In this document: positions 1 to 64,000 of the stretch, piece after piece
Numbering within the stretch: position 1 is the first letter of the stretch
Layout: each line of letters begins with the position of its first letter
Assembly (NCBI GenBank): GCA_027382625.1
Contig: JAJKFJ010021673.1
Span: 62,001 to 126,000 of the forward strand
DNA: 64,000 bases
Source of the DNA: Tetmemena sp. SeJ-2015
Taxonomy: Eukaryota; Ciliophora; Spirotrichea; Sporadotrichida; Oxytrichidae
Direction of reading: 5' to 3'
Notes under the pieces: model-generated
Database searches by the model: none
Seen by the model: the letters and a program-made list of their open reading frames with translations, nothing else
What the model was told of the DNA's origin: nothing
Position numbers and translations under genes: made by a program

Positions 1-2390
1 TATAGTTGAAGAATAAAATAGTGTAAATTAATGAGACCTTGAAAAGATCTTCTCTCGAATACTAAAATAGCCAAGTTTTATAATCGCAAGCCTTTTAAAA
101 TACCGTCTCAGAAATTCAAGAAAACCTTGAATCAATAGACTATCAGTCAGATAAATACAATAGGACAAATGCAGTCAAGAAATCCATGATTTATAAATTG
201 TTTCTACATTTTACTTTTTCTTGATTAAAAGTGATGTGAGGCAGAAGTTGAAAACTCTCAAATTCAACATAGCTTTTCTAGATAGGATGCTTGACTCTAT
301 GTTCCTAAGTAGTTTGATGAATTCTAATAAGCCTCGCTAAAGCAGCAGCGATGAGAAAAAGTCTGTTAATATTCCCTATTAACCTAGTGGAGTTAGCACT
401 GCAAGCTTGTAAGTTTTTATTTACTCACACTATTTAGAGATCTCCAAAGGCGAATAAATGAAATGGATAAATAGCTTGAAGAGCTTAGAAAGCAACAAAT
501 CCAGTCTGAGGAAAAAATAATGAAGTAGCAGCAGAGACAGAATATTGACTAACTGAAGAAAGAAAAGGCAGACATAAGAAAATAAGAGGAAGAGGAGAGA
601 AGGATGGCTATGATGAATTAAATAGAGCAGCAAAGCAAATAGCAAATGCTGAGTTAGCAGGCAGAGAACTATTGCTTTGAAGCAGATTGTCTTTTCTTTG
701 GCTTTGGCCAGGAGCAAGATTTATAGAAGGCACTTGACTTATACTAGAAAAGTGCTTAACTTGGAAATCCTAAAGCTATGATGGCACTGGGTAGAATTTA
801 TGAGAATGGTATTGGAACTAAAATAGATTTCATTAAAGCCTATTCGTACTATGATGCAGCTGCAAGTTAGAACGAGCCTTATGCCCTTTATTGGCTAGGA
901 AATTAATGCGAAGTAAGTTTTATCAATCTAAAATTCAATATAGTTGGGTCAAGTGCCTGAAATGAATGGGATTCCTAACTTTACGCTTGCTCTATCCTTT
1001 TATAAAAAAGCAGCAGAGAAAGAATGCAAAGAAGCATTTTACAAAATAGGCTACTTTTATCAGTATGGGATAGAGGTTGAAAAAAACCTTTAGCTGGCAA
1101 CTAGAAAATATGAAGAGGGAGCTGCTTGTGTAAGCTTTATCCTATCTCAAACATTTATAGGGAGATGAAGTGTGCATGAATGCATTAGGATCCTTGTTTT
1201 ATAATGATTAGAAGGATTATCGATAAGCGTTCGAATGGTTCAGGAAATCTGCAGCCAGAGGATTTGCTAGGGCTCTCAACAATCTAGCAGTGTGCTATGA
1301 GCTTGGTCATGGAACAGATGTTGATACCGATGTAGCACTATAGTACTATTAGGAGGCAAGAAAGAAGGGATATCTTCCAGCTACTAAAAATCTAGCCTCT
1401 CTCTATTTTGCGAAAGCGAAACTCTCAAAATCAGAGGAGCTATTCAAATAAGCAGCAGATATATACTTTGATATTGTTCAAAAGGATTAGACATAAGCAG
1501 ATATCTATTTCAATCTTGGCCAAATGCTTGAAAATGGATAAGGACTTGACAGGGATTTTACTTCTGCATTTAGATACTACAAGTAAGCTAAATAAGCGAC
1601 TAATCTTAATTATAGGAAATCTGCAAGTCTAAACTATCCAAAGGCTTACACAAAGTGTGGTGATTTATTATACTCAGGTAAGGGCTGTGGAAAGAGAGAC
1701 AAAGCAGAGGCATTTAGGTGTTATCAGAAGGCTGCAAGTCAAAATGATCCCGAGGCTCTAAATAATTTAGCCTTGATGCTTGAAAATGGTTTCGAGGAAA
1801 GATTATCAGATCCAATTTAAGCAATTGAAGTTTACAAGAAAGCTATAAAGTTTGGGAGTTCCGATGCTGCTATTAACTTAGCTCTTATTTATCTCAATGT
1901 AATTAGCATTTTTTCCTGAAAATTTTAGGGAGAATTTGTGGAAAAGGATACTAATCAGGCCAAAGCTTTGCTGAAGTAGGCCTTCAAAATTGGAAATGAA
2001 AGAGCAGTAGAATATATGATAGAGTATTCAATAATAAAGAATCGAGCTGAACTAGATGGTGAGATGCAAATAGCAGAGGATGAGCTAACTTCAAATATTG
2101 CAATGTCCTCAAATGGATTTAACCATATAAGCAATAACTTACAGACTTTTTAATCGAAACGCACGATACCTCCCATTGAAGAAAATAGATCTAAGGATAT
2201 GAATGTATTTAATAGCACCAGTGCAAATTGGGTAAAAGATGAAAACTAACCTCCAATTAGAAATAGTCTGAGATCGATTATTCACAACAGCTCTAAAAAT
2301 ATTCCTGTAGGGAATGCTTTTCTCCCTGCTAATCAAACTACACAATATAACATTAATGCCTCACAAAAGACTTCTTACTATCAATATTGA
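1..2390 (+). CDS. Sel1-repeat protein with coiled-coil N-terminal part (5' end outside window)
   Basis: Open frame, TGA-terminated at 2388-2390, with many in-frame TAA/TAG read as Gln. It is open from the first bases, so the start lies upstream. Introns are visible at about 198-229, 410-438, 914-944, about 1130-1160 and about 1898-1930, all GT..AG and about 30 nt. The N-terminal part is Gln/Lys/Glu-rich and likely coiled coil (about 430-640). From about 700 on there are tandem Sel1 (TPR-like) repeats with the pattern ALGRIYENGIGT / AYSYYDAAA, then LNNLAVCYELGHG, then NLGQMLENGQGL. The tail after about 2000 is Asn/Ser-rich. Sel1 repeats are protein-protein scaffolds, as in ERAD adaptors and signalling proteins; no enzymatic domain is visible. 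Family call is firm, specific function unknown. Confidence 0.85.
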
Positions 2391-2449
2391 TCATTCTTTT
2401 AAAATACGAATATTTTAAATGGGATATAAGTTTCCAGTAATTAAGATAA

Positions 2450-4569
2450 TCATAAATTATTGCTTCTAAATGTATATCTATTGCTAGTTTGAGGCCGTCT
2501 TGGCAATTAATTACTCTCTGTAGTATTTAAGATGTTATCCAAACCCATGTTTTAATATCTTTAGAAGGAGATCTCATTTATAGGTCTAATCAATTTATCT
2601 TCTTGCAATATTTCCTACAGCTCCTCAAATTTCTTTAGTTTTATAGGCACATACTTTTCTTAGCTTTTAGCATACTTTGGATCAAGATTTTTGCTTATAC
2701 TTTCTGGTTAGTTTCCAGATTTTATTAGCACCGATGTTCTGTTAAGTCCAGGATTTTTATCTATGCTTTCCTCTCTTATTACTTAAATGTTTTAGATAAC
2801 AAAAGCATTTTCATCAGCAGATTCTTATGCAGACTAATTTGAGTTTGCTCTTTCATTATTCATCATGATAGCAGCTTTTGAGTTATTGAGAAATCTCAGT
2901 CCTTCATTTTTGAAATGCTTAAGTTTTAGAGAGTTAAATAAGAGATGAATGCTCCTGCTTCTTGTTTAATTATTCCTCTTTAACGCCTTCTCTTTAGCTA
3001 TTCTGAGCAGTATTATATTCTGACTTCCTCGTGACCTATTTCTTACTCAAGTCTTTGAGCTTTTGAGTTTCTGCTTGAAGCTTGGTCATACTTGAGTTTT
3101 GGCTTTGTTAGATTTAAGACAATAAGTTCTACTAACTCTACATTTGTGCTTTAGAGGCATTTGACTTAAAGTCTCTGCTTCTCTTTCCTAGCTAGATTGA
3201 GCTCTCTTATTCTAAATTAAGTGTGCAGAGGCTGATTGAATTCGGTTGACATTCCTTCTTTGAACATTTGTGGATCTTGGCCGATAAAAAATAAAAAATT
3301 TATCTAGGTTCGATTCTACTGTACTGACTATAAATCAGCAGCTTCGATATTCTTAGGCGAAGCTCCTTCTTTAAAAAACCGAGAGGGTAAGAGGCCTGAG
3401 GCGGAGCTTTCATGATAGCGAGATCCAATTAAGCCAGAATGAGTATGAGTAGTGGTAGGCTTTAAAGAGACTTAAGACTAAGTATCTGACATGAAGATAT
3501 CAGGGCTCACAAAAACTTTTCCATCGAGCTGATCCACTTGGAGTGCAGCCTTTAAATCAGAGAGCTCTTGAACTTGAGATTTAAGAAAAATAAGAGCATT
3601 ATTTTAAAATTAGGTTTTCTTCAATTTGTTTTCTATTACTTTAGTCTTCTTCCATCTAGCTTAGAATTTGCTCGTAAAGTGGAACTATGAATTAAGTGTA
3701 AGTGTTCAATATTTTTTACCTTTGACATTATTGATTTAGTTGGTAAAGTTATAAGAGGAGGATTAAAGTTGGTCCTGCAGTGACCAAATGACTTTCTCTA
3801 ACCTCTCTATTCTAAACTCATTCTTGCCCTTTCTTTAATGAGTGGTCTGAACTTGCCTCTGAAGGTCATTTAACTGAGCCCTTAAAAATTTGAATTCACT
3901 TAGACTTATCTTACCTATGCATCAGTTTTAGTTAGTCAACTGAAAGCTGAAACTCTTTCACTTAGTTATTAAGTTTCTCTACCATCTTAGAAACTCCCTC
4001 TCCATCAAAAGAACAAAAAATCATTTTAAGTTACATCCTTTGTGTCTAGTAAATTTCAAATAATTGCAAATGGTTACCTTTTTATTTGTAGTGTTATAAA
4101 TCTTGATTCATCTTGAACTCCTACATCACAAGAGTTTGATGGTCTTTCTGCTGCTGATCTATTTCCATAAAAGCAGTGTTAAATTTCAAATCCACAGCTT
4201 CAAAGAGTCTACCATAGTCTAAGAGCTTCTAGTTAATATGGAATAAATCCATTCCTTACTCATCTTAAAATAGCTTCATAAATTAATCTAGTCTACTTAT
4301 AGCATGTGCCATTTTCTCTCCATATTCCAAGTTGAAGTCAGAGATCTTGTCCAAATTAATTTATAATGAAAAAAGTCCATAGTTTTGGTGAACTGCTTGA
4401 TATCTAGAGAAATCTCATTAATCTAATACTGCAAATATCTGTTATAAAGCTTCTGACTTTTTTCTAAGGTTTCTAGCTTCTTAACATTGGTTGTGAGATA
4501 TTTATCTCCAAAGCCGTGCTTGTTTAAAAGTTGCTTTACCTTTGTGGAAGCCACGCTTCCCTCAGTCAT
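2450..4569 (-). CDS. Predicted coiled-coil protein, function unknown
   Basis: Minus-strand frame starting with ATG at 4569 (MTEGSVASTKVKQLLNKHGF) and ending at TGA 2450-2452. The N-terminal third is helical and charged (MEIDQQQKDHQTLVMQEFK, VSKMVEKLNNQVKEFQLSVD), as in coiled-coil cytoskeletal or tethering proteins. The C-terminal part is Asn/Ser/Glu/Lys-rich and probably disordered. The frame is interrupted at 4349-4379 by a 26-bp segment flanked by GTCCA repeats; removing it restores the reading frame (see IES entry). At least one canonical intron begins near 3052 (minus strand gtaagaaat). The start codon overlaps the TGA of the upstream gene (ATGA), which is unusual. No known domain recognised. 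Confidence 0.5.
4354..4379. other. Candidate 26-bp internal eliminated sequence with GTCCA pointer repeats
   Basis: Direct repeats GTCCA at 4349-4353 and 4375-4379 flank an AT-rich 21-bp spacer inside the minus-strand gene at 2450-4569. On the minus strand the frame before it reads KQFTKTMD and the frame after it reads KISDFNLEYGEKM. The two are out of phase by 2 nt, and deleting one repeat plus the spacer joins them in frame. No GT..AG intron fits. This is the expected signature of a non-scrambled ciliate IES. Confidence 0.65.
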
Positions 4570-6176
4570 AATAACATAGTAACTCTTAAATCAAATTTAT
4601 TCATCTTATCGTGGTGATGATGATCATGTCTGTGTCTCTTCGAAGAGTGTGGAAGATTTGACTTTTCCTTGTCTACTGCTTCTTTCACCCTTTCATTTGA
4701 CTTGTCTTTATCCTTTTTAGACTTAGTTTTATTCTGCTGGTCCTATTCTTGCTTTGCTTGCACCTTTGGAGTTCCTTCTATTCTTAGCAGTTCCTTTGCC
4801 TGCTTTTAATTACTCTTTAGAATGTGGTTCCTTATAATCAATTTAATATGTTATAGTTGTGGTTGTACCAAGTAGATTGAGTCATGAAGTACTAGCTCTT
4901 GCGTTTCAGCTTTTGAGACACGATCTCAAGATCCTGCTAAGCTAAAGAGAGGCTGTTCCTTTTCGTCTCGTATTAAGAATCTTACAGTCCTTAGCCAGCA
5001 ACCATTCCAGTTCAAAACGATAATTAAATTATTAAAGTTCCTGTCACAAGTTCCCTGCTTCTGCTAAACTCAAGATTTATAATTTGCGCTTGTTCATCGA
5101 AACCATTTCGCACTGAATAAAAAGAAAATAGAGGACAGAAAAAATTATGCTTGTCCAAGTACTTGTCAGTCTTTGTTTTATCTAAGATGGTTTGAGTTAC
5201 TGGGGATCAAAGGGAAAGCCAATTTATTTTCAGAATGAAGCCTCGTGGCATTGCTTAGTTTCTTGGCTCTAAAGTTGAACATAGAAGCCATTCCAGCATT
5301 ATAAGATTAAAATTTTATTGCATCTTTTATTTGATTATTAAGGGGATTCTTAGTTTAGGAGACAGGTGAAGATCTCATGCTTGACTCATCCATCGTTTTC
5401 TAAAATTTTTAACAAGAAAACAATTTATTCTTCTTGATGTTTGGCGATGATTGATGAGAACTCAGAGGGATTGCATTTAAGCCCTCCATTAGATAGTCCT
5501 GTATACTATGCTCAATCTTTTTCTTCTATTAAAGCTTTTTAAAACTGCTTAGCCTTCCAAATGTCTCAGACTTAATTAATGTAGTAGTAAAAACATACAT
5601 GCATTACTATATTATTATAATCTATGAATCAGTTGAGGTAGCTTTTGCTTTTTAAACTGTTTGATTCATTTAACTTTTGGGAGTCCTTTCTATATCTTTG
5701 AACTCCACTCTACCACTCTGCCTTTGCCTGGGGCCTTTTTTCGAAGCACTTAATCTTTAAATCTTGACAAGAATCTATCCACCATCTATCAAGTCATCAT
5801 AGAATTTGTTGTTTATTAAATATTAAAAAAATCTCTAGAAATCTAAAACTTAATTAGTTTTAGCTCGCATTTGAATCTCTTTAAATCATGAAACTGCTGC
5901 TATCTTTTATCTCTTCATCTTTGGCTTCTCAATTTTTTGAGAGCCGTTTTAATTTAGAATGATCTCCTCATCTTCCTCTAAGTAGGCTTTCTGGGATTCA
6001 CTTATCAATTCTAAATTGTGCTTGTCACCCCCTGCGATAGAGGGAGGCCAGTTCTTCCCTTCAGAACTCCTAAGCAAGTTTATGTCTTCCAGGTTTTGAG
6101 TACTATCCAAGCTGAATATCTCTATCGGTCGAAGTCCCTTTTAAGATTTAGCACCCAGATTAGCTCCTGATAACAT
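4566..6176 (-). CDS. Lysine-rich protein, function unknown
   Basis: Start ATG at 6176 (MLSGANLGAKSQKGL), stop TGA at 4566-4568. The N-terminal part is acidic and Ser/Asn-rich (LISESQKAYLEEDEEI). The middle is basic with many Ser/Lys, and the C-terminus is strongly basic and histidine-rich (KTKSKKDKDKSNERVKE, then HRHDHHHHDKMNK), as in nuclear or RNA-associated proteins. A 38-nt intron near 4832-4869 and another near 5570-5600 are supported by GT..AG and frame. An in-frame TGA near 5890 suggests a retained IES; an AGAGAT repeat pair flanks it but was not proven. No domain recognised. Confidence 0.45.
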
Positions 6177-6197
6177 TTAAATAAATTAATGTAATTA

Positions 6198-7668
6198 TCA
6201 AGATATAAGAGCAAAAGATTACTCTGATTCTTAAAAGATCTACTGAGTGAAGCTTCTATTGTTGCTGTTATTGTTGTGAATATTTTTAACCGGTTTGTGT
6301 GTCGACTCCACATGGTTCGACAAGGTATGCTACTGAGAGCCATCTCTATCTGGAACTTTATCTTTCATTTCTGACTCTATGTCCAAGTCAGATACTGTTT
6401 CCAGCATTTCTGAAGTTTCCTATGATCCTGATACTGAAGATGACGATTTTAAGGATCGAGATTTTTCCCTGAAGACTGGCAGGTCCTCTATTTAAATGAA
6501 TAAAATAAGAGTTGAGTATTTTTTAGAAGAGCTCTCTCTGCACGTCTTCAACCCTCTCTTGTATCTTCAAAATCTTCTTGTCATACACTTCTAGTTCCAT
6601 CCTTCCTACCTTACTCTCCATCAATTCCTCAATCTCATCAAGTCTAGTCATACTTTTCAAGAATTAAAACAGAAAGAAATATTGTCTTAACTATCTTAAG
6701 AATTGTGAGGGTTCAATTTTGTTTTTCTAAGCATCATCCTAGCTCTAGATTCTGTCCATAAGTCCATACTTCAAATCTAGAATTTTACTTCTAAGCTCCT
6801 CCACTTGCTATCTTAGAAGCTTTATGGTTAATTTCTTTTTCAAATTTGTAAGTGTCTAGTTTCTCATCTAACATCTTCTATACATTCTATAGGGTGATAG
6901 CTCTAAAAGTCTCAATCTTTCTTTCAAAGTCACTCCTTAGAAGCGAGTTGTACCCTATCATCTGCTTTGACCTCATTTAAATTTTATCTTAAAAATGGGC
7001 TTATAAGCTTTTGAGTGACGGCTTCTTTTAGTTGCAAATTGATATCTCTATATCATTTCCTCGTGAGATACGACTAATTTATCCAAACTTTTTATCTAAA
7101 GTTAACCTAAATCTTAAGAAAACTAACTTACGACATCGAGTTGCGATTAATACTTCAGCATTAGCTCCATCATCTCGTTGATTCTCAATTTCTAGACTTG
7201 AGTAAAAATAGTTGTGCGAGTCTTCTCTGGATCCTCATTCAAATTCTGCATTTTTAGAATCTGCTCCTACTAAATTATTTCAATGAATAAAGCCATTTCA
7301 ATAAATTTTGATGAGATTCCTCAGATTATTTTCCCTCTCGTCGAAGGTCTTGCCTATCAGCCGTTTTACTTAAAACTCAATTATCTTTGGCACTACTTGG
7401 TCTATCCTGATATACTAGCTCTCAGTCAAATCACCTCCATCAAGGTTACCTAGAGATGAATTATTCAAATATAAAGTGAAGCATAAATTTTATAATTTCT
7501 TTTGTGTTTATGACTCTTCCTTTTCCTTTTTAATTTCCTCTCCTTAATATTTGAAAGAGGCGATGATGAGGAGCTATTCTAAGAAAACTCATCCACCTCT
7601 TCTATTTATTGCTGGTAGCTAACTTTTTTCAGTTTTTCATTTAAAGCATCACTGATCTAAGAAAGCAT
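6198..7668 (-). CDS. Coiled-coil protein with disordered C-terminus
   Basis: Start ATG at 7668 (MLSQISDALNEKLKK), stop TGA at 6198-6200. After a Ser/Lys-rich N-terminus the central part is long, helical and charged, for example QKLRINEMMELMLKYQSQL and RQQVEELRSKILDLKYGLM and MTRLDEIEELMESKVGRM, consistent with coiled coil. The C-terminus is Ser- then Asn-rich. Introns: minus-strand gtaagttag near 7132 and a 56-nt GT..AG near 6490-6545. Small frame shifts near 7295 and 6800 have no intron explanation and may be IESs. Only 21 bp separate its stop from the next minus-strand start. Cytoskeletal or basal-body role is possible but is only inferred from composition. Confidence 0.5.
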
Positions 7669-7701
7669 TTTTAAATTTAGATTTTTATTGAAATGCTTAT
7701 T

Positions 7702-10700
7702 TCAATAAAAGATAACTTTTTTATAGTTTTAAAGATTTTTACAAATTAAAATGACTTGATTAAAGAATGGATCCTAAAATGAATTGAACAAAATATGTGA
7801 ATTACCTATAACTTAATTTTTAAGTTTTAAAAAATCAAGTATAAATTCATTGCTATATTCATTGAAGATTAAAGCCTACGATAGCTTCCTAAGGTTTTAA
7901 CTCTGAATCTTGATTATCATCCTACCCATGATGATCAGAATCCTCTTAGTTAGCATTAATATTTTGGCATTCTAATTCAAAAGCATTGGATCCTAATTAT
8001 ATCTTAGGGATTCATGCATAGTCTGAAAGTTAATTAGAACTGCTATCTTCAATTGTATATCACTTTATTCTTTCTAAGATTATTCTTCTTGAATTTGATT
8101 AGATTCTATTTCTTCATTGCTGGGTTGTTCCTAAACTTCCTACTCCCTTTGCTACTACTACTGCTGCTACTACTTATTGACGTCTTCATTTTATTACGAT
8201 TCATTTTATATTTCACTTGTATCATCCTCTTAAATTATTAAATCTATCTGCTCTTCATTTTCTTATAGTTACTGCTGCTAATTTTACTCCTCTCCCTTCT
8301 CAAAATTATCAACATGGAGTTCTTCTTCCAAGCTGAAAAATTCCTCTTCTGTTTGCTGCTATTCCTCATCAGGCCTGCGGAAAGATTCAAAGTCATCATC
8401 ATGCTCTTCGTTTACATAATTCATGGCTTCCTCAAACTCAGTAAGATGAGAGCTCATGCTCTTTAGTGACTCGAAAACTTCCCTCAACTTCTAATTTGTT
8501 CTCAGTTGGAAATAGTGCTTCATCAGCCCATCAATTAGATACTGTTGATTATTTGGATCGAAAAGATTTATTGTCTCAAGATTTACTAAAAATGAGTCAG
8601 CGTTTTATGCATCGCACTAATCTAGAGGTAACTTAATATCTTGCAAGCTTTCAACACATTTAGATAGCTTCTTTTCGTATGACTTGAATAAGCTTTGAGT
8701 GGTTGAAGTTCCTCGTCTTTTAGGCTTCAAGAGTAAATTTCCTTCTTATCCCTATATTTATGCCTCTTGTAGTGGGTTCTCAATTAACTGTTGCTCATTA
8801 TTTACTACTTATTTTTATAATTCTTCTTCCTCATCAGAGGAAGAAGAAGATTCAGACTCTTTAGCTTATTTCTTTTGTTCTGCTACAATCTGCTTTTTGG
8901 CATTATATTTTGAATGCTTGTCTAGCAGAATCTAGCTCTGTACAAGCTTTTCCTTTTTAGAATTTAGCTTGCGAGTTTGAAATTTAACACCTCTAAAGGA
9001 TTTTATTTCTCCAGGAGGCTCAAATGGATCAATAAGCTTATTCAAATACTCCTAGTACTCTTTAGTGAAAATCCTGTTCTTGGGTGGAGCCACATTTGTG
9101 AAAATTTCATGATAAGATTAAATGTCCATGAGACTCTAATGAATCCTCTCAGTTTCAGAGGGATGCTTATTTTTTGCCTTCTCTAGTACTTGTGAAATTA
9201 TCTATTTATGATTTTTCGTTTAATTCTTAAGATCGATTTTTTATCTTATTTTGGGCTCAGGCTCGACATCATCTCTCTATTTCTATAAGTATTGGTGGCT
9301 GTTGAGGCTTTTCAATTCTTTGATTGTAAAACTCTCTCATTGACTTAAGGGTCATATTGAAATTGAGGCTCTATATTCTATTTCTACTTCTTCTTTTCCT
9401 CTGGGCTGCTATTCCTCCTATTTTCAAATAAGTTGTTGGACTAGTCGATTTACATTTCTCCATTCTTATTAAAGGCTCTTTCATTCACGTTATGACATAA
9501 AATAACCTTTTCAATTGGAGGTAGCTTCTTTTATCTCTTTTTCTTTTCTGGCTCTTCCAAAGCTTGAAAGTTCTAAGATATAGCTTGCCTCATTTTTCTG
9601 ATCATTGAAACTTAGTTCGAAGAGTTTATTGTTGCCTCTTTGAAAATGTTAACTTTAGTCTTTTCGATACTTTCTTCTTTTTCACGATTCTATGCCAGCA
9701 TCTACTGACTAGTTCTCTTCAAAGTTTAGTTTTAGGTCTTGGCTTTGTCAGTAGATGCAACTTAAGGAGGAGTATCCTTGTCTTGATGGAGATTGAGAAC
9801 TCTGATCTAGCATTGATTCTTGGACTTTTACGGTAAGCATATATAATGCTTGGAATTCTCTATGATATATTTAATTGCAGGATCTATGTACATCAGCTGA
9901 TAGACTACCGATTGCTGGGCGGGCTGTTCATCAGCTGAGCTCGTTGTTTATTACTTAAATTTTGAGAAATTGGTACAAAGAGAAATGAAAGCATCCTTAT
10001 CTGCCTCGGGCATTTCTGTAAACAAGTCGCTCTTAGTATGATAATCTTAGTGGATCTTCTGCCACTCTAGATTTGAAAGACCATTAATTAGCATGTGAAA
10101 ACTCTTGTTGACTGCCGTGCACAGAGCTTAATCATATTTATAAAATTTGTTAAGATTATCTGGCTCTTTCTAGTCTTTAGACTTCGAGCCAGTGCTATTT
10201 CTGTTGCTTGAATCAACTGATCCAAAGTGCAGCCCTTTCAAATCGCTGAAGCATTAGGGTGATCCTTAATAGACGCACCAACAATTCATGCAAATTCGAG
10301 GTTCCATCGCCTTCAGGATTCTTGTGTAACTTTCATTTGAGGACTGAATTTTTCTTATAAGCTTGAGAGCATTGATATTATCTTCTAAAGCTTGATGGTC
10401 AATAGAGACAAATTATTCCTAAGGAAACTGATTTAGAGAAGGAATGAGTGAAGGAGGTTCTATTTTAGGTAATGGCAGCGTTGTTAATGGAAGAGAGCAA
10501 TAACTGGGAGTATAGCTGGGAAGAGTTGGCATTGAAGGCTGCTATGGATAGGGATAGTAGAAGGGCGGGTAGTAAGGATTTATCATGGGATCAGGAGCAT
10601 ACTAGTAGCTTAGTGGGGTTGGGAATTGATAAGGCATCACGAATGGCTAAGTAGTTCCAGTAATCGGTGGAAGTTCATTCTAACTTTTATTAGTACTTTC

Positions 10701-10814
10701 TTGTGATACCCTAACGTTTTTCTGCGCCAAATTGTCGTTTTAGGACTCTTATCCACTATTTGCACTTTTCCTCAGAAGTGAAACCAATTATTTTGACTAT
10801 TAAAATGACTACAT
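7702..10814 (-). CDS. Large protein with Pro/Tyr-rich N-terminus and Glu/Gln-rich C-terminus, unknown
   Basis: Start ATG at 10814 (MQSFQQSKQLVSLLRKS), stop TGA at 7702-7704, about 1000 codons. The N-terminus carries a Pro/Tyr-rich stretch (INPYYPPFYYPYPQQPSM) followed by a possible Cys cluster (PRICMNCWCVY). The middle is mixed charged (FTKEYQEYLNKLIDPFEPPG) and includes SSSSSDEEEEL. A helical acidic part (EEAMNYVNEEHDDDFESF) and a long Gln run precede the C-terminus. A 25-nt intron near 9310-9335 joins two open frames. No catalytic motif seen. A nuclear or chromatin-linked role would fit the composition but is not shown. Confidence 0.6.
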
Positions 10815-12083
10815 AAATTCTAAACTCCACTAAGAGAGTCTGAGTGTTTTTAAACTAGATTTTAAAGATTCAAACTATCCTAAATTTCTTATAGCTTTAA
10901 ATCTAGCAATACATATATGTTATTCTAAAATTAGCAGCATAAAATATTCTCACTCTTTTTATGTTATCTCCTTCTGATTACTGAAAATCCTCATATTTTT
11001 TTGCTTATTCCAATCAAAATTATACGCTTCCTTTTGAGATCCGATTAAATAGTCTATATTATCATAAATATAAAGTACCTTCCTCTCTAATGAGCTTTCA
11101 GTGAGCGTAGATTTTTATATTTGAAATGATATCGTATGCAGATAATCATATTATACATTAAAGTATTAAGGAAGGAAACAGAGCTACCACCCCAAAACCC
11201 ACCCACCAAACAATTTGATAATAATAAAAACATTAAAATTTAAAAAATTTATAAATGAAAATTTTTAAAAAAATTTTTAAAAACCCCCTTTTAAACCTAA
11301 AAATATTAAAAATTTTTTTAATTTAAAACAATAGTCTTGCATCTTATGCTGGACTATTTTGTAGTGGTCTTTATAAGCTTTTGACATTTTAAATCCCTTT
11401 TGACTTACATTTTTAAAAGCATCTGATTGAAAAGGGGGTTTTTAAAAGAAAAGAACGAAAAAAAAAGAGCGGTACAAAACAAAAAACGAAAGGGATTAAA
11501 AATTTAGGCAGGGAAAACCTTTTCCCAAGCACCAGATAAGGGGAAAACCGGGTTCCCCCACAATTTATTTCTATGAGTAAGTTACAGTCATTATCCTCCA
11601 GAGGAAAAGTGAAAACTTTAAAACTTTTGAGAAAATTTCCCCTTTTATTTATTAAAAAGATTTTTCGATTTCCCCCTGAAAACAGGGAAATGTATGGGGT
11701 TATTAAATGAGAATAATAAATTTCCAGATTTAAGCAATTTTTAAAAAAAAATTCCTTAAATTCTCAATTTTTTTTTTTTCTTTTAAAATTGATAAAGTGG
11801 TTTTTCAAAACCTTTTTAAAAAGGGCCCATTTTGAAAATTTATTATTAAAATTTCCCTTCCAAAATTTTTTTTCTTTAAATTTATTTACTTTACTTTAAA
11901 TTTCCCTTTGGAAAATTTTTTAAAAAGGGTTTTTATCAAATTTTATTTTAGTATAGATGAAACATTTTAAACTAAAGGTTTTAAAAATTTAAAACCCAAA
12001 ATACCTTTTAATTTTTTAAATAATTAAAAACAAAATCAAAATCAAAAATTTTTTAAAACACATTTTTAGTCGTAAACCATTTA
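10815..12083. other. Non-coding interval with abnormal homopolymer-rich segment
   Basis: No convincing frame on either strand. 10815-11189 is ordinary AT-rich intergenic DNA upstream of a minus-strand gene, so it may hold its promoter. From about 11190 to 12083 the sequence consists largely of runs of 3-9 identical bases (AAAA, TTTT, CCCC, GGGG), beginning with CCCCAAAACCCACCC, which resembles a degenerate hypotrich telomere unit. The segment ends at the target duplication of the next mobile element. Confidence 0.6.
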
Positions 12084-12091
12084 TTTTTATT
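12084..12091 (+). repeat. Left 8-bp target-site duplication TTTTTATT
   Basis: Identical 8-mer abuts the outer base of the left TIR and recurs in the same orientation immediately after the right TIR at 15981-15988. The sequence is AT-rich, so part of the match could be chance, but the exact abutment at both ends favours a real duplication. Confidence 0.75.
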
Positions 12092-12342
12092 GGGTGGTGG
12101 GTCCCCCACCGCACGTGCGGTCCCGGACCGCACAGGGGTCTCCCCACACCGCACGTGCGGTCTGGGACATATGTGCGGTGTGGGGAAGTATGTGCGGTCC
12201 CGGCACCGCACGTGCGGCTCCGTACCGCACATATATTGCCCCAGACCGCACATATATTTCAAGTCATCATAAATGTTCTCTGTATCTTAATCAACATGTT
12301 TCACACATGAATTTTAATTGGCTAGATTGGTGTTCTTACCTT
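12092..12342 (+). repeat. Left terminal inverted repeat of the 3.9-kb element
   Basis: Pairs with 15731-15980. The outer 160 bp are palindrome-rich (ACCGCACGTGCGGT units separated by TCCCGG, TCTGGG and ATATAT spacers). The inner 90 bp are AT-rich and match the right copy with a few substitutions. A 32-bp part at 12148-12179 lies between CCCCAC and GTGGGG arms and could fold as a hairpin arm. Confidence 0.85.
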
Positions 12343-13305
12343 ATTGCTGGTTTTTATGTTTAATGAGAAGAATATAAAATGAAATCAAGATGGATGACTT
12401 ACCTTTTTTCTGATCGGTTTGAGGTCCCCAACTACTACCACTGGTAAAAGGCCTAGCAGTAGTAGTAGTAATCAATTACTTCAGTTAGCTTTTTCAGTTA
12501 GTAAAGTCCTCGGATCATTAAAGTGAGTTGATTGGATGAAGTTTTACTAGTTTTAATATATTTGATAATAGCCACTATGGCCACTCCTGAGCCTAAACAC
12601 TAAAATCTCCCGGGCCTCATGATTACCCTATATGGATGTGATTCAGAGCTTGACTTGCCGACAATTCACGTTGATATTGACCTCCACCCGTGCCCACTCT
12701 CCGATACATACTATAGCTAGCAAGAGATCAAGTCAAGATTACCTGCTAGGGCAAATATATACCGATCCGCAGCGAGAAAGCAAGCCAACCTCTTGGATAT
12801 CGACGCTTCGCTGACCTCCCCACTCAATAGAGCTAGGAGGATTCATATGTATTCTGCAGCAGCTAGTCCCAGATAGCATTCAGAGATAAACCTACTTTCG
12901 CCACCTGCCAAAGGTTCTCTCTATATAACAAGCTTGGTTCAGCCAAACGCCCCAGGCTCATCCTAGATGGTTATTTGAATACTAGCGTACATTTCTTGTC
13001 CCGTGCCACTTCCTATTTCCATCTTGGCAAGGTCTGAAATCGTTGGATCTCAAGAGCTCACCCAGAATAGTGGATCGAGTCTTGTGGCTCTTGAGCAGCA
13101 GCCTCATTGATCTCTCGGAACAGTAATCGTGCTCATCGAGAGTGCAGGCTTTGGAATGGTCCGAGTCCTAGTTTCATAGATCTAAGGCCCATAACGACTC
13201 CTCTACGCACTCTGCTATAGAGCAGATGACGCATTGGTCAGATGCGCCGCAACTAGCTCACACGTCAAGATGCTCGCTCTAGAGCTTTGTCATGCTGGCC
13301 AGCTC

Positions 13306-13985
13306 TCATAAAGCTTGATAGCTTAATTAGGTTGAAGGCTCTCTAAGTAAGACGAGATACAATCGCTACACGCAAAGGCTAAACTGGAGGATTGGTATAA
13401 CTTTAACACTTAAACTCTTATCCTATTTAAAGGAGGTTCCTAATGATGGTTGTGCCGCCTTGAAGCCTCGAGTAACAATATCAAAAGTGCAACCATCCGA
13501 GCTTCTTGAAAAATATTGAGGACGTAGATGTCGAGCATTGTATACCAACAAGTCATCGATGGCGTCAGGGAGTACAAAGAGTTTGTGCATTTGATCGTTG
13601 AGTACCATTATGTCGAGCCCATATTTGATGGTTGCAATGCCAAGATTCTTGCATAATCTCTGCTTAATGATTATTAAAGCTTCAATTCCATCAAGGCCTC
13701 GGTCAAGAGAAGAGAGGCAATTCTCAAGGATACACTCAACAAAGATCAGGCCATATTCATTTACTCCAGTAGTCCATTGCAAGCAAGATGAATTTCATTC
13801 TTAGGAAGCGCAGACTGTAGTTCTGCTAGTCCATGCTCATCCATTATGATCGATGCTTCGAGTCCCGCAGCTACACTTACGCCCTGGGTGATGTGCTGGA
13901 AGGAGTGGACCTAGCTTGCATACCTTCCAGGGAGTGTGTGTTCAAGATTACACTCAATGAAGATTGGTGATTCAAAGTGACCTGG
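13306..13985 (-). pseudogene. Degraded minus-strand frames inside the TIR element
   Basis: Two overlapping open minus-strand frames, out of phase with each other. The upstream one (about 13790-13985) contains FESPIFIECNLEHTLPG and the downstream one (13306-13790) contains NEYGLIFVECILENCLSSL. The two phrases are similar, which suggests an internal repeat or a frameshifted tandem domain. No family recognised and no clear start. The base composition is like the rest of the element, not like host genes. Probably a decayed element gene. Confidence 0.3.
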
Positions 13986-14242
13986 AGATGGATTAAAGGC
14001 GAATATGAGTAAGAGCGAGACTAAGAGCTATGACAAGGATAATCAGCAATGGAGAAGCATTGCTTAAGTTCACATAATAGAAGAGCTTTTAAAAATCACC
14101 TAACTGATTCTAAGCAAATTACTCAGGTTGTGCCACTTCATTTTTATTACCTTAATCGAGTGATCCAGGTGAACACAATACATCTTAAAACTATAAGTTA
14201 TCTCTATGTTCATTTATAATTATTAGTATAGTCTAAAAAGTT

Positions 14243-14890
14243 ATGGATCCCTCGAATAATAAGACTTTCTTCTAGGTGAGCTCCTATATCAAGAGTAAGC
14301 AGGAGCTGCGCAAGGCCACGCAGAAGAATGGCTACTTCATGCCCAAGCTCATGAGTTAGGCAGTAGCCTAATATAACCTACTGCACGTGATTTTAGGCGT
14401 AGTCTGGTGTGCCACGTATGAAGAGATAAGACTACTGACTTGTCCCCGTTCTCCCTCATCGGATATCTTATTTTACAAGCCCTAGGAAGTTGCAGGGAGG
14501 GACAGAGTGTGCATCTTGATGGATGAGTAGCAAATGGCTGATAGAGTGTGGCTCCTGACCATGCTTTCCATGTACAAGCCAGTCGACGAGATCTTCAAGA
14601 AGGGGTACAATTATCTGTTCAAGGCTTGCACTAGGCAGAGCCAGAAGACTGTGGATCTGTAGTGGAGCTTCCTCGAAAGGCAGCCTATCTCCAAGACAAA
14701 GTCGAAGGCACAGCGATTTTTCTTCCTCAGCTAGAGCAAACAGTCGTAGAGGCTCCTACGCCTCCAGGACCAGAGGGCCAAGCTTGGCCTGCGGATGGAG
14801 ACTCAAAAGATGTTAATAGAGTAGAGAAGGAAGAGCAAGCTGCAGCGATCCATTTCGGAGGGTCAGTGTTGGGCCAGGCGGTCCTGCTGA
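14243..14890 (+). CDS. Intact 215-codon element protein, unknown function
   Basis: ATG at 14243 (MDPSNNKTFFQVSSYIKSKQ), stop TGA 14888-14890, open without a break. Eleven or more in-frame TAG/TAA are read as Gln, so the frame is adapted to the ciliate code. The middle shows VCILMDEQQMADRVWLL. The C-terminal third is very basic (KTKSKAQRFFF, RLLRLQDQRAKLGLRM), consistent with nucleic-acid binding. It is the only undamaged frame in the 3.9-kb TIR element and so is the best candidate for an active element function. No similarity to a transposase DDE core or a Rep HUH motif was recognised. Confidence 0.45.
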
Positions 14891-15517
14891 CTCCCTTAGA
14901 TGTACCGGTGCCGCTCGCCGTTGCGAATGTATGCGTAGCAGCTGCATGAGCGGAAGTATATCTCGTTCCTAAGGAAGAGCTTGGCTAGCGTGGCCGGGCA
15001 GACCCTGGGTGCCTCTAATCGCACTTAGTAGAGTATTAGTCATTGCGCTATTTGAGGCTCGTGTGTGCCATCTCTAGCAGGTGCTTGGCATAGGTGATGA
15101 GCGCCTCGATCTCACAGGGTATCTTCCGCACTCCTTTTCAGTTGGATCTCCTCGATTCATGGATGAAATCGTTGCGGCGTTACCTCTGGATGATCATCAC
15201 GACAGTGCTGGCTTTGATGCCCATGGATTTGGCCACTTTATTGTAGCTGAGCAGGATTTTATGGTCATTGTAGACGGTCCCGTAGCGCAGCCTATGGCAA
15301 GTAACTACTGATCGGCTGTGTGCTTGGCCCTGATTCTCAGCTTCGATGGACTCCACCTCTTTGGTTGGACTAGAAGACTCGGACTACCCATGCCTATCAA
15401 ATAGGTTATGAGGTCTAGGTCTGGTATGTGAGGTGCGATATAGTTAAAGTTATCATAATATTAGAGGAACTCGACCAGATTCGGCTTGCGTTATCTGCTA
15501 TCTTGAGTGGCGTTCAT
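14885..15517 (-). pseudogene. Broken Tc1/mariner-like transposase N-terminal region
   Basis: Minus-strand frames starting near ATG 15517 (MNATQDSRQRKPNLVEFLQ). In a second frame comes a helix-turn-helix of Tc1/IS630 type, HKILLSYNKVAKSMGIKAST, at about 15175-15275. A segment in the same phase reads CEIEALITYAKHLLEMAHTS. A third frame gives ATLAKLFLRNEIYFRSCSCY at about 14920-15010, the usual second helical DNA-binding part of such transposases. In-frame TGAs and phase changes break it, and the DDE catalytic domain is not seen downstream, where the plus-strand 215-codon frame lies. Likely a decayed transposase, unless the breaks are IESs. Confidence 0.55.
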
Positions 15518-15730
15518 TAATACAGATATTTCACACCTTACTATTAATTTAATACTAGAAATGAGTAACTACTCAATACTGATATAAACTAACTATTATT
15601 AGATATTATAAAATTTTTTATTGGTATAACTGCTTTTCCTAACATTTGTATATTGACAAATAAATTTATGACAATATACCAATGTTACATAAAGCTGTTA
15701 TACCTATTAAATTTGTAATAATATCTGCTA

Positions 15731-15980
15731 AGATAAGAACACCAATCTAGCCTATTAAAATTCATGTGTAAAACATTTTGATTAAGATACAGAGAACATT
15801 TATGATGACTTGAAATATATATGCGGTCAGGGGCAATATATGTGCGGTACGGAACCGCACGTGCGGTGCCGGGACCGCACATACTTCCCCAGACCGCACG
15901 TGCGGTCTGGGGCATATGTGCGGTGTGGGGAAACCCCTGTGCGGTTCGGGACCGCACGTGCGGTGGGGGACCCACCACCC
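15731..15980 (-). repeat. Right terminal inverted repeat of the 3.9-kb element
   Basis: Inverted copy of 12092-12342, about 90% identical by eye outside the inverted core at 15893-15924. The core reads in the same direction as the core of the left end with 31 of 32 bases matching. Confidence 0.85.
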
Positions 15981-15988
15981 TTTTTATT
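15981..15988 (+). repeat. Right 8-bp target-site duplication TTTTTATT
   Basis: Partner of 12084-12091; begins at the base after the right TIR. Confidence 0.75.
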
Positions 15989-16248
15989 TAAACAATTCTT
16001 TGGGAATAATTATTTCCTTATACAATAGATTAAGTTTATTACTGACTTATATCTAAACAATATAATTTTAAAGCCAAAGCAGTGCACAAATCAACTGATT
16101 CTTGTAAAGATCTTCTTTTTAAAATTAAAAGGCCGACTTATCTTTTTATAACTCTCTATCCATAATAGAAGATAAGGCACGTTTGATTTTTATAATGGCA
16201 TCAATTTAGATAAGGAGTACTTATAAATTTATCTATTGCTTTAGTTTT

Positions 16249-19200
16249 ATGAATGACTCCGAATACCTAACAGCTTAAGCAAGGCTAGATAGAAAAGAAG
16301 ATCCGTTTAAGGAACAGCATCCCAAAAATTATCAGTAAGGAATAGTGCTCGTTACGAAAGACCGCACATTTCATCTCTACGCAAAGGAATACAGCTTCAA
16401 GGAAAAATTCGTTTACATACTCAAAAATGTTCTCTAACAAAGCACATATACATGATATATTTCAGTTTTTAAGTTTTTCTTTTTAAAGAGACCAGCTGTA
16501 AAAAGAGGCAAAAGATAGAAAGCAATACAGCAGTTAGCAAAGGCCGGCCGCTCATGAGACCCTGTACATGAAAACTGAGGAGAATAAGCTCAAGGTCGAA
16601 TCTGGAATCAGTAAGATCAACCAAGATGATAATATTATTAACATCACAAACTTACTTTTAAAAAATATGCATATTCACACGTAAGTATTATTAAACTAAA
16701 AGTCAAAGATTCATAGAAATAAGGATGAAGAGCTAGGCCCCGGTGAGTCATTGAATTCCTCAGATAATTTTGAAGATTAAACTCAACGTAGAAGAAGGCA
16801 TGAGTCTGTCAAGCTTCCCCACAAAAACAAAAATCTTGCCACACAACCAAACTTGCATGAGAATTCGTTCAAGCTTGAGAATTAGGCGAATGCATTTCTA
16901 CTTTAAAATCCTTAAAAAGAATAGGAGTATCGAAAAAGAGTTAAATGCACCACTGAGAATGAATTAAGAAAAATCGTAGTAAGATGACTAGAATAATAAT
17001 TAGGTTAAGAATCAGTTGAATCATTAGGCTTCAAGTAAAATGTATTATAGTAGGTAAAACTATTTATAAAAAAAAAAAGTTCAAAGCTTGGTGATGAGTT
17101 AAAAATAGCGGGAGCAGATCAGATAAGCGACGCATTATCAAGTAACTTTGAAAATTCGCAGAAGTCTAAGAGAGGAGAATCTCGATCTAGCATTCCAAGA
17201 GCCGCAAGGCTAAAAGTAAAAGAGGTAGATGGGTGCAAGTAGCAAACCACAAAGAAGTTAAGATAGATCTCAATTTGGGAATATGAAATAATTTTAAGGA
17301 TATGTGATAAATTAAAAGGAATGATGACAAAATTTAAGATGAAAGTGAGTAATTGGCAGGTATTAATGACGATAATGGTTGTTTAAAAAAGCTCAAGATT
17401 CCTGAGAGGAAGTACCAGTCTGGTAATCTGGAAAGTTACACGCGTAGAGACAGACTCGCAAACGATGACAGTGATGATGAGTTTAAATTAAGAGAAAAAG
17501 ACTAGCAGCGAAAAAGATCCTGAGGTTATTTTAAATTAATGCTTTTTATTCAGAAGAGAGCGCAATCCAAGGGAAACAAGTCTGCCCTCGAAGATTCTAT
17601 GATTGAGGATATTGTTGGGTCAGTGCAGCCAAGTATGTCACATACAATGAAAAGGTTGTTAATAATTTATTAGGAGTGATATTCCGAAGCCAAAATCCAG
17701 AGATGGAACTCATAGAAGCTCCCAAAAGTCTTAAGGATAAAATATCCATAACTTGAATGCTACCTCAGATGCCTAGAGACTTACGGACTAGCCATCTTCT
17801 CACAACTAGAGTAATGTGTTTACTAAGAGTCAGTTTGGAAAAGATTCTAAGGCGTCTAAAGAAGTTAGAGGAGTAAAAGGGGCTTAAGATTAGGATAATT
17901 AGGCAACTCAGGAAAAATTCTTATTAATCGAGGGGAAGAAATTAAATAGTCTGATTATTAAGATGAAGGCGGGTAAATCCATAATCGTAATCAACCAAAT
18001 AATTGTGATTAAGTCCACTTGAATCAAGAAAATTCCTAAAGCAATGCTTTTATCAGTGATCAACCTGTTTTAGAATAAGCTATAAAAAGGGCAAGCTCTC
18101 CTTCACCAAAGAGAAGAACCGCCTCCACTGGAATTAAAAAGGGGTCTAGCTAGAAATAGCTAAGTCAAGTACATCAGGATGAAGTGGACATGGATGCACT
18201 CAGAAATAAAAGTTAGATTAGACCAGTAGCAAATAGCAGTGGGAATTCAAAGCCAAATTCAAAGATAGATCTCTATGGAAATCTAAGCATCCCTTCTAAT
18301 GCTGCTCAGAATCATAGAAATAAGATTTCATCATCTTTATCTTTAATAAAGATTTAAGAGAGGATGGAAATCGCTCTTAGATAGCACAACGAAGAACAGC
18401 AAAAGATTTAAGACAAAAAAGTCAAGGAGGATTTAGTAGAGGAGGATATCTATAATGCGCCAAAGGCAAATATTGATGAAGACCAAGTTCAAAAGTAAGC
18501 TTAACCTTTACTTTATTGTTATGAAAATGTGTTTTTATTTGAAGCATCTCCCTTGAAAAGAAAAATTAGAAAAAGAGCCTCTTCTCGAGCGAGCTCGAAT
18601 AAAGGGAGTTAAAATTTTAACAATGAAGAAATAGATCAGATCAATTTATATAATTTATTTAAAACATAATTTCGAGGTGCCTCTTCTAAAATTTGAGGAT
18701 AGCTCTAATCCATCTATTCAAAAATGCTTTTTTTTTCTTAAATATATCTACCAACATACTCTCAACTTCGGTTCTCGTGAAAGAATCTAATGAGTTCAGT
18801 ATGAACTAGTAAGAAGATCCTGATTCTAACTTTGAAAATCTTTTTTTTAATAAATCCCTAAGCTTTACAAAGTGTCTTGAAGTAAAGTCAAATTGACTTG
18901 AAACGAGAGCCTTAAAAAAAGAGGTTCTCTAAATCGAGAAAATAATTATTATATATTTCATTTAAACAATCAGATATTATTGTCCTGCAAACTGACATTG
19001 ATGAGAACTTAGCAAACATAGACTCAAGATCTAGAATGAATAGCTAAGCAGATTTCAAAAACCTAAAAGGTAAACTTTCATATTTAACCGTAGTTATTCG
19101 GAAAATTTAAAATATGAAAAAGCAAGTGCTATATCGATAAAGTGGAAATTTATTTGCTCTTTGTTTATCAAGGAGAAAATTCAAGATGTGATAGATGACA

Positions 19201-22200
19201 GAGGAAGTGATTTGAGTTGTAATGAGGATGATGAAAGAGAGAAGAATCATTTAGAAGATGATGTGAGTCCAATAAGTCAAATTGCCCTCTCAGAATGTCC
19301 AAAATTCAATTTTTTAGATTTGTTTATCCTAGTTCAATAGCTATTAGAGTAGCAGCAAACTTCAATCTAACCTAAACCTATAAGACAACTCTAATTATAC
19401 CTTAATTTAATCCATATTGCTAATTCAAATATCCTTTTTTGTTTTCCAATACTATGTAATGAACTAGGACTACTAGATTCAGTAGAGATTAAGATCAACT
19501 AGCCAAATAGACAGGACAGCCTAAATTTAATCTTCTTAAAGGAGTGTGATGATGCACACTTAAATTAAGGTGAATAATACTGCAGGAAGGCAGTTTGAAA
19601 AGTTTGAGAGCAATTATAACAAGACAACTTCAAACCAACAAGCAACTCAGCAATACTAGCAATTTGCGCTAACATCAAAGAATGCACAAGCTAGTGAAGA
19701 TGAAAAAGGAGGCAATGAAGTTTTCAGTTCTCACAGAAACGTTTCCAATAGGTAACAAGCGCATCATGGTCCTTATTAAGAGCAACCTCCTCCTAATGAA
19801 ATATTTTAAAAGCAATTTATTTTTGTAATTTTTACAATGAGAAATTGCTAGAAATGATCAAATGCAATCTGCAGTAGCTGTAAAAGTTCAATTCAACTCC
19901 CATTAGCTAGCTAAATATGGAAGACCTTAAAAGTAATTGCGAGCCTTAATGAGATAAACATGAATCTTAAGGCTTAATGAATAAAGAAAGTAAAATTGAA
20001 TGGATTAATAACATTCAAATCTCAGCACATAAAGACTAAAAGATTAATAACGACATTATCTGTAAGGCTTAGATGAAAATGCTTATAATGACAAGTCCAC
20101 CTCAGATATCTTTCACGCAGATGAAGCAACTCGCATGCAGCTGCTTTAAAATGGGATAATAAGTTTGGGAAATCCTAGCTTGACTAGAACTAAGAGCAGT
20201 TCGATTCCTATGAATGGGATAGAGAAAACTAAGACTTGAGAGACAAATCCATTGAAAATGGGAGTCCTAAAACTAAGTAGAGTTCTCGAAGGACTGGCAG
20301 AAATACCACTAAGAACTCTTCCTCTACTACATCAAAACTTATTGGCAAAGAAAATACTCAATTTGATGGATCTATACAAAATATACTTTAGATAGACTAA
20401 TTTGTTAAAAGGATTTGAGTCACAAGTACAGAGAGTCAAATAAATCCCCTAATTCAACATGCAAGGCAACTTCTCAGTCGGCTCTTAAATAGTAAGTTAG
20501 AATGACCCGCTGAGGCTGATGGGTAAAAGAAAATCAGACTATGAAGTGCAAAAGCAAGAGAACAATTTAGTAAGTGAAATTCCTGAGGAGCCAATTTTAG
20601 CTCCATCACTTTCATAGCCAACCAGGCATAAAAAGAATAAGTCTTAGAGCTAAAATTAAGGAGTGGGACAAGGTAACTAGTAAAACAACTTTAACTCCTC
20701 TTCAAAGATTTAGTCAACGCATTTTCAAGGTGGATATATGGGCCAGCCGATAAACATCATCCAAAATTTCAACATAAACTAACTAAACCTGCTTAATGTC
20801 TGCGGATAGAATACAAATGGAGAAACTCAGTAGTGTTTTTTTTTAAAGTTATAATTTAGTGCTCTGGAAATTGCACTAGCGCTTAAAAGGAATGCCCTTC
20901 CAAGTAATCTATGTATGAGTCCTGCAATCAACACTCAAGTTTATTTTAAGTTCAAAGATAAATAATGATCTCTAATAGATGAACATCCTGGAAAGAATAA
21001 GGATGTCTCATAAGATGAGAGCCACCAATAATTTCACTTCATAATATGGGGCTTTTTAAAGCACTACTTCTAATCTTGTAGGTGACTATAATGATTCACA
21101 AAAAGTACTTGAGCAAACTTATAACTCTAGGAAATCCTAAAATCAATCCCTATTGCAACTTAAGACTTTAATTCTATTATATTCAACTTAAGATCGATAA
21201 ACTAGATAGCAATTATGAAATGGTTAATAACTCCCAAGTTCCAAAAACTTCTAAACAAAGCTCAAATCCTGTTGTCCAAAAGATTCATCGAATGCAAATA
21301 AACCAGCTTCAACTCGAAAGAAAGTAGTAATCTGAGGGAGACAATCATTAAAATATTATTTTAACTAAATTAATTGATCAGCAGCATAACATAATAAGCG
21401 ACAATTTAAGTACAGGCAATCACAATAACTTGGAGATTGGATCTGGAAACATAACTGACGCTTCTATTTTCTCAGCTAGCATTAGTAAACACTCTTCTTC
21501 TAAGAGTAAAATAATCCTTAAGCCCTCATAGATAACCAAGGCTAATCTAAATGGGGCTTCATCTCAAAATCCTCTTGCTAGTACTTAGTTCTTTGGGTCC
21601 TATTCAATAACAAATCCTGCTGTTTAGCTGAGAGAAGACGCTTACGGAGGCTCAATGAGTTCGCAAATGGGAGACGAATCAAAGAACTCTAACTCCATAT
21701 GTATATCTCCAGGCATCATTTAGCACAGAGAAGTCACAGGCCTCAATCCAGCTCTTATCAGGAAAAATCCAAATTCTAGTCCTTCTAAATCTCCCAAATT
21801 ATTTTTATGATATCTCACACACCTTCACCTCAAAAATAAAACACCTTAGTAAAATAAGAAGTTTAGATACGACATGAAGTTTGAAGAATCCAAAAGCAAT
21901 ATCTATGGAAATATAAGTTAAATTCTTTTTATTTTTAACTTAAAGTTATTAAATTATAATAATTATATTTATTATTTTTCCTTCTAATAGCCTAAATTAT
22001 CTATTTAAGACTCTTATTTAATATGCTAGCAGAAATATAAATCATAATATTCTTATATTTTTTTTAACTCTTTATAATGACTACTCTTCGCAAAACATGA
22101 ACACTGAAAACTCTTAGTTAGAGTCCTCCTCTTACCAAAATAAAGTTACCGCAACAGCAACCAGTTAATCTTCTCCAGCTAAGAATTTAGTCTAAGTTCG

Positions 22201-22728
22201 TTCAAGAGAAGGGCTCATCTCTAAGCACCTCCAAAGCAGCCGAGAAGAGTAATAATAGCCAATAGTAGAGCACCCTCTTCAAAAGATAAAGCTAAAATTT
22301 AGGCTCTCAACTTCAAAATGCTAGTCCAGCCAAGAATTTACAGCAAATGAAGCCTCAAAGTGACACATTCGACTACAACTGGGATGATGAGACTACTCAA
22401 TCAATCCATAGCACTCTTTATTTTTATAATATCTATTAAAAAGTAAAATTATAAATTCATATTTAACTTTAATGTAATTTTAAATATTTTCAATATAGCT
22501 CAAGCTTAATAATTTACTAATAAGGCAAGTATAAAAAGCAAATTAGTCCTCAATAAGGCTAACAACAAGGCAATAAATGCCTCTATATTAAATTTATAAA
22601 TTAAGGGCTCTTCATAGGCTGAGGAATCAAGATTCTCAGAAAACAAAGGAGACAAGAGGACACTAAGCAAGCATGACTCTATTCGTAAGGTGATAGAGGA
22701 GTCCTCTTAAGTATCCATATGGGATTGA
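16249..22728 (+). CDS. Large Ser/Asn/Gln-rich protein locus with PH-like N-terminus (one or more genes)
   Basis: ATG at 16249 (MNDSEYLTAQARLDRKEDPF). The first exon has a PH-like strand pattern (QQGIVLVTKDRTFHLYAKEY). Several small introns follow, for example near 16681-16716, about 16978-17002 and about 17056-17080. Most of the rest is disordered Ser/Asn/Gln/Lys-rich protein (SPSPKRRTASTGIKKGSSQ at about 18095, INIIQNFNINQLNLLNVCG at about 20750, a 220-codon run ending in SPSKSPKLFL at 21810). The last exon ends IEESSQVSIWD then TGA 22726-22728. In-frame TGAs near 18690, 20420 and 21810 leave open whether this is one gene with IESs/introns or two to three genes. Function unknown. Confidence 0.45.
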
Positions 22729-22932
22729 ATATACTCGACAAAATAAGATCTTGTGATTTATTTACTCAAAAAGGATTCACTTTTAAAACTGAAAAGCTTG
22801 CCAAAGTAAATAACCCATCGCTTCTTTTCTTTTTTTATTGTTTCAAGTACTTTTTAAGTATAATCCGCATTTTAAAGATATTAAAGTAATTAAGATAAAG
22901 CTAAGTAATTTAAATTTACTATAAGATAAATT

Positions 22933-24330
22933 TCAGATTAATTGCCAAAAATCTAATTTATGAGTCACTTAAGTTTGATTGACAACTCTCCATTCTTTTA
23001 AAAGCACTGACTTGTTATTCTTTTTGGTTTTATCTACAGTCACTTCACTTGTTTGGATTGTGAGACCATTACGATTCTCCCTCGCATAAGTATTTTGAAT
23101 TTAGCTCTCTTCTATGTGAGATTAATTACTGTACAGACTACCCTTTTCTCTCTCGGATTATTTATTTTTATTAGTTTGAGACTGACCTTCAGAACTTAGA
23201 CTGCGAAATCCAATTCTCTCTTGGAATTCACTCTTATTTTTAGCTGTAGTTTGAGGATTGCTGAGGATGCCTTCAGTGTGAGAAACTTTAGACTAAGTCG
23301 CTTACAACAACTGCTCTTTCTCAATTTACTTTTTTCTCTTTTGGTGTAAATATTTTTTAAAATGTTTCTTTCATAAAAAGAAGAAACTTTTAAGAAATAT
23401 TAATTGCTTTTGGTGCTGGTTGTTATTCATAATTAATGGAGTTAAGGATGTCTGGCCCTTCTTTTATCTAGCTGCTTATCTTTTACTTATAACAAATTCA
23501 TCTTCTGGGGTTGTCTTTTCAAAAGCAAGACTCTGATTATGAGATCTGTTATTTTTGCTCTCGTTAGTGCTTTTTACGATTCAATAAGATATAAATACTG
23601 TAAATTATTACATTCCTTCATTATTTTCTGTAATTTCGTAGTTTTTATTTTACAACAGAGTATCAAAAAAAATAACATAAAAAGTTACTTTATCATTAGC
23701 TCTCTAAATGGCTACAGGACTATCATTTGTGTAATGAGTTTCTTCATAATTTGTTTAGGAAGTATCTCTCTAATTAAATAGTAAATATAAATTGTCAGCC
23801 TTGCTAGTTTAAATGCCTTGAACTTAAAATTTAACTTTATTTGAACTAGATTTTTTTGCTCTGGACAAATAGCCTTCCTTAATCCTCATAGTCCTCCATA
23901 AAAAGCTACTTTCATTCCCTTTAGCAGTTTAAGTACTGTTATCACCTGCCTATTCCTAAGCATATTTCCTTTGCGCCTAACTTTTAGACATCCCTTCGTC
24001 TTCTTCAGAGACCAAGTTGAAATTTATGATTTTCGGTAGGGCCTTAGCCAAATTCTACTCCAATACCTAATGTCTCCTTAAATTACTATTGGCTTTAAAC
24101 TAACTAGCATCTTGGAATTTCGCTTACAGTGCTGCGTTTTGAATATAATTTTCAGATGCTCAACTCTGCTCCAAGATACTTATTCAAGTTTGCGGATTGC
24201 TATTTTGTATGAGTAAATCCCTTTTCTCTTTTTAAGTTTTTCATTTAATTCAATGGTCTTAGGTTTTGAGATGTGAATAACTTCTAATGGTGATAAATTT
24301 GTATGAATATTACTTCCTTATTTTTAAATG
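22933..24330 (-). CDS. Disordered Gln/Asn/Ser-rich protein, unknown
   Basis: Minus-strand frame ending at TGA 22933-22935 (KLDFWQLI). The body is open with many TAA/TAG codons as Gln: QNAALQAKFQDASQFKANSN, ALPKIINFNLVSEEDEG, ARENRNGLTIQTSEVTVD. At least two introns or IESs break the frame near 23340-23400 and 23570-23600. The start is not certain and lies close to the MITE at 24351. No domain recognised. Confidence 0.45.
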
Positions 24331-24350
24331 AAATAAAAATTAAAAAGATT

Positions 24351-25016
24351 GGGGGCCTTTCTCGTCATCCACTTTTCATGAAATATGAAATCACTGTCTG
24401 CCTAAAATAGCCCAAACACCATACTAATTCAATAAGGTTATCAGGATCAATTCTTTAATTTAAAAACATATAACCTAAGAAATTTATTTTTAAAATTATT
24501 TTGTATGTAATATCCTAGAGATAATTAATTTATCAAATTAAAATCTAATTAAAATAATTAGTCTAATCACTTATAGATGTTAAGTCCTTTCATTTTTATA
24601 TAATAACATATCTGGCAAATATATTAAGTCATTTATTTTAAAACTTTGTATTTGAATAAATATCAATTTCTGATAGATTCTTTTAAATTAAGAATTGATA
24701 TAGAATTTAGCTTTTAAACTTTATTTTAAATTTATTCATTTTAAATGTCTTTTGAAGATATAATATAGTAACTATTAATAATATTGATAGCAATAATTTT
24801 TACATATAAAGTCTTTATTCTATAAAGTTGCCTTAAAAATAAAAGGTTTTCTACTGATTCTGAAAAAAACAAGCACTATTTTCTAAATTAAAAATATGAT
24901 CTGATAACCCTTTGAAATTGAATTAGGACTAAAAAATTGGTGTTTTTGGATATTTTTAGGCTAGACAGGATTTTTCATATTTTCAGAAAAAGTGGATGAC
25001 GAGGAAGGCCCCCCCC
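24351..25016. mobile_element. 666-bp MITE-like element
   Basis: Imperfect terminal inverted repeats of about 40 bp: the left starts GGGGGCCTTTCTCGTCATCC (24351) and the right, read inverted, starts GGGGGGGGCCTTCCTCGTCA (25016). Both continue CCACTTTT..TGAAA. The interior is AT-rich with no coding frame. It lies between two minus-strand genes. No clear target duplication. Non-autonomous DNA element or long IES. Confidence 0.75.
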
Positions 25017-25230
25017 AAATTTTAATATTTATGGTTTGTTTTTTTCTCTATTATCTTTTATATTAATTTACTAAAGTTATATTATTAATTTCATTTGATA
25101 GATAAAGCTTAAAAACAAAGATATAAAAGGAATTTAATGAATAAAATATTTAGATAAATAACTTTTTATAAATAAATACACTCATTCTAAACTCAATTTC
25201 AAATTGAATATCTTTGAGAGATTATGACTT

Positions 25231-28200
25231 TCAATTAATCTCCCCATTACCTTCTTCATTACCCTCTTCCACTTCCTTTAAAAATTTGCTTCTAAGATAG
25301 TTGAATACTTCTTAAGCTGGCATTATGTCAATTCCTATATGCTCCTTCAGGAATCTATTTTTGTTTATCATATAGTCCTTGCTATCGAGGTCCACAATCT
25401 GAGCTTTAATCGCCCATTAAATGAACCTATTCTGAATTTCTCCCCTTGGCTAAATCTCTGCATTTAGTCCTATCAACTTAGCGAAGTCTGGATTAATTAT
25501 TCTATACAGTTTCTACTGACTTTTGTTTTTCTCTATCAATTTTTAGGCCTCTTTGTCTGCTAAATTTTGAGTTTCCTAAGCCTGCTGCCCCTTCACATTT
25601 CTCGGTTGCCTAAGTCTAGAACTCTTTGGATTTAGTTGCTAGCTCTGTTCATTAACTGATGATGTCAAGGACTTAAAAGCTTTCAGACTCACTGTCGGAA
25701 CCCCATTAGAGAGCTGCTATTGTGCTATCCCTTAGGCTGAGGAATTCTGAGGAAGGACTGAGGTGAGTTAAGGGATTGCAAGCTTCTAGAATATTTGGGG
25801 TTGATCTTACAGGATTGGGGCTTATTAAATGAGAGGATTTTGCTGAATGTTTTAGTGATCTGCACTGCTATTCTAGTTTTCCACTTATTTAGGCTTTAAA
25901 AATTTAGATATTGATGTCTAAACTGCAGACTATTGAATCTGAAGTTAGGGAGCTTAGTTCTGTGGGCTTATATTTTGCCTTTACTCTGCTTGATTTTGCT
26001 GCATTTATCTTTCTTTAAAGGCTTGATAATTCTAAACTATTTAAGGAGGAAAAGCAATCTGTGGAACTTGAGGCTGCATCAAAGGCTGCTATTGCTTATA
26101 AGCACTATTTTATGGGGCCTTCTTGCTATTCTATGAACCATTCTATTACCTCTAATAATCTAAGCTCTACTAGTAATTCTAACTTACAGGATTTTGATAA
26201 AACTGCTATTGATGATGAGGTCCCTAAAATTGCATTTGGTGCCACATTTACTAATTCCATTGTTGAAAAGGTCCTTAATTTTGCATTAATTAAGCAAATA
26301 TCATAAACTATTGCTACATATCGTCCAAAGATTTCGGCTAGCTCTATTCTATAACTTAAACGGTTTTTGCTTCTATTCCCTTCTCTGATCATCTTTTGCT
26401 TTGCTTTTGATTTTGATTTGCCTCTAACTGCTGATGCTTTTGACTTTGGGTTTCTCTTTGAGGTGCTTTTATACTCTGCTTCAGATTTATCATCATCATT
26501 GATGTTAGATAGCTCTTCATCTTCACTTTCTCCATTTTCAAATCTTACTTCACTCTCTTCCTCCTCAATGAACTATCTCGCTTGATTTGTATTGCTATTC
26601 CTGGATCCTCTTTTTCTCTTTCGAGGAACTAGAGTAGACATCTTGCTCTTTATCTTTTGCTTAATTATATCTTTAGTTAGCCTTAGTCCAGCCTTACCTT
26701 GAGTTTTTAAGGTCTTCTTACCAATTTCAAGATGCTTCTCACAGAAGACGAAACACTCTTCTGTATCCACTGCCTCGCGATGATCCTCATCCATGGTTTT
26801 CCAATCTTTAATCAACCCCTACTTCATGGCGCAGCGAGTATGAAAAGGTGCAGCACAGTTTTGGAAGTCACATTAAAGACAAGCACCTGCATTCTTCTTT
26901 CTACAAATGCAGCAAGTTAATTTCATAGAGGCAGTTTGCTTTAAGTCAAAGCCATCAATTGATTTTTTGTCAACATCAGGGAAATGAATGTTACTAAGCC
27001 AATTAACACAAGTGAAGTGAGCCCAAAATTAATTCTTCTCACAATAGGTCATCAACCCTGAGACATCGTTGCAATACATACAGACAATATCTAGACAATT
27101 AAGCTTAGGATTGTTAATAAGCTCTTAACATCTGAGACAATACCAGTTTGAGGTGGAGGGAACTTGAGTCAAAATATCATGACCATAGCACGACTAATGA
27201 GTTGCACAATTACAAAGATCGCAAAACACTATAGCATCTTCATCAAAATCATTTCCATCTAAGCAAACATCACAAACTGCTGTATCTGCATTTTCATTTT
27301 GAGCTTGATAGATAATTGAGTATCTTATTTGAGGATTATCGTGCCTAACTATTAAGGGATCATAAGAAGCTATTAGTTACTCTTATTTAGATAAGATATG
27401 CTTTTACTTCACTTTAGCCTTATTTTACTTGATAGTCGTGTCAATCTATTCTTCTTAGATACCAATCAATTTTTCGTAAGGTTAGGGTTCATTATAGTCT
27501 TCAATATTTTCGCAAGAGCTTCTATCCTCATTTTAGATTACATTCATCGAGTTTCTTTATGAGTCTGCTCTTTTTCTTTTCCCTTTTGACTCTTTATCTT
27601 GATAATTCTCATCTTCAAGTAACTTTTATGGCAGCTTTTTAGTTCTTTTGGGTTTAGCATTTCTCTTGCTCTTTTGGGTTAAAATTTTATCTTCTTCGGA
27701 TATTTTATCTTCCTCAATTTCACTTTAATGCGCCTAACTTAGGATTTAAACGAGCTCCATCTAAGCTTAAAAATTCTTAGCGAGCTCCATGGCTGTTATA
27801 TTCTAATCGATAATCAATTCTGATTACCTGCCCGAGTCTGATCCATTTTATGCATAATTATTTAGAACCTAGGCAACAGGAAGTTCTAATAACGAAGAAA
27901 TGTTTTGAACTTAATTTATTTGAGCAGTCTACTGCAGTTAGCCAAACATAGGAGTGACTTTATTAGAACTTTAGATTTACTAGCTAATCTTATTAGAACT
28001 TTCTAAGCACTTAACTGCATTTTGGCTAGAAAAAGCCTCTTCTTCAGGATCTCTAAGTAATTCAAGACCTGGTTACACTAAATGGATGTCATCATTAATC
28101 TATATATTCGAATCTGCAACAAGGTTTGCTTATCCAAAGCAGCTCTAATTGATTTGCTATTGCTGCTGAATAGGTGGAGGGTTTTATAAGTTGAAATTTA

Positions 28201-29569
28201 TTTATGATTGCTACGAACACATTAGCTGAAATTACTACTACAAGTCAGGAGTCATGACAGAAAGAATGCTTTTTAATTCATCAGGTAGTCCTATATTATT
28301 AACCTCTTTTTTTAATGAATTGAAAGATTTATCACTATTTTCTAAGGCAGTTTGCTTCCTAGTTTTTGTCTTAAGCGGTTTTTGAATATGACTAGGTTAA
28401 GAAAGGCTTTGCTAATTTTAACTCTTTCTTTTTTGAGAAAACTCTATAAACTTTTAGTTGATTTCATTAGAAATGTCTTTCTTATGCACCGGAGAAGGTA
28501 ATTTCATACTCTTAGAATTTAAATCTTATTTATATCATTTCTACTACTAAGGTTTTTTGCCTCCTAACTTATTTGACTACTCTATATTCTCCATAGTCAA
28601 GTCTACTTAGCCCTTGTTCATATTATTTAGCTAGCCATATTAAAAATCCAAGATCTACTTTGGAGATATAGCCTATGCCTCTGTCTCAACTGCTGTAGAC
28701 TGCTGCTCTTATGATCCAAAAGCTCCATTCACTACAAAATTATTTGCGGGCTATTGTAATTAAGCTATGCTCTAAGGGGATATGGGACCCTTACTTTAAG
28801 AAATTAAGTTTTAATAGCTACTGTAAAGATCTTCTTGCTGCTACTGCTTTTAAAGCTCCAATTATTTTTGAAGTTGCCTTCTTCTCTAAAACTCAAAGAT
28901 TTTCTGATTGTGAGCCTCTCCAATTAGAGCAAGCAGTTTATCATTTGTAAGTTCTGGGTCATTACTTTTGAATTTACTTACTAAGTAATTGAATTCTTCT
29001 TGAGTTAGATTGCACTCCTCATCTAAATCCTAATCAGGCTGTATTTAGAGTTGATGAGGTTAGACTAAATTCGTTTAAACTTATTACTACTAGTGAATCT
29101 AAGGCTACTAGTCAATTGGAATAACAGGGGCTGGAGTAAATTTGTAGCTTGGAGATTAAGGGTTGCTCTAGAAATTCTAAGGATAAAAATTCACAAACTA
29201 AGGTTGAGGAGGGAGTGGATGCACAAATTGATTTTAGATTGTATTTGGCAAGCTCTATGGAGACATATAATGAGGTATTTGCTGCCCAAAAAACTAGCCT
29301 GGAATAAATCTTTACTATTGAGGAGTTAGGCTTGGTTGTTGGGAAATGCTCCCAAACTAAGGATTTTAATTACTAGGATTCTATTTAAGTTGAGGTTTTG
29401 GCATTAGATCTTGAGGATTATTAGGATTGAAGGAATTTGATAAACCCTCAGACAATTTTTAATTTTACTATGGAGCAGGTGTAGGATTTCTGGTGACTTT
29501 AATTTATTGATTTTTCTTATTAATTATGCTAGGAGTGGTTGATCTATTACTACGCTTAACTTTTCCCAT
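25231..29569 (-). CDS. PHD-finger / extended PHD chromatin protein with C-terminal SWIB-like domain
   Basis: Start ATG 29569 (MGKVKRSNRSTTPS), stop TGA 25231-25233, about 1350 codons. N-terminal Pro/Gln-rich region (GQQIPHYMSPQSLPNTIQNQ), then at about 27290-27120 a PHD finger (AVCDVCLDGNDFDEDAIVFC ... TSNWYCLRCQ). A zinc knuckle plus second PHD follows at about 27100-26700 (CCICRKKNAGACLQCDF, then FHTRCAMKQ). This is the PHD-knuckle-PHD array of BRPF/JADE/AF10-type histone readers. A Lys-rich and Ser/Glu-rich part follows, then a Gln-rich tract, and at about 25480-25300 LYRIINPDFAKLIGL..QNRFIQWAIKAQ, which resembles a SWIB/MDM2 fold. Likely a nuclear histone-tail reader or co-activator. Near 26370 the frame changes, so an intron or IES lies there. 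Confidence 0.8.
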
Positions 29570-29731
29570 CTATATATTTTGCTTAATAATCTCCTCCAAT
29601 TCATCTCTACCTATCAATTAGTTTAAATATTGCGAAATTTAATCACAATCTATGAGTTGAATGGTTTAATTGTACTATAATTTTCTATAATAATTTTAAA
29701 TTAGCAATAAGTGACTCTTCCAGGAAATAAT

Positions 29732-32700
29732 ATGCATCTCGGACTGCTTGGAAGCTTTAGCAATTCTCCAAGCAGGAGTCCTCTGCAGCTTCTTCAGTAA
29801 TATCAAATGCATCCAAGCCATGTGAGGGTTTAAGGAGAATCTTTTAAGTCTAATTTTCCACAGACTACTCAAAACAAGCACCCTAATTAAGATCTCATTC
29901 TGATTTTCTTAAGCATAATTTAGTCACTTGTATGTTTATTTATGATTCAGAATCACCAAGCGCAGCTCTCAGCGTTAAAAGCTGGAGTCAAGCACAAGAA
30001 ATTACAGTAGCAGCTGCACTCTAACATCAGTGCCTTCAACTAAACTCTCTCTCGCTTGAATAATTAGAGCTAGAATTTTGATTAGCAAGGTTTGTATTAT
30101 GGGGCAGCGAGTATTCACCACATCAAGAACTGGTCTAATATAGTCAATTATATATGCTCTTAATTTATTTATACTTTTATATGGATGTGAATTAAAACAA
30201 TAAGGCAGCTCATAGATCAGCCATGGCCGAGGAAGTTTCAAACAGCTTGTCTACAGTTACTAGTAAATCTAACTTTACTAAAATTCAAACAGGTAGGAGA
30301 ATTGAGCCCTTGGAGTTTATTAGATAAGCCGAGGGAAGAGCAAGATTAGAAAAGAATGCTTTGTAAAGTAATTGGTAAATAATCAGTAGTGGGCATCCTG
30401 CTCTCGCACTTTAAGACAAATCCAATAGGAATAGAGATGCGAGGAATTTAAATACAAGTGAGAGAATAAGTCAAGAGAGAGGAGTGTAAAATACCAATGA
30501 TGGTCATTTTAGGGAGGCAAGTAAAGATGGAAAAATCATCATCAACAGTAGCAGCTCAAAAGCTATATTTAATAAACTTTGATGTTTGGAGTATTTATAG
30601 GTAGATTTTATAATTTCAATTTAACCAAACCCTTATAGGGATGACTAACAACTCTCAAGAATTCGCAAAGAATCTTCTAGCAATTTCTTCTATGAAAGCT
30701 TAACAGGTTTAAAATCTGAATCACGATCATTAGGCCTCACAAGAGATATTATATTATTTTTCCTTTTGAATGAGAATAAATTAACTTTGCCAACTGACCG
30801 TTAGAGACAGTAATAGTTGCAGGTAAAAATCTTGAGATCAACATAAGGCAGCCAAGCAAATATCGTCTTTGTTAACGAGAATTCACTTGGTAAGCAACCT
30901 CAAACCACTACAATTCATGGTTAGATTTTACCCATGCTAAAAATCAAGGACAACTAGCCACTTAATGATATAATTGAGGGGCACAATCTTTAAATATAAG
31001 GCAGAGGGGCCACAGAAATTTAAAATCTGATCTTTAAAATCAAAAGCCATTTAAAATAGATGAAGTTATAAGTTCAAAGTTGATTTATTTAGTCCAGTAA
31101 AATTAAAGAAAGGGAAGTTTAATATTTATGATTCTACTAGCAGCAACTACCCACCCTCCTCCTTGAACACTTACGATCAGTCAACAGATGGGAAAATGCC
31201 TTAAGTTTCACTTATAAGAGCAGCATAGCTTTATCATTCAATTGACTAGAAAGGAAGTGACAGTACGAATAATGACCCCAAACATTTTTCAGTAATTTAA
31301 GCAAAGTCTTTACTTAGAGATACAAATAAATCCTTCAACTCTAATCTAATCAAATCCATGAATATTTTATAAGAGTTTTTTCCTTCCTCTCTTTTAATAC
31401 TACCAACTCCAGAACTTCAAGATTGTAGAAGAAATTACAAAAACTACATCAGGAGTAGTATCAGTAGTTAGTTGACTAGCAAATATTATCTTCTCATTCA
31501 CATCAGAGAATTGTAGTTATGCCCAAAATTAAAACTCTCACAAAGGAATCTGATCAAAATATATTAATATATGCATCTATTAAACTTTATTTTTTTCTTA
31601 AATTTATGGCTAATTATGAACGGATCGCCTTAAAATAAAAGCCTATACAGGAATGGTAAAAATCTTTGGGGAGGAGAAGAAAACATGAATAATTAATCAT
31701 TGGACTCACCAGTAAACCAGCACACAGCGGATTAAGTGAGTGTTTCCCAATACGGATAGTCAGTGGCAACAAAGAGCCCAGATTTTTAAAAGATAAAAGT
31801 AGAGCAGGTGCTTGCTTAATCATTTGGGGAGGAAGAACTATAGCCACCACATTTAGACCACCTTCCAAGAAATTAAGAGAAGAGGAAAAGCTAGGTGAAG
31901 AGGGAAAAGTAGTCAAATTAGGATTACAGTCATGTTCAAATGTATATGATAATGTTGCTTATAGTTTTATAGTAAGTAATTATAACGGAGGATTTGGTGA
32001 GAGAATAATCAAAGCAATGCAGACTAAGAGTAGCTAACAGTCGAAGCAAAAATAAAGAGAGAAGAATTCTCAGACTTAGAGAGTTGGAGAGAGAATGAGA
32101 GGTATCGCGAATGATAAAAGTAGCTTTGATCCATCTCGACATATTGTCAAATAAATTCAAGACGCATAAGACGAATTAAATTTGAGTAAAGACCTTCGAG
32201 AGATTGGTAGCAGTGAGTATCAATCTTTTAATCATGGAAATATAGACAAAGGAAGTTTTTAAAAAGATGAAAATATGGGAAAGACTCTAACTGTCTTCGA
32301 TCTTTAATTAGAGCAAGCATCAAAGTTTATTATAGAAAATAAAGTATATATTTAAATTTTTAAAATTAATAAAAATGATCTTTCAAAAGAATTTCCAAAG
32401 CATTAATATCAGTATCTTAAAGTAATTAAGATCAGCACTCACTTCGATAAAAATTATGAAGAGGAGTTCTAAGAAGACCTCTCTCCTTACAAGAGCAAAA
32501 ATGAGCTCAATATAATTTTTATATCTTTATGTAAATAATGAGGAGTCAATTCTAAAGAAGTACAGAGATAATTAGCTCGAGATGTTTCAATCTGGAGAAA
32601 AGGCTAAGTCGCAATTAAGTGCCCATCATCCTAACATCAGATTAACTAACCAGTTGTCAAGGCTAACTCATCAAGAAGATAAGGATCTCTATCCTCTAAC

Positions 32701-33000
32701 TAATGTTCTTTTGGTAAATTTGATCTTTAATATTAAATGTGGCTAAATTGATTTCTTAAAATAAACTGGCTTAAGAATCTAAGAGGAAGGTAGTTCAAGT
32801 AGTTACAAAGCCCTCGGAAACTAAATTGATAAGCCAATCTCCTCAAATGCTTATAAAAGCTTTCGCAAAGAACTTCTAACTTGAAGAATCAAAGTTTAGA
32901 CAATCTAATATAATACGATGAGGATGGGGGCCATATTCCAGAGAGCTTAAGTTTGAAGAAACTATAAGCTGAAAACAGTATATTAGCTTCAAAATATTGA
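29732..33000 (+). CDS. Asn/Ser/Gln-rich protein, unknown
   Basis: ATG at 29732 (MHLGLLGSFSNSPSRSPLQL) is the likely start; the stop is TGA 32998-33000 after SLSLKKLQAENSILASKY. Recognisable stretches: QAEGRARLEKNALQSNWQI at about 30320, SSSNYPPSSLNTYDQSTDGK at about 31140, LREIGSSEYQSFNHGNIDKG at about 32190. Composition is disordered, with scattered short helical parts. Several frame switches (about 30590, 30770, 31560, 32540) coincide with AT-rich segments and are likely introns or IESs. No domain recognised. Confidence 0.45.
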
Positions 33001-33123
33001 GAATAAGTTACCAAAGATCATTTTGACTTAGTTTGGCAATTTCTTTATAACTTAAGCATCATATGAAGATCTGATAAACATTTTTCTCAATAAATTCAAA
33101 TGTATCTTTCATTTTGATGCTAT

Positions 33124-35891
33124 TCAGTGATTGATCTGAGCTTCTTCATCATTGGCAGAGTTTGAATAAATTTCGCTTGCGGCAATACGTGGACTACTTA
33201 ATCTTGCTGAACACTTGGCTACTTAGCGCTCGGTAGTCCTATCGCCAGCTAGCTGCAAAACTGGCTAATGTTATTTTAGGTGCAACTCAGCAACTCGAAG
33301 TGTTATCAAAAGGACATCCATGGTCGTCAACCATTTCGTCTTCTCCAAGAGGAGATGGGCAAGACTCTCTTATTACATACATCTGCTTCTCTTTTACCGA
33401 AAGAGGCGACTTAGAAAACGATTAATCAATCCAATTAAATTAAGGGGAGACTTAGATGTGTTAAGTCCATTTAATAAATATTTTGAGCTGAGTTGTACAC
33501 ATTCTTTTGTCTTTAAGTAGAGGATTTCTTATGCAAGTCTTGCTAGCTTCCGTTTCTTTGCGATTAAATAACCACATAGTTATCCGACGAATTGCTGCCT
33601 GAGTAGTATTGATGGATGTCGTCAGATCCTTCAGCTTCAAAGTATTTTCGTGCTTGCTTGTAGCCTTCAAACCGCTTGCTGTTCAACTAACTGCTAACTT
33701 GACTCTGTGGATAGTTTTGACTATCATAGGTAAATATATATCCATTCATGATACTCCTAAGAATAATTTTGAATTAGTAAACATCATCCCTTGGTTTGAG
33801 CCATGTGTGGCAAACTTATTCTCCTGCTTTTGCATCAAACTGGGCATGAGCTCATGAGTACCGATATGTCTTGAAGATTACAGACCTCCCGCACTTACGC
33901 CTTAATTGAGGCCTTAGATTACAAAGTTATTACCAAAGAGCTCACAGTCATCGTCTATCATCATCAGTTAGTCCAAATTCTAGGCATTTTTCATTTCATT
34001 CTTTTTGTGCTAAGGCTTTTATTACTATTCCTCATCGCCATCATCCAAAGTCCTATTCTTTATGTCAATTTCATTTTCTAAGGACTCGTAAGAGCTATCT
34101 ACTCTTATCAAGTTGTTTCCTCCCTATCTCTATGCCCCTTAATTCATGCACTCCAGCAAATTATAATCCTATTCCAAATTAAAAATTTAGTGTTGAGGAT
34201 TGCAGATTGCCACCGTTGTTTGAAATGAAGCCACTGTTGTTCATGATGTGAGAGTTTGTAAATTGAAGCTTTGCACGAGGATTTACCTCCCTTTCGTTCC
34301 CATTCCTTTAGAAAATCTGCTGTTATTCACTTGGGTTTCTGTAAGTAAAGTTCTTAGGGGAGATGACATCTAATTTCAAGCAATCTGAAGAAGATACTAA
34401 ATTACAAAAGCAATGAATTAATTTGATAGATGTCTCTAGTCTGTTATGCTAGCCCTGAGGTTTATCTAAGATGAGAGAAAAAATAAAAAGAGAGGGGATT
34501 GTTGGAGATCCTAAATTCTGTTGGCCATCGAAGCTGCTCATATCATTCTGATTAATCCTCTATGCTGCAAAGACTAAATTCCTTGGAGATGCAAAGCTAT
34601 TGCTAGAACCATTTCCGCCATTCATGGATGAGGAGCATCTGAGGAGAGGGTTGTTGTATCTATCTCCTAACTTCTTAGAAGTTAAATGCTGTTTTTGAGA
34701 TTCAATTAATCGACTAGAGTCATTTTGTGCTCCTACTGCATATCTGGGAATATTTCTAGACTTCTTACCATTAGACTTTTAGTTTGATGATTCATTTCCT
34801 TGCTTCCTTTTGAAGTTATAACAATTATTTTAAATTTAAAAGTTATCCTGAGTATCCTAATTCCTGAATGTCAGAGGATAATTTTACATCCCTACAAAAA
34901 CTCTAGATGTAAGAGCCTTCGCCAAGTTTGGAGCTTTACTCTATTATTACTGGTGTCTCGAATTTGCATTTTCTTTGTTTTAGAGATTTATCTTTGGAGA
35001 ATTCCTAGCTTTGAATTGTCCCTTTGCTTTATCGCTGGAATATTTTTCGCTAGCTTTGACCTTAGAGTTATATTATTATTTATCATTCTTTAGTTTAGAT
35101 TTGGTTGACTCTACTTGCTGCTGCCTCAACTATAATTATAGAATTTAATTCTTTTTGAATTCAAATTCATTAATAAATTTATCAGCCAGTTTTAACGGAA
35201 AAAAATAGTCACTCAATTAATTTGAGCCTCATCAGAGAAGATCTGTTCAAGTCACTCGCACTTTTATTCAAGCGACTTGGTCTCAGATAAGTATTCTTCT
35301 AGCCCTCCTCTCCCATGTCTTCGGTATCAAAATCGGCCCTAGTTATCTTATTCTATCCTCTTGGAAGGCGGAATCCTAACTAATTTGCTCTTAACTTTGC
35401 ATGCTCTCAGACTCAACAACAGTATTTTCATTCTGGAGTGGGTTAGATTAGACTAACTAATTTTACTATTCTCTGCCATTACCGTCGCTTCTGCTGCTAG
35501 AAATCTCTTGCCTTCTTCGCAAGTCTCGAGTATTAAAATCATCAAACATCCCGAGAGTTTGATCATCGAACTGACTGATCAGAAGTTTAATGATTGACCT
35601 AGTCATAGGTACTCAAGTCATGCCTTCTCCTCTAGAAATTTACTTAAATCTTATCCTCATCAATGCATTGGCCATCTTCTCTGTCCTCTCCTTCATCTTT
35701 TGAACTTTGCTAACTCTTGAGATGATCATTACCTTGAAGATCTGGTGTGTCTCTACAACTTTAGTTGTCTTATTCAATGAGCAGGAATCTATTGGTTATT
35801 TAGTTTCTTGGCTAGGGTCGGGGGATATTTCTGTTTTCTTTTATGTAATGATTCATTATTAGTATCCAAAGCTGATCCTAGTCTACAACCA
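33124..35891 (-). CDS. Asn/Ser/Gln-rich protein, unknown
   Basis: Possible start ATG 35891 (MVVDQDQLW), stop TGA 33124-33126 (IYSNSANDEEAQINH). Features: acidic SSKDEGEDREDGQCIDEDK near 35700, SDGNGREQQNQLV near 35480, IDDDCELFGNNFVIQGLNQG near 33930, and YYSGSNSSDNYVVIQSQ near 33570. The frame runs without a stop from about 33960 through 33785. A GT..AG intron (GTATCATG..TGATAG) lies near 33727-33760. Low-complexity composition; no domain. The 5' boundary is uncertain. Confidence 0.45.
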
Positions 35892-36096
35892 TGGCTGCCT
35901 TTCTATTGTTATTGTTAAAATAAATTAAAAAAACATAAGAGAAGGAAAGAAATCTTATCCATAAAGTTTTGTGCAAATTTTCAAAAATAAATACACTTAA
36001 AAAATAAATTCTCAATCATAATAACGACTTTTGAATTAGCTTTGTTATTCCCTGAGAAGAAGAGGATTGATTTAAGAAGTTTGAAGCGCTCTGAAA

Positions 36097-38814
36097 TCAG
36101 TAGAACCTTAAGTAGTACCAAGCTTACTCTTTATGACTTAACTAATGATGCTGATTCCCATAAACGCTCATTTGATTGGCTTTCATAGGCTCTTGAGCGA
36201 GCTGTTTGAGTCAACTTTTAAATCGTGCTTTAGAAATTTCCTTGAGAACTAGAGACTCCTTAATTTTAAATGTGCGACCTTCCATCACCACTTCCCAGAC
36301 AAGACTCCTCCTCAAGACAAAAGTGAATTCTTCTTGCTATCCTCCCTCTTTCTGTTGTAACTCTATCTACTGAGGTGAATTGCACTGCATCTCTTAAAAT
36401 AGCTAAGCACAAGGTAGACTAACTACTCACTATGTGATCATAGAAATAGGTTGTAGGAAAGAGCCCCTAGCATTAAGAGCATTCCATTTTAGAAGCAGCA
36501 TCTACCATCTTTTAGCAAGATTGGAAGAGCTTTATACTCTGTTTGATTAACTTGCCTTGAAGATAAGGTTATTTTGACTCATGCACATCTCTTTATTCCT
36601 CGTAAAGTTGGTTATGAGAGGCCTGAGTGGTGGCAATTTGGCTCAACATAGGCATGTTGTTGTTTTTGAAACTGTCTTTATGGTTTATCAAATTTACAGA
36701 TGACTATTCCAAACAGCCCTAACGAGTAGCCGAGGTATACTTCTTCAAGAACTAGTTTTTCTGGAACATGTTCGGCTTGCTAGTCATTTTACTATCTGTT
36801 TCTAGTTTAGCTTCCATCTCCTATTCTGCTCATATTGGGAGAGAGGGATCTTAAGTTTACTAAGTTTCTAAAACCAAGTCTAAAATCTCTGCTGGCACTC
36901 ATACTCTAATCTTTAGGGACGATTGGTGACTGAGGTATTATCATTGAGTTCATATTCATAAATTTAGTTTGCTCAAGCATAATTCCATCCACGTCTCTTT
37001 ACAGCTCATTGATTGTGTTTTCCTAGAAAATCAAAATATGGAAAACTGCTTTACAATTAATTTTTCCTTATCATTTAGAATTGAGACAAACTCATTCCTC
37101 TTTCGATCCTAATCCAGTCTGTAATTAGCAAACTCATCTTCTAATTCAGCCTATTTCCTTCTCTCTTCATTCAGGCGTTTCTGATAGTCGATCCTTAAAT
37201 TATCTATCTCATCAAGTCTCTACGATATTTCCTTCTTCAAGTTTCTTTCATTAAATCAATATGATCTAAAATGGAAAATATAATTATTCATTCTATTGAG
37301 CTAAGTTAACATCTTCTCTTAATTCTTTCACCTGACAAGTAAGCTTATTTATTTAGTTATTGAGGTAATCATTCTCCTCTTCTAGTCTTAAACTTTTAGC
37401 CTGAGCTGTTCTGCTTTTAGAAGTAGATTCATCTTCATTCATCTATATGGAAGCGGGTCTTGGAGCACTTCTAAGCTTCTCAAGCTATTTCTCAATAGTT
37501 AAATTTGAATATATCACAAGATTTTTATTCTCAAGTTTAAAAGCCTTGTCACTTTACTCATCTCTTTAACTCATCATGGAAAGCAATTCCTCTCTGTGCT
37601 GTTTCTGAATCTTGAACATTTAGCTCTGAAGTTCCTCTACCTCTTTTAAGAATTTATCTTGTTGAGACTTCAACTAACACTGCAGTTTAGATTAAGCCTC
37701 ATTCTCAGATTGGTTTAGTTTTTGTCTCATTTTCTGCAGTTACTCTTCGCTCTCTGTTTGTTGTCTTCTTTTCTCATTCTGAACTTGACTTATTTCAGAT
37801 TCGAGCTGAAGCCTTACCCTTTCTAACTCATACGATTTCTCATCAAGCAAATCTTGATACTCCTTTATCTAATTCTGTTAAGAGGCCTGGGCATCAAACA
37901 AAAAAAATCATTCTGAATAATTATTTAATCAGCTTAAATACTAAACTGCTGCTTCTCAAGATCTGCTAGCTTTATCTTATTCTCAAGATCTCTTTTATCA
38001 AGTTCCAAGTCTTGGATTCTTCTTTGGCTCTCTATTTATTAAGACTCTATTTGTATTTAAATCTGCTAAAGGGAAGAGTCTTTAAGTGATAACTGACTTT
38101 TGAGGTCCTTTATATGTGATTCCAGATCTATGCTCAACAATAAAATGCTTCCATAAAATAATATTGATGCGGAGTTCTGACATTTGCCTTCGGTGGGTAG
38201 TTTAAGAGATTTCAAAGTTTCTGGGAGTCTAAAATGCAAAATTAGGCACCTTATCCTTGTTATTTTATTGAGAACTTACTTTGTAAGTGGAGTTGTCATT
38301 TTGCAACGCAGACATGAGTGTGTCATGCATCTTCTTAGTATTCTCTTCTCTCTCTTGAGATTCTTTGAGTTGGAGTTCAAGCAACTCTACTTTTTGCAAT
38401 AGGATGGCCTTCTGCTTCTCGTTTTCAGTTTCCTTTCTCCTCATCTAAAAAGTAAGTAAGTTTGGAGACAAAATATACCTCTTTCTTGAGTTCTAAGATC
38501 TCTGCTTCTTGTCTCCCCTTATCGTAGAAAGCCATCGACTGAGAAACGTTTAGAGGGTGCACTGGAGGTAAAGCATGGTGAGAAAGTATTTGAGATTGAT
38601 TCATGCTAGACATATATCCATGCATGAAAGTCCCACTTGTGTTCAAACCGCTCCCCACCCCTCCAAATCCGTTTGAGAAATTCTAGGAAGAGGTGAGAAC
38701 TGGCTGCGGGGGCAAAGAGGAGAGTGGATGCCCGTTTCCACTCCTTAGTAAGGGATTAATGCTTGAAAAAGCTTAATCAGCAGCACTATTGTTGCTGCTT
38801 CCATTAGAGTTCAT
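36097..38814 (-). CDS. Long coiled-coil protein
   Basis: Start ATG 38814 (MNSNGSSNNSAADQAFSSIN), stop TGA 36097-36099. A Gly/Ser/Pro-rich head (about 90 codons) is followed by long charged helical sequence over about 38500-37050 with heptad-like runs (ILELKKEMRRKETENEKQK, VELLELQLKESQEREENTKK, QKRLNEERRKQAELEDEF), interrupted by short introns such as 38448-38480. The C-terminal third is Ser/Asn-rich. Typical of centrosomal, basal-body or cortical cytoskeleton proteins in ciliates, but no family-specific motif was seen, so the role is inferred from architecture only. Confidence 0.6.
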
Positions 38815-38892
38815 AGTCTAGTTTGTCTAAATTTAAATTCAAATCAGCTCCTAATTGTTATAAACCAGAACAATTCCACGCTTGCATGTATA

Positions 38893-39073
38893 ATGGCAAC
38901 AAATAATAATGTCAAAGATTATGAAAATTAATTGGATCTGCTTCTTAAAGAAGGTCCACTCAAATTTAAAATCATCTTAGTGAATTTAGTAGCACTTTAA
39001 AGTTCCATCCACACAAATCAAAGATAAGATTGCTGTAGTTATTTTATAATCTAAGTATCCACCAAAGCTTGAG
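38893..39073 (+). CDS. Candidate 5' piece (MDS) of a C2-domain gene
   Basis: ATG at 38893 opens MATNNNVKDYENQLDLLL and continues KEGPLKFKIILVNLVAL, like the first strands of a C2 domain. A second phase gives KIAVVILQSKYPPKLE up to AAGCTTGAG at 39065-39073. The same 9-mer starts the minus-strand C2-like piece at 39585, and the frames join across it. This fits a scrambled germline gene with an inverted segment. A short intron or IES within the piece is needed. Moderate to low confidence. Confidence 0.35.
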
Positions 39074-39350
39074 CATATGTAAGTTTGATAAAAACATTGA
39101 TTCATTTAATGTATGAAGTTTAAAATAAAGTTGCTTTGGTTGAACTCAGACATCTCATTCCATTTGCTCATTAATTTAATTGTTGTCAATTTAGAAATTT
39201 TATCCCTAATCAAATTTAAATCCGGATTGCTAATTTTGGCTTTACTATTGCTAAATTGAGATCTGTTGATGTGGACGCTAGTTATGCAAATCCATTTAGG
39301 TGGGACCTCTTGAGTTGAAAAGATTTTGAGAATCAAAGTTTTGGTTCCTC

Positions 39351-39624
39351 TCAAGTGCTTAACTCTTCTGATTGATAAAAATTGACTTGATAAAGTTAAA
39401 CCCTAAAATTCTTTTTTTTTATGTGATTGAGATTGTAGAATTTATTAGGCTTGCCGTTGAGGCGCAAGGTCTATTTCTGTTTAGAAATTTGATGATTGAA
39501 CTCTCTTTCTATCATATCCTAGCAGTTCTACTGTTAGCAAATCATGTTCTCGAAGTTTTAGAGAGACCTCTAAGTTCTCAAGCTTGATTACTAAATTATA
39601 AGGCTTTATTAAAATAAGCGTCAT
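39351..39624 (-). CDS. C2-domain-like segment
   Basis: Minus-strand frame from 39624 (possible ATG, MTLILIKPYNLVIKLE) to TGA 39351-39353. The sequence NLEVSLKLREHDLLTVELLG then YDRKRVQSSNFQTEIDLAP has the usual C2 pattern (DxLxVEVxDYD...F.G...I.L). C2 domains bind Ca2+/phospholipids or proteins. The ATG overlaps the stop of the next minus-strand gene (ATGA), so it may not be a true start. See the plus-strand piece at 38893 for a possible partner. A further minus-strand frame continues to about 39106 (RGTKTLILKIFSTQEVPPK). Confidence 0.45.
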
Positions 39625-40498
39625 TTTTTAAACTAGGACTGTTGACTGGGGCCTCCTAAAGAACTCAGATTTGAGGAGCCATTAACTCCAGAATAGTTTG
39701 CTACACTGTTGCTCTGATCAGAACCTTGGCTGATTGAGACTTATCTGAGTTAGTTGAGAATATTCTGCTCCTATGCCCTATAATCCTGATAGTTTTGGCC
39801 AGGTCTCCTCCTCTTCTTTGAGTCCTCAACCTTCAGTTTCTTGAGCATCTCTTGTGGAATCTTGGACTTGATCTCCACCTTCTCTTGGTAGGCCTCTTAC
39901 TCAGTTTATCGGGCAAGTTACTCAATCACTCTATCCTTCACAAACTGCTGCTCTTAAAGTTATCAATAGATGTGGTTATATAGTAATTAGTACGATTAAG
40001 TTATGAGGGTGATAGTGAGCTTTCAAAAGAGCTCGCTAAGTTTGAATTACCAAAGTTCTACTAACCAGCACCTGGGAAAGAAGGGTTTGAGTTGATCTGA
40101 GAGTTGACAGGGTTTAGTTGTTGTTGAAAATTTAGTGATCTCTTTTTGGAGGCTTAGTTGCGGTGCTCCATTAGTTTGTGGGAGATGAAAGTGAAGAACT
40201 CAAACGAACTCACATGTTTGAAGTCGCCGTTGTTGAAAGACAAAAACCACTTCAGAACCTCCTCTAGGGCATCTTCTTTGCCCTAAAAGTAAGATTCTTC
40301 GCACCTCTTTATGCTCTCCTTGTAAAGGTTCATCAGTTAAGCAGCAGACTCTTTATAAATTTAATTAGTTTACAGAGAAATATTTTATCATGAGAGGGAA
40401 AATAATGATATATTTATATCATAATTAAATACTCTTAAAAGAGTTGGCGTCTGTAGTCTTCAATTTGGCTAAGAAAACTCAAATCCATTTTGTTCTGC
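39621..40498 (-). CDS. HAPSTR1-like (C16orf72 family) protein
   Basis: Start ATG 40498 (MDLSFLSQIEDYRRQLFQEY), stop TGA 39621-39623, about 270 codons. The conserved core LMNLYKESIKRCEESYFQG, then ALEEVLKWFLSFNNGDFKHV and FEFFTFISHKL, matches the region of human HAPSTR1 where a helix with LYKESVD is followed by DVLAWVKK and a short C-terminal helix. HAPSTR1 homologs act with the HUWE1 ubiquitin ligase in stress responses; that function here is inference from the family. A 23-nt intron (GTAAACTAATT..) and a 41-nt intron near 39960-40000 are supported by phase. The C-terminus is Ser/Gln-rich. Confidence 0.6.
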
Positions 40499-40965
40499 AA
40501 AGGGTTAAAACTCTTAAAAATGATTTTATATACTACTATTTATCTTTAATTTTAAATTTTGAGAGTTGAAGTTCAGATGCTAGTTCTGTTGCTACTAAGC
40601 TTAGGACTAAAGAGAATTTAGATAAGAAGATGAAAATATTGAAATAGAGGAATTTTCACTTTATCTTGAGAGTCTTAAATCACTCTAAATATTAAAATAT
40701 GTATTTATACATCACTCCAACTTACAGATTGGATACTCGAATCTGATCTCTTTTATTCTTCATCACCGATTCTTGAAGCCGCAGCCTACTGCTTCTTAAT
40801 CAGTTGAAAATTTTGGGCGAAGGATCTGTCCTCCTAATTTTGTAAGCCCTAATTGAAGTTAGAGCCTCCATTAGGCTTGAAGTCAGAGCTATAAATTTAG
40901 CCTAGGGTTTAATGTGGGAGAAGCTTCTTTTATTAGTGCTGCTGCTCATTGATTATGGAACTCAT
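40460..40965 (-). CDS. Small Gln/Asn/Ser-rich protein, unknown
   Basis: Start ATG 40965 (MSSIINEQQHQQKKLLPHQT), open through SFAQNFQLIKKQQAAASRIG. Intron near 40690-40735 (GTAAGTTGG..ATTTAG). It then continues into an Asn/Gln/Ser-rich tail. The in-frame TGA at 40460-40462 would overlap the start of the HAPSTR1-like gene by about 40 bp, so the true 3' end may be earlier or this may be a 5' exon of that gene. No domain. Confidence 0.35.
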
Positions 40966-41129
40966 TTGAATTCTAAAATATTACTAAATTATTATTCCTC
41001 TCAGCAGTCTCACTTAATAAGGATCATGGCTTTAATCACAACTACAAATTTTCTAAAATCTCAAATCGATTAATCATAATTGGATTCAAATCTGCTTCTT
41101 AAAATGTACAAATTTAGTAAATATAAATT

Positions 41130-42360
41130 TCAATCCATTTAAGTAACTGAGATGTGAAGATCAATCTTAAGATTCTAGTTTTTATGATCCTAAACCTCAA
41201 TGTCCTTTAATTACTTGATAGGTCTTAAATTTGATTCCTTGGATATTCCTAAATTGGACTAATGATTTAGCGATGTGATATTTGACTATTGGGATCTGTT
41301 GGTTTTATTACTCTTTTAAGTTGGCTATCTTTAAAATGTTTTCAAATAGATCGCACTCCCTACTTCTTTTTAAGATTGCTTATCACGGAATTAGCCAATG
41401 TCCTGAGTTTCACTTTCATTTTCTTCTTCTGAGTCACTTAGACTCTTGATTTACTTAGATTTGGCTTTGCTTCTATTAGACTTTACATCACTCACTCGCA
41501 TGGTACTTTGCTTGCTGATCACAAAACGAGAAGCCTCAGTTTTTCTACTCTTAGAAGTAATACAAGACATTTTAAACTGCTTTAATTAAATTTGGGAGTA
41601 GGTGATCGAGTGAGTAGGTTTTCTTCATTATCCATCTAACTATAAGTAGTTATGTTATCTTGCTCTACTACTCCATTCTACTTCTCATTGTTTGAGAGTT
41701 ATTGGATGCGATTCAAAAGCTTTTAAGACTTGCTCTACTACACTTTTTACCGATAGTTGCTCAAGAGCCGCATCGTGTCGTGCTAACTCTTTTCGATCAT
41801 CTCCTTGTTTTAACTTACTAAGGAGTATATAAATGTAATGAATAGTCTAAACATAAATGCAATAAATGAACTAAGGAGTCTATCTGGTCTTCAATTCTAT
41901 GATAGGTCTTCTTGATCTTCTCTTTCTCCTTTTAGTCTGGGTATAAGTTAAAAAGCTTGGCTCTCATGTCCTCTATCAGTGTCAGAAGAAAATATAGAGA
42001 CAATTAAATACTATTATAAAGTCAGATTATAGCTTTGAAAAGGATTTAAGGAGTCTGTCTTATGATTTGAGCGTTGAAGGACACTTGAATATGCTTAGTT
42101 CTTAAAGTTATCTTTAAGATTTTAGCAAAAAAATTAAAATAAGAAATCTTTTGAGTTGCTGCTGGTGTTTCCTCCAACTGTATTGAAAAGAAATATAATC
42201 AAATTATATTAGATAAAATATCTTTAAGAATAGATTTCTGAGGGGATGATTAGCCAATCCTTGGTTACGAAATTGTACTCGAAAAAGCAGTTGCTGCTTA
42301 TCTCTTTTGACTTACAATGTTAGATTGAATCCTTTTTTGAGATTAGGTAGCAGGCTTATT
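41130..42360 (-). CDS. Coiled-coil plus Ser/Lys-rich small gene(s), unknown
   Basis: Two joined or adjacent minus-strand parts. The upstream part (about 41590-42000) is coiled-coil-like (DQKEKEKIKKTYHRIEDQI, then HDTMRLLSNYRQKVQQSKS). The downstream part begins with an ATG at 41570 (MSCITSKSRKTEASRFVISK), is Ser/Lys/Glu-rich and ends at TGA 41130-41132. Whether 41130-41570 is a gene of 146 codons or the last exon of the longer gene cannot be decided. No domain recognised. Confidence 0.35.
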
Positions 42361-44527
42361 TCAATAAAAAGAGATTCTATTTTTTAACTTATTAAAGGAA
42401 GTATAATCATCATTTTCTCCGGCTTTCATGCTGTCTAAAGTTTAATCAATTTTTGGCAGACCAAAGAAACTAGGCTTCATCTCCAATCTAGGCTTTGACA
42501 GTCTATCAGTAATTGCTTTAAGTGCTTAGACTTATACAGATTTTTCACTCCCCTCTCCAATTGTACCATAACCTGTATTTACAATATTCATATTATGCGC
42601 CTTTTCATCTTCCAATATTTTAAACAGTTGCTGTTTCTTCTTCTAATCTCTTTTGATCTTGTAGAATATAATCTTTTCAAAATTAAGATTTCCAGTTGCC
42701 TCTGGCTTTTATACAACTCTACTCAGTGCTTAATTCTTTTTCCTTTGAGCTAAAGCTGCAAAATTATTGCCATTTTACTACGAATCTGCCTAATTCTAAG
42801 GTTTATTTTCTTCTTCAAAATCGTCATCATCGATAAATATTTCAGTCTAAATGCTCTTCAGAGTAGTTGAGCTCACCACCCCATACTTATGCAAGTCCTT
42901 ATTCAGCTACTAAGTACTGAAGCATTTTGTAAAATCTGAGATAGACTCTTTCTTTAAAGATTACTTGCTGAGCATCGCTCTATTCTAGATTTGCCTCTAT
43001 TTCAGGTTTTGAAAAGTGGAAACTTAACTTTTCTTCTCTTGGCCTGCAGTGGAATCTTCGCCAGTTCTTTCTGCACTCCCTAATACTTTTCTCAGGGATT
43101 CCTTTCTTCTCTTATTCTTCTTCTTCTTCCTATTAAAATCAAACTCCTCATCCTAGGAGTCAGAGGAAAAACTTAAGTCTATTTCCTTGGATTATCCCGC
43201 CTGCTTAAAAGTTGAGAGTATTTGATTTCGCAGATCCTTTTTCTTCTACAATTGCTAATCCAAAAAGTGAGGCTTCACAACTTATTGAGTAGGCCTCTTT
43301 TAGGATTGCGAAGGTGTCAACTTTGAAGGGGAAATAGTTGCCTTTAAATTGGTAGAGGAATTATTTTAGGACCTATTTTTATCACCTAGTGATAAACTAG
43401 ATGGGCCCTTGCTTAGTTGGTTCATGAGTCTTGATTTTTTAGGCTTTGAAAGCTTTAAGATATACTTATCGCCCGTAAATTGGCTGTACTTGTACTTGAG
43501 ATTGGGATTCGCCTCCAACTTGGTTTCTCTAGCTGCTACTTCCTGAAGCGTAGAAACTACTTGTGTTAGAGGATCCCCTATAACTTGTTTTGAATGGCGC
43601 CTCAAGATCTTGAAAATGCTGAACTCTATGTTCTTCTTAGGTCCTTGCGCCTATTGCTAATCATGGTGCATATTCTAATTCCCAAGATTCTTAAGACTGT
43701 TCTTAAGATTAACTGGAGGCTTAAGAAGTGCGACTCTTGGTTTTGGTTTAATCCCTAATTTCTACTTTTCCATCTCTGCCCACATCAACTCAATTTCTTT
43801 GAGGAATCTCTCCTGCCTCACATCTAGCTGTTGCTTGTTTTCTCTTCTTACGCAAATATCCTCTATCACTTCAGACCACATCTCATTGATTTCCTTATTC
43901 TTTCTAAAACTTTTAGTCTCAGTGCCTTACATAGGATAATAGTACATTCTCTTAACTAGTACTGAATAAGTGCTGGTTTTGAAAATGAATATTATTTACA
44001 TTCCTCAAATTTTACTTTTACTTTTACTTTACTTTACTTTAGTCTCAGTGCCTTTGATAAAGCCTTAATATGAAATGATAGTATGAGAAATATCGCATTA
44101 TGGATTTATTATTCTTGAGAAGAAGAACCTCCTATAGCTTTGAACAGAGCTTCTCAACTTTCTTCTCCTCTACTCTTCTCCGTTCCATACTGCGACTGTA
44201 GTTAGATCTGAGACTTAAACTCCTCTCTTTCCTCTTGCCAGGGGAAACTATTGAAATTATAATTACTTAAACTGGTGACTCTTCATAGCAAGAATTGAAA
44301 TTAACCTTGCTTGAGGATCTTTGCCTCGACTAGGAGAGTGAATTCAACTCCTTCTTCTTTTGAGGGTCGAGAGGATAGTCTGAGGAAAACTTGGTCAGTT
44401 TAATCGTAGCTGGGGAATCTGTGTTGCTTGTATCTGTCCCTTCTAGTTTATTCTTTTGGATATACTTGAGTAAGTCATAATAAAAATCAGAATGATTTAG
44501 TAAAATTTGTAAGAAATAGGAGGGCAA
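42361..44527 (-). CDS. Lys/Ser-rich protein with helical middle; IES inside; 5' end missing
   Basis: The frame is open from about 44540 (LPSYFLQILLNHSDFYYD) to TGA 42361-42363 (NKLKNRISFY). No in-frame ATG precedes the first residues; the upstream codon is TGA. So the start exon is not adjacent and may be a separated segment (see the 44-bp inverted repeat). The middle has NEMWSEVIEDICVRRENKQQ and LKEIELMWAEMEKQKLG, then a basic stretch (NRKKKKNKRRKESLRKVLG). The frame is interrupted at 43912-44054 by a 126-bp segment with 17-bp direct repeats and an in-frame TGA. After its removal the protein reads YQGFIKGTETKSFRKNKEI. Function unknown. Confidence 0.5.
43912..44054. other. Candidate IES with 17-bp pointer repeats
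   Basis: TTTAGTCTCAGTGCCTT occurs at 43912-43928 and 44038-44054 in the same orientation. The 109 bp between them are AT-rich and contain ACTTTT-type repeats and an in-frame stop for the minus-strand gene. Both repeats are read in the same codon phase, and deletion of one repeat plus the spacer (126 bp) joins KGTETK to SFRKNKE without a break. There is no GT..AG pair at the ends of the spacer. This is the classical layout of a germline IES, and the pointer is unusually long. Confidence 0.75.
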
Positions 44528-44540
44528 TGAAAAGTTTAAT
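44497..44540 (+). repeat. 44-bp inverted repeat, copy 1
   Basis: Identical over 44 bp, in inverted orientation, to 47837-47880. It lies at the 5' boundary of the minus-strand gene ending at 42361, exactly where that gene lacks a start codon. This is the position and polarity expected of a pointer between an inverted pair of germline gene segments, although it is longer than most pointers. Confidence 0.7.
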
Positions 44541-44620
44541 CAATCTTAATCCGATCTGTTATAATATAAACAATTGTTTAATTAAAAGATTTGAAAAACA
44601 TTTTCGGTCAGGTAGCAGAG

Positions 44621-44940
44621 ATGAATAAGCATCAAATTATTAGAGATCCAGGGCATTCTAGCAGGCAAAGTAACTATATTTTTAATCTAATATCTATTTA
44701 ATTTTTCAAATAAATATTTTCATTTTTTATAGATGACTAAGATGATAAAGGAAGCGCAGAAATGTTTTCACTTAGATGTAAGTAATATAATAAGGATCAA
44801 ATGTCTTTCAATTGCTTATTCTTCAATCTGAGACAAGATATATTAGATTATATTTTGAGTCTTAATTCAAATATTTTATTAAAAAGTAAGCTCCTACAAG
44901 GAGATAAATAATTTCTAAACCATTTCTTGAACATCAAGAA
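44621..44940 (+). CDS. 5' part of an unknown plus-strand gene
   Basis: ATG 44621 opens MNKHQIIRDPGHSSRQ. A GT..AG intron (about 44677-44730, ending TTTTTTATAG) follows, then NDQDDKGSAEMFSLRC and CLFFNLRQDILDYILSLN. The frame then enters AT-rich DNA without coding character, so the rest of the gene is interrupted or lies elsewhere. It is divergent to the minus-strand gene at 42361-44527, with about 90 bp between them. Identity unknown. Confidence 0.4.
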
Positions 44941-45177
44941 GAAAAATAAAATATTCAATATCATTAATTTTTTTATCTTCATAATATTTTTGCCAACATT
45001 AAGTCTTCAATTAACCCAAATAATCACTTTTAAAATGGCGGATAACCCGGGGGCCATCAAAATCCCCCATTTCATTTTTTTCTTTCTTAAAATTTAAATG
45101 TTGAAATTGTAAATAAATTATCGAGATAAAACATTATTAAAATTAGTTCAAACTTTCATCTTTGCTACAATTCAAAA

Positions 45178-45215
45178 TGGCGGATTTTCCGCCATGGCGG
45201 ATAATCCGCCATTTC
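45178..45215. repeat. Tandem GGCGGATWWTCCGCC palindromes
   Basis: Two adjacent 15-bp palindromes, GGCGGATTTTCCGCC and GGCGGATAATCCGCC, separated by AT. Similar pairs occur at 47309-47338 near the far end of the AT-rich region, with GGCGGAAAATCCGCT units. Possible terminal structure of an element. Confidence 0.6.
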
Positions 45216-47308
45216 ATTTACTAAAATATATTAGATGATTATACTTTAGAAGCCAATATACTTTCGATGGATCGAGAGAAGTTCATAATTAATTTCAAAT
45301 AAAATTTCAAATAATTTCTTTTCGTTTCTAGAAATATTTTTCCTACATCCTTCTTCAAATTTTCTTGAACTTAAAATTTTTTTGGATTCTTAAATTTTTT
45401 TACCTCGCTAAAAATTATCTCGATATAATTCGATCAATAGGATAAGATTTCTAACTTATTATTTCTTTCTCTAGAGCTATTATGAGAAGTCTTCCAAATA
45501 AAAATATTTTTCTTCAAATGGTTTAATATCACCTTCTGCGCTCTCAGAGACTTATCTAAAAATCACCCAAAAAATATTTTGTCATTCACAATTATAAATT
45601 AAAGAAACATAAATAAAAGTGTAAGATTACTAAAATCATTAATGCAATAGGTGAATGAAAAGTCATTTCATAAAAAATTGAAAATTATTTTTGTGGACAC
45701 AATTATGTTTAAGGTATCTTCAAGTCTCAAATTAGACTTTACTATAAATCATTAAAACACTGTAGTTTCCCAAGATTAAGTTTTGCGATAATTAAAATTT
45801 GGCAATCATTTACTGTATTCATCTACCAAAAGGTTGAAAGCTTTTTTCTATATATGAAAAGTCAAATTTACACAAATAAAAAAATTTGATTTCCTACTTG
45901 GTATTAATGAAATCCCCATAAACATAAAGTGGCGACTATGATTTAAAAAATCACAGAGGCTGTTTATCAATTTTTTTGACATCAGAAAAAAACAATCTGA
46001 TCAGAAAAGAAACACAAAACAGCATGAAGGAGAACGATTCAGGAGGTAGATCAGAAAAAAAACATAGTTTTAATGAAAAACAATCACACTCTCAAATTTC
46101 AAAATTCTCACTTGAATAAAAGAAATTCTATGTACCCTATATGGAAAACTAGTAAATCAAAGCTATTTACTATATGAATTCAACTGGGTCAATTTGATAT
46201 TTACTTTTCACAAACAGACTTTTGAATAATAAATTGGAATTCAATGAAAGGAAGTTGGCAGATTTCAGTATTCACATGTGGGCGACTTTGATAAGAGGAT
46301 GATGAGATTGGATCTTCAAAATTTTTCAGGTGTCACTTCATGTCCAAATTGATCTCCTCATATACATCACTGAAACATATAATCAACAAATTACTATTAA
46401 GGCTGTTATCTCAAAGTAAAAATATTTTTGATTTCTTAAACTTATTTTCATAGATAAAAACGGAAGAGCTCTCTAGATCATGAAGCAACCAACTCAGATG
46501 TTCAAGGCCAGAAGAAAGAAGCAGAACACTCCACTTATCACATTACAAAAAAAATTCAAGAACATGGGTGATCCTGAAACAAAATAATTCTGACCAATCA
46601 CATGTTCTAATTTTGATACTTCAGTCACAACCAAATGAAGGAGAAAAAAAGTGACTTAAATTAAATTCCTCCAAGTTGAGACTTAAAGTTTGATTAAAAT
46701 TCCTTATGAGTTAACTCAATCCTAATAAATTAATTCAAACATAATTACTAAACTGTCTAATCACTAATATTAACAAATTTCCTTTTTGCTATGAGCTTCT
46801 TTTAATTTTTTTTCATTCATGTTTGAGATATTCATCTACATGCATTTGTATTTATTCGAAATAATTTTGAATTAAGTTTAAATATAGCTATGCTCATTTT
46901 TCATAATGTGGCTTTGGTAATTCGGAGGAATGGAAATGGAAATATAGCATTTGGAAAAATGAGTTTATAATGCTTGAGTAAAATTTTAATCAAAACAAAT
47001 TTTTTTGATAAACCAAAGGGAAATCAATTCAAAGTTGAAATGGTTGAAAGTAATGAAGAAATATTTTGAATTGAAATAAGAAATAAATGAAATTACTTAG
47101 CAATATATCAAGTTATGATTACAAAATTCTTTGTGAATTTTCTGCGCTGGCGAATAATCAGCCCTTCTAACTTTAGTTTATATTGAAAGTTTCAAGCAAC
47201 TTTATATAATATATTAAATGGAAAAATATTTTTTATTTATGCAATATTATCGCCAATAGACATATTCAAAACACTAGAAATTAAAGTATTTCCTTTAGGG
47301 ATCAAAGG

Positions 47309-47338
47309 CGGAAAATCCGCTCGGGCGGAAAATCCGCT
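47309..47338. repeat. Tandem GCGGAAAATCCGC palindromes
   Basis: Two units GGCGGAAAATCCGCT in tandem, separated by CG. They are related by inversion to the cluster at 45178. Confidence 0.6.
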
Positions 47339-47781
47339 CTTATAAAATTTTTTGATGATTGATTAAATTAAAAACATTTAAACTCTAATGCAGACGACAA
47401 ATAATAAATTATTGCCTAATTAAATATTGAGAACAAGAAATTGATTGAAAGGAAACTTTTTATATTGTAATTAGGCTTCCTAATAGGGAGCTGACTAATG
47501 AGTTATTTGAATTAAGAATCTTAAGATTTTTTATATTGTTTGTTTCATTAAGTCAATTTAAGAGCAATTCAGAGCAATGAATTTCATAATGAATAACTTA
47601 CAAATAAGATAAAAAATAGTTCTCTCGTTTTAAGATAAGCAGACTATAAAAAAGAAATATTAGTTTTAGAATTTATATAAATATATGTTATACGAAAACA
47701 ACTTACTTATCTTGCAATTATTAATTGTTTTATATTGAAAATGTTGTCGGTACCTCGCTGTCTCTTGAACTCAAAATTTTT

Positions 47782-48149
47782 TCAAACTAACAAATTAAAT
47801 AATTGACTACATTATAATATGATCAACCTTGAATTAATTAAACTTTTCATTGCCCTCCTATTTCTTACAAATTTTACTAATTGCTAATAATTATTATAAA
47901 AGTCATTGCCATCATTTTACTTGACAAGTACTGAAAGTCCCCTTCCATCAGCAGCCTTAGATTTCTTGAGGATAGGCTTTAAATTCTAAATGCCTAGCTA
48001 GTTGCTGAAACCAGAGAGCCTAATCTGTGTATTCTGAGCGTTAACAGCTTTAGGGGTTGACTCAATCGATCTTTGCAGCTCTAGCTCTCTTTGAGGGAGC
48101 AACTGGTGCTTAGTTGAGGGTTATTTCATCATCTCATAATAAGACATAT
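47782..48149 (-). CDS. Small protein, unknown
   Basis: ATG 48149 (MSYYEMMKQPSTKHQLLPQR), stop TGA 47782-47784, 122 codons without a break. Ser/Gln/Lys-rich; includes LQRSIESTPKAVNAQNTQIR and GRGLSVLVKQNDGNDFYNNY. The last 40 codons run through the 44-bp inverted repeat at 47837-47880, so the C-terminus may not be native if that repeat is a germline segment junction. No family recognised. Confidence 0.4.
47837..47880 (-). repeat. 44-bp inverted repeat, copy 2
   Basis: Inverted identical copy of 44497-44540, 3.3 kb away, inside the C-terminal part of the small minus-strand gene. See copy 1. Confidence 0.7.
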
Positions 48150-48322
48150 TAAAAAATTAAATTGCAGACTTTATATTCCCAGATGATAAAGCATTGACTT
48201 TGCACCTCAAGATTAGATTTTATCATTAGGAATATGGATAAAATTAAAGAGTGATGAAATAATAAATAAGCTAGATGATCTCAAATTCAGTGAGTGTCAG
48301 GACCTTGTCTTCTTGTATTTTC

Positions 48323-50277
48323 TCAAGCTCTTTCTTCTCTCATGTGAGCATCTAATTCTGAGAATAATCCTCTGCCAAAGTATGAACCTAATATTTTCAA
48401 ACAAAGATTCTGAATTGCATGTTTGCTTTAAACGGTAGCAGCATTAAACTTGACTTTCTCATCCTTGAGTTCTCTCAAAAATTGCTCTGAAGATTTAGCT
48501 TAGTCTCTAAACTGCTCTCTCATGTCAACGATGTCCGTGAATTCTAAATCATTGTAAACAAAATATCCTAATTTCTTACGCATTAAGCACTTGGGGCATT
48601 TTCTTTAGTTAAAATTATAAGTTATGATTCAACGCAATAGTCATGATAGGTGTGTCCGCAAAGAAAGTGAATGGTGGGTAGACTCAGTTTCTTATCGCAG
48701 TGTGAGCCAAAAGATAATTTTAGTAATTGAGTTCAGCTATTTCAACTTTCAACTTGCTAATATAAATAAGCAAAACATGCCAAGGATTATCAAGCAAATA
48801 CTTTTTCAACACCTTAAATTTCAAGTTCTAAAAAGATTAGGAGATTTAGGAAACGTCTTATAGAAGAGGACTAAGAATAGCTTTTTGATTATAAAAAATA
48901 TGTAGGCCCTCAAGGTCTCTAAAGAAAGTCAGAGCTTGAATCCATAGGTCGCCAATATTATTTTGAGATAGTCTTTTTAAAGCAGATTTCAAGTACTTTG
49001 TTCACATCCTTCTTCTTTTTAGATATTTTAAATCGTTTATCTCTTCTACGATAGTTTTATAATCCTCTGAGAGTAAAGATTGATGGTAGTGAGTTGCTCT
49101 TAAAATGAATCTTCACCTTTAAAAGATTTGCAAGAGATCCTCTATTCTTATTTTCTTTTTACAATATTATAGATTGAGTGAGTTTGATTTATAATGTCTA
49201 AGTCCTTCTTGTTCTCAATGTAGATCTAAAAGCGTTATATATAATTTGATTTCTGCTTTGTCTTTACATATTGCATTAATCAGCGAATATAATATTGAGC
49301 CTAAAAATATTTTTGCAAGTATGTATATTGTAATAGCAGTTCAAAAGTAGTGCAGTGTAATCTTTGTTGTAGTCGGCGAGACTGGTTAAGTTGTGCTGCT
49401 GAGTTTAAGGTGTGTTAATCAGATTCTCCAGATACCAAATCTATTTAAATATGTTCTAGTTTCACAATTTTGTATATTTTATGTACTGATCTAGTGCCTC
49501 ATCAAACTGTAATTATAAGTTTGAGCCTTGCAGATCTCAGCGATTATATCTGATGGGAACTTTGCTATCTGTGCTATCTTTTAAGCCTCTGCAAATAAGT
49601 TTTTCTTCAGGAAACTGCTATTATATTAGATTGAAGCTTGAATAGTGTCTTCTGATCTTTCTGATTGGAAGTAAGCATGAGCAATGAAATAGAGATTTAA
49701 ATAAGAGAATATTTGTGTAAGGATTGCAAAAGAGCGTCATTTGGTTATTGAAGTCATAGATAGAGATTTAAGCACCTTGCTATACTATAAATTCTTCACT
49801 TCTACCACGTGATCTTTGAAAAATCTTATCAAATCTTTTTCACACTGAAAAGTAGTACCTATGCATTTTAAGACCTCTACTGTAGTCACAGTCTATGCAG
49901 TTTGGCTTTAATTGAATGTAAATAAATAGGAGAGAATATCATCTTGCTTAGACTCCTCCTTCTTTTCAATGGAGTAGTAAACAAGGATAACTTTTCATGA
50001 TAAGATGTGTTGAAATAAGATACATGCAGTACTCCTGAGCACCACCAGGTTCAGTGCGCTTGAAGATGTGCAAGTCTATCACATTTTGGTATTGTGCTTC
50101 CTTAATCAAGTATAAAGTGATCAACTAATTTGATGCAGTTTTCTCAGGGATGAAATCTCCTTTGCCATCCAGCAGCTGAAATATAATTCTTTCGAGAATT
50201 CTGCTTTTAAGGATTTCATTGTTCATCAGTGCACATGCAGCTAAAGCTCCATCTTTTGATACTCTAAATGCTCTGCA
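48323..50277 (-). CDS. VPS11: VPS11 homolog (HOPS/CORVET core subunit), copy a, N-terminus missing
   Basis: The minus-strand coding region ends at TGA 48323-48325 and its first visible exon begins after a TTGCAG acceptor at about 50278. In order: beta-propeller remnants (RVSKDGALAACALMNNEI), the start of the solenoid (FLKKNLFAEAQKIAQIAKF and QFDEALDQYIKYTKL), YLENLINTPQTQQHN with DYTALLLNCYY, and NIGDLWIQALTFFRDLEG. A RING-H2 finger follows (LSLPTIHFLCGHTYHDYC, then KCPKCLMRKKLGYF), then the C-terminal helix ending ILGSYFGRGLF. This order and the motifs are those of VPS11, which bridges endosome/vacuole tethering complexes. Frame shifts between exons (49480-49560, 49780, 50000) point to IESs. 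The first propeller blades are absent: a mobile element starts 41 bp upstream. Family call firm. Confidence 0.85.
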
Positions 50278-50319
50278 AGATTAAAAATATACACAATTAA
50301 GACTTCAATTAGTAAATTA

Positions 50320-50716
50320 TTGTAGATATAGCATTGATTTCGCAAATTTTTTTTTAAATACAAGGTTGTTGAGTGACGGTTGACTCTAGCTGAATGTCAT
50401 TCGGAATGGCGTGGCTGAGAATGCTTGGCGGTTGGAAATAATTTGTTCTATTCTAGGTGGAATTTAATTGGAATGGAGAATTAATTAAAAGTACGCCTTC
50501 ATTAAATTAAAAACATCAAATTAGCAAATAATAAGTCTGGAATATTGGAATATTCCAATCTTTGAAAACTGGAATATTCTAGTGGCAAATAGAAGGAAAC
50601 AATCAGAATCAGGGCAGGAATACTTAGAAGATGTCAATAATTAGGGCGTAGAAATATTCCAATAGTCTAAAGTGATTAGACTCGGAAGTGAGATATATAA
50701 AAGAGGGTGTGAATAT
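50320..50716 (+). repeat. Left 397-bp terminal inverted repeat
   Basis: Inverted copy of 52214-52610. It matches base for base in every block compared, including a run of nine T, so the element is young or its ends are homogenised. It contains the palindrome TTGGAATATTCCAA and the related GGAATATTC units. Confidence 0.9.
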
Positions 50717-50786
50717 TTAATTATTATTTAAAACATCAGGGACTCTAGAAAATGAAATACAGCATTCGCAATCTCAAACAAATAAT

Positions 50787-52147
50787 ATGCAATCCATAAA
50801 AGAAAACAAAAAGAAAGATCCTAAGTCCTACCACAGTAAGAAGGCCTTCTTCAATCAGCTTAGTATGGTCCTGACTCCAGACCAAGCTTTGTAGCTTTAA
50901 GATCAGCTGTAAAACTAATTTGAAGAGATTGAGCAGACCCCGATATTCGAAACCACTGGGATAAGCAGCAGTTCTTGGTGATCCTTCTGAAATAGAGCTC
51001 CTTTGGCAGAAGCAAGTAATACTTTCTCAATATTAACTACGCTGGAAGAAAGTATTTGGACGAATTGGGGATTCTCTGCACAGGTATCAGCCGCAGCAAT
51101 CTTTCGAAGGCAATTAAGTAAAATGGCCCAGCAAAAATGCTTGTCGGAACTGCGGAGCGCATTCTAAAGGAGCTTGACTGCGAATAGAAGAGTCCAGCTG
51201 TTGAGGGGTAAATCAATATAGCAGAGGAGGAAAAGGAAAGCGATTCAATTTGCCAGCAAGTAATTCAGCTCATTAGAGAAGGCAAAGTCTTCAGCTACCA
51301 GGACTTTTTCAATAGAAATATGGGCGACTCTGTCATGAGTGAGATGCTGACTGATCGCAGAAGGAAGCTTGAGAGCTTATTCAGGCTCTTTAAAAACGCA
51401 GGTGTCATCAAACAACAGAAAGTGGACCACATTGAGCAGCTGGTGATGTACTTGGAAAGAATGAGATTGGAGCCTGCCAGAAAAGCAACAGCCAATTGTG
51501 TTTCGGATGAAGTGATCCGCCAATTCCAGCTTAGAGATGCGTTGGACGCCATTTACGACATCATCATCTTGCAGACTGATCCAAAAACGAAATGTGTATG
51601 GCTTCACGGCCTCAATGGGACTGGCAAAAGTTCCCTAGCAAGACTACTCTAATAGATCTTCCAGTCAGAGAGATTAGAGGAAGTGGATGACAACTTCTGC
51701 CTGGATTAGAAATCGGAGGGATTACTTCCCACTCTGGTCATATTGGACGAAATCAACTACCCGATCTTCTTCAGAAAAAAGAGCCTGGCAAAGATGAAGC
51801 GGTTCCTCGAGGGCGCAGGATTTGTACTAAATGTGAAGCACGGGGAAGCGGGCAAGCGATTTGTGGGCTGCTCTACTTTGATCACCTCAAATGAGACACC
51901 TTTGAGATATATGAGTGAGCTGGACAGAGGTGCTTTCTTGGCTAGAGTTAGATTTGTGGAGATGCACAGAAGCAAGAACTACACCTAGAAGACTTTCTCT
52001 TTGAACGCTGATCAACTTGCACTATACTTTGAGCAGAGACTAATTGAGGATGGCAGGATCATGGCTGGTGTAGGAGAAGAAATTGATGGGCTCAAAGACA
52101 CCTGCACACAAGACTACACCCTCATTGACAAGGGAAACTTCTTATGA
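50787..52147 (+). CDS. Rep-like replication protein with superfamily 3 helicase domain
   Basis: Main frame 50933-52147 (405 codons, stop TGA 52145-52147). A short upstream frame from ATG 50787 (MQSIKENKKKDPKSYHSKKA) is out of phase and stops at 50979. They can be joined by an intron such as GTAAGAAGG..GAGCAG (about 50832-50936) or by a frameshift. The helicase part shows Walker A GLNGTGKSSLARLL (about 51608-51650), Walker B LVILDEIN (about 51735), a B'-like stretch FLEGAGFVLNVKHGEAGKRF and motif C STLITSNETP (about 51874), in the order typical of SF3 helicases of CRESS, parvo-like and related replicons. No HUH nuclease motif is visible in the N-terminal part. Several in-frame TAG/TAA as Gln show adaptation to the host code. 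Confidence 0.8.
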
Positions 52148-52213
52148 CAATCAATGAGAATGTTCGATCGCTAATGCCAATAAGGATCTCCCTTAGTAAT
52201 TTATTAATACATT

Positions 52214-52610
52214 ATATTCACACCCTCTTTTATATATCTCACTTCCGAGTCTAATCACTTTAGACTATTGGAATATTTCTACGCCCTAATTATTGACATC
52301 TTCTAAGTATTCCTGCCCTGATTCTGATTGTTTCCTTCTATTTGCCACTAGAATATTCCAGTTTTCAAAGATTGGAATATTCCAATATTCCAGACTTATT
52401 ATTTGCTAATTTGATGTTTTTAATTTAATGAAGGCGTACTTTTAATTAATTCTCCATTCCAATTAAATTCCACCTAGAATAGAACAAATTATTTCCAACC
52501 GCCAAGCATTCTCAGCCACGCCATTCCGAATGACATTCAGCTAGAGTCAACCGTCACTCAACAACCTTGTATTTAAAAAAAAATTTGCGAAATCAATGCT
52601 ATATCTACAA
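52214..52610 (-). repeat. Right 397-bp terminal inverted repeat
   Basis: Inverted partner of 50320-50716, ending CTATATCTACAA followed by TA. Confidence 0.9.
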
Positions 52611-52615
52611 TATCA

Positions 52616-55204
52616 TTGGCTATAACAACTTTGGAAAACTCGAGGGCATAGGAAAAGAAGCGAATTATCTTTGGGATTAGAAAGCTTGCTCAAAATTCAG
52701 AGATTAACCTTTCCGCTTCAACTAGGATACTCTCTGATAATAACTTAACTACTCAACAAGATGAGGAAGACATTTAGCATTCAAATGGTTTTCAATAATT
52801 TATAAATGCATAATGTTGAGATTGACAAGAGAGAGAAGAAAAAGACTTGCGTCGACTATTTTCTAATAAGAGAAAATGCTAAATGGAAAGCCGGATGGGA
52901 TATCCTCATTAACTTCTAGGTAGCTTATTCATGCTTCACCACGATTTATCAAGTGTGCTTTGATATGAGCTCCTCTTTAGGACTGGATGTCTTCAACTAC
53001 ATGGTTGAGCTCTAAAAAGTATTCTAAAAACATTTATATAATCATGAACTTTTTAACAGAGTACAAAGACCCTGAAACTTATGAGACAATTCAATTCTCT
53101 ACTCTAATTTCAAAGAGATATGCCTTCAAGGGATCCTTTGTTATTGACTTTGCCATATACTCATCTTTAAATTTTTCAATACATATTGGGAGGAAACTAA
53201 ATACAGACCAAGCTTGTGAGATTATCTATCAAGAGTTGAAACTTATAGATATCTCAAGATTCAACTCCCTTTTGAAATCTGTCTTAAAAATTTAATGATC
53301 TGATAATAGCCAGGAGGAGCGAATCATGTTGCAGTATTTGCTGATGTATGCTTACAAGATCTTCAGACTGTTCATCATCGCCTTTATTATAACTTACTTC
53401 AGCGGCTGTGTTTGGTACCTAATAATCAGCTAGTACAGAGATTAAATGAAAAATAAAACCAACTACTATGTAAATGATCTCTTTCTATTTCAAAAACAAG
53501 ATGGAAGAAATGGATAACACTTCCAGGTTAATCGTCTCTTGCTACTTTGCGTTGACTACTTTATCAACTGTTGGCTATGGCGACTATTATCCAATAACTG
53601 ACATAGAGATAATGACAGCTGTTACTCTTATGCTTTGTTATTCTCTATTTGGGCTCTTTCATTGAAATTATCTCAAACTATCAGAAGAAAATGGGAGTGG
53701 TGGATAAGTCTACCTTCCTTAGAAATTGGCTGACTCTACTTACAAGATTCACTGGAAACAAGCCTCTTTCAAAGAGAAGTAATATTATTCTAGAGGCTCA
53801 CTTTGCTTACTTCTGGCAGCATGACAGACTTGCTTCAATCCATTAGCATTATGATACCCTCAATGAACTTCCTAAGACCATGAAGAGAAGATAGTGAAAT
53901 AACTGTAATGTGATGTGTTTGAGGACATATTTCACAAGTTCAAGCATTTCTTCAAGACCTATGAGAATAAAGAATCCAAGTTCTTATACGATGTTTCTTT
54001 TGGATTTCTTCCTCGCTTTTTCAACTCTAATCTAATCAGTTATAAGAATTACTTAAGGAAGATACTGTCAGATAACTATTAGCGTCTAATTAAATCCAGG
54101 CTTGATTAAATAAGATCCCGTCCTAACTTAATAGTGTTTATGAATAGAGTGAGATCCCTGAAATGTACTTTTGCTTAGAGGTATGGAGTTTCTAATATGC
54201 GATCATTATGTGGTGAACAATAAATAACTAAATCACTTAAGAATCCTTTGACTTTAACTAATGATATAGTCAAACAAAAAGAACGTCTACCGAGTATTTA
54301 ATCACAATAAATATATAATTGATGAAGTTAGCAAATAAGGGAACCACCAAGAAGGATCAAGATGCCATCATGAATCAGCAGTTTATAACTTAAATTCGCT
54401 AGTATTTGTGATGATGAATTAGTACTTAACATTAAATATATATTTCCATTTTTGTGTATTTTTAGTTGAAGATGAAAGACTTTTCGATGAGCTAATAAAC
54501 TATACTTAGAAAAGACTCTTCCAACTTGATGAAGCATATTAATAAATGCTAAAATTATTTTGCGAACAAGAAGCTTCAGAGTGTGAATAAATGTGCTCTA
54601 AATAATAATTAGGATTATAAGAAAAGTATCCATCTCCTAGCAAAGATTAAGAATAACTTGTCAAGTTAGTCTTACCAAAGCTAGATATATTTGCCATAAG
54701 AAAATACCATCTTGACAAGATTCGTAGAAGGATATTTATTACTTATATTTGAATATGAGATAAGAGCCTGTTAAGAGAGTGAAACTAATTTTATAATTAG
54801 AGAACAGCAGAGCTCTATGGCTTTTGGTAAACTAAACCTTGGAGGAATCATAAAGAGGTAAATAAGATAATTATTCCAAAGGCTGCTTAGATCTGCAAAA
54901 AGCTAAAGCTAGATTTCAATTCTATATTTTTGAATATTTTATGAAGTGGAGGTGGCCGTACCCATCCTTGCATTTTATCTTAATTATTAAGATTCTTGAT
55001 GAATACAGTAACTTAAAGTATTAAAATAAGATTCTTTATTTTATTCCAAGTTTACAAAGTTTACTAAAAGAGATAAAAGAAAGAGAGAGCTTTAACATTC
55101 AAAAGAAGGCTAAAAAGGCTTGGAAAAGCTTGCTTAGGTCAATTCTCGTAAAGAAGTACATTGCAAGTAAGTATGACGTTGGAGAGCAACCTTTAAATCC
55201 TTGA
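52616..55204 (+). CDS. Voltage-gated-type cation (K+) channel, copy a
   Basis: Plus-strand locus ending at TGA 55202-55204. A first transmembrane part FLIRENAKWKAGWDILINFQ..YSCFTTIYQVCFD is at about 52850-52960, followed by MNFLTEYKDPETYETIQ at about 53044. The pore helix and filter CYFALTTLSTVGYGDYYP is at about 53540-53600, then S6 and a linker (FIEIISNYQKKMGVVDKSTF). A C-linker follows: FEDIFHKFKHFFKTYENKES with FLYDVSFGFLPRFF and EIPEMYFCLEVWSF. This is the ciliate cation-channel family related to EAG/CNG channels, with TVGYGD giving K+ selectivity. The cyclic-nucleotide-binding part is broken by frame shifts (IESs likely). The start is uncertain because it lies at the edge of the mobile element. 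A long Lys/Gln-rich helical tail ends the gene. Confidence 0.75.
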
Positions 55205-55299
55205 TTAAAATTTTAATTAATCTCCTTTTTATTTCTCTATTTATTTCCTATTGTTTTTTAATTAATTTTTTATTAGCCAAAGTATGTTGCCACCACATT

Positions 55300-57499
55300 A
55301 AACTTGAGTATTTATAATTTAAAATGATGAATTTTCTTCTTCCTTCTGATTCAACCTTCCATAAGTCTATTATGTGTGAGCATTCCTTTTGGTTAAAGCT
55401 CTTAGCACTTGTCTTGAGTTATGACATATATTGATATTATTAATTCTTAAATACTTGCTGATCTTGTCTAAGTTCTCGTCTACCTTTTTCGAGTTCTTTT
55501 AAATCACCTGGTTTTAAGACTCCAGTCTATCAAGCAATCGATCCATTCCTTTTTTTTATTAAGTTCTTCTTAGTCTGCAAAATTTCGAGCACCAGAAGAG
55601 AAATTAAGTTAAATTTTTGACCGATAAATGCAAGAGCTGTTTCTAGATATCTCTCCGAATCTGGGCCCTCAAGCATCAGAATAATGAGCATTCCCAATAT
55701 TATTGTCGTTTCCTTTCTCAGAGTATCTCTAGCAGATTAAAACTACAATAATGATAGTTATAATATAGGTTCATACTTCTTCTGAATATAGTAGGAGAGA
55801 AGTTCTTGCTTGAGATCCAGTCTCTCACAGCAATTTTAAACTCCCTCAGAGTAGTTGTAAATCTAGAAGAGGAAGAGCACATAGTGCTTGTCTACTCTTG
55901 TGTCGTAGTTTATAATGAATTTGTTTATCTAAAAATACATAGCGAAATGATTTATTAGACGATAGTTTACTGCTCATTTTTAATATCTCTCTGATACTTT
56001 GAGTTTTAGAAACTCTAGTTCAGGTATAAATAGCACTCCAGAAGTCTATGGTAAAGATTATTGAATTAATTATTCTCTTTTACAAAATTGCTCTAAAGAT
56101 GATTGATTGTTATTTCCATTAGTTTCAATAACATACTTCAAGAAGTCCTTCATTTGATCTATGTTGTCTACAAAGATTTGTAAAAAAAATAACGAGCGTC
56201 CTTATTCATTATATTCTTATTTCCTTTTGGTTTTTGAGCTCAAACTTTTTGTAAGCCTCAGTGATGAATTTCTTATGGATTGTGAATTCAATAAGTGCCT
56301 GCACGATGTTTCTCACAATTTACTATATCGTTTTTTGGAAACTGCTTATCTGAGCCACCAAGGTAACTCAAGTCAGTTTTCAGTAGCTTTGAAGAGTCTA
56401 AGAGGCCGCTTGAGTAACCACCTAACTTCTCACTCCCCGACTTGAAAAACTTAGGAGCGTAGAGCTGTAGACACTAAACTTTCTCCTTCAAGTTAGTGAT
56501 GTCATTCTCTATGGTTTTCAAAGCTAGCACTAAGTCCTTCAATTATGAATATTTTTAGATCTGAACGAGGAGCTTCCACTTTTTGCTGTTTTGTGCGAGC
56601 GATACTGCCTAGTCGAGAGTCTCGCTCTGCTATCTGCATACTTCAATTTAAAATAAATATGCTCATTAGATATACTATCTATTTAAGTTTTTAGAATGGC
56701 GGTGTCAACATCAAAGATGGATTCCTTATTGTTGAGTTTTGACCTCTCTATGAGTTGACTAATTTTTTCCTTCTGCTTTTGCAATATTAACCTTTCTCCA
56801 GATACTTGATAAGGTTATGTAGTTAAGGCACCTCTATGAACTATTGAATCACATAACTTGGATTTAAGTAGCCAATAGTTTTAATGTACTCTTGTTAGAA
56901 ATTAATTTAATGCCTCATCAAACTGCTTTTTCTCATAGAGGTTGTCAGCGTGAGCCTTCAAAATTCATTCCCATATTAATTATTCTTCTTCAGGAGAGTT
57001 TAAATCTTGACATTATCTTCCATTTCATGAAGCTTGAATAAGCGTAGTATTTAAGCATGTAGATGGCATCTTCCTCAACCTCCACAAAGAGAATTAATCT
57101 TGAATTAAATTGATAGACACCTTGCTTAACCTACTTCACTTCTATGAAGGGTAGTTTTAAATTTTCACCCTCAAGGGCTTGCTAATGAATTTAATCTCTC
57201 TGTTTGTAGCGCTTTATAAAGTGATCAGTGGTGTCTTTGTTCTCTAAAATAGATAGTCAAATTGACTAATTCTAAACTTACTTGAAAGCAGCATCAATCA
57301 GCAAGAGACCTCATTTCATATATTTTCAAGGCTTTAGAATGAGATTCTATTCGTCAAAGACTTGCTTACCATTACCTTATTCTGAATATAAACAAGCACT
57401 CCTTGTGTTGAAATGATTAATCATCACCTTGCTTCCTTGACTCTCAGTATCTTTACAGGCTTTGATGCATTTTTATAGATAAGTTTTGCTGAAATTCAT
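55300..57499 (-). CDS. VPS11: VPS11 homolog, copy b, both ends incomplete
   Basis: Minus-strand copy of the same family as 48323-50277. It begins inside the propeller (IKACKDTESQGSKVMI near 57450) and continues FNSRLILFVEVEEDAIYMLK. It then shows KKQFDEALNQ, QEYIKTIGYLNPSYVIQQFI and LHNLIKYLEK, the most typical VPS11 stretch, at about 56950-56790. Later come LVLALKTIENDITNLKEK, IYNYSEGVQNCCERLDLKQE and YLETALAFIGQKFNLISLLV. It closes in a coiled coil that reaches AKSFNQKEC, where the RING finger should begin, but no RING is found before the 3' end of the channel gene. So the locus lacks first propeller blades and RING finger here. Several IES-type frame shifts. Confidence 0.75.
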
Positions 57500-57699
57500 G
57501 TTTAGATGGATACATTTTAAATTATTGACTTACTCTATAGATCAGGATTTCTTGAATAAATTATTTCTATTAAATTTTATGAAGAAGAAGTCTAAGTTTA
57601 ACAAAAAGCGAAGTTTATTTATTGGATATTATTTTGAATTAATTAATTCTATAATTCAAAGGCCTCCTCTGAAATGGAAAAATCTAAAACCTTTCAGTC

Positions 57700-59958
57700 C
57701 AATAAGAGTGGTTATTACTCCCAAGCCAGTCTCCCCGTCAATAAGTAGTATAGCATTTTGCCAATTTATTTTACTCTAGGGCTAACTAGCTTTATCGAAC
57801 TACAACTTTGGAAAGAATTATTGCGCACACTAATTTGTATCGTTGAGTTCTGCTTCTTACTAGATATAATTATGTGAATTATACATCTTATGAGACAGTG
57901 AGATCGTTGTCTAAAATTTCAAAGACAATCAATTGAGTAGTATAAATTGACTTTGTAGGTATCATCCCCTTCCAATACATTAGAAGATTCTAGGATTTAA
58001 GTATATATGAGATTATTCAGACTTCCCAGATTATTGAAACTTATGAATGAATGTTTTGAAATCTCTGTTCGAGAATAATAGCCACTAAGGTTTATCATTA
58101 TAGTGAGAGATGAAGATTAAAACTCTTTCTATTTATCATATCATAATAATCAGTGATTAAGTCTTGCTTTGTGGAGTGGCTTTCTTTTCTTACATTATGG
58201 GCTTTTAGATATGAAAAATATATTTGTCTGTTCAAAGAGTTTGAACACTTAAATCGAGGCTCATTTTTTAGAGAAGATTAATGACAAGCTATCTGTTTGA
58301 GAACAGCATCATATTATAGGGTGAATATGAATGCATTATCGTGGATTGATTTAACTTAGAAATACATTATGTTTGAGTCCTTGTTCTGTGATTCATATTA
58401 TATTACGCTTTATAAATAGAGTTAATTTAATTTAAATGTCTACCTCAACAACTACATCTACTACAACATCATCGACAACTACAACAGCATCAACAATTAA
58501 AAACCCAACTTGAAAGTGACCTCTGAGGAGGCAAGCGTCTAGGACAAGTAAGGCTTCCCTCCCGATCAACAGAGACTCATCTTCGCAGGCAAGCTCAAAG
58601 TGTTACAAAAGTATGCTTTCATTTGCGTACTTTTGAACAGCATTTGCTAAGAGATTAACATCATGCACAAGGAAATACAGCACTGACTACAACATCAAGA
58701 AGGAGTCTACTCTCACCCACAACTACCAACCCTCTTGAACGCGGACAAAAAAACTAAAAGTTAAACTAAGTCAGTATTCGATGGCTATCTTGCACTAAAC
58801 TAGTAGGAGCTCGCTCCCTCATTAATTTAAAATACATAATCAATTAAAACTATCTCTAATTTAATATATATCACTTTTTTTAAGAACTCTATCTTGATTA
58901 GGTTTTGCCAATCCTCGATCATGTAATCATATTTACCCTATATCTTTTGTTCAACCCAGATGACCCTGATGATAAACTGCTCTATGACGAAGAGAGTGAA
59001 TACTTATTTACATTACTTATTTTTGCTTGGAAGGCAAAATAGGAGTCGGCTATTCTATCTTTGGCAGAGGCCTCGAATCAAAGCAATACAAACTTGCCAA
59101 GTTCTACAAAAAGGAGTTTCTGTATAGCAAACAAAAGCAATTATAGATCAATTGTAACAATAAAAGATCTGAGTTCATATATATGGTACTCAAGCCTATT
59201 AAGTGCTTCGCTCTGACTAAGAAATTCCTTCACCACGATATTTTCCCCAAATACCCTGAGCTTGCAAATCAGTTTAAGGCAGAGGCACTACTCAGATACA
59301 GGAAATCACTTATTCAAGAGAATTCAATTTGACTTTAAGTATGAAGAAAGAATACGAGGAGCAGAACAAAAAGAGTGAAATTACAATTTTAGTAAATAGC
59401 AGATAGAAGATTGCTAGAGTATTTGAGTTCAGGGAAAAGAAGGCAACCAATTAGATAAACTACGGTGGAGGGAGATCATCTTTTGGGCGCTCACATAGAT
59501 TCAACTACAACTACGCTGTGCCTAGTAGCGGAGGCCAAGATGAAAGCTTTGACTTTGCTCGATAATAGTCTATGCAACAGCAGCAGTAGTAGCAGATGTT
59601 TTAAGGCGGAGTGGGCAAGTTCGGAGGAGTGAACAATAGTAATATAGGCTTTGCTCAGCACAGAGTCAGGTCCTATGCCTCGATGGCTAGTGAAGATCTG
59701 GAGAAGTTAGCAAATATAGAGATAGGGAGAATAGAAAAGCTTTTTCAGCAGTTGAAGATAAAAATGGAGAATATACAGTCTGAGGTTGTTAAGTTTAGCG
59801 ACAACATAGATAAATTCGCTATTTAAAGTGTGAGTAATGATGAATTAGAACAGCTTTTGGGAAATATAGATAAAGTAACAGAGTCTATAAGTGAGCTGCG
59901 CAAAAAGAATAGCATACCGTTTTAGCATAGTCTGACTGTCGCGGTTAATAAGTTTTGA
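57700..59958 (+). CDS. Voltage-gated-type cation channel, copy b (interrupted)
   Basis: Plus-strand paralog of the channel at 52616-55204. LWKELLRTLICIVEFCFLLD (about 57815) is S1/S2-like. NYTSYETVRSLSKISK (about 57884) aligns with PETYETIQ of copy a, and IDFVGIIPFQYIRRFQDL (about 57945) is S3-like. KNIFVCSKSLNTQIEAHF appears near 58220. After a foreign ubiquitin-like segment the C-linker and cyclic-nucleotide-binding-like part resumes (NPDDPDDKLLYDEESEYLF at about 58955, GVGYSIFGRGLESKQYKLA at about 59047, FALTKKFLHHDIFPKYPELA at about 59210). It ends in a Gln-rich coiled coil, stop TGA 59956-59958. No pore filter was found, so this copy lacks its pore segment here. It is scrambled or decayed. 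Confidence 0.6.
58508..58740 (+). pseudogene. Ubiquitin-like fragment inside the second channel locus
   Basis: 58508-58594 encodes LKVTSEEASVQDKQGFPPDQ then QRLIFAGKL, clearly ubiquitin residues about 15-48. After about 85 bp of unrelated DNA, 58679-58720 encodes TDYNIKKESTL, ubiquitin residues about 57-67. The expected QLEDGRTLS between them and the C-terminal LRLRGG are missing. A tract reading NNYIYYNIIDNYNSINN precedes it instead of the ubiquitin N-terminus. Either a decayed ubiquitin copy or two germline segments of a ubiquitin-like gene split by an IES. Confidence 0.65.
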
Positions 59959-60107
59959 ACAAACACTATAATTATATGTATGATAATTCTTATGTAGATT
60001 AATTGTTTGGGGTTAACATTTTTGGAAATATGGTTTAATCCGAAACATATTTAATTTTTAAAATCGAAAACAAAAGGAAAGTCACTACAATCTAAAAAAA
60101 TCAAAGC
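59959..60107. other. Short intergenic region
   Basis: AT-rich, between the end of the channel gene and the ATG of the XPC/Rad4 homolog. Nothing recognised; must contain the promoter of the latter. Confidence 0.5.
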
Positions 60108-63100
60108 ATGAAAAAATAATTCTATGAAGAGGCAGAAGAAATGATAAACACTTTCTCTGGCCATTTGAATTATGAAGATCATCATTCCAATTAGGACTAG
60201 AACTTTGCTGATTTATTCAACGACAACAGTTTTGACAATAGACACTAATAAGATCATTAAATTTAATAGTAATTAATTATGGTGTAATAAAGATGGAGAG
60301 GCAGAATTTGTTGGCGAGTAAGGTTATGAGGGCGCCAACAAAAGATTTCTGTTTCGATGAGGATGTTGATGAAGAGTATGATGAAGATGAAAGAATAAAA
60401 AATAACTATTATGAAATTGCATTCTTAACAAATAGGATGATGAGCTGGATGAAAAGCGGAAGGTGGCTGTAATTTAAGAGTCTATTGATGAATTGATAGA
60501 GAAAGGAAAGCCAAAATATTCTAATTTTAATACTTATTTAAGCGCAAGGGACTGTAGTATGAAGAACTGAAGAAACGCAGAGAAAACAAATAGAAAAGAC
60601 TCTTCATTTATTGTATATCAGCTGTTTTGATATATGATGAAGCCAAAGTTCACTTGATACTGAACTTCACAAGAGTGATTGCATTTAACTTTCAGTATCA
60701 GGTCCCTATCCATCGCGCTGTGATACTTTCTATGCTTCCAAGCAAGTATCAAGTCAAATACTTAGAGAGAGACTTTCTTAAAATATCGCACTAAAGTCAA
60801 GAGAATCAAAAACTTAACTATAACTCAATCAGAAGTTCTAAGCAAACAAACTCATCTTAGCATTTATATACTGGTAATTAAATTTGTCTTTCTCTAGCTA
60901 AATTCGTGAGATACTGAGAGAGTTCATGGCTATCTTCGGAAGTTTACTGAACGAAGATAAGTTTTGTGAGCTGAATAAGGATTCTAATTTCCTGTTGAAC
61001 TTGAGCGAGAGGAAATATCTGTCCAAGATAGAGTTCTTGATTCTGTTTTGTGGATTCCTGAGCCTGCATAGGCTTGTGTTTAGAGTAAATTTCATTGTTG
61101 ATATTACTGCCATGGAAGATAGCAAGGCTGTTAAAGTATCAAGGAAAACTACTAAAAAATAGAAATAACAGACTATTGATTCCACATAGAGAGACGATAG
61201 CTTTTCTATTTTAAACTTATTTTTTAGACTTAATAATTCGATATTGCTCCAGGCTATGTACATGGGTGAGGAACAGAAAATAAGGCAGAAGAAAAGGAAA
61301 ATGCATGACCACTTTTGCGAACTCATCATATCTCTAATATAAATATTGAGTGAATACAGACTCTGATGTGGATCAAGATCAACAGCAATTCAGTAGTGGG
61401 GATAAGGAGTTGCAAGAGCGACTTGAGCAGCAATTTAAGAGATAAATTTATTTAAGCATTAAACATGATAATATATTTTTCTATGTTCAATCATTTAATT
61501 AATTTTAGAGGTTCAAACTTAATCAACCGACTGGCGAAGATAATCCAAACAGCATATAATTCCAATATATTTGTGTGGTTGTGTATACTTAAAAAGCAAA
61601 CCTGAAGTGGATAATCCAATAGATCTAGATAGCATAAGAGCGGACATTGAAGTTGCTGCTGAAAAGAAAATCGATTCATAGTTTGCAGCTAAATTCTCCT
61701 TCAAGCCCTCTCAAAGTAAAGCCTTAATAAACTAGAGAACTACTAACACACAAGCCGCTGATGTAGTAATGAAAGAAGGTGACTCCTCATCAAGTGATGA
61801 CGAAGATGAAGAAAAATAGGAAGGCAGGGATGTGTAATAGAGGCAACTCAGAAGTGGGAAAAAACTTAACGCTTTAATTTTTACTTTGCAAAAGAACAGG
61901 CAAGTTTATAATGAACAGGCTAAAACATCAGACGTAAAATCTAACTTCAACGAAAGGACGATTAAAAAGCAGCAAAGTAACATTGCTCGATTCGAAGAGA
62001 CTTAAATCAAGGACAAGTATCCAATGTCTAATTTCTTATTACCTCATATTTGAGGCAAAGATTTAGAGATGGTCTTTAGTGAAGGTATTTTTGTGGAGAT
62101 ATACGACGAGCTAAATCATAGATGGTCTATTGCTTGCCCCTTCACCCAAGAATATTTCACATCCAAGGAAGCTGTGCAGAGCTATTTTAAATCTCAGCAG
62201 ACGCTTTTCATCTTGTCAAAATTATTTCCCAAAGCTATGAGACTACTCTAGGCTTGAAGAAAAGCGGAGGGAAGATAAGGAATGCTAACTTCATCAGGGA
62301 GATTGGAACCACCTTTGTAAATCAAAAAGTGATTAAAGAGTACCTCAAAGCCAAGAACAGTTGCATCTTGACATAAATTGTAGTCTGAAATTGGTAGAAG
62401 GATATGTTGAAAGACTGGCACCTTTCATTATATAAAGTTCTATTTCATTGCTCCATATGCAGATCAGAAGACGAGAAACATAGTGTAGGATGAGGAAAAA
62501 CTTATTCAGGAAGTTGAGTTGGCTTTCATTCCTTCCACAACCAACGAATTCAAGTATAACAAGTATAAGAGAAGAACTTAATTGAATGGTTATAATATCA
62601 TTTACTTTTTAATCCACTTATATTACGCCATTCCATCTTTGATTAAGAAATACCAAGGCTTCTTGCCTAGTGCTTAGCCTTTGGAAGATAAGTTCTTTAA
62701 GGGAGAGCCTATATTCTATAAGAAAGATCTGAGTGAACTACACACACTCGACAGATGGAAAAGGCATTAAAGAGAGGTAATTAAAGGATAAGAGCTAAAC
62801 ATAAATTAGTGAAAGGTTTGTACAATGACCCTGAGAGAACTTATACATTTTAAAAGGAATCTACTCACAGAAGATGGGAAGATACCTAGTGTAAGATATT
62901 TTATCTTAAATTCACTAATATGTAGAATAAATATGGAAATATCGAAATTATGAATGAGACCTTGCCTGAAGGAACAGTTCATATTGACATTTCAAAGGCT
63001 GTGCATTAAACAAAAAAAAGATTTCGTTCCAGCAGTAATTGGCTTCGAAAAAAGTGGAGGTAGATATTTTGTAACAACAAATCTCTTATCCTTGCATTTC

Positions 63101-63142
63101 AGGAGTAGTAACTTTCTAAAGGCACCACCAATAGATTCTTGA
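60108..63142 (+). CDS. XPC: XPC/Rad4 homolog, DNA-damage recognition factor
   Basis: ATG 60108 (MKKQFYEEAEEMINTFSGHL), stop TGA 63140-63142. The acidic N-terminus (FDEDVDEEYDEDERIKNN) is followed by the transglutaminase-like region: MLPSKYQVKYLERDFL at about 60730 and EFLILFCGFLSLHRLVFRVN at about 61030. A Ser/Asp-rich insert follows, then FVEIYDELNHRWSIACPF (about 62091), matching the VEVY..RW.C.DP motif of Rad4. The BHD domains follow: ELHTLDRWKRHQREVIKGQE (about 62740), YGNIEIMNETLPEGTVHI (about 62937) and FVPAVIGFEKSGGRY (about 63022). XPC/Rad4 binds distorted duplex DNA and starts global genome nucleotide excision repair. Frame shifts at about 60290, 60470, 62245 and 62400 indicate introns or IESs. 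Confidence 0.8.
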
Positions 63143-64000
63143 TGTTATCAAATTGAAGTATGAGTTTGAAAAATGAGGAAAATTTTGATATCATAAAACA
63201 TTTGCTTTAATAAAAATCAAACTTCTAAGCTTCAGTTCCAAGACTTCTCTCTATTCTTGCGCAAGTATCCTCCAGCAGATTCATGAAACTTTCTTCATTC
63301 TCTTCTCTCTCCCTGCGTTCATTATCAATTTCTCTTGTTAGATTATTCTCCATGTCTTCAATCATTCTAAAGAGAGTGTTTTGTGTTTCCTCTCTCACTC
63401 TTCTCTCCAACATTATCATATCTGCGTATTTCCCAATTTCCTCATTGAGCTTCTTCATTGTTCTTGTAGTGTTTTCTTCTCTTGTTCGGCGTTCAGTCTC
63501 TAACTGAAGCTCAACCTTGCCAAGCAGATCGTTTAGATCACGTGAATAGCGTTCCTCAGTCTCTTCTCTGGTCTTTTTAGACTTTGCAAGCTCTAGAGTG
63601 AGCTGAAAAGCAATTTCATCTATCTGCTTGACTAGTTCACTTTCCTTTTCCTTTCTTGTCTATAAATTATCATATAAAAAAATCGCTTGCTCGAAATGGT
63701 TCAACTAATTTCGCGTCTTAGTAGCTTACTTACATTTTTACACTTGGTAATTTTGAACTTAACTTCATTCTCGAATGATTTGATATCCTTGAGAAGGGTT
63801 TCATCTTGGTCCTCTCTCTGCCCTTGTTCTTCCTCTAATCTTGCGAACAGCTCATGAGTTTACTCTTTGAAGATCTTGAACTTTTACTCATCTGCCACCA
63901 AAGACTTAGTGATAAGTCCATCCAACTCTTGAATTGCGTTTTCAATGCGCTCTTTTTTAATCTAAGAAGTTTGGTGAAGATAATAAATTCCTACTTGCTT
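63099..64000 (-). CDS. SF-assemblin (striated-fibre protein), 5' end outside window
   Basis: A minus-strand coiled coil with the charged repetitive sequence of SF-assemblin/beta-giardin: IDEIAFQLTLELAKSKKTRE, then YSRDLNDLLGKVELQLETER and MKKLNEEIGKYADMIMLERR. The typical end is EESFMNLLEDTCARIERSL. An intron lies at about 63661-63733 (minus-strand GTAAGTAAG..TTATAG). After SLGTEA the codon is TAG (Gln here), so the frame formally runs on to TGA 63099-63101, overlapping the convergent XPC gene by 44 bp; an intron or IES may give an earlier stop. SF-assemblin forms microtubule-associated striated fibres at basal bodies. Confidence 0.8.

What the first reader, a model, noticed from the sequence alone, without database searches (positions are those of the whole stretch)
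50318..52612. TA-flanked 397-bp TIR element carrying an SF3-helicase Rep
One protein with Walker A, B, B' and C motifs of superfamily 3, between long, apparently identical inverted repeats, flanked by TA. SF3 Rep proteins belong to CRESS, parvo-, bidna- and related replicons, whereas TA-bounded germline elements in ciliates are normally Tc1/mariner-derived. A Rep-bearing element with IES-like TA boundaries would combine virus-type replication with host-mediated excision. I know of no named ciliate element of this kind.
Basis: partly seen in the sequence, partly recalled or inferred. Interest (0 to 1): 0.9.

Follow-up and report, generated by a model that had tools for sequence, protein, structure and literature searches.

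The report
Helicase replicon in borrowed transposon ends
A protist genome carries a large, diverse family of small DNA elements, each with one virus-type replication helicase gene between long mirror-image ends that hold replication-origin-like repeats and insert at TA, apparently swapping their outermost tips with other jumping genes.

Summary
Window 50318-52612 holds two identical 397-nt inverted repeats bounded by TA, around an SF3-type helicase gene. A second contig carries the site empty, with one TA (95.5% over 1,603 nt), so this is a real TA-duplicating insertion. It belongs to a large family: 110 protein matches, 28-97% identical. Full-length copies are about 2.2-2.4 kb with one gene under purifying selection. 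The window copy's gene is broken by a frame change; naturally open copies exist.

(2) The outermost ~70-90 nt is exchangeable: near-identical Reps carry unrelated tips, replaced in both arms. One tip type matches the end of a DDE_3-bearing Tc1/mariner-like transposon; the window's tip does not. (3) Arms match within elements (median 99.2%) far better than between diverged elements.

Best reading: an SF3 replicon moved by a TA-transposase in trans. Replication, mobilisation and germline limitation are inferred. No HUH motif was found. No relative was found in the collections searched, which hold few eukaryotes.

The parts
50318..50319 (.). left TA (target-site duplication)
   Evidence: single TA in the empty site L051
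52611..52612 (.). right TA (target-site duplication)
50320..50716 (+). left terminal inverted repeat, 397 nt
   Evidence: 100% complementary to the right arm
52214..52610 (-). right terminal inverted repeat, 397 nt
50318..50405 (+). outer tip module (type I, TTGTAGATATAGC...), replaced by unrelated sequence in relatives such as L014 whose Rep is 95% identical
   Evidence: L014, L015 and L018 match only from arm position 89
52525..52612 (-). outer tip module of the right arm
50537..50576 (+). iteron-like 8-bp repeats (CTGGAATA, TTGGAATA, inverse copy at 50551-50558, CTGGAATA)
50655..50662 (-). inverse-orientation iteron unit, left arm
52354..52393 (-). iteron-like 8-bp repeats, right arm (mirror)
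52268..52275 (+). iteron unit of the right arm, opposite orientation
50787..50981 (+). N-terminal part of the Rep gene (ATG at 50787), in a different frame from the helicase part in this copy
   Evidence: continuous in L010 and L014
50975..52147 (+). SF3 helicase part of Rep, 390 codons, TAA/TAG = Gln, TGA stop
51608..51631 (+). Walker A (GLNGTGKS)
51734..51757 (+). Walker B (LVILDEIN)
51791..51862 (+). B' region (KMKRFLEGAGFVLNVKHGEAGKRF)
   Evidence: several K, G, E, N, A and R positions invariant in the 11 aligned members
51872..51901 (+). motif C / sensor 1 (STLITSNETP)

Best explanation
This is one copy of a family of minimal integrated replicons. The inner part of each TIR is a replication origin with 8-bp iterons. 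Rep binds the iterons with its N-terminal part and melts and unwinds DNA with its SF3 hexamer, without nicking, much as papillomavirus E1 or polyomavirus T antigen do. The outermost ~70-90 nt is a transposon tip. A TA-specific Tc1/mariner-type transposase supplied in trans excises the element and inserts it at another TA. The excised form, probably a circle whose two TIRs lie side by side, is the template Rep replicates. Long identical inverted arms in such an intermediate would let one arm be copied onto the other, so arms stay alike within an element and a newly acquired tip spreads to both ends. Shown here: anatomy, TA duplication, copy number, purifying selection, iteron-like repeats that largely follow the Rep clade, tips that do not, arms alike within elements, and similarity of type II tips to a DDE_3 element's end. 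Inferred: iteron binding, replication, the circle, trans-mobilisation and the homogenisation route.
For: TA duplication at an exact empty site; 7 of 24 elements show a contiguous empty site elsewhere in the assembly. TA at both ends in 28 of 30 elements tested. 110 protein matches at 28-97% identity, 106 of 425 candidates scored. dN/dS 0.17-0.26 in 8 of the 10 pairs that could be computed, of 12 tried. Tandem repeats of exactly 8-bp period: 14 of 32 arms at 15/16 matches or better, 0 of 32 at lags 4-7 and 9-15, none in up to 500 random window segments at lag 8. Repeat sequence largely follows Rep clade while tip types mix: clade A has TTGGAATA in 15 of 16 members, with tips I, II, III and IV; clade B has TTGGAACA in 5 of 5, with tips I and II. 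Tip swap in both arms between window and L014, whose Reps are 95% identical. Arm identity within elements: median 0.992, range 0.85-1.00, 32 elements; window against its six more diverged relatives 0.80-0.93. Type II tips match the end of a DDE_3 plus SF2-helicase transposon in 11 of 29 elements, above all 10,957 window TA sites; the two genes lie together in 45 of 90 places. No HUH motif.
Against: No extrachromosomal form was seen and no reads were available. The window's own type I tip does not match the one transposase-associated end that was read (score -3), so its mobiliser is unidentified. The DDE_3 and SF2 genes are linked by spacing; the matching tip was read at one end of one such locus, and its other end was not found in the 1.4 kb read there. 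Repeats and Rep lie in the same molecule, so their agreement may be shared descent, not binding. No WTGGNNNA array was found in the 4 members of Rep clade C, the window arm has one perfect unit plus variants, and L048 falls nearest clade D but carries clade E's unit. The N-terminal domain is unassigned (structure prediction failed). A phage primase-helicase family also matches the helicase part (phrog_1156, E 1.1e-4). Homogenisation could be gene conversion without replication.
Confidence: 0.5

Rival explanations
1. Non-autonomous Tc1/mariner-type element that captured a helicase gene. Rep does not replicate the element; the long arms are kept alike by ordinary gene conversion and the 8-bp repeats are transposase or host binding sites.
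For: TA duplication; tips shared with a DDE_3 element in 11 of 29; short derivatives without a full gene exist with near-identical arms (L021, L023, L024, L026). Conversion between inverted arms needs no Rep.
Against: Purifying selection on Rep. The repeats go with the Rep clade and not with the tip type, the opposite of what transposase-binding sites would do. The same one-gene architecture holds down to about 30% Rep identity.
Confidence: 0.2
2. Parvovirus/bidnavirus-like linear replicon: rolling-hairpin replication of linear DNA with ITRs, integrating at TA by chance or by a helper.
For: ITR-like near-identical arms, tandem repeats in the arms, SF3 helicase with Parvo_NS1 similarity in 7 of 11 members at E<=0.1, best 19.4 bits against a cut-off of 20.
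Against: No HUH His pair in the N-terminal part. The window TIR strand does not fold better than shuffles (z -0.50, 24 of 100 as good). No capsid gene in the element; TA at both ends in 28 of 30.
Confidence: 0.13
3. Satellite of a larger virus or Polinton-like element: the element is copied and packaged with a helper's proteins, and the narrow length class reflects packaging.
For: Narrow size class: 21 full-length elements of 2,171-2,396 bp.
Against: No relative confirmed in the IMG/VR viral contigs or phage records. A single-gene element is narrow in size anyway. Ends and TA point to a transposon, whereas Polintons make longer duplications (recalled).
Confidence: 0.08
4. Dead germline relics: old insertions now only removed as TA-bounded eliminated sequences by the host, with no present activity of their own.
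For: Many copies, the window's included, have a broken gene.
Against: Arms 100% alike without gaps in the window, L023 and L033, an empty sister site, and open copies with low dN/dS indicate recent activity.
Confidence: 0.07

Closest known systems
Tc1/mariner (IS630) transposons of ciliate germlines: TBE (Oxytricha), Tec (Euplotes)
   Same: TIRs and a TA-type target (ANT for TBE), high copy; type II tips shared with a DDE_3 element here. TBEs leave as circles during nuclear development (passages of PMC6765146) and are reported under purifying selection (PMC4724952, title and abstract start).
   Different: No DDE transposase in the full-length copies read; the only long gene is an SF3 helicase; TIRs ~400 nt with iteron-like repeats; tips interchangeable.
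Parvovirus / AAV and bidnavirus genomes
   Same: One SF3 Rep and inverted terminal repeats holding Rep-type tandem repeats (recalled for AAV).
   Different: No HUH nuclease motif, no hairpin-forming ITR found, no capsid gene, TA target duplication.
Papillomavirus E1 / polyomavirus T antigen replicons
   Same: SF3 helicase with a K-H pair in the B' hairpin (NVKHG; comparison recalled) and an origin with short binding-site arrays (recalled); weak PPV_E1_C match in 3 of 11 members.
   Different: Sequence score well below cut-off; N-terminal domain not identified; integrated TIR element, not a circular virus.
Polinton-like viruses and virophages
   Same: Integrated eukaryotic elements; PLVs of 14-40 kb (PMC12220804, abstract start and search listing only); their TIRs and SF3 helicases are recalled.
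   Different: Here about 2.3 kb, one gene, TA duplication; no polymerase, integrase or capsid gene seen.
Teratorn (virus-piggyBac fusion)
   Same: Replicon joined to transposon ends (PMC10175614, search listing and abstract start only; that the viral part is a herpesvirus is recalled).
   Different: 180 kb and built on a piggyBac-like transposon; here a minimal replicon without its own transposase and with several interchangeable tips.

Membership tests
SF3 helicases | Walker A, B, B' and motif C in a ~100-residue core | tested here: met
   Motifs located; invariant positions across 11 members; PF19263 over cut-off in L029 and L033, below it in L037, L045, P0001 and the window copy
CRESS-DNA Rep / HUH Rep | N-terminal HUH nuclease (His pair plus Tyr) | tested here: not met
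   Only one His-rich column (6 of 8 rows) in the N-terminal part and no shared H-x-H; motif-level test on up to 10 rows, no structure
CRESS-DNA Rep / HUH Rep | Match to Viral_Rep PF02407 in this genome | tested here: inconclusive
   No match, but the control genomes were silent too
Parvoviruses | Parvo_NS1 above curated cut-off | tested here: not met
   Best 19.4 bits against 20, close; 7 of 11 members at E<=0.1
Parvoviruses | Hairpin-forming ITR | tested here: not met
   DNA fold z -0.50, 24 of 100 shuffles as good, window arm only
Papillomavirus E1 type | PPV_E1_C above curated cut-off | tested here: not met
   16.4 bits against 26.5 at best
Tc1/mariner transposons | TA target-site duplication | tested here: met
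   Empty site L051; TA at both ends in 28 of 30 tested
Tc1/mariner transposons | Encodes a DDE/D transposase | tested here: not met
   The window element's only long ORF is the SF3 gene; 21 full-length copies are of the same size
Tc1/mariner transposons | Ends recognised by a Tc1/mariner transposase | tested here: inconclusive
   Type II tips match a DDE_3 element's end in 11 of 29 elements, type I (window) does not
Ciliate internal eliminated sequences | Absent from the macronucleus, excised precisely | not testable with these tools
   No somatic genome or reads; the empty sites are 92-100% identical and may be other alleles or paralogues
Polinton / PLV | Polymerase, integrase or capsid genes; 14 kb or more | tested here: not met
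   About 2.3 kb, single long ORF

The most novel reading that the evidence does not exclude
A new class of eukaryotic mobile DNA: a self-replicating SF3/iteron replicon with no transposase of its own that repeatedly changes the outer tips of both its arms, so that different TA-transposases of the host's own transposons cut and paste it. In effect, a replicon that parasitises transposons.
Probability: 0.4. Interest if true: 0.93.

Novelty: categorically new. Interest (0 to 1): 0.85.

Why it matters
DNA transposons are classed by their transposase, and initiator helicases are thought of as viral or plasmid genes. A family in which an initiator with matching iterons forms the stable core, while the transposon tips are the exchangeable part, would link the two worlds in one small element. 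It would also offer a direct case of origin-initiator coevolution: 8-bp iterons of form WTGGNNNA with clade-specific middle bases. In protists with developmental DNA excision, it makes a testable claim that excised elements can replicate before reinserting.

Tried and rejected
Tried without result. Protein homologues: none at E<=0.01 among 6,395 and 7,996 candidates. IMG/VR: 1 and 56 pattern matches, none confirmed. Prokaryote genomes: 189 pattern matches, none confirmed. Phages and plasmids: no match at E<=0.1. These sets hold few or no eukaryotic genomes, so absence there says little about other protists. PDB: the window copy's best row is a primase (6k9e, E 0.14, residues 197-318, not significant); the profile's best is an APS-kinase P-loop (E 0.0031), the rest weaker. 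PHROGs: a primase family matches the helicase part (phrog_1156, E 1.1e-4). Single-sequence AlphaFold model useless, mean pLDDT 33.6; not searched further. Rfam and tRNA scans of the window empty.

Considered and rejected: chance inverted repeat (many copies plus empty site); assembly artefact (same architecture on many contigs); HUH Rep (no motif); parvovirus hairpin; Polinton-like virus (size). A half-unit rule for the four ~1.16-1.17 kb derivatives was dropped because facing tip pairs elsewhere lie about 0.8-1.3 kb apart.

Rows left out and limits of counts. Of 40 loci, L013, L016, L017, L022, L025, L028, L031, L032, L035, L036 and L047 are not among the 30 (29 loci plus window) tested for TA, because an end was missing, decayed or not located; L013 and L017 are in the 32 arms. 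The end finder looked for end motifs already seen in these elements near independently found arm ends, so 28 of 30 is not blind; L020 and L029 fail at one end. Arm identities of L037 and L045 (0.85, 0.87) come from arms pieced from two matches; gaps are not counted (L042 differs by gaps only). In one search, three second-fragment helicase rows were dropped (90 of 93), and the DDE_3 rows are only the 150 scored of 921. The WTGGNNNA rule was set after looking at arms; the lag test is not tied to a motif. In one search, L045 is labelled tip I by rule order but its end reads as type III. In one search the L043-L044 and L029-L043 pairs include an out-of-frame N-terminal stretch. The search for 'Tc1 mariner' with 'SF3 helicase' (no paper) cannot match the usual spelling with a slash, so it says little. 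The host was not identified: H. inflata, which shares the code, has 142.6 Mbp in 1,241 contigs (passages of PMC11787283) and three spirotrich germlines are 496, 237 and 172 Mbp (passages of PMC9797194); this assembly has 146.2 Mb in 5,213 contigs. PMC9942856 and PMC10901763 were seen as passages only.

Full report
What is there. The arms at 50318-50716 and 52214-52612 are 399 nt and 100% complementary. Their outermost two bases are TA, so the TIR proper is 397 nt, as reported. Between them lies one SF3-type gene: the helicase part is open from 50975 to 52147 when TAA and TAG are read as Gln, while an N-terminal part (ATG at 50787) ends at 50981 in another frame. Two other copies, L010 and L014, are open through both parts as they stand in the genome (489 and 490 codons stop to stop). 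The code reading rests on in-frame TAA/TAG with few TGA in protein matches of this genome (Rep; DDE_3) and on a 961-codon window ORF with PHD-type Pfam matches that holds 57 in-frame TAA/TAG.

It is an insertion. Flanks of 24 elements were joined and searched in the same assembly. Seven of 24 gave one contiguous match across the join: window (C502, 93%), L015 (92%), L033 (100%), L038 (95%), L043 (98%, and 84% at two places of C113), L024 (95%), L026 (94%); 17 of 24 did not. For the window, 1.6 kb of C502 was read: the joined flanks align at 95.5% over 1,603 nt and the site holds a single TA where the element has two. The sister contig differs by several percent, so it is probably another allele or paralogue; this does not show somatic excision. 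To the right of the element lies a potassium-channel-like gene (PF07885); no gene was identified directly to its left.

It is a family. A protein search of the 146-Mb genome scored 106 of 425 candidates and returned 110 matches at 28-97% identity, many without TGA. Arms were located by self-comparison. Of 30 elements with both ends tested, 28 have TA at both. Twenty-one full-length elements measure 2,171-2,396 bp; three are longer (L011, L012, L019); four are about 1.16-1.17 kb and keep only the last ~110-130 Rep codons. Rep is under purifying selection: dN/dS 0.17-0.26 in 8 of 10 computable pairs, 0.43 and 0.66 in two close pairs; two further pairs were saturated.

Arms are alike within elements, much less so between diverged ones. 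Arm identity within an element has a median of 0.992 (range 0.85-1.00, 32 elements). The window's arms are 0.98-0.995 identical to those of its two closest relatives tested (L009, L010) but 0.80-0.93 to those of six others, and left-left is about equal to left-right, so arms were made alike after those elements separated. The clearest case is a tip swap. Window and L014 share Rep (95%) and the arm from position 89 inward (93%), but the outer ~70-90 nt are unrelated and both arms of each element carry the same tip. L019 goes further: its 552-nt arms contain a complete type II tip at arm position 218, wrapped in an extra outer module on both sides.

Iterons. The inner arm often holds tandem repeats. 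At a lag of exactly 8 bp, 14 of 32 arms have 15 or 16 matches in 16; at lags 4-7 and 9-15 none do, lag 16 (its harmonic) gives 4, and up to 500 random window segments give none at lag 8. Units found by a WTGGNNNA rule differ by Rep clade: TTGGAATA in 15 of 16 clade A members, TTGGAACA in 5 of 5 of clade B, ATGGAATA in L029 and L039, ATGGACTA in L043, L044 and L048, TTGGTACA in L036 and L038, TTGGTTCA in L046, TTGGTGGA in L037, L045 and L047. Exceptions: none in the four members of clade C; none by this rule in the window copy, which has one perfect unit and CTGGAATA variants; L048 scores best against clade D but carries E's unit; L021 and L026 also hold some TTGGAACA. The deep clade F has three units, but three of its members are only 41-45% identical to the reference. 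Tips do not follow the Rep clade: clade A carries types I, II, III and IV; type II occurs with clades A, B, C and F.

A transposase source. The genome is rich in Tc1/mariner-type DDE_3 domains (150 of 921 candidates scored, 150 of 150 over the cut-off). A pattern for tips of this kind has 532 matches against none for its reversed control; about 40 of the 100 places listed lie within 250 nt of a contig's first base. One such end, TATTGTAAGAATCAGGG, was read inward (L050): a 474-codon ORF with ResIII/DEAD similarity, ResIII over its cut-off and DEAD just below. Of 90 places encoding that helicase, 45 have a DDE_3 domain upstream on the same strand, median gap 2,630 nt, so the two genes appear to belong to one transposon. 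Its end matches the type II tips of 11 of 29 SF3 elements better than any of 10,957 TA sites of the window. The window's own type I tip does not match it.

Protein class. PF19263 is the best family: 11 of 11 members at E<=0.1, over cut-off in L029 and L033 only among six whose score was printed. Parvo_NS1 (7 of 11), RNA_helicase (9 of 11) and PPV_E1_C (3 of 11) match at E<=0.1; the scores printed stay below their cut-offs, Parvo_NS1 narrowly. A phage primase family matches the same region. The N-terminal part shows conserved Tyr positions but no conserved His pair. I take this as evidence against an HUH nuclease at motif level, not proof. No relative was found in the outside collections searched.

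How it most likely works. The stable core is Rep plus matching repeats, the usual signature of an initiator and its origin; the exchangeable part is the transposon tip. I therefore propose excision and insertion by a TA-transposase in trans, with Rep-driven copying of the excised form. Excised TBEs of Oxytricha are circles made during nuclear development (passages of PMC6765146), which makes a circular intermediate plausible in a ciliate; it was not seen here. Arm-to-arm copying would then spread a new tip to both ends. Gene conversion alone could also keep arms alike, and shared descent alone could make repeats go with Rep; neither explains why Rep is conserved while tips change.

Limits. Host identity, germline status, excision, replication and binding are all untested. 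Paper searches covered open-access full texts and I read listings: the three papers holding 'superfamily 3 helicase', 'transposon' and 'target site duplication' are on Teratorn, thaumarchaeal elements and polinton-like viruses, by title and abstract start. 'Categorically new' therefore means unlike any kind known to me or met in these searches.

Noticed in passing
window 12092-15980: GC-rich (about 44%) element with 252-nt, 91% inverted repeats built of CCGCACGTGCGG-type motifs, flanked by an 8-nt direct repeat TTTTTATT; no Pfam hit for one ORF inside. Similar end motifs in L041 6155-8986.
   Followed up: partly
window 44480-47897: AT-rich stretch with 65-nt, 88% inverted repeats and inner GGCGGATTTTCCGCC repeats; the same motif lies near a DDE_3 ORF in L049.
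   Followed up: partly
G000 C2780:2898-7576 (L049, L050) and 45 of 90 helicase places: Tc1/mariner-like transposon pairing DDE_3 with an SF2 (ResIII/DEAD) helicase gene about 2.6 kb downstream; an SF2 helicase partner is unusual as far as I recall.
   Followed up: partly
L019 721-1272 and 2769-3320: 552-nt arms with a complete type II tip nested at arm position 218 in both arms: an extra outer module on both sides.
   Followed up: yes
L021, L023, L024, L026: Short derivatives of about 1.16-1.17 kb with near-identical arms and only the last ~110-130 Rep codons.
   Followed up: partly
contig ends of G000, e.g. C1083:11902-12028: About 40 of 100 listed tip matches lie within 250 nt of a contig's first base, many at 105-127; looks like an assembly graph breaking at an abundant repeat.
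   Followed up: no
window 52800-53700: Potassium-channel-like gene right of the element reads in several frames with a TGA inside: introns, eliminated sequences or decay.
   Followed up: no
G000 C2828:3860-4156: A (C4A4)n-type array of about 300 bp, on one of only three contigs with that exact 24-mer; a hint of spirotrich-type telomere sequence (recalled).
   Followed up: no
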